A DNA stretch of 64,000 bases from Tetracentron sinense (lineage: Eukaryota; Streptophyta; Magnoliopsida; Trochodendrales; Trochodendraceae). Below, piece after piece: positions 1-64,000 of the stretch; position 1 is the first letter of the stretch, and each line of letters begins with the position of its first letter. The notes under the pieces were generated by a model. It saw nothing but the letters and a program-made list of their open reading frames with translations. It had not been told where the DNA came from and ran no database searches. Position numbers and translations under genes: made by a program. The DNA lies in NCBI GenBank assembly GCA_015143295.1, contig CM026571.1, forward strand, positions 9,924,501 to 9,988,500. Reading direction: 5' to 3'.

Positions 1-2837
1 CTAGCCGTTTTGGAGTCAAAGTTGGGGGCTTATTCAATTTTGATTTTATGTCAGTTTGTTGGAGAGCATTTTAGTTGGCTGTTCCCAGGAATCTATGGAT
101 CATCAGTAGGTTCAGATGATAAGGTTTTTGGGAATGACTTGGGGGATGTGAGTGTTAGATGGGAAGCCTTGTGGTGTTTGAGAGAGGCTTTTAATATTCA
201 ATTTTCAAATAAGAGAAAAAGAGGAGGGGGGAGGTGTCCTCTTAGTGCAAAAATGAGGAGATTTGGGGAATTCATAAAATGCCATATTTTCAATTCACTT
301 GGCCGACAAATTTGGTAGCAAGCAAATTGGATAGATTCCTTGTCAGTCTGGAGTGGGATAAGACAATTCCCAAATTGTTCTTAGGAGGCTCTCTCGACAC
401 CCACCTGAGATCACTTCCCAATTGATTTGGTGTCTGGATGCTTTAGAGGAGGGCCCACTCCATTCATATTTGCGAATATGTGGCTTGAGGATGAGAAATT
501 TTAGAAGTTAGTGGCAGAGGTTTGGAATATACAAAGGTTCTGAGAATGGAAGAGATTAGTTGGAAACAGAAAACGTGGGTTCAGTGGCTAAAAGGAGATT
601 GGAACACAAAATTCTTTCATAGGATGACTAACTCTCACAGGAAAACCAATTTTATCTCCAAGTTGAAGGTTGATGGAGAGTGCACGGAGAAGTGCGAGAT
701 TAAGGGTAGCATTATCTCTTTCTATTTAGATTTGTATGGGGAGCAGGAAGCTTGGCGTCCTAAGGTTGATAGTCTTCCGTTTACGACACTATCTCCTGAG
801 AAAAGTGAGACCTTTGAGTGCCCGTTTCAGGCTGAGGAGGTTTTGAGTGCCATTCATGCCTTCGGTATTAAGTGGTGCCATTGGATGAAGATGTGTATAT
901 CATCGGTGTCCTTTTCAATTCTTGTTCATGGCAACCTAGTGGGTTTCTTTCAGAGCTCTTGAGGGGTTGAGATAGGGGGATCCCATAGTCTCAGAGGCTT
1001 TGAGTCAGATGCTCTCAAAAGCTAATGAGTAGGTGTTCGAAGGGTTATCCATAGGCAAGATACTCTGTGCATTTCTCATCTTCAGTTTCTAGACGACACC
1101 TTGATTTTCTGTGATGTGTCATGCTGAAACCTAGTTAACCTCCAATGTTTATTCAGATGTTTCGAAACCATTTCAGGTCTGAGAGTCAATTTAGCCAATC
1201 AGAGATTATGATGGTGGGTGGGGTCCCAGACATTGATCAGTCAGTTGGGTGTCTAAGGTGCAGAATGAAACATTACCTTTCGTCTATCTAGGCATGCCTC
1301 TTGGGGCAGGGTTTAAAGCTAAATTGGTAGGACCCCAGTTTTGGAGAGGTTTGCAAAAAGGCTGTCAGGTTGGAAATCATTTCTTCTTTCAAAAGGTGGT
1401 GAATTGACTCTCATCAAGAGTACCCTCAACAACCTCTCCACTTATTTAATGTATGCCCTTACAATTCCCAGTCAATTGTTGTCTCCTTAGAGAAATTGCA
1501 GAGAAACTTTCTCTGGAACGACAAAGGTGATAAGTACAAGTATCATTTGGTGGATTGGGATAGGATTTGTCAGCCTAGGAGTGAGGGGTGGGGGTCTCAA
1601 TCTATCGCTAGCTCTAGTGAACAAGGCTTTGCTAGGAAAATGGGTCTGGAGATTTAGAGAGGAAAGAGAGCTTATGACAAGCTGTTATTGTGGCCAAATA
1701 TGGTGAGCTTTAATGTTGGGCTCCATGGGACGTCAAAGACTCCCATGGGATTGGCTTATGGAAGGGTTGACAATTGCCAGTCTGGTTGTGCCCAACATCA
1801 AGTTTAAGGTGGGTTGTGGTTCAAAGGTTAGATTTTGAAAGTATGTGTTGTGTGGCTCTTTTAAGCTTCAAGACGAGTTCAACAACATCTTCCATTTTGC
1901 AGTGGATAAGGATGCCTCAGTAGAGGGCTATTTCCAAGCAAGCGAGGCTGAGATGGTTTGGTGTCCAAAGTGAGACGAGATTTGAATGACTGGAAGTAGA
2001 GGTCTTGACTAGGCTTCTAGGGCGTCTTGAATCTTCTCATGTGTGTACTTAGGGCAGAGATGTTAGAGTTTGGTTTAGATGCAACAATGGGTGTGTGTAC
2101 TTAGGGCAAAGATGTTAGAGTTTGGTTTAGATGCAACAATGGGTGATTCTCAGAACAATCACTGTTATGATCATTTGAGTTAGTTCCTTCCAGTTCTTTT
2201 CCTCACAGAGTCATAGGTTGGTTTGGAATCCTGATATTCCTTCTAGGATATCTTTCTTCATTTGGAATGTGGCTTTGAACAAGATTCTAACTTGTGATCA
2301 TTTGAAAAGTAGAGGGTGAACGATGGTTAACCGCTGCTACATGTGCCTTCATGCAGATGATTTTGTGAACCATCTACTTCTGCATTGTTCTATCGCGAGT
2401 GAGATTTGTTGTTTTTTTTTTCTCTCGAGTAGTAGAATGGGTTTTCCCTTCTTCCTTTCAAAACTTCTTATCTTGTTGAGTTTTAGTTAGTGTGGATGGG
2501 GAGCGTAATGTAATTTGGTCGGTGCTTCCAGGAGCTATAACATACTCTATGGAAAGAGAGAAACAAGAAAATTTTCGAGGACCCTCCCTATTCGCCTTCT
2601 CGTATATGTTCTCATATCCGCTTGCTTGTTTTGGAATGGTGCTCCATTCAGCGAGATGGGGGGGATGTGGGGTGAGATTTGGGTTGAGCAGTGTTTTCTT
2701 TTGTCAGGGGTTCTCTTTGTATGCTTCTTGTTTTTTCTTTTTTTTTTGTGAGTTTACGCACTAGTAAAGTCCCTCTAGCTGTATTGCTTTGCCTCTTGCT
2801 CTCTCTATTTATAATACTTTGATTACCGATAAAAAAA
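1..2837 (+). mobile_element. LINE (L1-type), 3' two-thirds, degenerate
   Basis: The first 320 bases translate to part of an endonuclease domain. Bases 522-960 give the start of the reverse transcriptase region (WKQKTWVQWLKGDWNTKFFH). Bases 1270-1310 hold YLGMPLGA. Bases 2220-2400 hold the zinc-binding zf-RVT box (CYMCLHADDFVNHLLLHC), and about 2550 reads as the WKERN motif. It ends in GATTACCGATAAAAAAA, the usual plant LINE tail. Reading frames change several times and contain stops. The 5' end lies left of the window. It sits antisense in LPEAT2 intron 10. Confidence 0.88.
2040..2142 (+). repeat. 51-bp tandem duplication inside the LINE
   Basis: A block beginning GTGTGTACTTAGGGCA and ending GCAACAATGG occurs twice in a row with one or two differences, between the reverse transcriptase and zf-RVT parts. 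Confidence 0.8.
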
Positions 2838-3525
2838 CACTACATGCTCATAAGGAACTTCATTAGAATGTCTCCATTAATGCTCATGTAATGGAAGGAT
2901 GCCAACATTTTTGTAAAGAGCAATTCCATTGTGATGAAAATGACAAATAAACTAAAAAAAGGAGCTACATTTTATTTCTGGGGAGGGGAGGGATGGGTTA
3001 AAGAATTATCACTAATATAGGTGCAATTTCATCACTATTGGTAATTATATTGTTTTATTTATTTTACATACTGAAAATTAGCCAAGAGAGACTGACTTCA
3101 ATCTACAAATACAAGCACAAAAGCTACTCGCTAGTTTCCTGGAAATCTAAGAAAAATAATAGTAGAAGGTGACTACCAATGCAACTGGTTGGGTTTCCGG
3201 CAAAAAAAAAAAAAGGCTCGTGTAGATTTTCCCGTGTCACTAAGCATGTTAGGGAGTTGGTTTTGAAATGGAATATTTCGTTTGCTTTCATTCCACAACA
3301 GTGGCAAGGCGGATCCCCTCGCCGAAGGACAGTCAAATAGGAAAACAAGTGAACCCTACCATGGTTTTGATGGATACATTATAACTTGAAGATACAACAG
3401 CTGGAAAACACTTAAAATATCATAATAGAATGAGACAGCAGTTATCTTAAACATGCATAAAAGAAGAGTGCTGATATTATGAATGAGAAGGTTATAGAAA
3501 AGTGTAGACTACCCAGGCAACTAAC
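2838..3525. other. Intron 10 sequence next to exon 10
   Basis: No gene is seen. Bases 3352-3525 are intron 10 proper, because they match the copy in the CACTA element. Bases 3190-3350 weakly resemble a LINE RNase H end on the plus strand (ISFAFIPQQW). Confidence 0.5.
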
Positions 3526-3592
3526 CTTTTCTGAAAGAGGACTGGTCCTCAGCCTTAGAACCCTCAAGAAGCCATGGATTTTAACATGTCCA
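3526..3592 (-). CDS. LPEAT2: LPEAT2 exon 10, last exon in window
   Basis: This 67 bp exon follows a TTCACAG acceptor and encodes [18 protein letters not shown] then LSEK. Its GTTAGT donor opens intron 10, which runs off the window and contains a LINE. A diverged copy of this exon and its intron borders lies at 57807-58058. Confidence 0.9.
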
Positions 3593-6500
3593 CTGTGAAC
3601 AGAATGACAACATTTTCAGATTTTTCAATTTAATCTAATCAACAGAAAGCAGCTTAATTCTTATAAATGTTAGATAATATCATGTATATGTTCTTATTTC
3701 TAGAAAACATTATAATGCAAACTATATAGGAATCACATTCAAAGTTAATGATTAATTAAGGAACCCAAATCATTATCGACAAGAACTCAACAACTAAGAG
3801 CCCATTCCAATAGAATGCAGGATAAAGTTCACAATGGAAGGATTGTCTAGAGGGTATGCAAAAGGCCCATACAAAACACTAATACTTATTGCTACCATTC
3901 TTGTTAATTGATGGGTAAAACACTGTAAACTGCTTGTCATTTGTATCCACGTTAGAGGCATCTATATCTCTAGTGTCAAAAGATGATATTAATGCAACCT
4001 AAGAAAGGATTAAAACTTGGCTCAGGTTTATGAATATACGAAACATAGCCGAAGTAAGTCAGTACTATTCGACAGTCTCACTGGCTCATTTGTATGAACT
4101 TATTATGACTAGGGTTTGTATAAAAATCCCTCAAAACTCAAACGCCTCAATTAGCCAAGTAGCATCCAACTCCCCCAAGATCTAGACCCCATATTCAAGG
4201 AATGTTACAATACACCAAAAGATTTTAGTAAGTTGTTGAGCATCTAAGGGTGAACTCTGTTGTTGGAAAACCAATATGATCACAAAGATAATAAGAAAAA
4301 AATGCGATACAAAATCTATAAGAAGCCTTGTGTTTCAGTGTCTAGCAAGGCATTCATGTTTCATTCTCATTGCTTCACATGCAGTTGAGGTCCTTGAGGA
4401 TGCAAAAAAGACATAAGAGAAAAAAAGGAACTCGATATTTTATATTCCAGTTTTTACCAGCTTTTGAGCATAAATCAACCACATATGGGTCCTTGACTAC
4501 TCAGATTGGTGTAGCTATAAACAAAATACCTGGGTACTAAGAACCACATCGATTTGACGTGATCTTATCCACGTAAAGGTGAAAAACAATTGTTAAACAG
4601 TTACTTGAGCAAATGCTTGGACATTACCTGGGGTCTGGATTCATGGAGAGAAATTTTTCCAGAAATTCCACAGCTTCCAATGTGCTTATGTGGAATAACT
4701 GTACAAAGTAAGAGAAGAAATCAAATTCATTGTACATACAATTATCTAGTGCCACTATCTCAGAATGAAACGATGGCAAGATATAAGGGGTAACACTAGA
4801 GATCAGAGGGGCCAAACTCATTGGTCCTATTGGTATCCAAGAATCTAATGAAATCTTTTGTTGATGCTAATTTTGCAGTGGAAGGAAATTATGGTAATGC
4901 CATTGCTTAGAATGTAAGATGCAAATAAAGGTCCTTGGAGACTTGCAGATATTGAGAACATATATTAGGGTGTGTTTTGGCCAAGAGATTTTGTAGTCAT
5001 ATTCATGGGAGTTGCAATGATGATGCTGATTTGTTGACTAGCGATGGTGTCTTGAAAATCCTTGTACACTGAAAGTGGTTCTTACCTTATTTTTCTATTT
5101 CTCAATATAATCCCATCATTTATCAGCAAAAAAATAAAAACTAAATAAATAGATGAAATTTTTATCGCAGTGCAGAAGGCTATGTAGATGCCAGTTCATT
5201 AGATACTAACTGTTTCTCTTCCATTGAAAATTTATTCTCCCTGAATTTATCCTATTGTTCGGATGAGTCTCTTAGTGAACACGATTTGCCTGAAGGCCAT
5301 ATATGAGATAGGTAAATGAGGTTTTCATAAAATATTGAGCTTAAACATCAGTGTATTAAGCTGAGACATTCTATGTTAATCTCTGCAGGGGCAAATTTAG
5401 CCCCACAGATAGTTGTTGAAACTGTTGCAATGCTTGGATGAGTCTTTTAACAAACATAACTTGCCCAAAGATCATATATGTGAGGCAACTCAAGTTTAGT
5501 ACCAATTTTAAAACTAGGGCCTTAAACATCAGTTTCTGATACGAATACAGTATAATAAACTGGACAAGCTAGGTTTGTAATTTAGTCACAAAGATAATTG
5601 TGGAAATTGTTGCAAACATTCATACTCAACACTTATAGCTGATGGATGAAGTCACTATTACCTATAAAAAAGTGTATATATACATATAGGTCATTGTAAG
5701 AATTACCTATCAACAATTATCTTTATGACTTCCATATAAAAAGATTTCCTAAAGGACTCTCTTTGCCCAGTATCTTGAAATTCTCATTGGCACTTTTGAT
5801 GGCATGTAATTTGTAAGCAAAATTTTTTAAGGTCTAATAATGTATGTTAGGTGTTGACAATGTGTGCAACCCTCCAAAGATAATGTGTAAAATCCAACGC
5901 TCACATAATACTATCTCTAGAATCGACTTCAACGTCCAACAGACCATCAAAAGACCTATACTAGGCTACTAGCCCAGTAGCCCTATAAGAGGAGCCTCAC
6001 GTCCATTTGAGTCTTATACCAACCGGACTGGAGAAAATGTCTTGCCAACCATCGTTTCCAAAACTAAACTACAAATGTAAGAATAATACTTAATTTTGAT
6101 GACCAAAATTAAAAAATATGTAGCTTAAACTCTACAGAATAGCACATAATGCTCTTTCTATTTTCTCCTTTATTTAATTGACAAGAAAATAACATTCTAA
6201 ATACCCAGGTAATCTGTCAATAAGTAAATCGTATAATTGAATATTCTTTTATCTTGTATATTCTGCAAATAGGTAGGCGAGTAGGAAATTTGTATTTTGT
6301 TATAGAGGTACAAATATCTTTTGCATTTATTTTTATTCCATAGTTGCAGGGAAGCTATGTACAGGGTGGGAAGCTCGTTTTCCAAACTTGCTTTCTTAGA
6401 CACACTCGCTTCCTAGGAAGCTCGCTTCCATCACATCTCATCTAGTAGTCAAAGGGAGCTGTATGTGTGAAGTGATGTGGTAGACCACAATCTATAGCTT

Positions 6501-9500
6501 AGGGTGTAGACTCTAAGCAAGTATCGTCGGTTTGAAACCTAAGACACCTACTTTTCCACAAAAATCTCATGTAAGATAAAATCAAAGATATAGCTGCCCA
6601 TAAATAACATAATGGGAATGAAGAGCAAATATCTCATTTCTTGCTTCTCGTTTCCTAAGGTTTTTTTCAAGTCTCGCTTCCCGCTTCTCACTTTCGCTTT
6701 GCTTCTCGTTTTCGCTTCTCGCCCTGGTAACTATGTTTTATTCATTTTTTAAAATAAGAGCGTCCATGTGTATATATGAAGGAAAGAAAAATCAATGCTA
6801 CAAATCTCGTTCTCGGGTTTTTATCGGCCGAAGTTTTCCTCGGAAGATTTTCAAATTTGAATTTTTTTTTGCTTATTTCTCGTCTAAATCTCGGTTATGA
6901 TTAAAAAATATATTAAAATTACAAAGAATAGTAATAAATATCACCAAGTTATAAATTCATAAAATCAACAACATTGTGTATTTCTCACGATATTTTTAAA
7001 ATATTGGCTAAATCTCCCGATATTTGCAGGATAAAATGAGAAAATTATATTTCCCGCGATATTTTAAAAATCTCGTGATAAAAACAGAGTTTTAAACTTT
7101 AAATGTTTTTCTCGAGTTTTCTCGCGAGATTTGTAACAATGGATAAAATCAAGATTTTAAGATAATAGTGCTAGTCGGTATTAGATGATGCAAAGCATCA
7201 TTTGGTAGTACCAGCCACAACTCATATGTGAAGGCCAGAATTCTCAAAAGGTGGATTTAGAGTGATAAATCCCTCTACAACTTGTTTTGAATGCTCCAAC
7301 TAGAAGATAAATGGAATATAACACTTCCAGTAGTTCCCATTTCTTTTTCTGGATAGAAGAACCATCATCTTCCAGGTAAGAGATCTCATAACCATTAGAA
7401 TGAAGCTCAAATCCCTTCATGGTCAGGGTCCAGGGATAAAGAAGACACATGGAGCAAAGATGGTTTTGAGTCTTTGACAACAAAGTTGTTTGGTTTGATA
7501 GATATAGAAAGATCTTTCAATGATCTTTTACATCGTTATTTATCTATGGTGATAACCAACAGACTCAAATCAACTTGAGTCCAGTAGAGTATGGAAAATC
7601 AAAACACTTTTTTGGTGATAACAAAAGGACAACTCAAATTAACTCCAGTCCAGTATAGTATGGAAAATCAACACACTGATTTTTTTGGTTTTGACAACTT
7701 GAACATTATTCGAAATTATGGCTTCAGAAGAATATTTTAAATTTCTTCGCACAGTGCGTCTGTATGTCAATCCAATGTCACTGAAGTAAACTTATAAATG
7801 AAACCATGATCATTTGCTCATTTCTCTATAATATTTCAACGCATAGAGCATGCGCCTTGCTTTACGGGGGAATGCCAGTTAGATAACTTTTAGTATTGTC
7901 AATATCTATACTTGCCATTTGTATTCTCATGATGCTAGGCAAGATACCTATTCATAATAAAACAAGATTTTAAAGAATTCATATTAACCATTTTAACTAA
8001 AGGCCAAAACATCAAGACTAACCATTTCTACCACATACACAGATGCCTAAAAATGAATTCAATTCTAATGTCCTACAACAAATGGAAGTATTTAAATATA
8101 AAGGTATTTCATCACAAAGACTCACACTTTCCACCCTAGACATTTCCACCATATAACTTGAGGCCTTTTTCTGCAAGACATAATAGTGTTAACACATCAG
8201 TGCTAATAATTAGAAAAATTGAGTGGTTTCAATAAATGCAACATTTGAAATCAATAAGATATACCAGAAATAAAACTTATAAATACTATTACACAATTTT
8301 GAAACTGAACCATTGGGAAACAATATCACCGACTAGCGTGTTTTGAGAGGCACAACAAAGGGGTTCAGAACTTCAGATTAATTTATTAATATAAGATATT
8401 AAAAAAGAGTTGAAGAGATCCTAACTACGGGCAGACTAGAGAAAAATATTATTTCCATAGAATTAGGGTATTCAAAGTGAAAACTTATGGTTAGGATGAA
8501 GATAGGAAAAGGTCAGGAACCAAATGGTAGTCCAGTTGATGTTTGAAAATGCATGAGGAACCAGTTTGTCCTGGATGGCTAAGCTTTTCAATAAGATACT
8601 GAAGACCAAGAAAATTCCGGATGCATGGAAGAGAAGTGTTCTGGTATCCATATACAAGAAAAAAGAAGCAGAAAGTTGCACCACTATCATGGATTCATGG
8701 GATCAAATTTAGGAGCCATACTATGAGATTGCAGGAGAGAGTGATGGAACAAAAGATTAAGATAAGTAACAAGGTAATCCGAAACCAGGTTGGACTCGTG
8801 CTGGGAGGTTTATTATTGAGGCTATCTTCTTATTTAGGCTATTCATGAAGAAATTTAAATGTGACCTTTATTGACCTACATAAGGCATATGATAGAGTTC
8901 CTAGAAAGTTAACTTGTTGGATAATGGTGAAGAAATGAGTTTTGAACAAATATATTGATATCATTAAGGATATGCATGAGGGAACGATAACTACAATGAG
9001 AATAATTCGTGGTGAGACAAACAAAATCCTCAAAACAATAGGTTTAAATTGGGGCTTAGCTATTAGTCTATATCTTTTCACAGTAGTTATGGATGAAATG
9101 ATGACATTTATTCAAAAAGAACTTCCTTTGTGTATGCTATTTACAGATGACATGGAACTGGGTGATGAGTTTAGAGAGATATAACTATAGAATTAGAACT
9201 ATGGAGGAATACCTTGGATTCTAAGGGGTTTAAATTAAGATAGACTAATACAAAACATATGAAATGCAAAGGGTTCAAAATCCAAAGAGTCAACTGGACT
9301 CGAAAGTTAGCCAGGTCGAGTAAATCAGAAAACCTGATAAAAACTTGACTCAGTCTAACTCAAAAGAAAAAATATATATATATACCAATTAGGCAATTAC
9401 CAATTTTTTGACATTTTATCGAAGATCGAACTACAAATAACTTGAAAAACCTAGGTTAAAAGAACCCAAAGTAGGCTGGTTTTGCAGTCCCAAAAAAATC

Positions 9501-12500
9501 AGATGCAAAAACAATGTGACATTTGATTTTAGTTTTTGTTTAAATGAAAAGGACAAAAATAGCCTTTCATGACTCGCTAAGTCTAGCGAGTCGAAAAACT
9601 CGACTCGCTGCGACTGAGCCACCCGAGTAACTCGCTAAGTAGTGTCTCCTTTGAGTTTTGAGGCGACTCAAGTCGAGTTTCTCGTATATTGATGACCAAG
9701 AGGTACCTCAAAGTGACCAATTTTAGTATATTGGCTTGATTATGAGAGAGATTGAGGAGGATGTTCACATAGAATTAGGGATTGATGACTAAAGTGCTCT
9801 TGGAGTGTTATGTGACCAATTCATTTTGATCAAACTAAAAGAAATTTTTATGAGATGGCAATAAGACCATCCATATTTTATGGAGCGAAATGTTGTGCAA
9901 CAAAGAAGCAACATATTCATAAAATGAGTGTAGCTAAGATGATTGTTTTTATAGGTAATATAGAAATTGCATAAAACATAAGTGTAGCTAAGATAGAAGA
10001 GTGGAAAGACTAGGAAATACAAGATCATAAAATGATCACATTTAGGAGAATCTGGGAGTATCTCCAATAAGTGACAAATTAAAGGATAATTGTTTGAGAT
10101 GGTTTGAAGATGTACAATAAGACAGATGATGGCACTAGTAGGGAGTAAGTTGGTAAAAGTTGAAGGATTTTAAATGATGAGAAGGCTGAAAAGTACGTGG
10201 ATGGAGTTAGTGAGAAAAGATTTGATAATACTCAATCTAACAAAAGATATAGCTCTTGATGCAATAAAATTGGTGGAACATGATTCATGTTGCCAATCCC
10301 AATCATTAAGATAAGGCATCAATGAAGAAGAAAGAAGATTAATATACAAGAACTAGTGTATATGATGCCAAAAAAATGAAGAAGAATAAGGATTAATATA
10401 CGAGGACGGGTGGACAAGATGCCAACATTGTTTCTATGACAGACATAGAAGACGTTGAATATAAAATGGTCAAAATTTAAATCTCAAGCTTGAAAAATCA
10501 ATTGCATATCTTATTAACAGTGAGAAATTTTCATGTTTTAATCATATACTATATGTCTAGTCACTTTGTACTGAGGATGTTATTTTTTTTGCACCTGTTG
10601 ATATGAATCATTAAAATTTCATTATCAGGATTATCAGGTATTACTTAAGAGAGAAAATAGAACGGGTGGCAACTTTCAGTGTCTCTGTTTTGTGAGTATA
10701 ATTCCTTTTTCTTTTCTGTTCTAGTTATGTGGTATCATGTAAACAACCACCTGATTGAAACCAAACTGCGTCTGAAGTACCTGCCTCCATTTAAAACCAA
10801 CATATCATATAACATTCTTTCCTCACCTTTAGTTATTATAGTTATTATTACAATTTGCTGAGCATACTATCTACTTCAATTATAATTAAGCACAAATAAC
10901 TACAAATTGATTGTGGACAGCCATCCTTCACAGCAAGGCAGTAAGCTTGATGCTAGATATCAGAACAAAAATCATGGAGTACAAAAAATGGCTGCTTTGA
11001 AGACTGGAATGATGCTGGTACAAGATCAGGCTGGTGCACTAATCAATCAATCAAATATGATTAGTTCATTCTCCATACTTACTGGTACTTTAGGTGCTTT
11101 CATGAATACTATGCCATACTATTACTGGTGCGTGAACAAAATATATGCCCCATGGGGAGCACAAAAGCATCCTTTTGCATAGTCGGAACAACCAACTAAG
11201 AGCATACTTTACCACCAGAGACTCCAGTTTAAAAATCAGAAAATGAATCAATTACTAGAAGTAGTAATTACAAGAGCATTGCATTTTATAGGAAAATCTG
11301 CATGAAACATTTAAGAGAGCGCCTTCCCACAAAATCTGCATAGAATACTCGAACAATTCTCTCAACTACAGTACTTCTATCATTCAAAAGGTACCTGGCA
11401 ATTGTTTCTAAATTCACGGCTCATTAATCACGGAGGACCCAGAATTGGGTCGACAGGGAACTAAATCAACTGTTTATAACATAATTGGAATAATAACAAA
11501 GAAAGATCAGAAATAAGCACCTAGTAGCAAGATAAGTCGCAAAAGGCATAACACATAATAAGCCGGTAACTCTTACCTGTTTTGATTGTGATGCTCTGGT
11601 GAGAAGCATCAAGTCCCCATAGGAATGAGAAGTTTGTACAACATTGAGCGCATTTGCAATAACATAACTAGTCTGCAAGGTACATTCACAGGCATAATAA
11701 TAATCTAGTGGACATATTAGAAAGAAGAGGAGTTATGCATACATCCTCGGATGCAGGAGTACAAGATGGAAACCAGTTCAGCATATTGCTCTCCAAATAC
11801 CTGTTATTCTAATATTTTATGACATCTGCTACCAACAAATTATGATCGTTGTAACTCTAATATCTGGCTTAATATATATATATATATATATACAGTGGAA
11901 TTGATTACAGATAATCATATTCAACAGACAAGATAAATACAAGACGGAATTGAAAAACAAAGGAAATCCCTGAGGCACACTCCCCAACAAGGCTCTAGAA
12001 ACAACAAGAAAAAAGAAACAAAAGTATAAGAGAAATTACAAGGATAGGACTTGACAAAGCAATTCAGTTATCAAGACTCCTTCCTTCGCCAAAGAATCTG
12101 CCACCTCATCATCTGATCTGGGAACCCAAGAGAAATAAATAGTCTTTTGATTCACCAAGTCCTTAATCTTCTTGATGGCATAGGCAAGTTTCCACGGGCA
12201 TGATCAAGACCGGAACCCAAAAGGATAGCATTCTTTGAGTTTTCTTCAATAACGATAGAGGAGATACCCAAACTAGAGAGCAAGAGGCTAACCTTAATAG
12301 CAAGAATCATAGCGTGGTTGGAAGTCACAACACCAACCAGACCCTAGAAATGGAGAATGATGCCACCTTCACTACTTGTGATGACACCACCAACCCCAGC
12401 CTGCCCCTGGTTGCCCAAAGAGCTTCCATGCAATTGAGCTTCACGTGCAGGGGTGGGGGAATCTGTAAAAATCCTGTTATTCCTCTCCTCCAAGATAATC

Positions 12501-15500
12501 CATAAGATGCTCAATGAATAGGATTTTGTCAAGCACTAGTCATTAGGATTGGGAGACCGCATTTTGAAATCCTCAACCTTAGTCAACCTAAGGATTCTAA
12601 GAAAATCAAAATTTCAAGCCACACCAGAGGGGAATGGGTTTAACCAACACAGAAATGACAAAGACATGGATAAGATAGATACAAGGGTTGTTCAGCCCTA
12701 CCATAAGTCTTTGATAAATCTCATGGTTTCCTACCCCAACATTAAGTCTAATATACAGGAGAAAAATCGGAAAGATGTTCAACATAAATTTCAAAGAAAA
12801 CAGAGGCTAACATAAGTAGCTGGGTAGGAATCCCACCCAGTAGGATCCATCTTGTATTTACTCTTAATAACCAATCCGAATTGCAATTATGCTCACAAGG
12901 GAATCTCCACACCACTTACTCCAAAGTGCCAAATTTGTCTCCATAATCTTATCAATATTTGTTGTAATGGGACTAGATCTATAAGCCCATGATGCATGGT
13001 AGACTTTATTATGGTCTTATATTTTTACACACTAGTAAGGGCATTACTGTCATTTACAATATTATTTTTATTAATTGTGTCTGCAAGTGGAAGAAGAGGT
13101 TGGCTTTGCCAACGCAGTCCGTGCGGTATAGAAGATTGGTCCGCTCCGCAAAGCTGAGCTTTTCGGTTCGCTCCCCGTATGGGGTCGGCCTTCTTACCAA
13201 TCTGCCTCCTTTCTATATACTCATTATTCCAGCCCCAGAGAACATGTTTCTCTTCTCTTCTCCTCTTCTTCTTTATTTTGTTTCTTCCATTTGATCTCTT
13301 CTAAGACATAAATTTCTACTTGGTATTAGAGCCATATCAAACAAAGGACTCAACTAGAGATCAAGAAGGACCAAAGAGGACCAAACTCAAGGCGACATCA
13401 GCGGCCGTAGAGACCCCCTCGGATCTGATTAAAAATGGTTCAGGTAAGAGAATTATTTTTGGGATTTTCTGTCAATTACACAAGATATTGTAAGATGTTT
13501 TTTATGATATTATGCCCACTCAATTGATTTCGGGAAAAAAATCAATTTTTAGTCAATCAAATGGGAGGAATCCTTATTTTTGGGGATGGATCTTGTTGAT
13601 CAAGTTTGGTCTATTTGATATTTCTTGTGTTTGAAACAAGTTCATGCGATTTGGTGAAGAATAGAAGATTCTACATTGATTTCTTTAGGGCATATGTACT
13701 GCGCAAGTTGTTTTGGGGTTGCTTGGATAGTGAAATCCTATGTCTTTGAAACCTTCTGATCTATGAAGATTAGTGTGGTGTGTTGGGGGCTGTTTTTGTA
13801 TAAATTTGAGGAGGAGAGGTTGGAATTTGCCTAATTGTTGTTATTTGTGCCAGGGGGAGGAGGAATCGGTTGATCATTTACTTATTCATTGCCCATTTGC
13901 GCAGAGGCTTTGGGGGTATTTGCTGTCTCAACTTGGGGTTGGTTGGGTGTTTCTCGCATCCTATCAGGCGCTGCTGTCCGGTTGGCTTTCAGCCTTGCTA
14001 GATAGCCCGGTGGATCTCGTTTGGACCTTTATTCCAGGGGTGGTTTCATGGTCCTTATGGAAAGAGCAGAACAGGAGGGTGTTCGAGGATTCCACGTTGT
14101 CTTGGGAGAGAGTGAGTACTCGCACACATGCGTTGTTGCGAGAGTGGGTCTCCGTGAAGTTTGATTTGGTGGAGATAGGGTTTGACGAAGTCATTTCGTA
14201 ATCGTGTTTGGGGAGGGGTCTTATTGTTTTTTGTGTTTTCTTAGTGTAGTTTCTATTTGTATCTTGGAGATTCATAATTTGTGAATCTTCTTTTATCTTC
14301 TTTTCTATTTATATAATTACTTTTACCGATCAAAGAAAAAGTATCTTGTGGTGATTGAAGGCTCCGAGGTGTTTTTCCATAAATTTGTTAGTTCCATAAG
14401 AGACAATATGTCTGTGAACAGTGGTATAGAGGGAAGTTCCTCAAGTACTAGAAGCTAGGAGTTCCATCTTATGTGATTTCTCAACCGGAGAATCTAGGTT
14501 TATGAATCACAACTGTGAAGTTGGATAATAGTAATTACTAGGAGTGGTCTTAGTCTGCGAAGATGTTTATCAACAATCGGGGAAAGAGTGGGAGTCTGAA
14601 AATCTCACAGTAATGTCTTGGTTACTGCATTCTATGTAGCCCCAAATCTCTTGAGGATTTCTTTTTCTAAGGATAGCTAAGGAGATTTGGGACTTAGTAG
14701 CTCAGACGTATTCCTGAGCTGTAACATTGCCCAAGTTTATCAGTTATGTAAGAAGATAGCTCATTTTAAACAGGATGACAAACTCTTGACTGAGTACTTT
14801 GCTCGTCTTCATGCTACGTGGGGGAATTAAATCATTATCAGATGCTCCAGCCGATGTGTACCACTGATGGTGAAGATGAAGACTTGCGGAGCAGAACATG
14901 ATATTTGAGTTCTTGATTAAGTTGAACTCAAATTTTGATTGTGCATGGTTAAAATTCAGATTAAGGATGAGTTGCATCCTTGAGCCATGTTGATGCCCTT
15001 GTTCAGAGTGAGGAGAGTAGGCGGGTTGTTATGCATACTCTTGCTAATAGTTCCGTGCAGTCTACCCTAGCATCAACATCAGTCTCAGAAATGGGGAAAG
15101 GGAGGATGACCTTGCAAACTGAAGGAAGGTATGAGTTTAGAAGAGAATGATAAACTTAAGTCTGACCATTGTGGGAGGTCGAGGCATACCAAGGAAACAT
15201 GGTGGGATTTGGTTGGAAGACCAAACAAATTTACTGGTCCTAGATCTTCATCAACTGCACATAGTGCTTCTTCTACAGGTTTCACATCTTCTAGGCCACT
15301 TCTTCCTACTCAACCTTCTTCAAGAGAGATGTTGACAGTTGTCATAGTTCCTTGGGAAGAGCTTGAGAGCCTTAGATGCCTCTTCCCTCAATTGGATCAT
15401 TCTTCCCATCATTCACATCTCTTGCCTAATCAGGTATCAATGCTTTTGCTTTTACTCACCATGTTTATTTTGAGCCTTACCCTGGTTAAAATTGTATTAT

Positions 15501-18500
15501 TGATTCAGGAGCTTTTGACAAGATGTATGCTACATCTTTTATTTTTCTTCGTAAAACTCATCTTCCAGTAATGTTAAAGTCAAGGTTAATGATGGGTCCC
15601 TCTCAATTTCAAGGAAAGGAACCATCAGAGTTTTCCCTTGTCTTAACTTATCCTCTGTTTTGCTGCTTTTGCATGTACCTGATTTTTCTTCTAATATTTT
15701 GTCTGTTAATAGCTTGACCAGGACCTTAAATTGTTGTGTAGTTTTTTTCTTCACATTGTGTGTTTCATGATCTAGAGACACGACAACAAATTGGAAGTGG
15801 GCATGAAGTTGATGGTCTTTACCTACTAGATCATGCTGCACTCCAGTCAAGTAGTGTCAATAAAGACCGAATTTTGCATTGGCATAACTGGCTTTGTCAT
15901 TTGTCCTTTCAATCATTGAAACTTGTGTTTCATAGTCTATTTATGTCTGTCAGTCTGCAAAGTTGTAGTATGAAGTGTGTGAACTAGCAAAACATTGTTC
16001 GAGTATCTTTTCCTCTTAGTAATAATAAAAGTCGGTTTCTTTTATATATTGTGTATTCTGAACCTTCTCTACTTTATCTATATTTGGTTTTCGTTTGTTT
16101 GTGGATGATTGCACTTGGTATACATGGATTTATATTATGAAGATTATAGATGAGATACTTAATATCATTTGTGTTTTTCATAAGATGGTGAGGATGTACC
16201 GATGTAGTTTGAAAAGAATATCAAAGTGCTAAGATCAGAAAATGGACATGAGTATTTAGGAGGATAGCTTAGGTTATATCTAGAAGAACACGAGATTGTA
16301 CATCAGAACAATTGTCTATAATCCACATCAAAATTGAGTAGCATAATGAAAGAACAGACATCTACTAGAGGCTATAGAAGTCTTTTGCTAGCTATGAAGG
16401 TTGAGAAGAGGTACTGATTTGAAGTCGTGCTCACTGCGGCATATCTTATCAATCATATGCCATTAAGGGTGATGGAACTTAAATCCCCACATCAGTTGTT
16501 GTTTCCTGAGCATCCTGCTTTTCGCTTTCCTCTTAAGGTATTTGGGTATACCTGTTTGTTCACATTTTGGGTCCAAATAGTTTCAAACTGAATCCTAAGT
16601 CAATCAAAATCTATTTATGGGTTATTCTTCCACTCAAAAAGAGTATACATGTTGTGATCCCCTTCTTCTCCAGTATTCCTCTTCAGGGGGAGAGTAGTAA
16701 TGAAGAGGCTCACCCTCCACTTCCATTGTTTGTTGATCTTCGTCATGTGATTCAGCCATCTCCTTCTTCTTCATAGTCTGAGTCTACTAGAGGTGAGAGA
16801 ACAAAGAGCTGAAAACTCACTCGAGGAGGTTTAAGATAAAGTCTACATCAGCATAACAACCTTCTCATCCTATAATTGTGGATCCAGAAACTATTCCCCT
16901 TGATAAGTTCTCATCTTCTAATATTCCTGATGATGATGTTCCCATTGCCTTACACAAAGGGAAACACACTTGTACAACTGTTCATCCAATTCTCCACTTT
17001 CTTTCTTATGATCCACTTTCTTCACCTCTTCGAGCCTTTGTTTCCGTTGTCTTCAGTGTATATTCCTTCTAGTGTGCAGAAGCCTTAAAACATCCATAAT
17101 GGAATGAAACCATATAGAAGAAATGAAGGCTCTCATGAAAAAATAGTTGAGAACTTGTTGACGCTCCTAAGGAGAAGAAGCTAGTGGGTGTACACGGTGA
17201 AGTTAAAAAGTTGATGGAATAGTAGATAGACAAAGCAAGACTGGTTGTTAAAGGGTTTACTAAAACCTATGGAGTTCACTATCATGAGACGTTTGCTCCA
17301 GTTGCCAAGTAGAACTCTGTTAGGATGTTGCTCTCACTGGCTGCAATTTTTTTTGGGTCCATCATCAGTTGGATGCGAAGAATGTGTTTCTTCATGGGAA
17401 TTTACAGGAAGAAGTTTATATGGTTTTCCCACCAGGCAAAATCAAGAAGGTAAGGTATGTAGGTTAAAAAAGACAATCTAAGGGCTAAAGTAGTCACTAG
17501 GGCATGGTTTGAAAATTTTAGTAGGCCAGTGAAGAAATTTGGATATGTTCAAATTCATGCAAATCACACACCTTATTTGTGAAGAACTTGTGAGGTACCA
17601 CTACAACTTTTAAATGAATATGGGGACGATATTATGGTGACAAGTGACAATCCTCAAGAGATTCAGAGACTTCAAAAGGTTCTAGCTAAAGAGTGTGAGA
17701 TCAAGGATCTGGGTCCCTTAAGATACTTCTTTGGAAATGAGGTTGCTTGGTCCAAAAAGGGTCTTCATCTCCCAAAGGAAGTATGTCTTAGACTTACTAC
17801 AATACACATGAAAGTTTGGTGTGAAGCCAGTTGATACACCTATAGAAGCTAATTTCAAACTTGATCATAAAGGTGGAGAACCTCCAGGATCCAGAGGATG
17901 TTCAGAAGTTCAAAAGACTAGTTGGAAGACTTATTTATTTGTCCTTGATGCGGCCAGACATTGCTTATGTTTTCAGTTTATGCAAAAGTCATAGACTACC
18001 CATTTTAAGGTAGCTGAAAGGGTACAATGTTATCTAGTCTTTGTTGACAAAGGTATTTATGCGATTTCATGTTATTAGCTATATTGTGTGTATTACGCGT
18101 ACTGTATCTAATACACGTAATACACATAGGGTAAAAGTGTAATTCTCTTCTTTAGTAATAATATATAAAGGAAATGAGAGACGTGAGTCATTAATGCTCT
18201 CAAACCCTAATCACTTTCTTCTCTTTCTCTTCTCTTTCTTTATTCTCTACCTCTTTCTACTTGAGATCAAAGCCTATTGATCTAAGGGATCAATAAAGAA
18301 CACAAAAGATAACAAAAAAGAGGGAAATTCTGATGTCGGATGGCGTCAGCGTTCGTACGAACTGACATCATCTGACGCACTGACGGTCATCGGATCTCAA
18401 TTGTAAAGGTGTGTTATGATAGGTCTTGATTTTAAAATCAAATTTCATGTGATTTGGAGTTGTTTTGAGAAAGTTATGACACTTTTTATGGGAACAGAAA

Positions 18501-21500
18501 AAAATTTAGATTAATGTTTTCTAGCCACCAGATTCGTATAGAGATATTTTTTTGAATTTGATCTCAAGTGGATTCTTCATTTTTTTATTCTTGATCTAAT
18601 GGAGGTGGTAGTGGATCGTTTGGACCTATATTAAAGCTCCAGTGATCAATTTTTCAGACCATATTTGTTGTTTATTCTGTGTTTTTGAGGGTTTGGTTCA
18701 TTTTCTTATGAATAAAAGTGTTGTAAAATGCTTGGTAAAAGTGATTGAAGATGTCTAAAGGATTGGAAGGATGTGAATCTAAGTTGTGGGGCTTAGACCT
18801 TTTATGAGAATCTATCTTGGCAAGCTATCTTTGGGCAAGCTATTTGGGCGTTATGGACTTGGTGCAATAAATCTATATTTGATCATACTTTTGTCAGGCC
18901 TAATGATCCTATAGATTACATCTTGTTCCAAACCCGTGAGTCCGAGGAAGTCCTGAAGGTAGAAAACTTTAGTCATTTGAAACAACTACGTTTTGTCTCT
19001 TGGACTCCCCCTCTAATGGGATGGGTGAAACTTAACACAGATGGAAGTTCCAGAGGAAATCTAGGAGAGGCCTCTCTCTAGGGGTGGCCTGATTCGTGGA
19101 GATGATGGTAGGTGGTTGATTGGTTTTGGGAACAATATTGGCATTTGCTTTGTCACTGTGGCTGAACTTTGGGCGCTCTACCATGGGTTAACGCTGCCTT
19201 GGTCCGAAGGCTATAGACGAGTTATTGTTGAGACTGACTCTAGTGCAGTGGTGACTCTTGTAACTAAAGATCTGGATAGTTCTAACCCCCATGGATCCCT
19301 CATTAAAGCTTGTAAAGAGCTCCTAGAAAAATCTTGGGAGTGCAAATTTGAGCATGCTTTTTGGGAGGGAAACCAAGCAGCAGATTGGATTGCTAACTTT
19401 AGCCACTCTGGGTCTCCTGGTGTTACCCTTTTTCAATCCCCACTCCCTGGTGTCTTAACATTTCTCAGAAATGATGTAATGGGGTTACTACCCCTTGGCT
19501 CTGTATTTAGTTTGTGGGTCTTCCCACCCATTGAACCAAAAAAAAAAAAGTGATTGAAGTTTGTGAAGGTTGAAGAGGCCGATTTTGAGAACCCTAAAGT
19601 ATTTTTGTAGGTTGCTTTCGTGTAAAAGCGACCCTATTTTACCTTTGTACGAGGCATTGAAGGGTTTCCTCCTATTGCTGTTTTTGTGCTGAAATTTTCT
19701 GTTATTGACCTAGTTGGTCAGATTTATAAGGAAAGTATTCATTTGAAGTGTTGGATATTATTCCGTGTTTTTCTAAGACGATGTCGACTTTAGAAAAATC
19801 GGATGTTTCTAAGCCACCTCCCACCTCCTCGGGCTTCCAATATGAGTAATACTCCAATAGAGAATCCTAATTTTCAGATTACTATAGTCAAATTGGATGG
19901 GCAAAATTATCTTGAATGGTCTCAATCGGCAAAAATGTTTATCGGAAGCCGGAGGAAGTTGGGATATATTAATGGAAAAATTTGTGAACCTAAGGAAGAT
20001 GCTCCAGGGTATGAGCAATGGGAGTCTGAAAACTTGACTATTATGTCATGGTTATTTCACTCCATACAACCACAAATTAGTAGGGGGTTTTTATTTCTTC
20101 ACACACTGCAAAGGGGATTTGGGATTTTGTAGCTCAGACTTATTCTCAGACAGAGAATATTGCTCGTGTCTATTAGCTAAGTCAGGAAGTTGCTCATTTT
20201 CGATAGGGTGATAAGTCTTTGGCAGAGTATTTTACCCATCTTCGCAGTATGTGGAAAGAGTTAGATCACTACCAGATTTTTTAAGTTTTATGCTCTAGGG
20301 ACGGAGCTCTTTACAAGAAACAGGTCGAGTAAACTAGAATTTTTGAGTTTCTTGCAGGACTGAATCTGAATTTCGAGCTGACAAAGGTATAGTTACTTGG
20401 GAAGGATAAGTTACCATCCCTGAATCATGTTTATGCTTATGTTCAGAGTGAAGCAAGCAGGAGGACTGCCATGATACCTATTGTGGGTAATGAGCACTAG
20501 CTTTTTTCACAGTGGGACAAAGGGGTAATAGAAATGGGCCCAGACAACCGCAAAGGAACTATGTTCGTCCTGAAGACCGTGATAAGTTAAAGTGTGATTA
20601 TTGTGGCCGAAGGAGACACACGAAGGAAAACTGTTGGGATTTGGTTAGTCAACCACAGAAGTTCAATAGGCAAGGTTCTTCCACTGCTCAGAATGCCTCT
20701 ACAAGAGATGCATCTAGTTCGATCCTTTCTCCTCCTTCAGCTACTCGAGCACCTCAAGAAACCTCGAAAAAAAAAAATTTCTACAAGGATATGATCTTTA
20801 TCTCTAAGGACAAAATAGAGAACATTCGACACTTCATGGCACAGCTAGATGGCCTATCTGCTACCTCTACCTTTACCTCTACCTTTGCTCAATCAGGTAT
20901 CGTTGGTTCTGCTCACCATGTGTCTATTCTTCAAGTCCCCCCTGGATAATTGACTCTGGTGCTTCTAAGCATATGATTGGTATGCCATCTTTGTTTTCTA
21001 CTTATTTTGTTTGTTTTGGTAGAGATAAAGTTCAAATTGCAAATGAAACTCTCTCTTCTGTTGCTAGAAAGGGAGATGTTAATATTCCTTCTCACTTGTC
21101 TTTAGCCTTTGTTCTTCATGTTCCTGATTTTGCAGCAAATTTTCTATTTTTTAGTTCTCTTACCAAAAATTTGAATTGTAGTGTCACTTTCTTTCCTTTT
21201 TATTGTGTTTTTCAAGATTTGGTAACGAGGACGATGATTGGTACGGGCCGTGAAGCTGTTGGCCTCTATTTGTTGGATGCAACTCCACTGTTCCTTGAGC
21301 ATTTCAGTCTTATAATAGTAGTAAGTAGTAGTAGTGTCAATAAAGAGCGTGTCCCGTGTTGGCTTGCCTGTCTTAGTCATGTTTCCTTTCAGTACTTAAA
21401 GATTATGTTTCCAAACTTATTTGTTTCTCTCTATGTCTGATCTTCATTGTGAAGTGTGTGAACTTGCAAAGCATCATTGTGCTTCTTTTTTTCCTGGTAT

Positions 21501-24500
21501 TAATTGAAGTTCCACTGTGTTTGATATCATTCATACTATGTAGTCTATGTTTGGGGACCATCACCTGTTACCTCTATCTCTGGTTATCGATATTTTGTGA
21601 GTTTTGTTGATGAATATTCTAAATATACATGGATTTATCTCCTGAAATCAAAAGATGAGGTCTCTACTATTTTCAAACAATTCCGTATGTTAATTCAGAC
21701 ACAATTTGACAAAATGATCAAAATTCTTCGATCTGATAAAGGGGGAGAGTATATATGTGGGGGGTTGACCGAATATTTGACTACAAATGGGATAGAATAA
21801 TAGTACTTTTATTCGTACACCCCTCATCAGAACGGTGTTGCTAAAAGAAAAAATCATCATCAGTTGGAGGTAACTCGCGCTCTCCTATTACAGAGTAATG
21901 TTTCAAAGTTTTTTTGGGTTGAAGCTGTCCTAACTACTGTATTTCTTATTAATCGATTATTCTCTTGTGTTTTGCACTTTCGGCTCTTAAAACCTAAGAG
22001 TCCACTATTTCTGATTCCCCCCAAAATATTTGGTTGTGTTTATTATGTGCATATCTTGGGCCCCAAGAGAACTAAGTTGGACCCCAAGGCTCTTAAGTGT
22101 ATCTTCCTTAGGTATTCCTCTCATCATAAGGGATACAAATGTTATCATCCTCATTCTCGAAAAAAATGTCTGTATGGATGTTACATTCTTTGAGTTTGTT
22201 CCCTTCTATTTCAATCTTTTCTCTTTTAGGGGGAGAGTGAGTGTGAAGGGAGAAGGATTCCATTGCCAATTCCAGTTCTACCTCCCTCATCATTGGCCCT
22301 TGATGACTCTGTTACTGTTGCTCAAGAGGAGAATGTTAGAAAACAGGGGGAGATTCAAGTCTACTAAAGAAGGACGAAAGCAAACACGGACTCAAACCAA
22401 ATCATCTCCTCAGATGATCTAGGTAAAATCCTTCTTGTAAGTACTTCTTTGCCTCCAGTGTCTATTGATGAATCTATGATTCCTATTGCTCTCAAGAAAT
22501 GTAAGAGGTCTTGTACTCAACATCCTATTGCTAACTTTGTTTGTATCCTACAAAGTGTTGTCTCTATCTTACAAGTCGTTTGTGTCTTCACTGTCATCCA
22601 TTTCCATTCCATCTTCTGTCACCGATGCTTTAAACCAAGCAATGTGGAGAGAAGCAATGGTAGAAGAGATGAATGCGCTAGATAAAAATAATACTTGGGA
22701 GATGGTAGATCTTCCTCAAGGAAAAACTCTTTGGGGTGTAAATAGATGTTCACAGTCAAATGCAAAGCAGTTGAAAAAGGTATAAGGCAAGGTTAGTAGC
22801 CAAAGGCTACACTCAAAACTTATGGAATTGACTACCAGGTGACATTTGCCACAATAGCAAAGATGAATTCAATTCGTGTAATCTTATTATTGGCAGCAAA
22901 TCATTCGTGACCACTTTACCAACTTGATGTCAAAAATGCTTTTCTTCATGGTACTCTGAAAGAAGAAGTTTATATGTGACATCCTCAAGGATTTCACCTT
23001 GAAGGAAGTGAAAAGAAGGTGTGCAAGTTGAAGATGACGTTATATGGCTTAAAGAAATCTCCTAGAGCCTAGTTTAAAAGGTTCAATGCTGTTGTAAAGA
23101 GAATGGGATACTCACAAAGTCAGGCTGATCATACATTATTTGTCAGGCACACCAAGGATGACACTACAATCCTAATCGTGTAAGTAGATGATATAGTTGT
23201 CACAGGAAACAATATGACAGGGATCGAACAACTGAAGAAGTATCTAGCAAGTGAGTTTGAGATCAAGGATCTAGGTTTTCTTACGTACTTCTTGGGAATA
23301 GAGGTTGCTAGATCTTGCGATGACATATTTATATCCCAAAAAAAGTATATCTTAGATCTCTTACAGGAAACTGGAAAGCTTGGGACCAAACCAACTGACA
23401 CCCCAATTGAATAGAATCACAAAGTGGATGAGATAAATGGAGTTCCTTTGCAAGATGTTGGTAGTTTTCAACGATTAGTGGGGCGGCTAATCTATCTCTT
23501 TCACGATGCCTGATATTGCCTATGTTGTGAGTATAGTGAGCAGGTTTATGCATGCACTCAAGTCCACACACTTAGAAGAAGCATACAAGATTTTGAGGTA
23601 TCTCAAGTCATCTCTAGGTAGAGGACTCTTATTCAAAAAACATAGACATATGCGAATTGAGGTCTATACAGATGCAGATTGGGCAGGTGCTAAAGATGAC
23701 AAAAATCTACATCTGGTTACTGTACATTTGTTGGAGGTAATTTGATCACATGGTGTAGCAAAAAACAAGCAGTGGTTGCTTGCTCAAGTGCAGAAGCAAA
23801 GTTTCGAGCGATGACGCATGATTTATGTGAGTTACTGTGGCTAAAGATCCTCATTCAGAAGTTGAGATTTCTAGTTGAAGGACTTATGAGTTTATATTGT
23901 GACAACAAGGCAACAATCAATATAACTCATAAGTCATAACCCAGTGTTACACGATTGAACCAAACACATTGAGATAGATCGTCACTTTATCAGGGAACGT
24001 ATCATTCGAGGTGAAGTGTGCACTCTGTATATGAAGACTAATGATCAACTAGCTGATGTTCTTACCAAGGCCGTAGCAATGCTCGACTATTTGAAATGTT
24101 AGGCAAGATGGGCATGATATATATCAATGCACCATCTTGAGGGGGAGTGTTGACAAGGGTATTTCATATTATTAGCTATATTGTGTGTATTATGCGTATC
24201 GTGTCTAATACGCGTAACACACATGAGGGTAAAAGTGTAATTCTCTTCTTTAGTAATAATATATAAAGGAAATGAGAGACATGAATCATTAATGCTCTCT
24301 AACCCTAATTACTTTCTTCTCTTTCTCTATTCTCTACCTCTTTCTAGTGTCTTCACATTGAAGAGGGTTGCTTTACAATAAGAATGGTCCACCTACAAGT
24401 TGACAGCTATACAAATGCAGATTAGGCATGTTCAATCATAGTCAGGAGATCCATGTCGGGGCTATTGCACCCGTGTTGGTGGGAGGGGAACTTTATATGG

Positions 24501-27500
24501 AGAAGCAAGAAATTGGCAGTTGTTACACGATCCAATGCTGACGCAGAATACAGGGAAATTGCACTTGGAGCTTGTGAGTTAATATGGATCAAGATCCTTA
24601 TGATAGAGCTTGGGTTTCTAGTCTAGTCAGAGATGGAGATGTATTGTGATAACTGAGCAACTGTTAGTATTGCTCATTGTAGAACCCCGAATTTATTATT
24701 CTTGATATTCGTGATGACTATTAAATTTTATGGAAACCGTGTTTAAAAAATTTAATGTAATCAAACTCATAAATGTTATGCAAAATGCATTGATTTTGAA
24801 ACCCATAGAAATTACGTAATTTAAGACATTTTTGGAGTTAAATTTCATGAAAAGAAAGATAGACAAAATGTGGCAAGACTTTAAAAAAAAAAAAAAAGGT
24901 GATTGGCGCTCCAGCCGATCGATCGCCCAACAGCGGCGGCGATCGATCGCCAACAACGCCGTTTTGGCCTCTTTTTGCGCAATTTTTCGATTTTTGGAGT
25001 CCCTAGGGCTCCCAACACTATAAATACTCCTTATAATCGTAGGTTGAGAGTTTCTAAGGGTTTCTAAAGCTTTCTAAACTTAAAAGAGAGAGAGAAGGGG
25101 ATTTTGAAAGATTCAAGAGGAGAGATCAAAGGTTTTGCAAGAAAAAATGGTGAAAAGGCTTAGATCAATCCCATTCGCAAGCGCTTGATCCTAGGGAAGC
25201 GATCGGGAGAGGTTAATATAAATTCCTTCCTACCAATATGGTGATTTTGATATAAACATTATGAAAGTGATGAATTTCAACCAAGAACAAACAAGATTAA
25301 ACAAGCTTATGATGTTTCAATCTCTTATGGAAGATATATATGATGTTTAGAGAATGTTTTAATTATGAATTTCTTATAATAGGTAGATATGATGTTTTAA
25401 GAATGTTTCATTGTAATTTTATTATAGAAAATGGTTATGAGGTTAGAGATGTTATGATTTCTATTGTAAAAGATATTGATGATGTTAAAGATGTTCTTGT
25501 GATTTTATTATTCATATCAACAAGGGGAAAGGGAATGAATTTGTGGTGTATGTATGATGGAGAATGGAGGAAGGGATGATAATTGGATTTGATGGAATGA
25601 TTATGAGTTTGCTTTGAAATTATGATGTGTTATGAAACTAGGGTTTTGTGAGATTAATTTTATTAAACCATGCATTGAAAATTGAAGCATAATAAATAAA
25701 ATTGTTCCTTACTTTATTGTTGAAAACATAATAGATATCTTTTTATATAGATCAACTAAGAGAAATTCTGCATGTTTTAAACTGGTGTATGATTGACACT
25801 CATCATTATTTCACACACTCATTCACGAAATTAAATATGTACAAGCATGACAATAAGCAAGATAACAAGTATTATGCAAGTATATAAGAACACGAACATG
25901 ACTGTATGATTGAGTTTTGCACTGATCGAGTACCCACAAGCCTAAGATCAAGGCAAGACAAGCCGTATACACCGGTTAATGTGTAGACAAGCCGTATACA
26001 CCGGTTAATGTGTAGACAAGCCGTATACACCGGTTAATGTGTAGACAAGCCGTATACACCGGTTAATGTGTAGACAAGCCATATACACCGGATAATGTGT
26101 AGATAAGCCATATACACTGGATAATGTATAGACAAGCCGTATGCACCGGATAATGTATAGACAAGCCGTATGCACCGGATAATGTATAAACTGTGTGGTA
26201 CCTCGGAAAGTAGGGTATATGTTAATATTTACCCAATATATGGGGTAGAGTTATTTTAAGTTATTACACTTTGCATGTTGCTGGATACATTCACGAACAA
26301 GAAAGACCAGTAAGATAAATAGGAGAAACAAGTACAAGTGAGCACGCATAAGAATTGAGAAATTGAATTATGCTTCCGTACTCTGAATTGTTTATATGTT
26401 TACATGTCATGTTGAATTTTAAATTATGTTTTATATTAAATGTTGTTATATTGTTAGCTAGGAGTTTATATATACGCGACGTAACTTGTTACTCAGTCGA
26501 TGACTGTTGTTGTTGGCAGGTGCTAGATTTGATATTTGTGCCCAGGACCTTGGGAAGAGGAAGAGTACAAGGACGAAGAGGAAGAGCCAGCAGGTGATTA
26601 CCCCGATGGCGAATGGAATTTGGACCGTTGGCCATTTCATAGAAATTAGATTATTAGCATTTATATTTGGAGTTAAGACATTGTAATATACTTAATTTTA
26701 GATTTATGATTAAATTAAATTGATCATTGGGAATCACGATGTGAGATTTGAATTAATTATGATGTTTTAGTATTTTTTCCAGACATTAGACTTGATCAGG
26801 ATTTATTTAAAGAAAAATTTTCAGGTTCATGTTTTAGAATTGCCTTAAATGCTTTATGACAGGAAGATATGAAAGTGATGGTTAAGTCACGTGCAAAGTC
26901 TCACATTAACTTAGGTGGGATTTTGGGGCGCGACACTCATAATCCAGTTCAGTATGACAGGACGAAGCACATTGAAGTTGAGACACTTTATTCGAGAAAA
27001 GGTTGCTTCCAATGCATTAAATTCTATATGTCAAGACAGAGGATCAATTGCAAACATCATCACAAATCAATGGCGACAAGTTGACATCATGAAAATGTTA
27101 GCAAGCTGGAAATGTAAGATATCTATGCCCCGCTTGAGAGGGAGTGTTGTAATAGGCCTAGATCTATAAGCCCATGATGCATGGTAAACTTTATTTATGG
27201 TCGTATGCTTTTACACTATCGTGAGGGCATTACTGTAATTTATTATATTTTTTATAAATAAAGTTGTGGGTGTACACAAGTACACTCACTATTCCAGCTC
27301 TGAAGAACATGTTTCTCTTCTTTTCTACTCTTTTTCATCTTGTTTCTTCCATTTTTCTCTTCTAGGGCATAGTTTTCTACAATATTTAATCCATGTCTTT
27401 TTCAGATCTCAAAATCACCTCCCAAGCCCCAACAACCCAGACGGTCCTTAACCTCTTCATTATGCCACAGGAAATTACTACTCTGAATTGTTCACGCTCT

Positions 27501-30500
27501 TTGACAACTTTATCCGGAGCTCTGGAGAGGGACATAAAGTAGACTACAAAATTTGAAAGAGTAGACCTGACAAGAATCACTATACCACAAAACAAAATGT
27601 AATTTCTTTTCTAATCCAACATCAGATCCCACAACTCAATGGATTTAGGGTTAGCTCAGGGAGTGAAACCAATTTTCCTCATAGACCAATGCTAAAAATC
27701 CTAACCCAAAATGTTGACAAGAATTGAGGTTTCCAAGTCATCAAGATCCACTCCCACCATACAACTTTTGCTCATATTAATTTTTAACTATGAAATCACC
27801 TCAAAACATTTAAGCACATACTTGAGGTTGGGCGCCATGCAAGGATTAGCCTTAACAGAAAAGGATGGTATCATTGACAAATTGAATACGGGAGACTTCC
27901 ACTTAATCTTACCCACTTGAAAGCCTTCTAATCATATTTCAGGAAGTGATTAATTAGAACTGAAAAGAAAACCCGAACACACAACCTTGAATTCATTTTC
28001 TCCTTCTCAAACCCAACCCTTTATTAGAAAGTGAATAATCTAGAGTCTGGGTCCACCAAGTCACAGGCTTTTTCCAAATCCAACTTCACCACAATCAATG
28101 CTGGTGGAGAATTCTTCTTCGAATGTCATGATCATATGAAGACAGGTAGTGTATGCGCCAAGCAGGTATTGCTATGCGTGACGTGGTGTAAATGATTGGT
28201 CCTCCCCTTAGTGAACCACAAACATCAAAAATCAAACTGATTGTGATTCCTAGTCATTGGATTCAAGTGTGTCTTCATCATGGGCTTAGTGACAAGGCCC
28301 ATAAAGCCCATCTAGGAAAAACATAATGAGAAGCATTGGAATCCAACGGCTAGGAATCCTTGATCAGGTCGCTTTTTTGCATGTGGCTTCACCAAGGCCG
28401 GGATAACAATTTATGGGTCACTAGGGCCAAAGGCATGCCGCATGGCACCAAACCATGCTAAGCATATGCAACACTATGCATAAGGCGCAAATTACCTTTT
28501 GTCGTAGTCAGAGGAAAGTTCGTCTTTTCACTAGAGAGATGCCCCATTCATAGAAATAAAGGGTGCCCCAATCATTTTGTAGAAGTTCAACATTAATTCA
28601 CTGCGAGGGCCGAGGGGCATGTATTTAAATGCTGGCAAGCATAACAAATGTGGTTGCAATATAACTAAATCATAATGGTAGTGGATTAGGCAGCAAAATG
28701 GAGCATCCGAAACCAGGAGCGTGCACTTTTGCAGCTGTTCATGTCTCCCCTCCCATAGTAGCAGAGCAACATCAGGTAGCACCAAAAAGAAATAGTTTAG
28801 GGGATGCCAACATAACAATGTTTTCATTTCTATGTCAATATAAATGGAAAAAAAAAGGAACATGAGCCAATTACAAAGTCAATCTGTAAAGGAATAGGAT
28901 GGGGAAAACAAAATCAGAGTAAGAGCCGCTTTCTAAGAATGTAACCCAAATTTTAACTCCCCAGGATAACCTTCTAGAGTGAAACAGCACCAACAGTTTA
29001 CCCAATAAATGCATGACCCTCTCATAAAAGAGAAACTATTAATATTAGGAGATGAACAATCATATGTATAAGGTAAGGCATAAATAATCACAAAGGGTAA
29101 AACAAACCAATTCTATTTCTACCTAAAGAAAACTGTTACAATACTCATACTCAAGAGTGCTTAAAGTTCCAGAAGTAGTACATTTATTACTGAAAAAGGC
29201 AACAATGTCAATCAAGCGTGTGAATAAATATAAATATGCTGACAATTATGTAATATCAATTAACAATGTCCAGTTATGGCTCCTTAACTAGAGAAATACT
29301 GGAAACATATAAAATCTGAATGCGTTCATATACCATTTGTGTTTCCAGTAATCATAGTCCTACTCGTCTTTACACCCCATTTTCTCAATTAAAATCTATT
29401 GATTGGTGCAAATAGGAGATTGTAAAAGTTTCACTTCATAAACACACTAAATTGGCTGTAAAGAAAATGCCTTTACTTGCAACTGACAGTATTGAGTTAA
29501 CACGCATGGGTAAATACATTCTTTGCACTTTACAAAATTAAAAATAGCATGTGTATCACAAAACTTGACATACTCAAAGAGGAGAAAGGATGATCAGCAC
29601 ATACTCACCCTCTCAGCAAAATGGACAACATCTTCCTTTTGGTTCTCAAGAGGGGCAATAACAGGAAGATATTCTACCTGTTAAACCCAGAATAGATGTC
29701 ATCATTCAAAACTACGTACTTGATATCCAATCCAATACGGTGAGACTACAACTGTAATGCAGTAAACAATACTTCTGACCAAATAGTCAACCTCTCAATA
29801 TGTATGTATATATGCTGGGCTCTCAAACTGACCCTCTAGTGAGGGGGGCCGCCCCTCTAAAGCGAGGACTTTTTAATACCCTTGAGCCCGAAGGGCCGAG
29901 CTGGGCACTGATTTCCAAGGCCCTTGTAACTGAGGGTTAGGCCAGGGGAACATGCAGAGACTGGCCCGGCCTGGCCTCCTCCATTTATGTACAACATATC
30001 ATATTTACTTATTTAACTATTACCAAACATATCACTATCACACATGCAGATTCTTTAACTTTTGAGTTTTAAAAATTAAAGGGTTTTGAATGCCTACTAA
30101 AGTAGTAATAAAGAGCAGAGCTTACCAAAACAGTAACTTTTTCCTGCGATTTCTACGTTCTTTAGCACAACGAGACCCTCATTTTGCCTCTCTTTTTAAA
30201 TTGTCATTTCCTGCATGAAAGCTCTTGCCGTGGGAGCCTCGTAGATGTCAGGTTCGGCTTCATTTTCTTATTTGCTTTAAAACGCGATTTGTTTTTGGTC
30301 AGAATTGAGATACTGTTAAATGTCAATATTTATGCAAAAATTAATTTTATCTGTAGGTAGATTGGTCAAGTGTTGATTGAGCTTTGTTAGTTCTAGATAA
30401 CTCTATTTTTTTCTTAGGAAGTTGGACAATGGTGTTTTTTTGCTTTGGTTTATTGAATTCTTGCTTTTGTTTGAATTATAGTTATGCTTTTGTTAAATTC

Positions 30501-32053
30501 TTGCTTTGATTTTTGTTGAATTCTTGAGTTATCTTATTTGAATTGCATTGTTACAAGTAAGGGCTGAGCTTGGGCATCAGCCTTGTGAGGGCTGGGCTAG
30601 GGAAGATCTCTGCCCATTCCCGGCCCGTCCCTTTGACAGCCCTATATATGTATCTCTAGTAGATGCTTATGAAACGTAATTCAAGCCTCTGATCAAAAGC
30701 CTGAATTCTATTGACTGCCAACTATGCTTCATCCCCCCCCTCTCACCCACAAACGGAGATGATATATAAGGGAATCTGATGGCTGGTTAGAAGTAAGCAA
30801 TATCTAAGCATCTTAGTACATGGAAACCTGGTTCCTAGTAAAAATGCATATGCATTGATGGATGGTTTTAAATATTAGAACCGTCTTTCAATATAACCGA
30901 GGCTGAAGTCTAATTAGAATGCACAAGAATTATTTGCAGCTAAAAGGATGTAGAATTATATACTAATCATTACATGATGGAAAAATAAGGCAAATTATAC
31001 ATATATATATATAACAGGTAAAAACTAAAGTGAGAATGTTAAAAGATAATAATAGTTCCATGCCTTCTTTGTGGAAAACCAAAATTGAACAAAAAAGCAG
31101 TTTGTGCTACTAAATCTCTTTGGTGGATTGGGACTACAAGAGCTTAAATCCCTAAATTCAGCTCTTTATGGTAGATGGTAGTGAAGAATTTCAAATGCTA
31201 CTACTGCATGGTTTAAAGCATAGTACTAAAACTTGGCGAGTTGACTCAAAACTCGGCCGAGTCAACTCGACTTGGCTGGGTTTTGAGTCAACTTGACTCA
31301 GCTGGGTTTCGAGTCAACTCGCTTGAAAAACTCGGTTTTGAATAATTGGAGAAAACTCGGACGAGTCAGGCCAAGTTGGGTCGGTTTATTGACTCGATTC
31401 GACTCTAGCAAGTCTTTAACGGGACAAATGCAACTTTTAAATTAAAACAAAAACCTTTTATAAGCTCATTTCGTCGATTTCAAGGGTTTATGGTTTCGGA
31501 ACTTGTTGAGAGTGCCAATGTACACCTTTTTTTTGGAACATTGCTGCAATTTTTTTTTTTTAGAATCTGAAATGGTGAAGAACCTTATTAAATGGACATG
31601 CATAATGGATTTTCTTCACTAAAGTAATCATGACGACTTGTATTACCCCTTCTTTCACAGTCGTCACAACACAATGGCCGCCTTCCATAACCATCATAGC
31701 ATAGTCTACAACAAACCCCAAATAGGTAGGCTGGAACAAGGTAGGCCTACCTTGTTCGTTATTAACAGATCAACAACGGGTTTTACAAGAACAAAACCAT
31801 AACATAACCTAGTCTTGGAGAAAAAGGCTCCAGAAGAATTTATTTGTCTGGTCTGGCTGAAAAAAATGAAATTATTATTGCCACAAATTGTTAGAGATGC
31901 TTATCTTGTTTGTTAGTGGTAGTGATGCTTTAATTTGGGGTTGTTTAATCTCTATCATGAATGCTAGTTATGTGATGATACTCTTGTTGAAATATTAGAT
32001 TTTTATTTTATTTTTTTATCTAGAGTTTTATAACACACACAAACGCGCGCGCG

Positions 32054-32110
<57 letters not shown>

Positions 32111-35100
32111 TACCGAGTCGGCTGAGTCGAGTTTTTTCGAGTCTTCTGAGTTACTCGACCCTGCTAACTTCCGAGTTGAGTCGAGTTCTTGAGTTTTTGA
32201 ACACCGGTTTAAAGTTTCCAGATGCAAAATGAGGAGAAACCATTATCTGCAAGCGGAGGGAGGATATAACTATCAAGCATAGTTCAAAAACTCAGTGAGT
32301 CACTCGAGTAACTCGACCGAGATACTCGACTCGACTGAATTTCAGTCAGTTTTTTGACTTCCCAGACTAGGTCAAGTTACAGAATGATATTTTTATAATT
32401 TTTTAAAACTTAAACTCAAAATTCACACCGTATTTGCATCATTTTTTTGAGTCTACAAAGACAACCTACCATGAGTTCTGTTAAACATAGTTTTTAGGTT
32501 TGAGGCTATAAAACCAGCGTATTTTGATTTCTTTATTACATATATATTCCGAGTTGGACCGAGTCGAGTTTTCCGAGTTACTTGACCAGACTAACTTTCA
32601 AGTCGAGTCGTGTCGACTGTCGAGTCAAGTATTCGGGTTTTTGAACCATGCTATCAAGGTTCAGCCCCGGGATAGTTGGAATCTGGATTCATAAATTTCT
32701 TTGTGGGAGTTCTGGTTCTCCATAAATTTCTTTGTGGGAGTTATGATTCTCATGGGGAGCGACCAAAATACTCAATTCTAGCTAGATTTGTGGTTTGGCG
32801 ACTCCACACTTGATTTCCTTTGTTTTCGGCAAATCTGTAGATCAAATGGCCAAAGTCAATAATCAAAGAGGATGCATGGCTTGATCTGCGGTTCAAGGTG
32901 GATGTATTCAAGGCCTTTCGATCTGATTAGGAGAGACTGATAAGTGCTTAATTTTGCTTAATTATCCCAATTTAAATAACCATTATCATACTTCTTTAGT
33001 TTATATCTTTATTTTTACACGTAAAGTGGTGTATTCTCTTCTCACCATTGCGTTGTCCTTTCTCTTAAGTTTCATGATATATTTACATGTATTCATACAT
33101 GTCTCGGAAGGCCGCATGCAAAATATTTTTAAGAGAGAATTATTACGTGTATTTATTTTTTGTAGGAATCCTAACCCCAGACTACTCTCGGGATTCAAGA
33201 AGTCCAAATTTTCAAATAGCCCATGTTCAACTCAAAGATCTAAAGTAGCTAGAGCCCAAAGAGCAAAGCCCAAGCCAAAAGTCCAAAAAGCCAAGTCTCA
33301 AGTCAAAGAGTCAAAGCCCAAGTGCAAAGCCCAAGACCAAGTATAGAAAGATTCTACAACATGGCTGGAGAATCTTAGGAAGATGTGGATTAATATGATT
33401 TTGGTATAAAAAGGGTAGAACTCTCTTGAATTAGAAAGAAGAAGTGTGCTATATTGATGTTTCTATTTCAAAAAAAAGGAGAAAGCCTATTTTGGTCACA
33501 AGAACTTTTTATTTTGGGTGGATTTTGGAATTCAAGCAAGGAGCTTAATGGAGGTAAACTAAATCTACAAGAAAAACAAGAAATTTCGTGGATGACTAGA
33601 GGAGTGCTATTATTTAGCAACCAATCCCAAACAAAGAATGAGGATTTCCCGGATTCCCGCCTAATCTAGACAGTACTTACTAATTTGGACATAACTTTTA
33701 ACTCAAAATTCAGATTAAGGCAAGGTTTGATGTTTTGGAAAGAAGACTTAAAGGGGAACAAAATTGTATTTCACGAAGATCTCCTAATTCGGACGTTAAA
33801 GGGGTCAAAACATGTCGTCAAGTGGAGGGAAGTGCAATTTTGTTAGAATTTTGGAATTAGAAGTTTCTCTTTTGCTTTTTTTTTCCCTTCTCTTCTTCCC
33901 TTTAGTCTATATAAACCTAAAAGGAGAGACTTTTGGGGGCTCTCTGATCTTTTCTCATTCTCTTTTCTCTCTTCTTCTTTTAGTTTTTTTTGAGTTATTT
34001 CATTGTAATGTTTGGAACACCATTAAGGAGGATGACAACTCCAATCATGGTGGGCTAAACACCTTCTAAGGTTAGGGATTTGAAACCTTTTTCCGATTTA
34101 TGTGGATGATGTGGATGGTTTGATCATTAATTTTAATTGAATAGTTCTTATTTTGGTTAATTGTTCTTTTCTATATGCTCTTTGATTTCATATGATCTAT
34201 TGATATATGGAATGCTTGGATCCCCTATGAGTTAGATACAAAGAACTATTCAAATTTCTCTAATTATTCAATTGAATTTAATGGTCAGTGGTTTTATTGT
34301 ATAATTTTCCATCTAGATTAAATCTTTATTTAATTCTAGATGTGTTTTCATCCAAATCTAAGCATAAGGAAGGGGGATAGGTGGATTTTCCTGAAGCCTT
34401 AGACCTCTTTTTCATTACTTTACAGTTATCAGTGATTTTTGCTCCATCCTCATTGAGTGGAAAACCGATTTTAAATCTCTCTTCTCTCTAGATTTCGTTT
34501 AATTAATTCTTGTTGTACAATAGTCAATCCCTGTGGATTCGACCTTCTGCTCACCAGATACATCAACTGTGTCACTTGTGCACTTGCAAGTATATTATTT
34601 TTACTCTTGATTTTATGTCCATTAATTTGGATTAAATTAAGTTCTAACAAGTTTTTGATGCCATTGCCGGGGATTGCAACGTGTGACGAGAACACGGGTT
34701 ACGAAATTCTCCTATTCCCCATTCCCTCTAATTCTAACTCCTAACTTTTACTTTCTGCACCTGACTTCTAACTTTTACTTTCTTGCTCCTAACTTCTAAC
34801 TGCTAACTTTTACTTTCTTACTTCTAACTTTTAACTTCTAACTTCTATTTTCTTGCTTTTTAACTTAATTGAAAAAAAAAAAAAAGTCTGAATTTTTATT
34901 TTTAGTGGAAGGTTGGAATTCCATGCACCCTCCCACGGTAGGAAGTCAATTAACTTGCTTGAAGGGAATATATAACATAGGTGGAAGGTTGGAATTCCGT
35001 GCACCCTCCCACGATAGGTAATTAAGCGGATTGATATTGCTCGTGTAAAACAGGTACATCTATTGCTTGCCTACTTGGAAACAGACATTGCTTTGCCTAA

Positions 35101-38100
35101 GTTCAGGAATTTCTTCACTTCTGGTAAACTCACTCCTTCACTCTCATTATTCTCCTACTTATCTTACATCTACTATCAACTTACAACCTAGTGGGGAAGC
35201 TCGGCGTATACTCTGTATACGTGCCTCATCTGTCACCCCTTTAGCTAGCTTGTTCATATAGAAGACTTATAGGAGGTGCATGCATTCTTGTTTGAATCCC
35301 TGACTTTCCCTTTGAGTTCTCTCATTTGTATGATCACGTGGAATCGAGATCACACAAGCTGCTTAAGGAGAACAGACTTTGAGATTGAAGACTTGTCTTA
35401 TAACTTGTTTGAAGATTTTGATCATTCTTATTCATCAGACACTATGACTGACATGAAAGTGATCAGGGAGATAATGAAGTTCATAATAATCCACCAATGC
35501 TGACCTTGCGTGAATATTTGCAACCAACAAGGACGAGTTCTCCGTCTTGTATGGTTTTTCCCACTAATGCAAATACTTTTGACTTAAAACCGGGAGTGAT
35601 TCTTACTTGATTGGATCTCGAATTATTATATTCACTGACCATGCAGCCTTAAAGTACCTTCTTTCTAAGAAGGATGCTAAACCAAGACTCCTTAGGTGGA
35701 TCCTTCTACTCCAGGAATTTGACTTAGAAATTAAAGATAAAAAAGGAGTAGAAAATGTAGTGGCTGATCATTTATCCCGTCTTGTGCTCTCTGATTCCTT
35801 GGAGACAATGCCGATCAAAGACATGTTTCCCGATGAGCAACTTTTTGCTGTCTCCCAATTACCTTGGTTTGCGGATATTGCGAATTATCTTGTTACAGGT
35901 AACCTTCCTATTCATTGGAAACAACAAGATAAAAGGAAATTTTTAACCGAGATACGTAGATTTTTCTAGGATAATCCTTATCTGCTTAAATATTGTTCTG
36001 ATCAAATTATTAGAAAATGTGTGCCTGATTCTGAACACCTGAATGTCATCTCCTTTTGTCACTCTGAAGCATGTGGTGGTCATTTTTCAGCCAAAAAGAC
36101 TACCGCAAAAATTCTGCAATGCGGTTTTTATTGGCCCACTCTTTTTAAGGACACTCATGATTTTTGCAAAGCATGTGAGCGTTGCCAAAAATTAGGAGGA
36201 ATCTCCCGTCGGAATATGATGCCTCTCAACCCAATTTTGATTATTGAAGTCTTTGACTGTTGGGGCATCAATTTCATGAGACCATTCTCTCCTTCTTTTG
36301 GGTATCTTTATATCTTAGTAGCCGTTGATTATGTGTCAAAATAGATCGAGGCTCTTTCAGAAAAAACCAATGACCACAAAACTGTCTTGCGATTTTTAAA
36401 AGAAAATGTTTTATCAAGGTTTGGAACATCTCGAGCTATTATCAGTGATGGGGGTACGCACTTCTGTAATCGGCCTTTTGAGGCCTTGATGAAAAAATAT
36501 GGGATAACATATAAAGTTTCTACCCCTTATCACCCACAAACAAGTGGACAAGTGGAGATATCCAATCAGGAGATTAAAAATATTTTACAAAAAATGGTAA
36601 ATCCAGATCGTAAGGATTGGTCATTACGACTAACCGATGTGCTATGGGCTTACCGTACAACTTTCAAAACCCTGATTGGAATGTCTCCATATAGAATTGT
36701 CTTTAGAAGAGCTTGTCACTTGCCTGTTGAATTGGAACACAAGGCTTACTGGGCGATAAAGACACTCAATTTTGATTTGGAGAAAGCAGGCTCGCTTCGC
36801 AAACTCCAACTGGATGAGTTGGACGAAATTCGAAATGATGCTTACGAGAGTGCCAAAATTTACAAGGAAAGAATGAAGGTTTTTCATGATAAGCATATTC
36901 TTTGAAAATCTTTTGAGCCTTCTCAAAAAGTTCTTTTGTATAATTCTCGTTTGCATCTATTTCCTAGTAAGCTTCGATCTCGTTGGACCGGCCCTTTCAT
37001 TGTGAAAACTGTTTACCCTTATGGAATTGTCGAGATTGAGAATCCTGAAAACGGTAATGTTTTTTTAAAGTCAATGGTCAACGATTGAAACCGTTTTTGG
37101 AGAATTTCACCCCAGATGTTGAGTCCACAACTCTGGAAGATCTCGTTTATCTTGATTGATCATTTCTCTCACTTGAGGAGAACTTCTGTGTATACTATGC
37201 ATTTTTGTTTTTTTACTTGCTTTGATTGATTAGTTCATATCTCTATGATGTTTCATACCCTCTATCTCTTTTTGATCTCTCAATGTTATATTTCATATAA
37301 ATCTCTATTTGAAACATTGAGGACAATGTTCGATTTAGGTTGGGGGGTGTCGATCTGTGCTTTATTGTTGGGATAATCTCTGCTAATAGTAAACCATCAC
37401 ATTCCTCCTTTACAAAAAAAAAAAAAAATTGTGTTTTTGTCCTGGTTACTGTCTATTTCTTCCTTGCCTTTTATCTACTGAGCTATTGAATTTTGGATTA
37501 TAAAGGCACATGGTGAAAATCTTTAAGAAACTCAATCCAGCTATTTAAAATGAAAAGTCTTTGTTACTAATTCTCAGTTAGTGAAAATTATAAATTGCTG
37601 AATTTTTGAACTTTCACTACACATCTGACTCAATATCTGGAGCTAGGTTGAATTTGGTAGTTGTTGACTCGATAATTGTTTGGAATGTAGGGAGAAACCA
37701 AGTCTGATGAACTATGACTATCTTGTTCACTTGGTTTGCTGGTAAGAAGAAAAATAGAACTGGGTTATGATGAAATCATGGAAAGAAACCAGTGAATTAG
37801 ACCAGGTACTTTGAAAAGGGCTACCTCTTGTTAGGTCTTTGAAAAAAAAAAAAAGGAAAAGAAAGAAAGAAAGAAAAAGGATATGGACATTTGAAAATGT
37901 GCTCTCAATGTTGAAATATCAGTTTGTTTTGCTATGACCTTGTTAAAACAAGTTGGGTGAAAGCCGTCATTGTAAAAAAACGAATAAACTGGAATATCAC
38001 AGATAAAGCCCATGAGGTATTAAGGTAAATATCCACAACTTTCGTGATCCTGGACAGATTAGCTTAGTTTTGAATCGGATCCTTAGACCAACCAGACCAT

Positions 38101-41100
38101 TCTGTGGTGATTAAAAAAAAAGTTGACTCTGTTTAAAGAAACCGATACTTTGGATATTTGTCAGCTTGCACATGCACTCAAAATTTTCTAAATGGTGACT
38201 TAGTGATTTAGACTTTATTTAGAATGCTGGAATATATGGCTGAAATATAATGAAAACCAGTGCCCTAATAATTCTAAATTTGATGCCTTGATTAGAATGT
38301 GCCACATGAAGAAGTTTATTATGGATAATTTTTGTTCTTCTTCAATTGTTTTGAAAAGATAAATCTATTTTGAAAAGAAGGAGGATTGTCAGTCATGCTT
38401 TACAGTTATTATCCTGATTAATTGATTGACTATATTCTGCCTCTTAAATCTGAGTTGAAATCATTGTCATAGATGGGTGATGCTACTGAGAGATGAACTG
38501 AGATTCTTTCAAAATTTCTTGGTTGTCATGCATAATGAAAGTTTTCTGATTGTCTCATGGAATTGAAATGATGATATTTTGATATTGCTTCTTCACATTC
38601 TTTTTGCTCGAGGACTAGCAAAATGCTGGTTGGGGGGTGTTGATAAGTGCTTAATTTTGCTTAATTATCCCAATTTAAATAACCATTATCATACTTCTAT
38701 AGTTTATATATTCATTTTTACACGTAAAGTGGTGTATTCTCTTCTCACCATTGCGTTGTCCTCTTTCTTTTAATTTTTATGATACATTTGCATGTATTCA
38801 TATATGTCTTGGAAGGCCGCATGCAAAATATTTTTAAGAGAGACTTATTACGTGTATTTATTTTTTGTAGGAATCCTAACCCCAGACTACTCTCGGGATT
38901 CAAGAAGTCCAAAGTTTCAAATAACTCATGTTCAACTCAAAGATCTAAAGGAACTAGAGCCCAAAGAGCAAAGCCCAAGCCAAAAGTCCAAGAAGCCAAG
39001 TCTCAAGTCAAAGCCTAAGAGCAAAGCCCAAGACTAAGTATAGAAAGATTCTACAACATGGCTGGAGAATCTTAGGAAGATATGGATTAATATGATTTTG
39101 GCATAAAAAGGGTGGAACTCTCTTGAATTAGAAGGAAGAAGTGTGCTATATTGATGTTTCTATTTCAGAAAAAAGGAGAAAGCCTATTTTGGTCACAAAA
39201 ACTCTTTATTTTGGGTGGATTTTGGAATTCAAGCAAGGAGTTTAATGGAGGTCAACTAAATCTACAAGAAAAGCAAGAAATTTCGTGGATGGCTAGAGGA
39301 GTGCTATTATTTAGCAACCAATCTCAAACAAAGAATGAGGATTTCCCGGATTCCCGCCTAATCTAGACAGTACTTACTAATTTGGACATAACTTTTGACT
39401 CAAAATTCAGATTAAGGCAAGGTATGATGTTTTGGAAAGAAGACTTAAAGGGGAACAAAATTGTATTTCACGAAGATCTCCTAATTCGGACGTTAAAGGA
39501 GTCAAAACATGTCGTCAAGTTGAGGGAAGTGCAATTTTGGTTAGAATTTTGGAATTAGAAGTTTCTCTTTTGCTTTTTTTTTCCCTTCTCTTCTTCCCTT
39601 TAGTCTATATAAACCTAAAAGGAGAAACTTTTGGGGGCTCTCTGATCTTTTCTCATTCTCTTTTCTCTCTTCTTCTTTTAGTTTTTTTTGAGTTATTTCA
39701 TTGTAATGTTTGGAACACCATTAAGGAGGATGACAACTCCAATCATGATGGGCTAAACACCTTTCTAAGATTAGGGATTTGAAACCTTTTTCCGATTTAT
39801 GTGGATGATGTGGATGGTTTGATCATTAATTTTAATTGAATAGTTCTTATTTTGGTTAATTGTTTTTCTCTATATGCTCTTTGATTTCATATGATCTATT
39901 GATATATGGAATGCTTGGATCCCCTATGAGTTAGATACAAAGAACTATTCAAATTTCTCTAATTATTCAATTGAATTTAATGGTCAGTGGTTTTATCGTA
40001 TAATTTTCCATCTAGATTAAATCTTTATTTAATTCTAGATGTGTTTTCATCCAAATCTAAGCATAAGGAGGGATAGGTGGATTTTCCTGAAGCCTTAGAC
40101 CTCTTTTTCATTGCTTTACAGTTATCAGTGATTTTTGTTTCATTCTCATTGAGTGGAAACCAATTTTAAATCTCTCTTCTCTCTAGATTTCGTTTAATTA
40201 ATTCTTGTTGCAAAATAGTCAATCCCTGTGGATTCAACCTTGTGCTCACCAGATACATCAACTGTGTCACTTGTGCACTTGCAAGTATATTATTTTTACT
40301 CTTGATTTTATGTCCATTAATTTGGATTAAATTAAGTTCTAACAGAGACTGAGAGAGGATTATTCCCCAAAGATCAATTGAAGGCAGAATTGTTTGGGTC
40401 AAAAATCACTCTGGAATTTTATGTGATGAATCTGAAACTCAATCTCCACTTCATAACATATGGAATCTGTATCCACCTCCTAGATCTACAGATTTTATGT
40501 TGAGAGTGGGCCGCCGTGTCTGACAACCTTATATCCGAGTCCGATACCGGTGTCCGTGTCTGTGCAACATATGTGTTCTGCAATCAAGAAACGTGTTTAA
40601 AGAATGAGTACAGCTGAGATGGGGATGTTGAGATGGAAAAGTGGAAAGACAGCTATTAACCCTGGGGCCAGATGCAGGAAAACTCGAAATGCTGGAGAAA
40701 ATGTTAAGAAACTCTATCACAAAGAAGCCTATAGCCCTGTGAAAAGACCATTATACCTTGATGCCATGTGTTAAAAGAAGAGATGAACGAAAAAAAAGGG
40801 GGGAAAAAATGAAAACTTGACCCTTTTGTTTCACTTTCATAGCCAACACACTCCCCTCTCTCACAAAGGTTATAACAAAGAGTCAGATGACTTCATGATC
40901 TAGGATTGCGGAGCAACAAAGAAAATCAACCAACCAACAACGCAGAGGGACATTGCTCAAGAGTGGAGATCACTGATGGTTTCCATTAGAGTTAGGAGAT
41001 GAATTCATGATAGTGGGTGGAGGATGATCAGAGAATGTCTTTTTTGCTCCTAATTTGTATGTTTTTCTTGTTTTGGATTCTGAAACATTGCATCTTGGAG

Positions 41101-44100
41101 AATTCTCATTCTTTGTTGGTGAAACTCAGTCTCCTGAAAGCATTGGTGAGGAATGAGGATTGACCAGTTATTATTTTGCTCCACTGCCGCCTGTGAAAAG
41201 GGAAGGTGTTACCTCTCCTGGTCTTCTGTATCCCAAAGCACAGATTGTATGGTTGCATTACAGACGGTCAACATTTGTGAGAATAAGGCAAAACCTATTG
41301 CTGATTCCTAAAAATCAAAATTTTCCAATATCCAAACCATGACTAGATTTTTCAGCTACAACATCTCCAAATATTATGAATTTGGAATCTGTTTTCTTGT
41401 TTTCACCGCTCACCATGTCTGTATGTTTTGAAAACAAATAAACAAAAAATGTGAAAATCAAGGTTTTGTTAAACTTTTCATTTACAAAGAAGATATATCT
41501 TTTTTCCTGCCAAAGGGCTCCATTTTGTTTCGTCACAAACCGTTGGGATAAAAGAGATTCCTGCAATAAAAAATAAATAAAAATTGTCTATTGGAAAACA
41601 CTCTGGTAAATTTTTGGACATAAAATCCATTTCAAACACAAAATCAACGTTGCAACAAGAGTGACACCTGCTTTTCTATTGTCTCTGCAAATAGAATTGC
41701 AGAGAGAGAGAGAGACTGGTTGCCTTGATTTGCCGAAATTGCCAAAGGAAATGGCTGGAAGTTCTGTCAGAGAGAGAGAGAGAGACTAATAACCTGATCT
41801 ACTATTGAAGGCCCCCAGGGTACTTATGGGGCCCCTTCTATAGTAGATAGTTTGTATTTTCTTATGTTCCTCTCTTCTTCGGTTTAGTACTCAGCAAACT
41901 CTTTGGTCTTTTTTCCCTCTTGATGTATTATCTTTTCATATATACAATCTGATGGTTACCGATAAAAAAAACATAGATGAAGTTCGAATGGAAACAGCCT
42001 CTGCCCAATTTTTCAAGAAACAATTTCTGTCTAATTGCAGGAAAAGGGATGTTTGTTGGAAATGTCACACCGTGGAAGAAAAATTTTCAGATACAGTAGG
42101 CCCTCTTATAATTAATATTTTATAACTTAATAATCTCTATTAATTAATAAATTTATGAGGAACCAACTTGGTTCCATAGCGTATAATTAATAATCTCTCA
42201 TACTTGCTATTTAATAATTTTTAAAGAAAGTTCTACTATATTATTAATTATAAGAGAGGTTTTTATACTATATTAATACATAGTTGTATGAATCTTATAA
42301 ACACTTTATGATGGTTCAGGTATTAGGAAGAGAAATGGATAAAATTATTTTAGATATTTTGCCTATGTATAATAAATTAACATATATATAGTATAAAGTT
42401 CTAGATATTTTAGAAAGAAAAACCTAAAAAAAATCATTTCATGAGGACTCAAAATAATTAACAAAAATTAAAGGGTAATCCCACGACATAATTCAAATGA
42501 ATTTTTCTCTTACCAAAATAAATGATATTTTTTCTTCTCTTTGAAAAATGGATAAAATTTAATTGAAAAAAAAATTGGTAATAAACTTTACCAAACTTAA
42601 ATTACCATATACTGGCCTTATACATTTGTATTTATATGAAGCTTATATGAAAAATACAATACATCAAAAAGAAATTATGAAAAAAAAAAATTTGATGGAC
42701 CAATATAGTGGTTCTTATATATAATATTCTCTTATAATTAATATAATTTCTTTCCACCAAGGTTATTAATTACAAGAGAGTCTACTGTACGCCAAATGCT
42801 CAAAAAAAGATTTTCCGCTACAGGACCATTCTCCGCACCAATTTTCTGTTATGCTCAAGAGTATGTGATGAGTTAATGTTCAAGGCATACAAGTTTGTTT
42901 ATGCTGCTGGTTGTTGTTCATGTAATTGACTTTTTTTCTTACTTGGTTTTTGCACTCTTCAACTTTATTGTGTATACTGTCATGTGGTTTCTTATATTAT
43001 CTTTTTTTTTTTACTAAGAGGGAAAAAATAAAAATAAAAAAAAAAAAACCATTTCACTTAACTAAAAGGCAAGTCAAAGTTAGGGAAAGGAAGGACAAGG
43101 TTACTTAATGCAATTAAAGTAGCTGATGTCAATATTTCAGCATGACTGGGGATACTTCAAGAGAATTTGAATAATGAAGGGCCATAAATGGAATACAAAA
43201 AAATAGAAAAATATAGAGATACATCAAAACCAAGTGGTATCGGTACAAATACCCCTGAATTTTATAAAGAAAATAAATAAAAAGCAAAAAATAATTTAGA
43301 AAAGGCTACATATGTAATAAAAGAATGTACCTTTATGAAATTGTGAAATACATCTATTTCAAGCATACACTTTATAAAGAAAGAAAAATAACTGAGGTGA
43401 AGCCATGGACAATAACTCGACAAGTCAATAATATAAAAAGAACCATGTGTAAGAATATACCTCCATGAAATTGTGAAACTGTGTAAACATTCTGAACATG
43501 AGCTTTGCCAACGAAATATGTCCCCTAAACAAAATGGCAAGTAACATGAAGCAGGCAAGTAAGATTTTATTAGAAACATCACTGAGAGAAATGTCCACAT
43601 AAGATATGAGTCATACCAAGATTGGTCGAAGTGCAAATGGGGATAGCGAACAATTACAGGCTGGATTGGATAACCAGGAGTGAATGCACCAAGTTGGAAA
43701 GATATAAGGACCCTTCCATTAGTCGTGGTTCCCTCAGGAAACAACAGTACTCGAGGAAAGCTAGCGCATGAAGCCTTTCTCTATATTTAGATCCTTGAAA
43801 GAAAATTCTGTATCAAAGAGCTTATAAATTGATAATATTTATTCCTTTCAATTTTGTTTCATATAGCAAACACGTAGAGATTCATGACAATACATGCAAG
43901 ATATCAATTCTTCTATTAGTAGTTTTAAAGAGTTTCTCCTTAGAATTGATCTCAAGAATATGCAATAATTACCATAATAAGGTAAGCATGTTCTCCTACT
44001 TTAGAAACAATAAGGGGAAAACAAAATAAATTATGCAATGGAACTAATTGCAGAAGTACAGATCAAAATAAATAAGTTGAGAAATCTTATTTACTCAACT

Positions 44101-47100
44101 CTCAGATGTTCCTGTAATTTCTAAGCTGATCAACTAGGCAATCTTTATTTCAAACACTACATTGAGAAAAATAGTACACGGATCTTATTACAATCATAAT
44201 CAATGAAAAATTAATGACCTTACAAAAAAGAGCAACAGTGTCATTAACCACTACTTTTATAAATGATGAGAGAAAATTGTACTGTACGGCCAATAAAATA
44301 CAAAAGAACTATGATAGAGAATACCCCTTTCTATGTACACCACTTCAGCTTAACCACAATTTTTCCAAATTAACTGTTCCCAATATAGAATCAATATAGT
44401 TCAAAAGATTTTTCACAAGATGCTAAGCCAAACTACGCACAATTATGCAGGTGGCATTTGGTGCAAAACTTCGGAAAGGGCAGTGGAGTGCTCTGACCAG
44501 AGTTCTGAGTTACCTAAGAGGTAAAATGGATTACATGTAGCACTGAGCAAATTACAGACAAAAACATATTTGCAAGTTTACTGGCTTGAATTGCTCCATA
44601 AAAATATATTTGAAATTGGCAATCTGAATTTGAAGATGTGACATCTTGATGTTTTTGAGATTTTGAGTATACGGGCGAAAGGAGGCCAAGATTTTCCTTG
44701 TAATCTTTACTTACACTACTTGAGAAGAAAGAATACTAGGAAAGAGGTTTAGCATGGCATTTGATTCATGTATTGTATCCAGCCAGTGGCCATATTCAAT
44801 CAATTATCAATTCACAGTACTAAATACAACTAGCAGAGAATCCTAAACATCTCATGAGTCATTAGATTTGAAGTACAGAACACAGTTAAAAAAAAGGTCT
44901 GGAAATGATTCCACATTATAAACTCAACATAAACTGGATTTCTGGAACTATTTACAACAATTGAACAGAAAAAGACAAGTTCAATGGAAGCCAAACTAGA
45001 GAATAGTTCATTTTAGCTGTAGAGCCTTTCTACCTTTATTTCACTAACAGCATGCTTCCTTGATGGTGCTGAGAACCTATTAACATATATAACCTAAGAA
45101 TATATACAAAGAGGGAAACCATGATTCAGACGTTAGGCACATTACAGCAATATTCTTAATCCAATGTACAGAAAAGCTTGATATACTATGTAGAGGCATA
45201 CAATTACCTGCATTGCTCTGATAATTGTTCCAACCAAGGGTATGGTATCGTGGGACTCAGAAGCAACAATGGTTGGAAATAGTTCATAGAAAAAGAAAAT
45301 GGGATCAACGTATGATACATGATTTGATACAACTATAGGAGCAGTCTTCCTTGAAGCAGGCCTTCCTATTCGCCTTATCCAATGATAACTGCAACAATAC
45401 AAAGGAAAACATAGCATTTTAGGTATTAGCTTAAATTTAAGGATCATGGGGAAAGAAAGAAAATTTTTTATACCACAAAACCTCCTCAATTTTCACAAAC
45501 CTATTTACTCGGAGGAAGGTCAAATCTTTACAAAAGAATGATAGTAAATATTAAAAATGATCAGGATAAAAGGAACCATTGGTTCTCACAAGAACAGACT
45601 AAAAATCAAAAGAATGGAAGACACGAAACTGGATAGCTCCCAATCATCCATGTTTGAGAGTCCACAACTCCTATAATTGCTTCAGAATGAGGAGGGAATA
45701 TGTAGAATTCTAATGCAGAAGTCCAAAGCAATTATGAATCAACCTAAATGTATTTATGATAATGCCAATATCTCATGCAGAGATAAAACACAAGAAAGTC
45801 ATTTCGTGAGTGGTTTTCACTCAGCGTGAAGAAAAAAAAATCAACCCACCAACAAAATTCAACTAAATTTTTTTAAAAATCTACTTTTGAGATGAACTAG
45901 ATCACATTCATGGATTCTTTTAATTTTCTTTTATTTACTTAAAATATTTGTATGTAAATAAAGTTATACCCAATATTGTAATAAGGTGAATGAGATACAC
46001 TCAATCATTCAAGTGTATCTCATCACAATATTAGATTGGCATCAATCAAGGCTATAATAGATTTGACTAGGATTTGATTAGATTAATTTTCTATCTTGAG
46101 GTCAATATAATCTCCACATAAACCCTATTTGAGATCATTGTAAATCATCCAAGAATTCACAATAAATCTCTTTCCTATCATGGTATTAGAGCGGGTCGAT
46201 CAGCCCCTGCTTTCGTCTTGTTAGATTTGGTATCTCTATTGTTGAATAGCCGTTCTGGCGGGTGGCAAGCCGCCGCCCATCGGCCTGGATTTTTGTTTCA
46301 GTGACGCATTTCTTTTATCATTAAAGGTAGCCGCAATGTTACCCGTCCAAGTCTGCATGTAACCTCATCTCTCTCACGATCACCTCTTACCTCCCATTGC
46401 CTTTTACAGAATATTCTAACCATGCACAATCACCAAGTTAATAGAAATGCAGGGCATGGATGAATCTGTTGTGGCCTTAGGCATTGTTTGCTGGCCGTCT
46501 ATTTGGGCAGTGAAACTTATGTTTGCATCAAGTATGAACCTTGCCTGTTTGATTTATGGAATGTCGTGATCTTGGTACCTTTCCAACACTTCAAGATCCA
46601 CCAAAGGTCAGCCAATTTAATGGGAAATGGAGGTATGACGCAAGGAACTCCATCTTGGACTGGTCCATTCTTCCTTTTGCTCTTATCATCAAATATCTAT
46701 TTTTTTTCATCATAAAGATGGAAACCGATGTAGGTTTGTAAGAGAGCTTTATTTTTCTTCTCTCAATCTTTGTTCTTGTCAAGAGGAGTTGGTTTGGGAT
46801 TTCAGATAAGTTATCGAGATATCAAGTTTGAAAGCAAATGGCATCTGAGGACTCTCTACGATTGTAGGATTTGCACAAACAGCTCGGAAAGAAACAAATG
46901 TTCGAAGAGGCTGTCTCTTCCATTAGATATTTGCTTCAAGATAGCTATTTGTCTGCTTCAGACTCTCTCCAGAATTTGATCCTTTTCCGTTGTTTGCCTA
47001 TTTGACAGATGAGATACACGAGGTCTAGATTTAGACTTACGGAACCAGGGCCCTCTGTTGATCTCTGTCGCATTCAAATTCATTGTTGCTACTGTCATAA

Positions 47101-50100
47101 GTCACCTTTGTGTTGCCGCCTGCTCTCCTTTGACGTAAGAAGTCTCCATCCACTTCAATTGTTTGCTTCACCATCAATGAAAGCTTTCTTCACCATTCGA
47201 CCCCATAGTGATGATAATTGATGGGTGAAAATATAAATAAATAAAATTGAGTGTGTCAACTCACCACGCCCATAGCGGCCCTTTTCAGCCTAAGCCCAAT
47301 ATTAGGCTCATGCCCATTAGAGGGCACCATTTTCCAGCCCATAGAGGCTCCTCTTCTTTGATCCATGTTGATCAACTTATCAAGCCCATAAAGGCTCCAT
47401 ATCTTTGGCCCATAGAAGTCAGTAGTAATGGCCCAAGAGGCCCGCATCTTTGGCCCACAGAGGTCAGTATTCATGGCCCAAGAGGCCCGTATCTATGGCT
47501 CATAGAGGCTCATTTCAAGCATTTTTAAAGGCTGATTTTCCTGGCCCATAGAAGCCCTTTTTCAGGTCTGTTAGCGCCCCCCTTCACGATATGGCAACAA
47601 ATATAGCAGTCATTCAAATGTTGACACATCATGGCACGCAATTCATTCAAGCATGACATCAAACATTTTTCTACTTTGGAAAACTCATGAAGATCAAAGG
47701 TATCAGATAGAGATCAAAAACTGTCAAGCAAACTTCTATTAATGGAAAATACATGGAGATTTTTCAATCCCCATATATTTGAGGGGGAGTATTAGGAAAT
47801 ATATTAGGAGTAGTGTAATAAGGTGAATGAGATACATTAAATCATTCAAGTGTATCTCACCACAATATTAGATTGGCATCAATCAAGGCTATAATGGATT
47901 TGACTAGGATTTGATTAGATTAAGTTTCTATATTTGAGGTCAATATAATCTCTATATGAACCCTATAAGAGATCATTGTAAATCATCCAACAATTCTCAA
48001 TAAATCTCTTTTCTATCAATACCCCCCATTTGAATTTATTAAAAATTATTCTAAATCCATACTCTTGAAGAATAAAAAGTCAACTTTCTAATTCAAAAAC
48101 AAAATACACTTTTGACGGATGAGGTCAAAATTTTTAACTTTCAAATGCTAAGATATTTCACAAATCTTAAAATTTCATAAATTCTACTATATCAAAACAT
48201 TACTAAAACCCAAAAGTTTGGTGAGCATATACATAGCTTCCGAGCAACCACAGTTCCATGCCATCGGTGTCATCAGCCATGGCAATGGCGCCATGAGTTT
48301 CATAGCATTGGTGCCATTATCCTTGGCATCTACCCTTTGGGGGAAATCATGGAGTTGAGGCTTGGTGAGTACATAAGCAGCAAGTTGCCATGCTTGAATG
48401 ACATACTCAAGGGATTAGTTCTTGTAATCCCCGACGGTTTTACATATTGCCTTCGTCAGCCAACATAAAGGATTGAAAGCACAAGGAGATCTTATTATGA
48501 CTAAGACATCCAAGCCTAACACCCAGACATAGGATAGTTAATAACTATATGAATTAATGGGTGGTTAGTCATGGGTAGCAGCTTTGCGTCTCAACTTATA
48601 GCTAAGTGATATGTATCTTGGAGGTTACCAATGGTGATAGCTATCTGCTGATTACATACACAAACAAGTTCTCTTTTGGGGAATTTTATAAAAGGACCCA
48701 CCCATTTGTATTTGGGTAATGTAGCTCCACTTTTTTTATAGTCAATTTCTTCAAGGGGATGACATGAGAAAAATACACAAGTCTTGCACCAACACATGTC
48801 ATCTGCTCAAAGAAAGTGACTTTAAAAAGAAAGTGGAGCTAACATTACCATTTTTTATTTTGGCGCTATTTAAAATAAATTATCTATTTGCCCATTAAAA
48901 AAACACACCCATTTTCCAAAGGCAATAACACGTCACACGCTATCATTGGAGCAAAAAGCACTCTCTCTATGCATGCTCTTCCCTTTCCATTATCCCTTCC
49001 TCTTTTTCCTCACCAATGAGATGAAGTGCCGTCAGTATAGCCGACAACCGGTTTAGGCAAGCAATTGGGACAATAATCACCCATAAACCTGATATCAACA
49101 AAAGGAAGCCATAAAACCCTACAACATTAGGTGGGGAATATAGCATAAGAAAATGTGTTCCCGCATCTTTTGAAGTTGTATCATGAATTGAAGGAACTAT
49201 ATGATAGAAAAGGGATTATTGAATAGATTGGATAATCTCTACAGTGACCCTTGTATATATAAAGATGGATTACATTTAAAATAGAAACAAAACCCCAATC
49301 AAATCTATCTTACCTTATCTAATCAAATCTAATGAACAGTCAAATATATGATGAGATACGGTGTATCTTAGGAAAGAGAAAAGATAGTGAGACTAATGGT
49401 GCTTGGGATGCACTGTGGACTGAGATTGTAACTAAACCGACTCAAAGAACGAATACATATGACTAAATCTCATACCATATTTAACTACTGCATATTATTC
49501 TCCATACTCCCCCTCAAACACATGAGGATCGAGATCTTCATGGGTTCGCCACAAGTCAAGTACTCCTCACCCTTGATCTTCTTTTATTTGTTGAAGAATA
49601 GTTAGAACATTCAACAGTGCTTGGTGGTCACCAGTGTTACAAATATCGCGAGAAATTGACAATTTCTTGCGAGAAAACCCGATATAAACACAAACTGTTT
49701 AAAACTACGATTTTAACGCGAGATTTTGAATATATCACGTAAATAACGCTCGATTTATAAAATCTCGCATTTGAAACGCTTTTCCCTTTTTCGTATACCC
49801 TTTCTAAAATGAGTAATTGTATTCCTATTAAACACCCTTAAAAGACCAAAAGTCATTCGTAAGAACCAACAGACCAAAAAAATGGAAAGAACCGCAGGTT
49901 ACCGATTTGAGAAAGAAAAAGAAGAAGAAGAAGAGGGGAAGTAGGAGAAGAAGAGCACAGCAGTAGCTTTAATTCTCGTTGAGGAGAACCAGGGTAACGA
50001 TTTGAGGAAAGAAGAAGAAGAAGAAGAGGGGAAGGAGGAGAAGAGGACAAGCCACAGCCTTCTTTCTCGTTGAGGAAAGAAGAACCAGGTTAAAAAGAAC

Positions 50101-52210
50101 AAGGTTAACAATTTGAGGAAAGAAGAAGAAGACGGGAAGAAGGAGGAAAAGATCGCAGCCGCAACCTTCAATCCGTTGAAGAATTTCACAAAACGAACAA
50201 GTATCCTTATGCCCTATTTCTTCTCGATCATTTTCCTCTCTTCCTCTCTCATCTTCAACCTTGCTATCTGCACAGAAGTTTTTTGTTTTTTTAATCCACC
50301 TGCTGTGTCCAAATACAAATCAAACACAACAGCCTTCATCGTTGATGTTTGTATTCGTGCTGTCTATTTTTTTGTATTTGTGCTGTCTATTGTTTATAGA
50401 ACATAGCAGCCTTCTATGCTTTCTATTTGTGCTGTCTTTTTTTTTTGCTGGTATTCGTGCTGTTATTGTTTGGAATTTAGGAGTTGTATGGTTACTGTAA
50501 CGCATTGGTCTATTAGCCAATAGATGCATGCCCAGATAATTTTAATTATTATTTTTAAATCATTACCGAGATTTAACCGAGAAATACCCGAAAGAAACTC
50601 CAAATTTGAAAATCTCCCGAGAAAATCCCCAACCGATAAAACCCCGAGAATGATATTTGTAACACTGGTGGTCACCGCCAGTTTGTGAAGCCTATCTCTG
50701 TCGCATCTCGTTCATTTTTATGAGTTTGTCGGAGCCGGTGGGCTACTTGATCAGACTGTCATAATCTCCTCCCAAAGCACATGAAGTATGACCCGCGATT
50801 TAAAGAAAAAACTCTCGTTAGAAAAGTTTTCAATAAATGAAAAAAAAAAAAATCGTGAGGCATGAGTATGAGTATGAGAATTGAGGGTTGTAAAGGTACG
50901 GAGGATGATAGTAGGGTTTTTATTTAAAAAATAAATAAAATCAAAGGTTTCACACCCAGCAGGTGGTGTGCGGTGGTGGCACCACCCGCTGGAAAGAGAA
51001 AAACAAGAACTAAGCGGTCACCAAAGGGTGGCCCGCTCTGATACCATGATAGAAAAAGGATTATTGAATAGATTGGATAATCTCTACAGTGGTCATTGTA
51101 GTATACAAAGATGGATTACATTTAAAAATAGAAACAAAACCCCAATCAAATCTATCTTGTCTTATCTAATCAAATCTAATTAACATTCAAAAATATGATG
51201 AGATACACCTTCATACCATATTACACTACTACATATTATTCTCCAATACTATAGCGAATATAATCCATCAAATTGCATTTACGAGTCAACCCATGTATCA
51301 TGAACTCCAAGTTGGCCTGAAATTGAACCAGACTACAAACCTAGCAACTATACTTAATGGATGGTTCCCACTGCCTTCCACTTCATAACTTCCTTAAAAA
51401 TGGTTTGTAAGTTTTCCTTCCACTTAAGAACTTCCCCAAACAAGTTTCCCCTCCTCTACTCACAACTCTACCGAACTGTAACTACAAATCACATTGCAGT
51501 TTAACAAAGAGATTAGGTGAATAATTAAAAATACCCATCATTTCCTCTATCTTTCTAGGCCCTACTAGGCAACTTCTGTGAACATATATAAATTACAAAC
51601 AGTCCCAATTAACAGATGATAATTTTGAGATTTCTGACATGTCATAATCTAATTTCCACAAGTAAATGGCCTCTATTTCCAAGACATGAGAGATAACTAT
51701 GTGACCAAGCATGTAAACTAAGTGAATTGCTTGAGTAAACATAAAATCAAACACTCAAAAAGCTTACCCAAAACAAAACAGAATGCAGCGAGTAGAAATC
51801 CGAGTGACCCACATGACTCTGCACCTCCATTTGGGCATGGGATTATGCTTGTCCTTCCAACCCAAGAGAGCGATTTTGGTAGCGATGTACCCCACCACAA
51901 GGGAGAGACCGAAAAAGATAAGCCGAACAATAGCAATGGGAATACAAACAAAAATCTTCATCCATTCATAAACCCCTTCAATGTTGGGTGTGTGATTACG
52001 GAACGGATCGATCGGCGACGGCGGTGGCACCGAAAAGCTGCCGGCGCCGAGAAACTCAAAGGGGTTCTGATTCTCCACCAGGGTGGGCCCATGGTGATTG
52101 TAGTGAGAGCAGCCATCGTCGTCAATGTCAACGGTCACTTCGACTTCCCCCTTTGGGTCTTCGAGCTGTTCTGGGACCAAAAGACGAGCCCTGAGATCGT
52201 TTCCCGCCAT
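3526..52210 (-). CDS. LPEAT2: LPEAT2-type lysophospholipid acyltransferase, exons 1-10 (3' end off window)
   Basis: The product is expected to be an ER membrane acyltransferase that moves acyl groups from acyl-CoA to lysophosphatidylethanolamine and related lysophospholipids. Ten exons on the minus strand give 420 codons in one phase-consistent frame with no stop. The N-terminal part has an acidic soluble stretch, then a DPFRNHTP motif and hydrophobic segments at about residues 85-118. Acyltransferase motif I NHVSYVD is at residues 170-176, FPEGT at 242-246 and [10 protein letters not shown] at 266-275. The later exons ([27 protein letters not shown]) match the linker that precedes the EF-hands in Arabidopsis LPEAT2, as I recall that protein. 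The family is about 540 residues long, so roughly 120 residues with the EF-hands should lie left of base 1. The ATG at 52208-52210 is chosen because it opens the family-like N terminus and lies about 140 bp downstream of a TATA box. Intron lengths range from 92 bp to 17.9 kb. Confidence 0.93.
4628..4698 (-). CDS. LPEAT2: LPEAT2 exon 9
   Basis: This 71 bp exon reads [15 protein letters not shown] then FLSMNPDP plus two bases. Its borders are TGTACAG and GTAATG. It corresponds to the segment just before the EF-hand region. Confidence 0.92.
4795..5140 (+). mobile_element. LINE 3' end relic (RNase H C terminus)
   Basis: Plus-strand reading gives [13 protein letters not shown], then [11 protein letters not shown] and [16 protein letters not shown], the end of the RNase H domain of plant LINEs. 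It is followed by a 3' UTR and an A-rich tail near 5130. Frames are broken. It lies in LPEAT2 intron 8. Confidence 0.75.
5141..6330. other. Intron 8, no recognisable element
   Basis: AT-rich intron sequence. No domain, terminal repeat or gene was recognised. Confidence 0.5.
6339..6735. mobile_element. hAT-like MITE with 8-bp TSD
   Basis: The 397 bp element starts CATAGTTGCAGGGAAGC, and the reverse complement of its end starts CATAGTTACCAGGGCGAGAAGC. It is flanked by the exact 8-bp duplication TTTTATTC (6331-6338 and 6736-6743). The inside is rich in CGCTTCTCGCTTCC-like words. There is no coding capacity. The class is inferred from TSD length. Confidence 0.8.
6793..7141. mobile_element. hAT-like MITE, CAATG/CATTG-TTACAAATCTCG termini
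   Basis: The left end CAATGCTACAAATCTCG and inverted right end CATTGTTACAAATCTCG match each other. They also match the termini of the 1 kb element at 49632-50667, so both belong to one family. The flanking duplication is degraded. The body is full of CTCGCGAGAT-like words. Confidence 0.7.
7142..8125. other. Intron 8 sequence next to exon 8
   Basis: No gene or transposon is recognised. A short direct repeat, TCAACTTGAGTCCAGTA versus TTAACTCCAGTCCAGTA (7570-7650), is visible. Confidence 0.45.
8126..8170 (-). CDS. LPEAT2: LPEAT2 exon 8 (45 bp)
   Basis: This micro-exon has 15 codons, [15 protein letters not shown], between TTGCAG and GTGAGT. It was placed by the SYMVEM motif and by the frame needed to join exons 7 and 9. 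Confidence 0.88.
8480..10330 (+). mobile_element. RTE-type LINE relic
   Basis: Plus-strand pieces match the RTE reverse transcriptase in order: [13 protein letters not shown] (8710), [15 protein letters not shown] (8870), [17 protein letters not shown] (8950), LFTVVMDEM then LCMLFTDDM (9090-9150). The C-terminal tail [13 protein letters not shown] is at 9805 and [12 protein letters not shown] at 10190. There are many stops and frame changes. The body is split by a GAGTCGAGT-rich insertion at about 9272-9690. It lies antisense in LPEAT2 intron 7. Confidence 0.85.
9272..9690. mobile_element. GAGTCGAGT-rich MITE inside the RTE LINE
   Basis: The insertion separates two adjoining RTE segments. 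It begins near GGGTTCAAAATCCAAAGAG, ends in GACTCAAGTCGAGTTTCTC, and carries repeated ACTCG/GAGTCGA words. It resembles the two elements at 31219-32206 and 32278-32650. Exact ends and duplication are not resolved. Confidence 0.6.
10331..11576. other. Intron 7 sequence next to exon 7
   Basis: No recognisable gene. The open frame at 10907-11182 has no family resemblance and no splice context. Confidence 0.4.
11577..11672 (-). CDS. LPEAT2: LPEAT2 exon 7
   Basis: This 96 bp exon codes for 32 residues, from [17 protein letters not shown] to ASQSKQ, between TTGCAG and [21 protein letters not shown] is a clear match to the LPEAT2 linker. Confidence 0.93.
11869..11893. repeat. (TA)n microsatellite
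   Basis: Uninterrupted TA dinucleotides at the tail end of the minus-strand LINE. Confidence 0.9.
11895..12959 (-). mobile_element. LINE on minus strand, 3' half (RNase H)
   Basis: Minus-strand reading gives [20 protein letters not shown], then [19 protein letters not shown] (12340-12420), [20 protein letters not shown] and [18 protein letters not shown] (about 12080-12150). This is the RNase H domain that closes plant LINEs. The 3' end runs into a (TA)n tract at 11869-11893. The 5' half lies at 27387-28145, on the other side of Copia A, because Copia A inserted into this LINE. Confidence 0.85.
12960..13320 (+). repeat. Copia A 5' LTR
   Basis: Starts TGTTGTAATGGG and ends before the primer-binding site at 13321. 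It shares AGATCTATAAGCCCATGATG with the 3' LTR. Confidence 0.9.
13783..14340 (+). mobile_element. 5'-truncated LINE fragment (zf-RVT) inside Copia A
   Basis: The open frame to 14201 encodes the zinc-binding domain of a LINE reverse transcriptase: [38 protein letters not shown], then a [15 protein letters not shown] motif. It is followed by a 3' UTR ending TTACCGATCAAAGAAAAA. It interrupts the Copia A leader. No target duplication was resolved. The frame is intact, which suggests a fairly young insertion. Confidence 0.85.
18042..18261 (+). repeat. Copia B 5' LTR
   Basis: A 220 bp LTR starting TGTTGACAAAGG. It includes GCTATATTGTGTGTATTA and AATAATATATAAAGGAAATG, which are shared with the 3' copy. 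The TATATAAA is a likely LTR promoter box. Confidence 0.9.
18751..19549 (+). mobile_element. 5'-truncated LINE (RNase H) inside Copia B
   Basis: The fragment reads KLNTDGSS (about 19030), then [33 protein letters not shown], and a C terminus with [12 protein letters not shown]. This is the RVT_3 RNase H domain at the end of a plant LINE. It ends in a 12-A tail. The 14-bp duplication AAAAGTGATTGAAG flanks it (18737-18750 and about 19546-19559), a hallmark of LINE insertion. One frame change near 19080 separates the first strand of the domain from the rest. Confidence 0.9.
24148..24348 (+). repeat. Copia B 3' LTR
   Basis: A 201 bp LTR after the polypurine tract GAGGGGGAG. It ends just before the GTCTT duplication. 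Confidence 0.9.
24678..26935 (+). mobile_element. Solo LTR of a Gypsy (Del/Tekay-like) element
   Basis: The 2258 bp block starts TGTAGAACCCCG and ends TTGGGGCGCGACA, termini typical of Del/Tekay-type Gypsy LTRs. It is flanked by the 5-bp duplication CTCAT (24673-24677 and 26936-26940) and contains no gag or pol, so it is a solo LTR. A TATA-like CTATAAATACTCC lies at 25019. A 29-bp minisatellite fills 25956-26188. It interrupts the RNase H remnant of Copia A. Confidence 0.85.
25956..26188. repeat. 29-bp minisatellite, 8 copies
   Basis: The unit begins AGACAAGCCGTATACACCGG and ends TTAATGTGT. Early units are identical. Later ones drift (GGATAATG, TATGCACC), so divergence increases along the array. 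Confidence 0.95.
27145..27381 (+). repeat. Copia A 3' LTR
   Basis: Starts TGTTGTAATAGG directly after a GCTTGAGAGGGAG polypurine tract and ends TTTTCTACA before the ATATT duplication. Confidence 0.92.
27387..28145 (-). mobile_element. LINE on minus strand, 5' half (reverse transcriptase)
   Basis: Minus-strand pieces read [19 protein letters not shown] (28070-28130), [13 protein letters not shown] (about 27800) and [16 protein letters not shown] (27500-27550), the reverse transcriptase of a plant LINE. It continues at 12959 across the Copia A insertion. Homology stops near 28145. The frame is interrupted in several places. Confidence 0.85.
28146..29608. other. Intron 6 sequence next to exon 6
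   Basis: No gene recognised. Bases 28150-28500 have a different, more GC-rich texture (TGCGCC, GGCCCATAAAGCCC) and may be an unidentified repeat, but no ends could be defined. Confidence 0.4.
29609..29677 (-). CDS. LPEAT2: LPEAT2 exon 6
   Basis: This 69 bp exon (23 codons, [15 protein letters not shown] and DVVHFAER) is isolated between the two largest introns (13.8 and 17.9 kb). It has AACAG and GTGAGT borders and matches VEYLPVI...VRLSQK of the Arabidopsis protein as remembered. Confidence 0.9.
29815..30643. mobile_element. hAT-like non-autonomous element with TATATATG TSD
   Basis: The left end is CTGGGCTCTCAAACTGACCC, and the reverse complement of the right end is GGGCTGTCAAAGGGACGGGCC. 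The 8-bp duplication TATATATG is exact (29807-29814 and 30644-30651). GC-rich ends flank an AT-rich core. No coding sequence. Confidence 0.7.
31090..31218 (+). mobile_element. LINE relic, first piece (C-terminal RT)
   Basis: Reads [20 protein letters not shown], the conserved stretch after the reverse transcriptase of plant LINEs. The relic continues at 32215-32277 and 32659-32937. Two hAT-like elements and then a Gypsy element inserted into it. Confidence 0.75.
31219..32206. mobile_element. GAGTCGAGT-rich hAT-like element, copy 1
   Basis: A 988 bp element with ends CATAGTACTAAAACTTGGCG and (inverted) CGGTGTTCAAAAACTC. It is flanked by the exact 8-bp duplication GTTTAAAG (31211-31218 and 32207-32214). 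Both ends are dense in AACTCGGCCGAGTC-type words. A compound (CG)n(CA)n(TA)n tract sits near the right end. Confidence 0.8.
32033..32110. repeat. Compound microsatellite (CG)n-(CA)n-(TA)n
   Basis: Consecutive runs ACACACAA, then CG repeats, then CA repeats, then TA repeats. Such alternating purine-pyrimidine DNA can form Z-DNA. Confidence 0.9.
32278..32650. mobile_element. GAGTCGAGT-rich hAT-like MITE, copy 2
   Basis: A 373 bp element with ends CATAGTTCAAAAACTC and (inverted) CATGGTTCAAAAACCC. The exact 8-bp duplication CTATCAAG flanks it (32270-32277 and 32651-32658). It shares the ACTCGA/GAGTCG words of copy 1, which lies only about 70 bp away. Confidence 0.85.
32659..32937 (+). mobile_element. 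LINE relic, last piece
   Basis: Reads [13 protein letters not shown] (about 32780-32820), the linker before the zf-RVT domain. An imperfect tandem copy of CATAAATTTCTTTGTGGGAG lies at 32688-32755. It is cut off at 32937 by the Gypsy element. Confidence 0.6.
32938..34649 (+). repeat. Gypsy 5' LTR
   Basis: A 1712 bp LTR. It contains a TATATAAACC promoter-like box near 33906 and pyrimidine tracts, all shared with the 3' LTR. Confidence 0.92.
34727..35025 (+). repeat. Leader repeats in the Gypsy element
   Basis: Degenerate tandem units of CTAACTTTTACTTTCT lie at 34727-34870. A direct repeat of a roughly 40-bp block starting GTGGAAGGTTGGAATTCC lies at 34903 and 34980. Confidence 0.8.
38641..40344 (+). 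repeat. Gypsy 3' LTR
   Basis: A 1704 bp LTR, nearly identical to the 5' copy. It follows a polypurine-like GGTTGGGGGGTGT. Confidence 0.92.
40345..41789. other. Intron 5 sequence, no recognisable gene
   Basis: No domain was recognised. (GA)n tracts occur at about 41700-41715 and 41770-41786, each followed by ACT. Confidence 0.4.
41790..41971 (+). mobile_element. LINE 3' UTR relic with hairpin
   Basis: Ends GATGGTTACCGATAAAAAAA, the same tail as the LINE at 1-2837. It contains an inverted repeat at about 41801-41850 (CTACTATTGAAGGCCCC against GGGGCCCCTTCTATAGTAG). Confidence 0.6.
42094..42787. mobile_element. Emigrant/pogo-like MITE, TA duplication
   Basis: The left end is CAGTAGGCCCTCTTATAATT, and the inverted right end is CAGTAGACTCTCTTGTAATT. 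It is flanked by TA on both sides (42092-42093 and 42788-42789). The CAGTA...CTCT..AATTAATA terminus is the Emigrant/Lemi (pogo) type. It is 694 bp, AT-rich and has no open frame. Confidence 0.8.
42788..43460. other. Intron 5 sequence next to exon 5
   Basis: AT-rich, with T and A homopolymer runs at 42990-43050. No gene seen. Confidence 0.45.
43461..43524 (-). CDS. LPEAT2: LPEAT2 exon 5
   Basis: This 64 bp exon follows a GTTTAG acceptor. It completes the Trp codon begun in exon 4 and encodes [13 protein letters not shown] then TQFHNFME, a family-conserved stretch. Its GTATAT donor opens the 13.8 kb intron 5. Confidence 0.92.
43617..43780 (-). CDS. LPEAT2: LPEAT2 exon 4 (motifs III and IV)
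   Basis: This 164 bp exon follows an ATATAG acceptor and ends in the Trp codon of HFDQSW at a GTATGA donor. It carries FPEGTTTNG (242-250) and [10 protein letters not shown] (266-275), the acyl-acceptor and acyl-CoA binding motifs of the family. Confidence 0.95.
43781..45033. other. LPEAT2 intron 3
   Basis: 1253 bp with GTAGAA donor and ATATAG acceptor. No transposon recognised. Confidence 0.7.
45034..45093 (-). CDS. LPEAT2: LPEAT2 exon 3
   Basis: This 60 bp exon codes for residues 209-228, from VIYVNRFS to SEIK, and corresponds to acyltransferase motif II. It lies between TTCTTAG and GTAGAA. It is too short to be found by ORF length and was placed by family alignment and phase. Confidence 0.9.
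45208..45388 (-). CDS. LPEAT2: LPEAT2 exon 2 (acyltransferase motif I)
   Basis: This 181 bp exon begins after a TTGCAG acceptor and ends at GTAATT. It carries the catalytic NHVSYVD (NHxxxxD) box, residues 170-176, followed by [19 protein letters not shown]. The split codon shared with exon 1 restores Gly148. Confidence 0.95.
45971..48018 (+). mobile_element. Small non-autonomous LTR element (TRIM/LARD-like), plus strand
   Basis: LTRs are 45971-46180 (210 bp) and 47790-48018 (229 bp). A primer site TGGTATTAGAGCGGG follows the first and GAGGGGGAG precedes the second. The likely 5-bp duplication is ATACC (45966-45970 and 48019-48023). The internal 1.6 kb shows no pol domains, only a short gag-like stretch near 46600 and a GGCCCATAGAGGC repeat array. 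The LTR is of Copia type. It lies in LPEAT2 intron 1. It is broken or coding-incapable. Confidence 0.8.
47255..47570. repeat. Degenerate GGCCCATAGAGGC repeat array
   Basis: About ten irregularly spaced copies of a GGCCCA(T/A)AGAGG(C/T) word lie inside the small LTR element. A repetitive open frame (GPRGPHLWP...) is a by-product. Confidence 0.75.
48024..49196. other. Intron 1 sequence between the two small LTR elements
   Basis: No gene or element recognised. The word TTGTATTTGGGTAATGTAGC (48707) is echoed in inverted, shortened form near 48840 (TAACATTACC), which hints at a small inverted repeat. Confidence 0.4.
49202..51248 (-). mobile_element. Small non-autonomous LTR element (TRIM-like), minus strand
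   Basis: On the minus strand the 5' LTR is 51046-51248, followed by the primer site TGGTATCAGAGCGGGCC (51029-51045). The polypurine tract GAGGGGGAG and the 3' LTR occupy 49202-49515. The exact duplication CTATA flanks the element (49197-49201 and 51249-51253). Without the hAT-like insertion at 49632-50667 the inside is only about 0.5 kb and codes for nothing recognisable. The LTRs are related to those of the element at 45971-48018. The two LTRs differ in length. Confidence 0.85.
49632..50667. mobile_element. hAT-like non-autonomous element, CAGTGTTACAAATATC TIRs
   Basis: The 1036 bp element has perfect 16-bp inverted ends CAGTGTTACAAATATC and the exact 8-bp duplication GTGGTCAC (49624-49631 and 50668-50675). 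The ends are rich in CGCGAGAAA words, as in the copy at 6793-7141. About three diverged 95-bp tandem units rich in GAAGAAGAAG lie at about 49890-50190. No transposase. Confidence 0.9.
51254..51767. other. Intron 1 sequence next to exon 1
   Basis: No element recognised. It leads into the GTAAGC donor of exon 1. Confidence 0.5.
51768..52210 (-). CDS. LPEAT2: LPEAT2 exon 1
   Basis: This is the 443 bp start exon, coding for residues 1-147 plus two bases of the next codon. It holds the N-terminal acidic region, the DPFRNHTP motif, one or two membrane segments and the [15 protein letters not shown] motif. It ends at a GTAAGC donor. Arabidopsis LPEAT2 has a similar layout (GWKDKENPMP, as remembered). 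Confidence 0.93.
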
Positions 52211-52345
52211 TAGAAAGAGTGACCGGAAGATGGTAATGAGGATAAAACAGAGATTTATTACTGGGTTTAAGACTAACGGCTGAATTTTTTTTATATTTTT
52301 TTGATTTGAGGGAGGAGGGTTGTTCTACTTCTACTCCATTTTGGG

Positions 52346-52389
52346 CTATTTATATTTGTGTTTTAATGTGCTGCCACGTGCCGCACGTG
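52346..52389 (-). promoter_or_regulatory. LPEAT2 core promoter: TATA box and double G-box
   Basis: On the minus strand TATAAATAG (52346-52354) lies about 140 bp before the ATG. About 20 bp upstream of it, two CACGTG G-boxes (52375-52380 and 52384-52389) form a near palindrome CCACGTGCCGCACGTGG. G-boxes bind plant bZIP and bHLH factors. A 5' UTR of roughly 110 bp is inferred. Confidence 0.6.
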
Positions 52390-52559
52390 GGAAACTTTTT
52401 AAAATTTTCTTTGTTTTTGGGTTAAGGGAGATAATGTTATATGCATTATTAAGAAACTGAGTTCCCAGAGTACATCCATGATGGATGTAGGTCGGTACTC
52501 CGTACTCGGTAGGTCCATCTGGGCTGGGCTGGGCTTACCGAACTAGTAAAAGCTTGGGA

Positions 52560-53475
52560 AAAGTGACAGTCGCTTAGACTCTACGCTAGAGCCCATTGGG
52601 CTTCAGCATGGGCTTCAAGGTTAGCTAAACGGCTAATAAAATTACACTCCACCCGCTCACAGAACTCCTTCAATAATAAGATATCATCCAATCCATGACT
52701 GTGAGCACCTTTCAATGAGGAAGAGAGGATAAGCCCTTCAGGAAGTCCACATATTCTTTAGAGAGACTCCAGAATCACTTGTTGCCAACCGCTACTCAAG
52801 GAGTAGCCCCTGAGAAATTTCTTTTTGGGTAAATTTTTTATTTTGAGAATTTTTTTTCCGGTAATATCCCTGAGGTCACGTGTCCCTATTGATACCCCTT
52901 ATCTGTGGTTAAGATTCATCTACCTATCCTTGGTTTTTTTTTTAAAATATCAATTTTTTTTCAAACCCTTGTTATTCACTAACTCCTAAGAATGGGTAAA
53001 TTTTAACCATAGTTAAGGGGTGTCAATAAGGACATGTGGCGGCCTAAAGGGCATAACCGGACTCTATTAGAGGCCCACTATATATATGATAAAAAAAAAT
53101 TGAGGAGCCACTATATATGTAAGACAAAATAATTTGGGGGCCACTGCCGCCACAGGCTCCCAAAGGCCGAGACAGCGCCTACTGAGAACCTCACCCAAGT
53201 GATTTCTTTCTAGCCACCCAGCCCCTGCTACCAAGCCACTGAGAAGAACGGCTCCGTCGACATTAAATTTAATCCAGCCCAAACCGGAAGGATTCCATGT
53301 GCTAATGGGCTGAGGGCCAGTGGAGGAGGAGGGGACCTTACTATTACGTCCCAGAGATGCAGCAATCTCATGAATAAACGATTCCAGCCTGATGATGGTC
53401 CCATGAGGATCCGGGGAAACACCTTGAAATCCCACTGCATTTCTGAGATTCAGATAAACCAGAGGGTGGCGCATA
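52560..53475 (-). mobile_element. LINE RNase H relic on minus strand
   Basis: Minus-strand reading gives GLGWIKFNVDGAVL (about 53260) and, after an interruption, CERVECNFISRLANLEAHAEAQ (about 52600-52670). These are the start and end of a LINE RNase H domain. A MITE at 52857-53061 lies between them. Frames are broken. Confidence 0.7.
52857..53061. mobile_element. Long-TIR MITE, TCCGGT(T/A)AT family, copy A
   Basis: The left arm TCCGGTAATATCCCTGAGG and the inverted right arm TCCGGTTATGCCCTTTAGG remain alignable for about 60 bp, through GGTTAAGATTC. Related copies lie at 56740-57108 and 57109-57378. Target duplication not resolved. Confidence 0.7.
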
Positions 53476-54079
53476 ACGGAATGCCTTCATTACTCTTCTT
53501 GAAGACAAAGATTTTGTGTTGTCTTATTTCCTACTCAGCGGAGTAAGCTTAGCCAAAAATAATAATAATAATTTAAATATGAAGTAGAGCTTCGCTTTAT
53601 AAATGTTTTCACTCTAGGTAGTAAACGAATCAGATTTGGATCGATCCTTGCCATTTGATCCGATTAAAGATTCAACAAATTCGAGATTCGTTGAATTTTA
53701 AATTGTGTAATTTGAATCTGATCATTTTTTTACAGTCCGATCTGAATAATATTAAATCTGTAAAAATTAATATTTTAATTGGAAATATGAGTAATATAAC
53801 TTTAGTTGTTAGGGAAAAAATATTAATCCTTAAGGCTAACTTTAAGGGTTAATGAATAACCACAATTGATAGAAGGGGGTGCTCTCGGATCTTGATCTTC
53901 TACGAAAGACAGGGCCTCCAACTTGAGTTAACTTAGAAGAGACTGAAAAGGGAAGGTTGAAGGGGACAAGTCACTTTAAGTTAGACATCCACTTTCCGTT
54001 AGGGAAAGGGTATATAAATTCAAGTTAAAATGTCGGAGGAGAGTTCAATGGCAATTGACTGTGATCCAATCTCCACTAA
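53476..54079. other. Intergenic sequence, no recognisable gene
   Basis: AT-rich. No open frame with family resemblance. Confidence 0.5.
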
Positions 54080-54225
54080 GGCTCCTTTTGTTTCGATGTA
54101 AAATAGAGGAAAACTAATGAATTGCACGGAAAATGTCAATTGTCCTAAAGAAAATATGTGCGAAAATGATATTTTCCACCAAATTCATTTGTTTTCCCCT
54201 ATTTTACATCAAAACAAACGGAGCA
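54080..54225. mobile_element. Tourist/PIF-like MITE, TAA duplication
   Basis: 146 bp with ends GGCTCCTTTTGTTTCGATGT and (inverted) TGCTCCGTTTGTTTTGATGT, flanked by TAA (54077-54079 and 54226-54228). Three-base TWA duplications are the mark of PIF/Harbinger MITEs. Confidence 0.8.
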
Positions 54226-54424
54226 TAAATGGAATTACCTCACAGGTCATGGATAGGACACAAAATGAGTGGAGATGCTCACAAGCAACTTCCTGCTCTC
54301 GGGAGCTAGATCTGTTTTAACGTATTGAAGTGAAGTTCTTCCGCCTAAATATTTTAACTTTTTCCCCTATATGTATCATCTGATTTTTCACATTTAAAAG
54401 TACTCACTACAAGAAAAAAGATTT

Positions 54425-54870
54425 TTATTGACGGCTAAGAACCCTCGGTATTATCTAATTTTCCATCGGTATAGGCTATTCCGACGGAATTTTAACCGTT
54501 GGTGTGTCGTCGGTGATAAAGGCGTCAGTAAATCATATACTGACTGAAAAAATAAATCATGGCTGATAGCCACGGAATCAAAACCGTCGGTAAACCTCAA
54601 ATTTCCTCCATGTATATATATAGAAGCCCTCTTCCGACGGTTTATTATAAACTAGCGACGGTAGATAACTGTCGTAACATATTATATACTAGCGGTATGC
54701 GTCCGTCGCAAATATCTTACAATACCAACAAATAATATTCCGTCGGTATAATATTAATTATACTGACGGTTTATTTATCGTGGCTATTACTGACGGAAAC
54801 CAACTGTCGGTAAATTGAATTTGGTTATTTTAAAAATAATTAGCCACAGTCATATTACCGTCGCTACTTA
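54425..54870. repeat. CACTA subterminal repeats
   Basis: Repeated short words CCGTCGGTA, CCGACGG, CTGACGG and TGTCGGTAAA lie in both orientations next to the CACTA terminus. Confidence 0.85.
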
Positions 54871-55226
54871 TTATTCGGGAAAAAAAAACCAATACCTGTA
54901 AATAGGTCAGGACCCTATTAACATGTAACCTGTCACCTGTGGTTCAAACAAAATCTTATATATATTCATAATATAAAGCAATCCACAATGTAGGTAAATC
55001 ATAAATAAAGACTAGTTTCCCATCAACGGCTAATAATATTACACAAATATCATATCTACGACTAAAATAAACAAAGTGATCATCTCAAATAGTAAAATCA
55101 CAAACATATCCCATCCACGAGGGCAATGGGCCAAAAAATACATGTTCCCCAAAAAAATATAAAGTCGTTCTTAAGTCATCAATGTTGGGTATCGTTCGGC
55201 GGCATAGTAGAGTTTGTATCATACGA

Positions 55227-55586
55227 TTAATAGTTGGACATATTGTTCACCTCCCGCCCAAAACTATTCATAAAACCTTTCATTCTGGACACGGTATCTT
55301 GCAGGGTAGAAATCAATGCGTCCTGTGACTGTATCATAGCCACGAGCTCCGCCTGAAGAGTCTCGGCTGCAGTTTCTCGAGCCTGGGCTTCATGACACAA
55401 TCGTCGTAACTACTCAGTCTCTACAGCATCTCCTGCCACACGCATGTCAGTAGGCGTGACCCCGTGCCCGTGTGTATGGACACACCCATGCGTATCTGTG
55501 CCCATGACTTGTATAAATATCTCATTTCGGGTGGTGCTGCTGGCACTGCCCTCGGGGCGTTGAGACACGGGATCATCCATCTGCAT
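55227..55586 (-). pseudogene. CACTA TNPD/Transposase_24-like gene, last exon
   Basis: The exon follows an ATTTCAG acceptor. It reads EIFIQVMGTDTHGCVHTHG then HGVTPTDM, matching the EIF.QVMG....GRVRGYG.GVTP signature of Transposase_24 proteins. A C-terminal coiled-coil-like stretch (LQAELVAMIQSQDALISTLQ) ends ...NNMSNY and a stop at 55227-55229. One in-frame TAG at 55410-55412 splits the exon. This protein class is thought to help TNP2 in CACTA transposition. Confidence 0.75.
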
Positions 55587-55694
55587 CTGAAATCCAGACA
55601 ATACCTCAAATTAGAATAAGCGGATACCAAATTTGAGGTAATACAAACAGTTTAACACTAGTAATATTGTAGAGTTTTAGAGGAGTATACATAC

Positions 55695-55803
55695 CATCGC
55701 CGCTGCGGACGCTGCATCCACAAGAGTCTCATCTCGTTTTGTATGCGTGGCTTGAAAAAACGGTATCTTGTCAGGCTCTTGTCCGTCGGGATGCGCCCGT
55801 TGC
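55695..55803 (-). pseudogene. CACTA TNPD/Transposase_24-like gene, middle exon
   Basis: Reads PDKIPFFQATHTKRDETLVD then AASAAAM, up to a GTATGT donor. The F.ATHTK.DGTFVD signature is the core of Transposase_24. Its 5' border is not certain. Confidence 0.65.
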
Positions 55804-56432
55804 TATCTACCTCAACAATTTACGGTCTGAAATAGTCAAAGTTATTTGTATGGGTGCGCATAGACTAAGTCATTCTTATAAAAAAATTCAAACCATCTGG
55901 ATAAAACATCAAGAATATCACAATTGTAGATGCATGATCATAATATACTAAACCACAATTATAATGTTTAAGTTAATTACAAATCAATCCGCTCGGAGCA
56001 ATAGAAAAATCACATGTCAGCCTATTAGAATTCTGCTGGGGTGAACTTTATCCTAAATCCAACTAGGATAGTCTCTTAGATTAGATATTGAGGTCATGTC
56101 ACTATGTCGGTATGATTTGGGGTCCTTAGTCATTACTCCTATGTAGTTTGCATTTTAATGCTTTCCAGTCGATTGAAATATTTTAAATACCTAAAATACC
56201 CCTTAATCTAATGAATATAAGAAAAGATGTGTTTGTAAGAGGTTGAAATATTTTAAGGATGATTTTAGTCATTTTTCATCCCTCTCTCACAAGTCCAATC
56301 ACTTGCACACTCAAACGTTCCCCTCTCTCTCCTAACGTCCCTCTCACTCTGTCCTTTTTTTACCCCTCTGTCTCCCCCTTTAGCAGTACAGCCAATTGCG
56401 ATTGAACTCAGGAACATATCCACAAATCAGCA

Positions 56433-56632
56433 AATGTCATTTTTAATCCTTATTAACCATAGTTAAAATTTACTATTCCTTAAAGTTTAGCAATTTAACC
56501 TTAATATTTAGAAATTATTCTGATTTCAATTGCACCCACAAGTTTGCAAGTGTCATTTTTAATCCTTATTAACCATGGTTAAAATTTACTAATCTTTAAA
56601 GTTTAACAATTTAACCTTAATTTTTGGAAATT
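56433..56632. repeat. Tandem duplication of about 115 bp inside the CACTA
   Basis: The block GTCATTTTTAATCCTTATTA...AAATTATT occurs twice in a row with about ten percent difference. It contains the AACCAT(A/G)GTTAAAATTTAC word of the TCCGGT MITE family. Confidence 0.75.
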
Positions 56633-56739
56633 ATTTTTAAAAACATTAATTTTACGGTTTGTGGGTCCCGTAGATTCCTCTTGTCCTTATATTTCTTTAG
56701 AATCCCAGTATAATAGAATTGTATTTATCAAAAAAATAA

Positions 56740-57378
56740 ATAAATTGGGATTGAACTCTCCCCAAATTCAATCACACCCTAGTCATCACAGGTCACTTTT
56801 AATCCCTATTAATTGTGGCTAAGTTTCATGTACTCTTTCTATTACTAATATAATGAGAATGTCCCCTTAAAAATGTAGGTTGATTTTTTTAAAATTCCAC
56901 TACCCTTACCACACTCATACTACGCTACTCATTTTGCTTAATTCTCATACGATCCCTTATTTGAAACTTTAACTAGGGTTTAAAAAAATTAATATTTTTT
57001 CCTAAAAATCAAGGATAGGTGAGTGAACTCTAGGGATAGGTGAATCTTAACCACAGTTAAGGGGTGTCAAAAGAGACACATAGCAACCTCAAGGACATAA
57101 TTGGACTCCACTGTGGTTAAGATTCAACCACCCCTAGGGTTCACCAAATTATCATTGGTTTTTAGAAAAAAATATTAATTTTTTTCAGACCCTGGTTAAA
57201 ATTCACTACCTCCTAGGGTTAATTTTTTTTTTCATATTTTTTGAAAAACCAAGGATAAGTGGGTGAACCCTAGGAGTGGGTGAATCTTAAACCACCCTAG
57301 GGGTGGGTGAATCTTAAATCATAATTAAAGAGTGTTAAAAGAGACACATGGCGACCTAAGTGGCATAACTGGACTCCT
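56740..57378. mobile_element. TCCGGT-family MITE copies B and C
   Basis: Copy B (about 56740-57108) ends TTAAGGGGTGTCAAAAGAGA...ATTGGACTCC. Copy C (about 57109-57378) opens CTGTGGTTAAGATTCAACC, lacking the first TIR bases, and ends CATAACTGGACTCC. Both match the arms of copy A at 52857-53061. Confidence 0.6.
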
Positions 57379-57806
57379 CGCTCTCTTGATAAAACACTCT
57401 GAAAGAAGAACGTCTCGCCAAAGCCCTGCCCGCCTCCTTTTTTTTGCTATACCCTAAATGCCCTTAAATCCTTTTGGTTTTCAAAATATCCCTACTTCAT
57501 ATTTCTATACCTAATGTATCTCTTGCAATTTTTTTATTCACAATGTCCCTCAAGTTTCTATATTCAAAATATTCTTTAATTTTGTTTTCCAAAATGCCCT
57601 CACTAGGGTCCCTCATATCAGTCTCCCTCCCCTTCTCCTCTATCTCACGTGCATCGTGCTATCCACTACTTAGCTATTGTATATTTGTAATAAGCCGTAT
57701 AATCTTTATTAGCTTAAATTGAATAAGCTGAAAATGTCGTTGTATCACATGAATGTTTTTTTTTGTACCATTTAACTTTTGAAAAAAGCTAGTATCAGAT
57801 TCTCAC

Positions 57807-58058
57807 TCTGTCATCCTGTTCACAGTGGACGTGTCAAAATCCACGACTTCTTGAGGATTCTAAGACAGAGGGCTAATACTCTTTGAGAAAAGGTTAGTCT
57901 ACCCTTGTTATTACATTCTCATGCATAATATCAGCACTCTTTTCTTATACATTTTCTAGATAACAGCTGACCCAGTATATTATGACTTATAAAGTGTTCT
58001 CCAGCATGTTGTGTTTTCAAGTAACAATGTCTTGATTAAAACCATGGTAGGGTTCACC
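57807..58058 (+). pseudogene. LPEAT2 exon 10 fragment captured in the CACTA element
   Basis: This plus-strand block aligns from CCTGTTCACAGTGGA to CCATGGTAGGGTTCAC with the minus strand of 3352-3611. It covers the end of intron 9, all 67 bp of exon 10 and about 170 bp of intron 10, at roughly three-quarters identity by eye. The exon reads GRVKIHDFLRILRQRANTL, then an in-frame TGA, then EK at the GTTAGT donor. R and D in GRV..HDFLR agree with Arabidopsis LPEAT2 as I remember it, where the neighbouring intact gene has H and G. It cannot encode a functional enzyme. Confidence 0.85.
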
Positions 58059-59415
58059 GATTTGCCTAGGTAGCATAGCAATTTTGGAGTTTTGAAAATC
58101 GAAATCCAGTTACGAAGTCTTAATGTAAGCTAATATATCTTGAACATCATTTTTTTGTGAACAGAAACAGGTGATGGTACTGCTAATGCTATTTTGGCGT
58201 AAGTTTCTCCACTAATGTCTTACCTGATGCACATGACACCTAGCATGCTGGTAGCCTGGTAGTACTCCTAACCCAAATTGGATTTAAACTAACTGGGCGT
58301 GTATTGTAAGGAGGTTTTAGAGCAGGCAAAAACTCTGACCCTGTCATTCCATTTATGGTAAGAAACTCTGGGTTGAAATTTGTTGAAAGCATAATTGGGG
58401 CTTTGTCCCTGATTTGAGAAACATTAAGTTGGCATACTTGAGATGTACAAGGTTGTTAAAACAGCGTATTAAATTTGTCGAACATTATATTCTAAAGTTG
58501 GACTGTGTAAGTAATTTTTTGTTTTGTGGTTGAAGCTGGTAAGTATAGTCACGAGACAGGAATACATTCATTTGTTTAGATTAATAGAACATGCATAGGA
58601 TGAACAAAGAAGAGTTTATGTTTTAGTTAAATTTATCGGCTGTTGTGTTAACAAAAAACACTACATTTAGTTAATGTGTAAACCGAAACCAATAGAATAA
58701 CTCATACTAATTTCAAGAGCTTAAGAATACTGAAATATCCATTTGGGACTACATAAGGCTCCATTGGCTCTACATAAGGCTCCATAGCTAAGATGAGTTG
58801 TCTTTAAAATATGTTTTGGAAATTGGCAGACCTTAGGACATTCGATAATCTTAATGTTTTGGCAATCCAATTCTGCTTTGATAACTCATAATAATCGCAA
58901 ATAACATGCCGATGTTTTCATAGAAAATGAGAAGATGCTAACAGAATTTTAAAGCATGAGTTCACTTGGGACATGTAAATAAATACAGCCAAACTGTACT
59001 TCGAAGGTCAAAAAATACAGCCATAAATAGGCAATTAAAAATAGACATGTCAAAAAATATAACAATGGCAAAAAATTTAACAATGGCATTTGGATTGTCC
59101 CAAGTCGAAGGTCACGTATCATTTCCACCAACTTAAATAGAGAAAAAGCAAAGCAACATAACATTAAAATTGTACTTCAACTGGGAAAAAGATTGAGTGC
59201 ATGAACATGTCCAAATATACCTGCTCCGCGTGGTAGCGACTGTATGGCTTTGTCCCAGCTGTGTGGGACATTGTCAGCTTGGCCCGGTTTGCCTTATTTT
59301 GGGCCACAATTACTTATATTACAGTGTTAATTATAAGGCTCATGGAGACACTTTATTTTAAATAAATAATAAACTGACATGACCGTAAACATAAAAGTGA
59401 CGTTCAATTCCATAC
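58059..59415. other. CACTA internal sequence, unidentified
   Basis: Lies within the large intron of the TNPD-like gene. A 37 bp stretch after a GTGAACAG acceptor-like site, ending at GTAAGT (58164-58201), can read TGDGTANAILA, but no family is recognised. A direct repeat of CTACATAAGGCTCCAT lies at 58751 and 58772. Confidence 0.4.
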
Positions 59416-59640
59416 ATTCGCTTCCGATGTATGCAAATAATCTACGTAATGCCTCCACTGGGCGGGATCCACTCGATAGTCGTGAAACTCGTGCTGCTCG
59501 TGTAGTGGCATCTCTGGATCAAAAAAAGTGTCTTTAAGTTCATTTCTCCACCCCCTCCAAAGAGTACCCATTTTGGTGAGCACCCACTTTTTCACCTTCG
59601 GATCCTCAATTTTAAATTTTGCCTTAAAAAACAACTCACA
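59416..59640 (-). pseudogene. CACTA TNPD/Transposase_24-like gene, second upstream exon
   Basis: Reads FKAKFKIEDPKVKKWVLTKM then GTLWRGWRNELKDTFF and ends YLHTSEAN at a GTATGG donor. This matches the W....R.WR..K..L..KYF region of plant En/Spm transposase-associated proteins. The acceptor was not fixed. Confidence 0.8.
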
Positions 59641-59722
59641 CAATCATCTCACAAGAATTTAAGTATAACATGCAAACATATATGAACTAAAATTACATGA
59701 TCTGAAAAAATTGATTTCTTAC

Positions 59723-59946
59723 ACTAACGGTCTCGAAGAGCTTTGTCTTCCACTCCATTGGGACTTTCCTCCAGTCTTTCACCATGATGGGGAGTAAATT
59801 GGGGTCCTTAACTAATAACCCAATTAAGCATGCTAAAGGGCACTCCTCGTCGCTGCAGGATTGGCCTAGGGGATTAGCCTCCACATTCATAGGTTGCGTG
59901 GCCTCCTGCACACGCTTCAGCTTATTTGGACTTCGTCTCTTGGGAG
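59723..59946 (-). pseudogene. CACTA TNPD/Transposase_24-like gene, upstream exon
   Basis: Lies between a TATAG acceptor and a GTAAGA donor, 224 bp. It reads PKRRSPNKLKRVQEATQP through LLPIMVKDWRKVPMEWK and KLFETVS, the KDWR.VP...K..L segment common to CACTA ORF1 proteins. The gene start was not found. Confidence 0.75.
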
Positions 59947-60046
59947 CTATAGTAAAAGGCGTTATTGTTAATATATATAAATTATTAATCGAATTCAATG
60001 ACAATATCTGTTGTAATAATTCAAACTATCTTATGACATACCAATA

Positions 60047-61219
60047 GAGGATGATGGAGCGGGATCCGGGTGCTGAGATGTCATGATAAGAGCCTGCAAA
60101 CATTCAAATTTCTAAATCAGTAGCCATTAGACAACTTCAGAAACCGAATAATCTCTAAAAACTGAATACTAGTGTCATTTTAAGTAAATGATCTATAAAT
60201 TATAAGTATTTGAATTTCAAATGACTGCCATTGTGTTTTGAAATTATGGGTTAAAACTACATGGTGTTTTAATAACAACTGAGCTAATTGCTCTCGACTC
60301 AACAACATACAAACTAACTCTTAATTAAACATAGTTGGTTAACCCATAGGTTGATAAATGTAGTCGAATCTCACCAAAAGTGAATTGGGCTTCAAAACCC
60401 ACTAGGATGGCATTGCCCAAGTGGTGGGAGACATGACTTTCTTGCACTTGTCACACCAACTTAAAAAGATAAACTTGTATTTCATTATACCGTGCTATAG
60501 GAGAAATGCATGTCCATAGCTTCGTAATAATTTTGCTAATTGCAGCTATGTAATTTTGTCATTTTCTCCAGGGCTCAAGACTACCAGGATCTGGGAAGTA
60601 TATGTTGATGGGCTTCAATTTCTTGATAAGGAACCGGGTATCAAATAACCCATGTGGTTGTATCCTGGGCCATGCTCCAGGATTTGAGAATTGTATGTCT
60701 GTGGTCAAAAGGAATCTTGACTACATGTAGAAAGTTAGGTGACCATAAACGTCATTTTCCCAGTCCTGGAGCATGGGTCAGAACACAACCACCCGGATTA
60801 TCTAATACCAGGTTCCTTATCAACAACTTGAAGTCGTCTAGTTGGGTTGGTTGACTTCACTGTACTTCTCAATCTCAACACCAAACAGAAACATACAGTT
60901 GAACATTTCAAATGGTAGTTATCTTGTTGGGTTTATTCACTTTGTTGTGTATGTAGAAACTTTTGTCCCTTCTTAGTGTTTGTTGTTTTACCAAGAAATG
61001 TTGGCAGATATGTTCAGACAGGAAAGTCTGAAAAATACAAGGTTGTCAATTCCATATACCTAGTGACTACTTGTGCAAAAGCCACACAACGGTTAGAACA
61101 AAAAATACCATATGACTTAAACTAAGTCAATCATCTATCCATAAACAGAAAATAGTAGACAAAAAAGGTCCAAATCTTGGTTCAGGTGTGTTTCTACATG
61201 TACATTTATTCTACAACAT
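60047..61219. other. CACTA region between the two transposase genes
   Basis: No gene. It contains the inverted repeat at 60626-60828. Confidence 0.5.
60626..60828. mobile_element. Foldback/MITE-like inverted repeat inside the CACTA
   Basis: The arm starting TTGATAAGGAACCGGGTATC and the inverted arm starting TTGATAAGGAACCTGGTATT stay alignable for about 60 bp, through CCATGCTCCAGGA. The loop is about 70 bp. No target duplication resolved. Confidence 0.7.
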
Positions 61220-61894
61220 TTAATCATCAGATTCAGAAGATTCAGAAAATGCGAGCTCAGAAGCCTCCTCTTCATCCTCAAATGTTGGCTGGGTGACTAG
61301 TAGAGGTATTTTAACAGTTATCCCAACTACATTTGGCCTGACTTCGAAAATATCTACGTCTCCATCAGTCACTTCCAAACATTCAGCGTTGTGTGCAACA
61401 GTTTCAGGGCATGTCTCTCCAATGTCTACACTCCCTTCTTCTTGCATGTCAAAGAAATCCCTAGGCTTTATCCTAATAGCAACATGCCAGTCCTTTTCAC
61501 TGGGATCTTCCACATAGAATACCTGCATTGCTTGAGAAGCGAGCACATATTTATCTTCGGTGTGTAATATTCGTTTCAAATTTACAAGTGTGAACTGAAG
61601 ATCATCTTGCTTGATACCCCTACTATCAATCCAATCACATTTAAATAAGACAACGCTCCTACCTTCATAATAGTCTAGTTCAATGACATCTTGCAGGACT
61701 CCATAATAAATAATGTCGCTTGTAACCGGAGAATTGTCGTTCACAAATTCGAATGAGGTCGTTGTTGTAGTAAGGAAGACTCCGCTATTTTGATTTTTCC
61801 TTTTACGATCAACGTCTTTTGTACGAAATCGAAAGCCATTAATGACAAACCTCTTGAATTGTCTTGCAATATTGGATGGACCACGGCCAGCCAT
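61220..61894 (-). CDS. CACTA TNP2 C-terminal part (DUF4216-like)
   Basis: An open frame of 224 codons. KRFVINGFRFRTKD and QNSGVFL lead into YYGVLQDVIELDYYEGRSVV, FKCDWIDSRGIKQDD and ASQAMQVFYVEDPSEKDWHV, the DUF4216 domain at the end of CACTA TNP2 proteins. An acidic tail (EDEEEASELAFSESSESDD) precedes the stop. The listed ATG is inside the domain. The true upstream reading (HVSNDVKWLA) is in another frame, so there is one frame change near 61890. Confidence 0.85.
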   Translation of the reverse strand: MAGRGPSNIARQFKRFVINGFRFRTKDVDRKRKNQNSGVFLTTTTTSFEFVNDNSPVTSDIIYYGVLQDVIELDYYEGRSVVLFKCDWIDSRGIKQDDLQFTLVNLKRILHTEDKYVLASQAMQVFYVEDPSEKDWHVAIRIKPRDFFDMQEEGSVDIGETCPETVAHNAECLEVTDGDVDIFEVRPNVVGITVKIPLLVTQPTFEDEEEASELAFSESSESDD

Positions 61895-62229
61895 TTGACA
61901 TCATTACTGACATGGGCCTCCAATCCTTAACGCAACGACTTGGCGTATTATATAGTCATAAATTTTTAATTAGACATAGTAAAACTTTTAGAATACTTGC
62001 AAATACCTTCTTAATCCATACAACTTACATTTGAAGCAAACCATGAAGGAAATTCACTATTGTGAATCCGTTCTTGGTCTATCTGTCATTGTGATAGTGA
62101 ACATAAACTATTTCTCAATGTTTCCTGCAATACAAGGACATAGCTCGTAAAGCCCTAATAATGGCCTGGAATGTAGATAATTAAATGAAAGTTACATTTC
62201 GGGAAACCAAACATGTCTTACGTGATGAA

Positions 62230-64000
62230 TGATGTCATGTCAGGGCAATTGAAGAGGACATAACGATGCATTTGCGCCCGTGATTCATTAGATAGAGTCA
62301 CTATCTCCTCTTTTCCTATCGCAAGGCCGGGCTTTGAAAAAATGGATAATCATGATATGTTACAAGGGCATTGTGGTCGTAATTCCTTGGAAGTCAGCTA
62401 ACCTTTGTCTCGACATCATGTAGATACCTCGAACAAAAAGTGAGGCATTTCTTAGCAAGATATCCTTCTGCAATTGAACCCTCGAGCCGACTTCTATTGC
62501 GGACATATGATTTTAATGTAAGTAGGTACCTATGCACATTGAGAATCCATTTTGAAGTGAATTAATGATAAAAAAAAAAACATTATTCACAAAATATTGC
62601 AAGACCATAACTTGAAAGCATTGTCACACACCTCTCGATGGGGTACATCCATTGGTATTGTACAGGACCGACAATCCTCACTTCGCTTGCCAGATGGATT
62701 GTTAAATGAATCGTGATATCGAAGAATGTTGGGGGAAAATTCTTTCGAGGTGGCACAATGTAATAGCAAAACGGCTTTCTAGTTTACTGAGTTCCTGTAC
62801 TTTATTAACTTTGGAGCATATTTCCCTGAAGAAGGAGCTAAACTCATTCAACGTGATGCAAATGTTTTTTGGGAGGCATTTGCACATTGCAACTGGAAGT
62901 AATTTCTGCATAAGAATGTGGCAATCGTGACTCTTCAAACTAGATATTTTTTGATCCTTGGTATTTACGTACCATGATATATTTGCTGCATAACTATCTA
63001 GCACTTTAACATTGGATAATACCTTACAGAAAATGTCTTTCTCTTCCGAAGACAATGAGAAGCACACCGGAGGTAAATATGTTCTTTATCCAACTGCGTA
63101 AGGATGAAGCGCCGATCTAATACCCATATGTTTGAGATCAAGACGTGCCTTTAAGTTGTCTTTTGTTTTCGCTTCTATATTCAATAATGTACCGACCAGG
63201 CTGTCATAGACATTCTTTTCAATGTGCATGACATCTAGGTTGTGGCAGATTAGAAGGTACTCCTAGTATGGTAGATTAAAGAAAATATTTTTCTTCTTCC
63301 ACCCAATGTGTCGTCGGTGGTTATTTTTTCGCTTCTTAGCAAATGTGTTTGCCATGTGCTTTTCAAAGGAGTAACTGAGACCTGACAACTGGTCTAATAG
63401 CTCGGTGTCGGACAATGAGATAGGAGTGGGACTCAGTTCTGCTTCTCCCTCAAATGATTTTCTTTCGTGACGAAATTTTTGGTTGGCTTCCAAAAAACGA
63501 TGATGACCCATGTAGCAAAACTTTCTGCCATGTTTCAAATACTTACTACAAATGTTTTGATTGTAATGCGGACAAGCATACCGACCCTTGGTGCTCCATC
63601 CCGAGAGATTTGTGTATGCAAGAAAGTCATTTGTTGTCCATAATAACGCTGCACGCATCAGGAAATTTTTATTACTTGAAGCATCGTAAGTATATGTGCC
63701 ATCCACCCACAACTCCTTCAACTCATCTATTAGCGGTTGCAAATATACATCAATGTCATTCCCAGGCGCACAAGGACCTGGAATTAGTAGCGACATAAAG
63801 AAGTAAGGTTGCTTCATGCACATCTAGGGTGGGAAGTTGTATGGCATCAAGACAATAGGTCATGTGCTATGAGCAATACTGATTGTACCAAATGGATTGA
63901 AACCATCGCTTGCAAGCCCAAGTCTGATGTTGCGTGGCTCGGCAGCAAAATCTGGAAAATTTTCGTCGAGATGTTCCCAAGCTGGGGTGTCGGCGGGATG
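62230..64000 (-). pseudogene. CACTA TNP2-like transposase, main part, truncated by window edge
   Basis: Minus-strand reading from 64000 gives NIRLGLASDGFNPFG, then KQPYFFMSLLIPGPCAPGND, IDVYLQPLIDELKELW and NLSGWSTKGRYACPHYN. SRKFCYMGH-like GRKFCYMGHHRFL follows, the Transposase_21 (TNP2) domain. CHNLDVMHIEKNVYDSLV at about 63200, DUF4218-like sequence (SHDCHILMQKLLPVAM, 62702-63067) and a QY.WMYP-like segment near 62640 come next. Several tryptophan codons have become stops (three around 63250-63860), with frame changes after 62700, so the transposase is not intact. Confidence 0.88.

Follow-up and report, generated by a model that had tools for sequence, protein, structure and literature searches.

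Introduction

On wheat chromosome 3B, 140 capture events by CACTA elements were counted, and the number of captures per genome was estimated at about 2,500 (PMC4290129). As in these wheat captures and in soybean Tgm-Express (PMC1947982), the locus described here combines CACTA ends with intron-containing host-gene sequence. It is distinguished from them by a single exon with its intron flanks, by a mosaic with sequence resembling another contig (C11) and by its position beside the donor's duplicate. Pack-CACTAs likewise pair CACTA-type ends with captured gene DNA, but are described as having no transposase gene (PMC8903248), whereas our element carries transposase pieces and its captured fragment is not abutted by CACTA ends.

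A second group of described systems concerns filler DNA. Animal gap-filled Pack-TIRs (PMC8277862) and maize Ds2 and Ds-l4 (PMC3260210) carry interior filler that came from elsewhere, as we propose here, and the breakpoints of such filler often show short sequence similarity. The gene-derived filler of maize Ds2 and Ds-l4 includes introns and has sources on other chromosomes, although these elements belong to other superfamilies than the CACTA element studied here. The animal fillers are reported mostly near their donor, whereas the donor proposed here is on another chromosome. After transposon excision in rice, foreign segments were incorporated during break repair via synthesis-dependent strand annealing (PMC4423477), a process that we likewise propose; the rice fillers measure 1–123 bp and lie at excision sites, while ours measures about 0.94 kb and lies within the element.

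We analyzed a window of 64,000 nt from Tetracentron sinense (contig CM026571.1, positions 9,924,501 to 9,988,500), in which a CACTA element upstream of an LPEAT2 gene contains a fragment resembling that gene. We consider it likely that the block holding the fragment is a filler-DNA mosaic, left when a break in the element was repaired by template-switching synthesis, with a duplicate LPEAT2 gene on contig C1 (N1) as one template and C11-like sequence adjoining. This would be an event of a familiar type, instructive in its arrangement, with both the donor and the likely target reassigned.

Results

The window gene (N21), which we take to be LPEAT2 from a tblastn search with an Arabidopsis LPEAT2 protein, spans about 55 kb. 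Together with the window's own translation, this search placed exon 1 at 51764–52210 on the minus strand, with the ATG at 52210. The name also draws on two acyltransferase-domain matches, one of 27.0 bits (Pfam cut-off 23) and one of 19.4 bits, below the cut-off; a genome search with PF01553 listed 24 places, with neither the window gene nor N1 among them. The exon of interest, 67 nt at 3526–3592 on the minus strand, is called exon 10 in the numbering of the first-pass annotation of this window, which we keep as provisional, the short exons not all having been seen here. Two other features lie in introns of the gene. Direct repeats of about 1.7 kb with 96% identity (32938–34649 and 38641–40344) enclose retrotransposon-polyprotein-like frames, and together they are probably an LTR retrotransposon, a class assigned by eye. 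A tandem duplication of about 116 bp, with copies 88% alike, occupies 25956–26191.

On contig C1, matches to the LPEAT2 exons run from first to last across 5604066–5644299, where neither the short third exon nor a fifth was seen. The collinearity of C1 with C21 extends across the gene as far as it was fetched, and beyond its 3′ end, and N1 and N21 are therefore duplicates. We call them homeologs, a label that assumes a whole-genome duplication; a literature search returned no paper treating LPEAT2 together with whole genome duplication. Other LPEAT genes were rejected as donors: of 21 protein-search matches, 17 belong to LPEAT2 on C21 or C1, and the four weak ones elsewhere (two at C1 25.2 Mb, one at C5 43.6 Mb and one at C6 42.3 Mb) were not returned by the block search.

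The first-pass annotation had placed the fragment inside a CACTA element beginning 2.2 kb upstream of LPEAT2, and this description holds. The element's left end is at 54405, 2,195 bp from the ATG, and the element continues to the end of the window at 64000 and on to about 76957 in coordinates extended to the right. Its 13-bp terminal inverted repeat, CACTACAAGAAAA, starts at 54405 and pairs with a reverse complement ending at 76957, so that the terminal inverted repeats starting with CACTA that mark the superfamily are present. The flanking 3-mers, ACT and AAT, are alike at two of three bases, which is not a clean target duplication. The minus strand at 61223–63823 carries transposase pieces recognized by a domain search: Transposase_21 at 63266–63823 (191.5 bits, cut-off 28.6), a partial DUF4218 at 62705–63085 (26 bits, just below the cut-off of 27) and DUF4216 at 61223–61900. 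A tnp2-type transposase is thus present, in pieces, and a further minus-strand piece with Transpos_assoc lies to the right of the window (L026:631-1059). The left 1.9 kb of the element has at least 58 matches in the genome, from scoring the best 40 of 263 candidates. Nested in the right part of the CACTA, beyond the window at extended coordinates 67459–73567 (L027/L026), is an element that is copia-like by eye, from its open frames; its 398-bp repeats are 99.2% identical (three mismatches) and it is therefore a young insertion.

We found that positions 57809–58068 match 3609–3338 of the minus strand at 78.0% over 273 columns (E 1e-59, 222 bits; blastn of 57601–58300 against the window), and that a second piece of 36 bases, 57705–57740, matches 3642–3607 at 86% in the same search. 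Among 200 first-order Markov shuffles of the block, each of which gave at least one hit at E up to 10, the best score against window positions 1–57600 was 41 bits. The exon itself accounts for only 67 nt of the match, copied on the plus strand at 57826–57892, and the remainder is intron; the copy was therefore made from DNA, and an origin as a retrocopy is ruled out. Both parts of the initial description, an inverted LPEAT2 exon with its intron flanks and a copy taken from DNA and not from mRNA, are thus borne out. We also searched the 1.16-Gb genome with a 501-base query (57700–58200), by a method that skips very common words and so yields lower bounds for repeats. It returned five places: the block itself, C1 (92% over 493 bp), the window gene (78%), 54 bases on C20 and 41 bases on C5. 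Occurrence at many unrelated loci, which the first-pass annotation had named as the mark of a repeat, was therefore not what we found, and the fragment itself is not a dispersed repeat, a description that is true of the 1.5-kb piece that splits it. The short C20 and C5 matches concern LPEAT2 intron sequence at window positions 57988–58041, of which 41–54 bp recur at L033 4974–5027 (C20) and L034 4919–4959 (C5) with 93–95% identity; they are nearer to N1 than N21 is, and the two loci are themselves 81% alike over 1.1 kb.

We compared the fragment with both LPEAT2 copies. It matches N1 in two parts, window positions 56021–56167 with C1 5635340–5635502 (85%) and 57670–58457 with C1 5635524–5636333 (90.7%), both on the plus strand and with gaps counted. 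The 923 aligned bases include 48 substitutions (K2P 0.054). The N1-like piece, about 0.94 kb in all, extends well beyond the part common to the window gene and includes N1 intron sequence that does not align to N21. In a three-way alignment of 345 columns, 257 are identical, 67 group the fragment with N1, nine group it with N21, ten group N1 with N21 and two differ in all three. On these shared columns, K2P is 0.064 between fragment and N1, 0.274 between fragment and N21 and 0.270 between N1 and N21; the longest exact run is 108 bases with N1 and 20 with N21. The grouping of the fragment with N1 was recovered in 1000 of 1000 bootstrap replicates, in a three-sequence comparison without an outgroup, rooted on the assumption that N1 and N21 have changed at comparable rates.

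N1 is thus the closest relative found for the fragment, and these distances suggest that the fragment was most likely copied, at the DNA level, from N1, which lies on another chromosome, rather than from the adjoining gene. The donor named in the first-pass annotation, the gene next door, is accordingly replaced by C1 5635340–5636333. That the CACTA took its fragment from the adjoining LPEAT2 is suggested by adjacency and by a match that is significant in itself, 78% at E 1e-59. We nevertheless regard it as scarcely credible, given the larger distance to N21, the N1 intron sequence in the fragment and the absence of all 897 fragment 21-mers from window positions 1–52300. A capture that predates the LPEAT2 duplication, leaving a fragment as old as the N1/N21 split, would account for the position beside one of the two copies. 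It predicts equal distances to both, unlike those observed, and we consider it very improbable, the more so as the region near N1 shows no trace of this CACTA. Searching 39.7 kb of C1 around N1 (E up to 1e-5) revealed no similarity to the window's CACTA beyond the fragment itself, as expected if N1 served only as a template. If both copies evolved at equal rates, the copying would have about one fifth to one quarter of the duplication's age.

The fragment is part of a larger block, 55945–58892, that is unmatched in relatives of the CACTA. Where the window has 2,948 bp, the relatives L042 (C5) and C1392 (L061) have 113 and 444 bp, respectively, between the equivalents of 55944 and 58893; weak similarity to CACTA relatives may restart near 58878. 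The fragment was matched (E up to 1e-5) in none of the 19 other left-end loci retrieved, each of which reaches about 1.5 kb past its match, and searching 15 of them with greater sensitivity yielded no more than stray fragment matches of 21–26 bases. The whole-genome block search returned no further copy of the N1-like patch.

Within the block, the N1-derived parts are flanked by sequence resembling contig C11. On the left, 55983–56027 (plus strand) is identical over 45 bp to C11 41766465–41766509 (minus strand). On the right, 58466–58568 (plus strand) resembles C11 41766275–41766384 (minus strand) at 82%, with the first 31 bases identical. Both patches correspond to one C11 locus, where they lie 80 bp apart, and about 40 C11 bases are missing beside the right join. 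At each of the two joins (56021–56027 and 58451–58457), C11 and N1 are alike at six of seven bases, a similarity that is short, imperfect and read by eye. For the stretch next to the fragment, C11 itself is the only place among the matches listed (best 40 of 3425 candidates), which says little about copy number, as known C21 matches are also absent from that list. To the right of the C11-like patch, short pieces resemble C21 at 23.5 Mb (77%) and C1 at 62.5 Mb (83–90%), and no clear source was found for 58569–58892 or 55945–55982.

The two N1-derived parts are separated by a distinct repetitive element of 1.5 kb at 56168–57668. It has at least three near-full-length copies, on C12, C1305 and C23, at 90–92% identity (query positions 9–1509; best 40 of 12616 candidates), and is probably a later insertion into the fragment. 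This repeat has internal inverted repeats and many copies, and its ends, judged by eye, match no recognized class.

The order of C11-like, N1 and C11-like sequence is the expected outcome of repair synthesis with template switches. A break inside the CACTA element would have been repaired by synthesis that switched templates, one of them the N1 intron–exon–intron stretch, leaving adjoining sequence in the patch that resembles the C11 locus; the 1.5-kb repeat would have landed in the fragment, probably afterwards. One feature expected of filler is seen here, in that the relatives L042 and C1392 are without the patch. N1 is collinear with N21 and free of this CACTA in 39.7 kb, as an unchanged donor would be, and the short similarity at the joins may be microhomology or chance. 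We infer the repair mechanism from this arrangement, and the repair may have occurred where the element now lies or earlier, prior to its insertion there. The same order is compatible with an N1 filler put into an earlier C11-like patch, one event and two being indistinguishable in the outcome.

Alternatively, two CACTA ends could have flanked the N1 piece on C1, moved with it as a unit and landed beside N21 by chance. Such a mechanism has been proposed for Pack-CACTAs (PMC8903248, PMC13317346), and CACTA elements do move between chromosomes. The element has the host-gene DNA of a Pack-CACTA, yet it also contains transposase genes; ends of the CACTACAAG type occur, by an exact-motif listing, only at its outer ends; the fragment is abutted by C11-like sequence instead of CACTA ends; and the 39.7 kb around N1 are free of similarity to this CACTA. 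Therefore, we consider this origin unlikely.

We next consider what the fragment could encode or target. In the copied exon, an in-frame TGA at 57884–57886 is accompanied by further substitutions and, as a single exon with an in-frame stop, the fragment offers no usable coding piece. The copy has its LPEAT2-sense strand on the plus strand, opposite to the transposase on the minus strand, so a transcript of the transposase strand through the fragment would be antisense to LPEAT2. None of the 897 fragment 21-mers occurs in window positions 1–52300, which hold N21 exons 1 to 10 (the last exons, in L028, fall outside this count), whereas 292 of the 897 occur in the 39.7 kb of C1. For the exon by itself, 21 of 47 21-mers are common to N1 and 0 of 47 are common to N21. 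The neighboring LPEAT2, earlier suggested as the target of RNA from the fragment, would thus give way to the distant copy. Antisense RNA, if transcribed, would resemble N1 much more closely than the adjoining gene, and small RNAs that pair perfectly would be expected to act on N1.

Discussion

The proposed repair would account for the origin of the fragment, and its position beside the donor's sister copy calls for a separate explanation, which may be chance or repair guided by the homeolog. A random site falls within N21 or no more than 5.6 kb from its ends with a probability of 5.7e-5. Using wheat's 2,500 captures, a number that may not be this genome's, each genome would be expected to hold about 0.14 such cases, and fewer if some donors have no duplicate; moreover, only matches within the window could be noticed at the outset. 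Consequently, chance is a fair explanation of the adjacency. In the wheat study (PMC4290129) we saw no case of a CACTA capture beside the donor's homoeolog, though published cases may exist. Nor is a capture beside the parent gene unusual in general, as had been supposed: unique animal Pack-TIRs lie within 15 kb of the parental copy in 160 of 281 cases, and plant Pack-MULE sequences often come from other chromosomes (PMC8277862).

It is also conceivable, if rather doubtful, that the element was repaired at its present site and that the homeologous N1 region was picked as template since duplicate regions still find each other. Such a repair would explain donor and location together, agrees with a filled element found only once, and recalls the animal fillers, which derive preferentially from nearby DNA (PMC8277862). 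The C11-like part indicates that repair can use a template that is no homeolog, unless C11 too is related, and the location is already fairly explained by chance. Template-switching repair, at whichever site it took place, remains our preferred reading.

The locus shows how the wrong donor can be named when a duplicate gene pair is seen through only one of its members, here the neighbor in place of the neighbor's sister on a different chromosome. Together, fragment, donor and sister make a trio whose relative ages can be estimated. Counts of homeolog-proximal fragments across polyploid genomes would test homeologs as repair templates. If repair in place from the homeolog is true, old genome duplicates would still find each other and leave sequence in transposons near their sisters, and may thereby give rise to antisense RNA acting on the distant copy.
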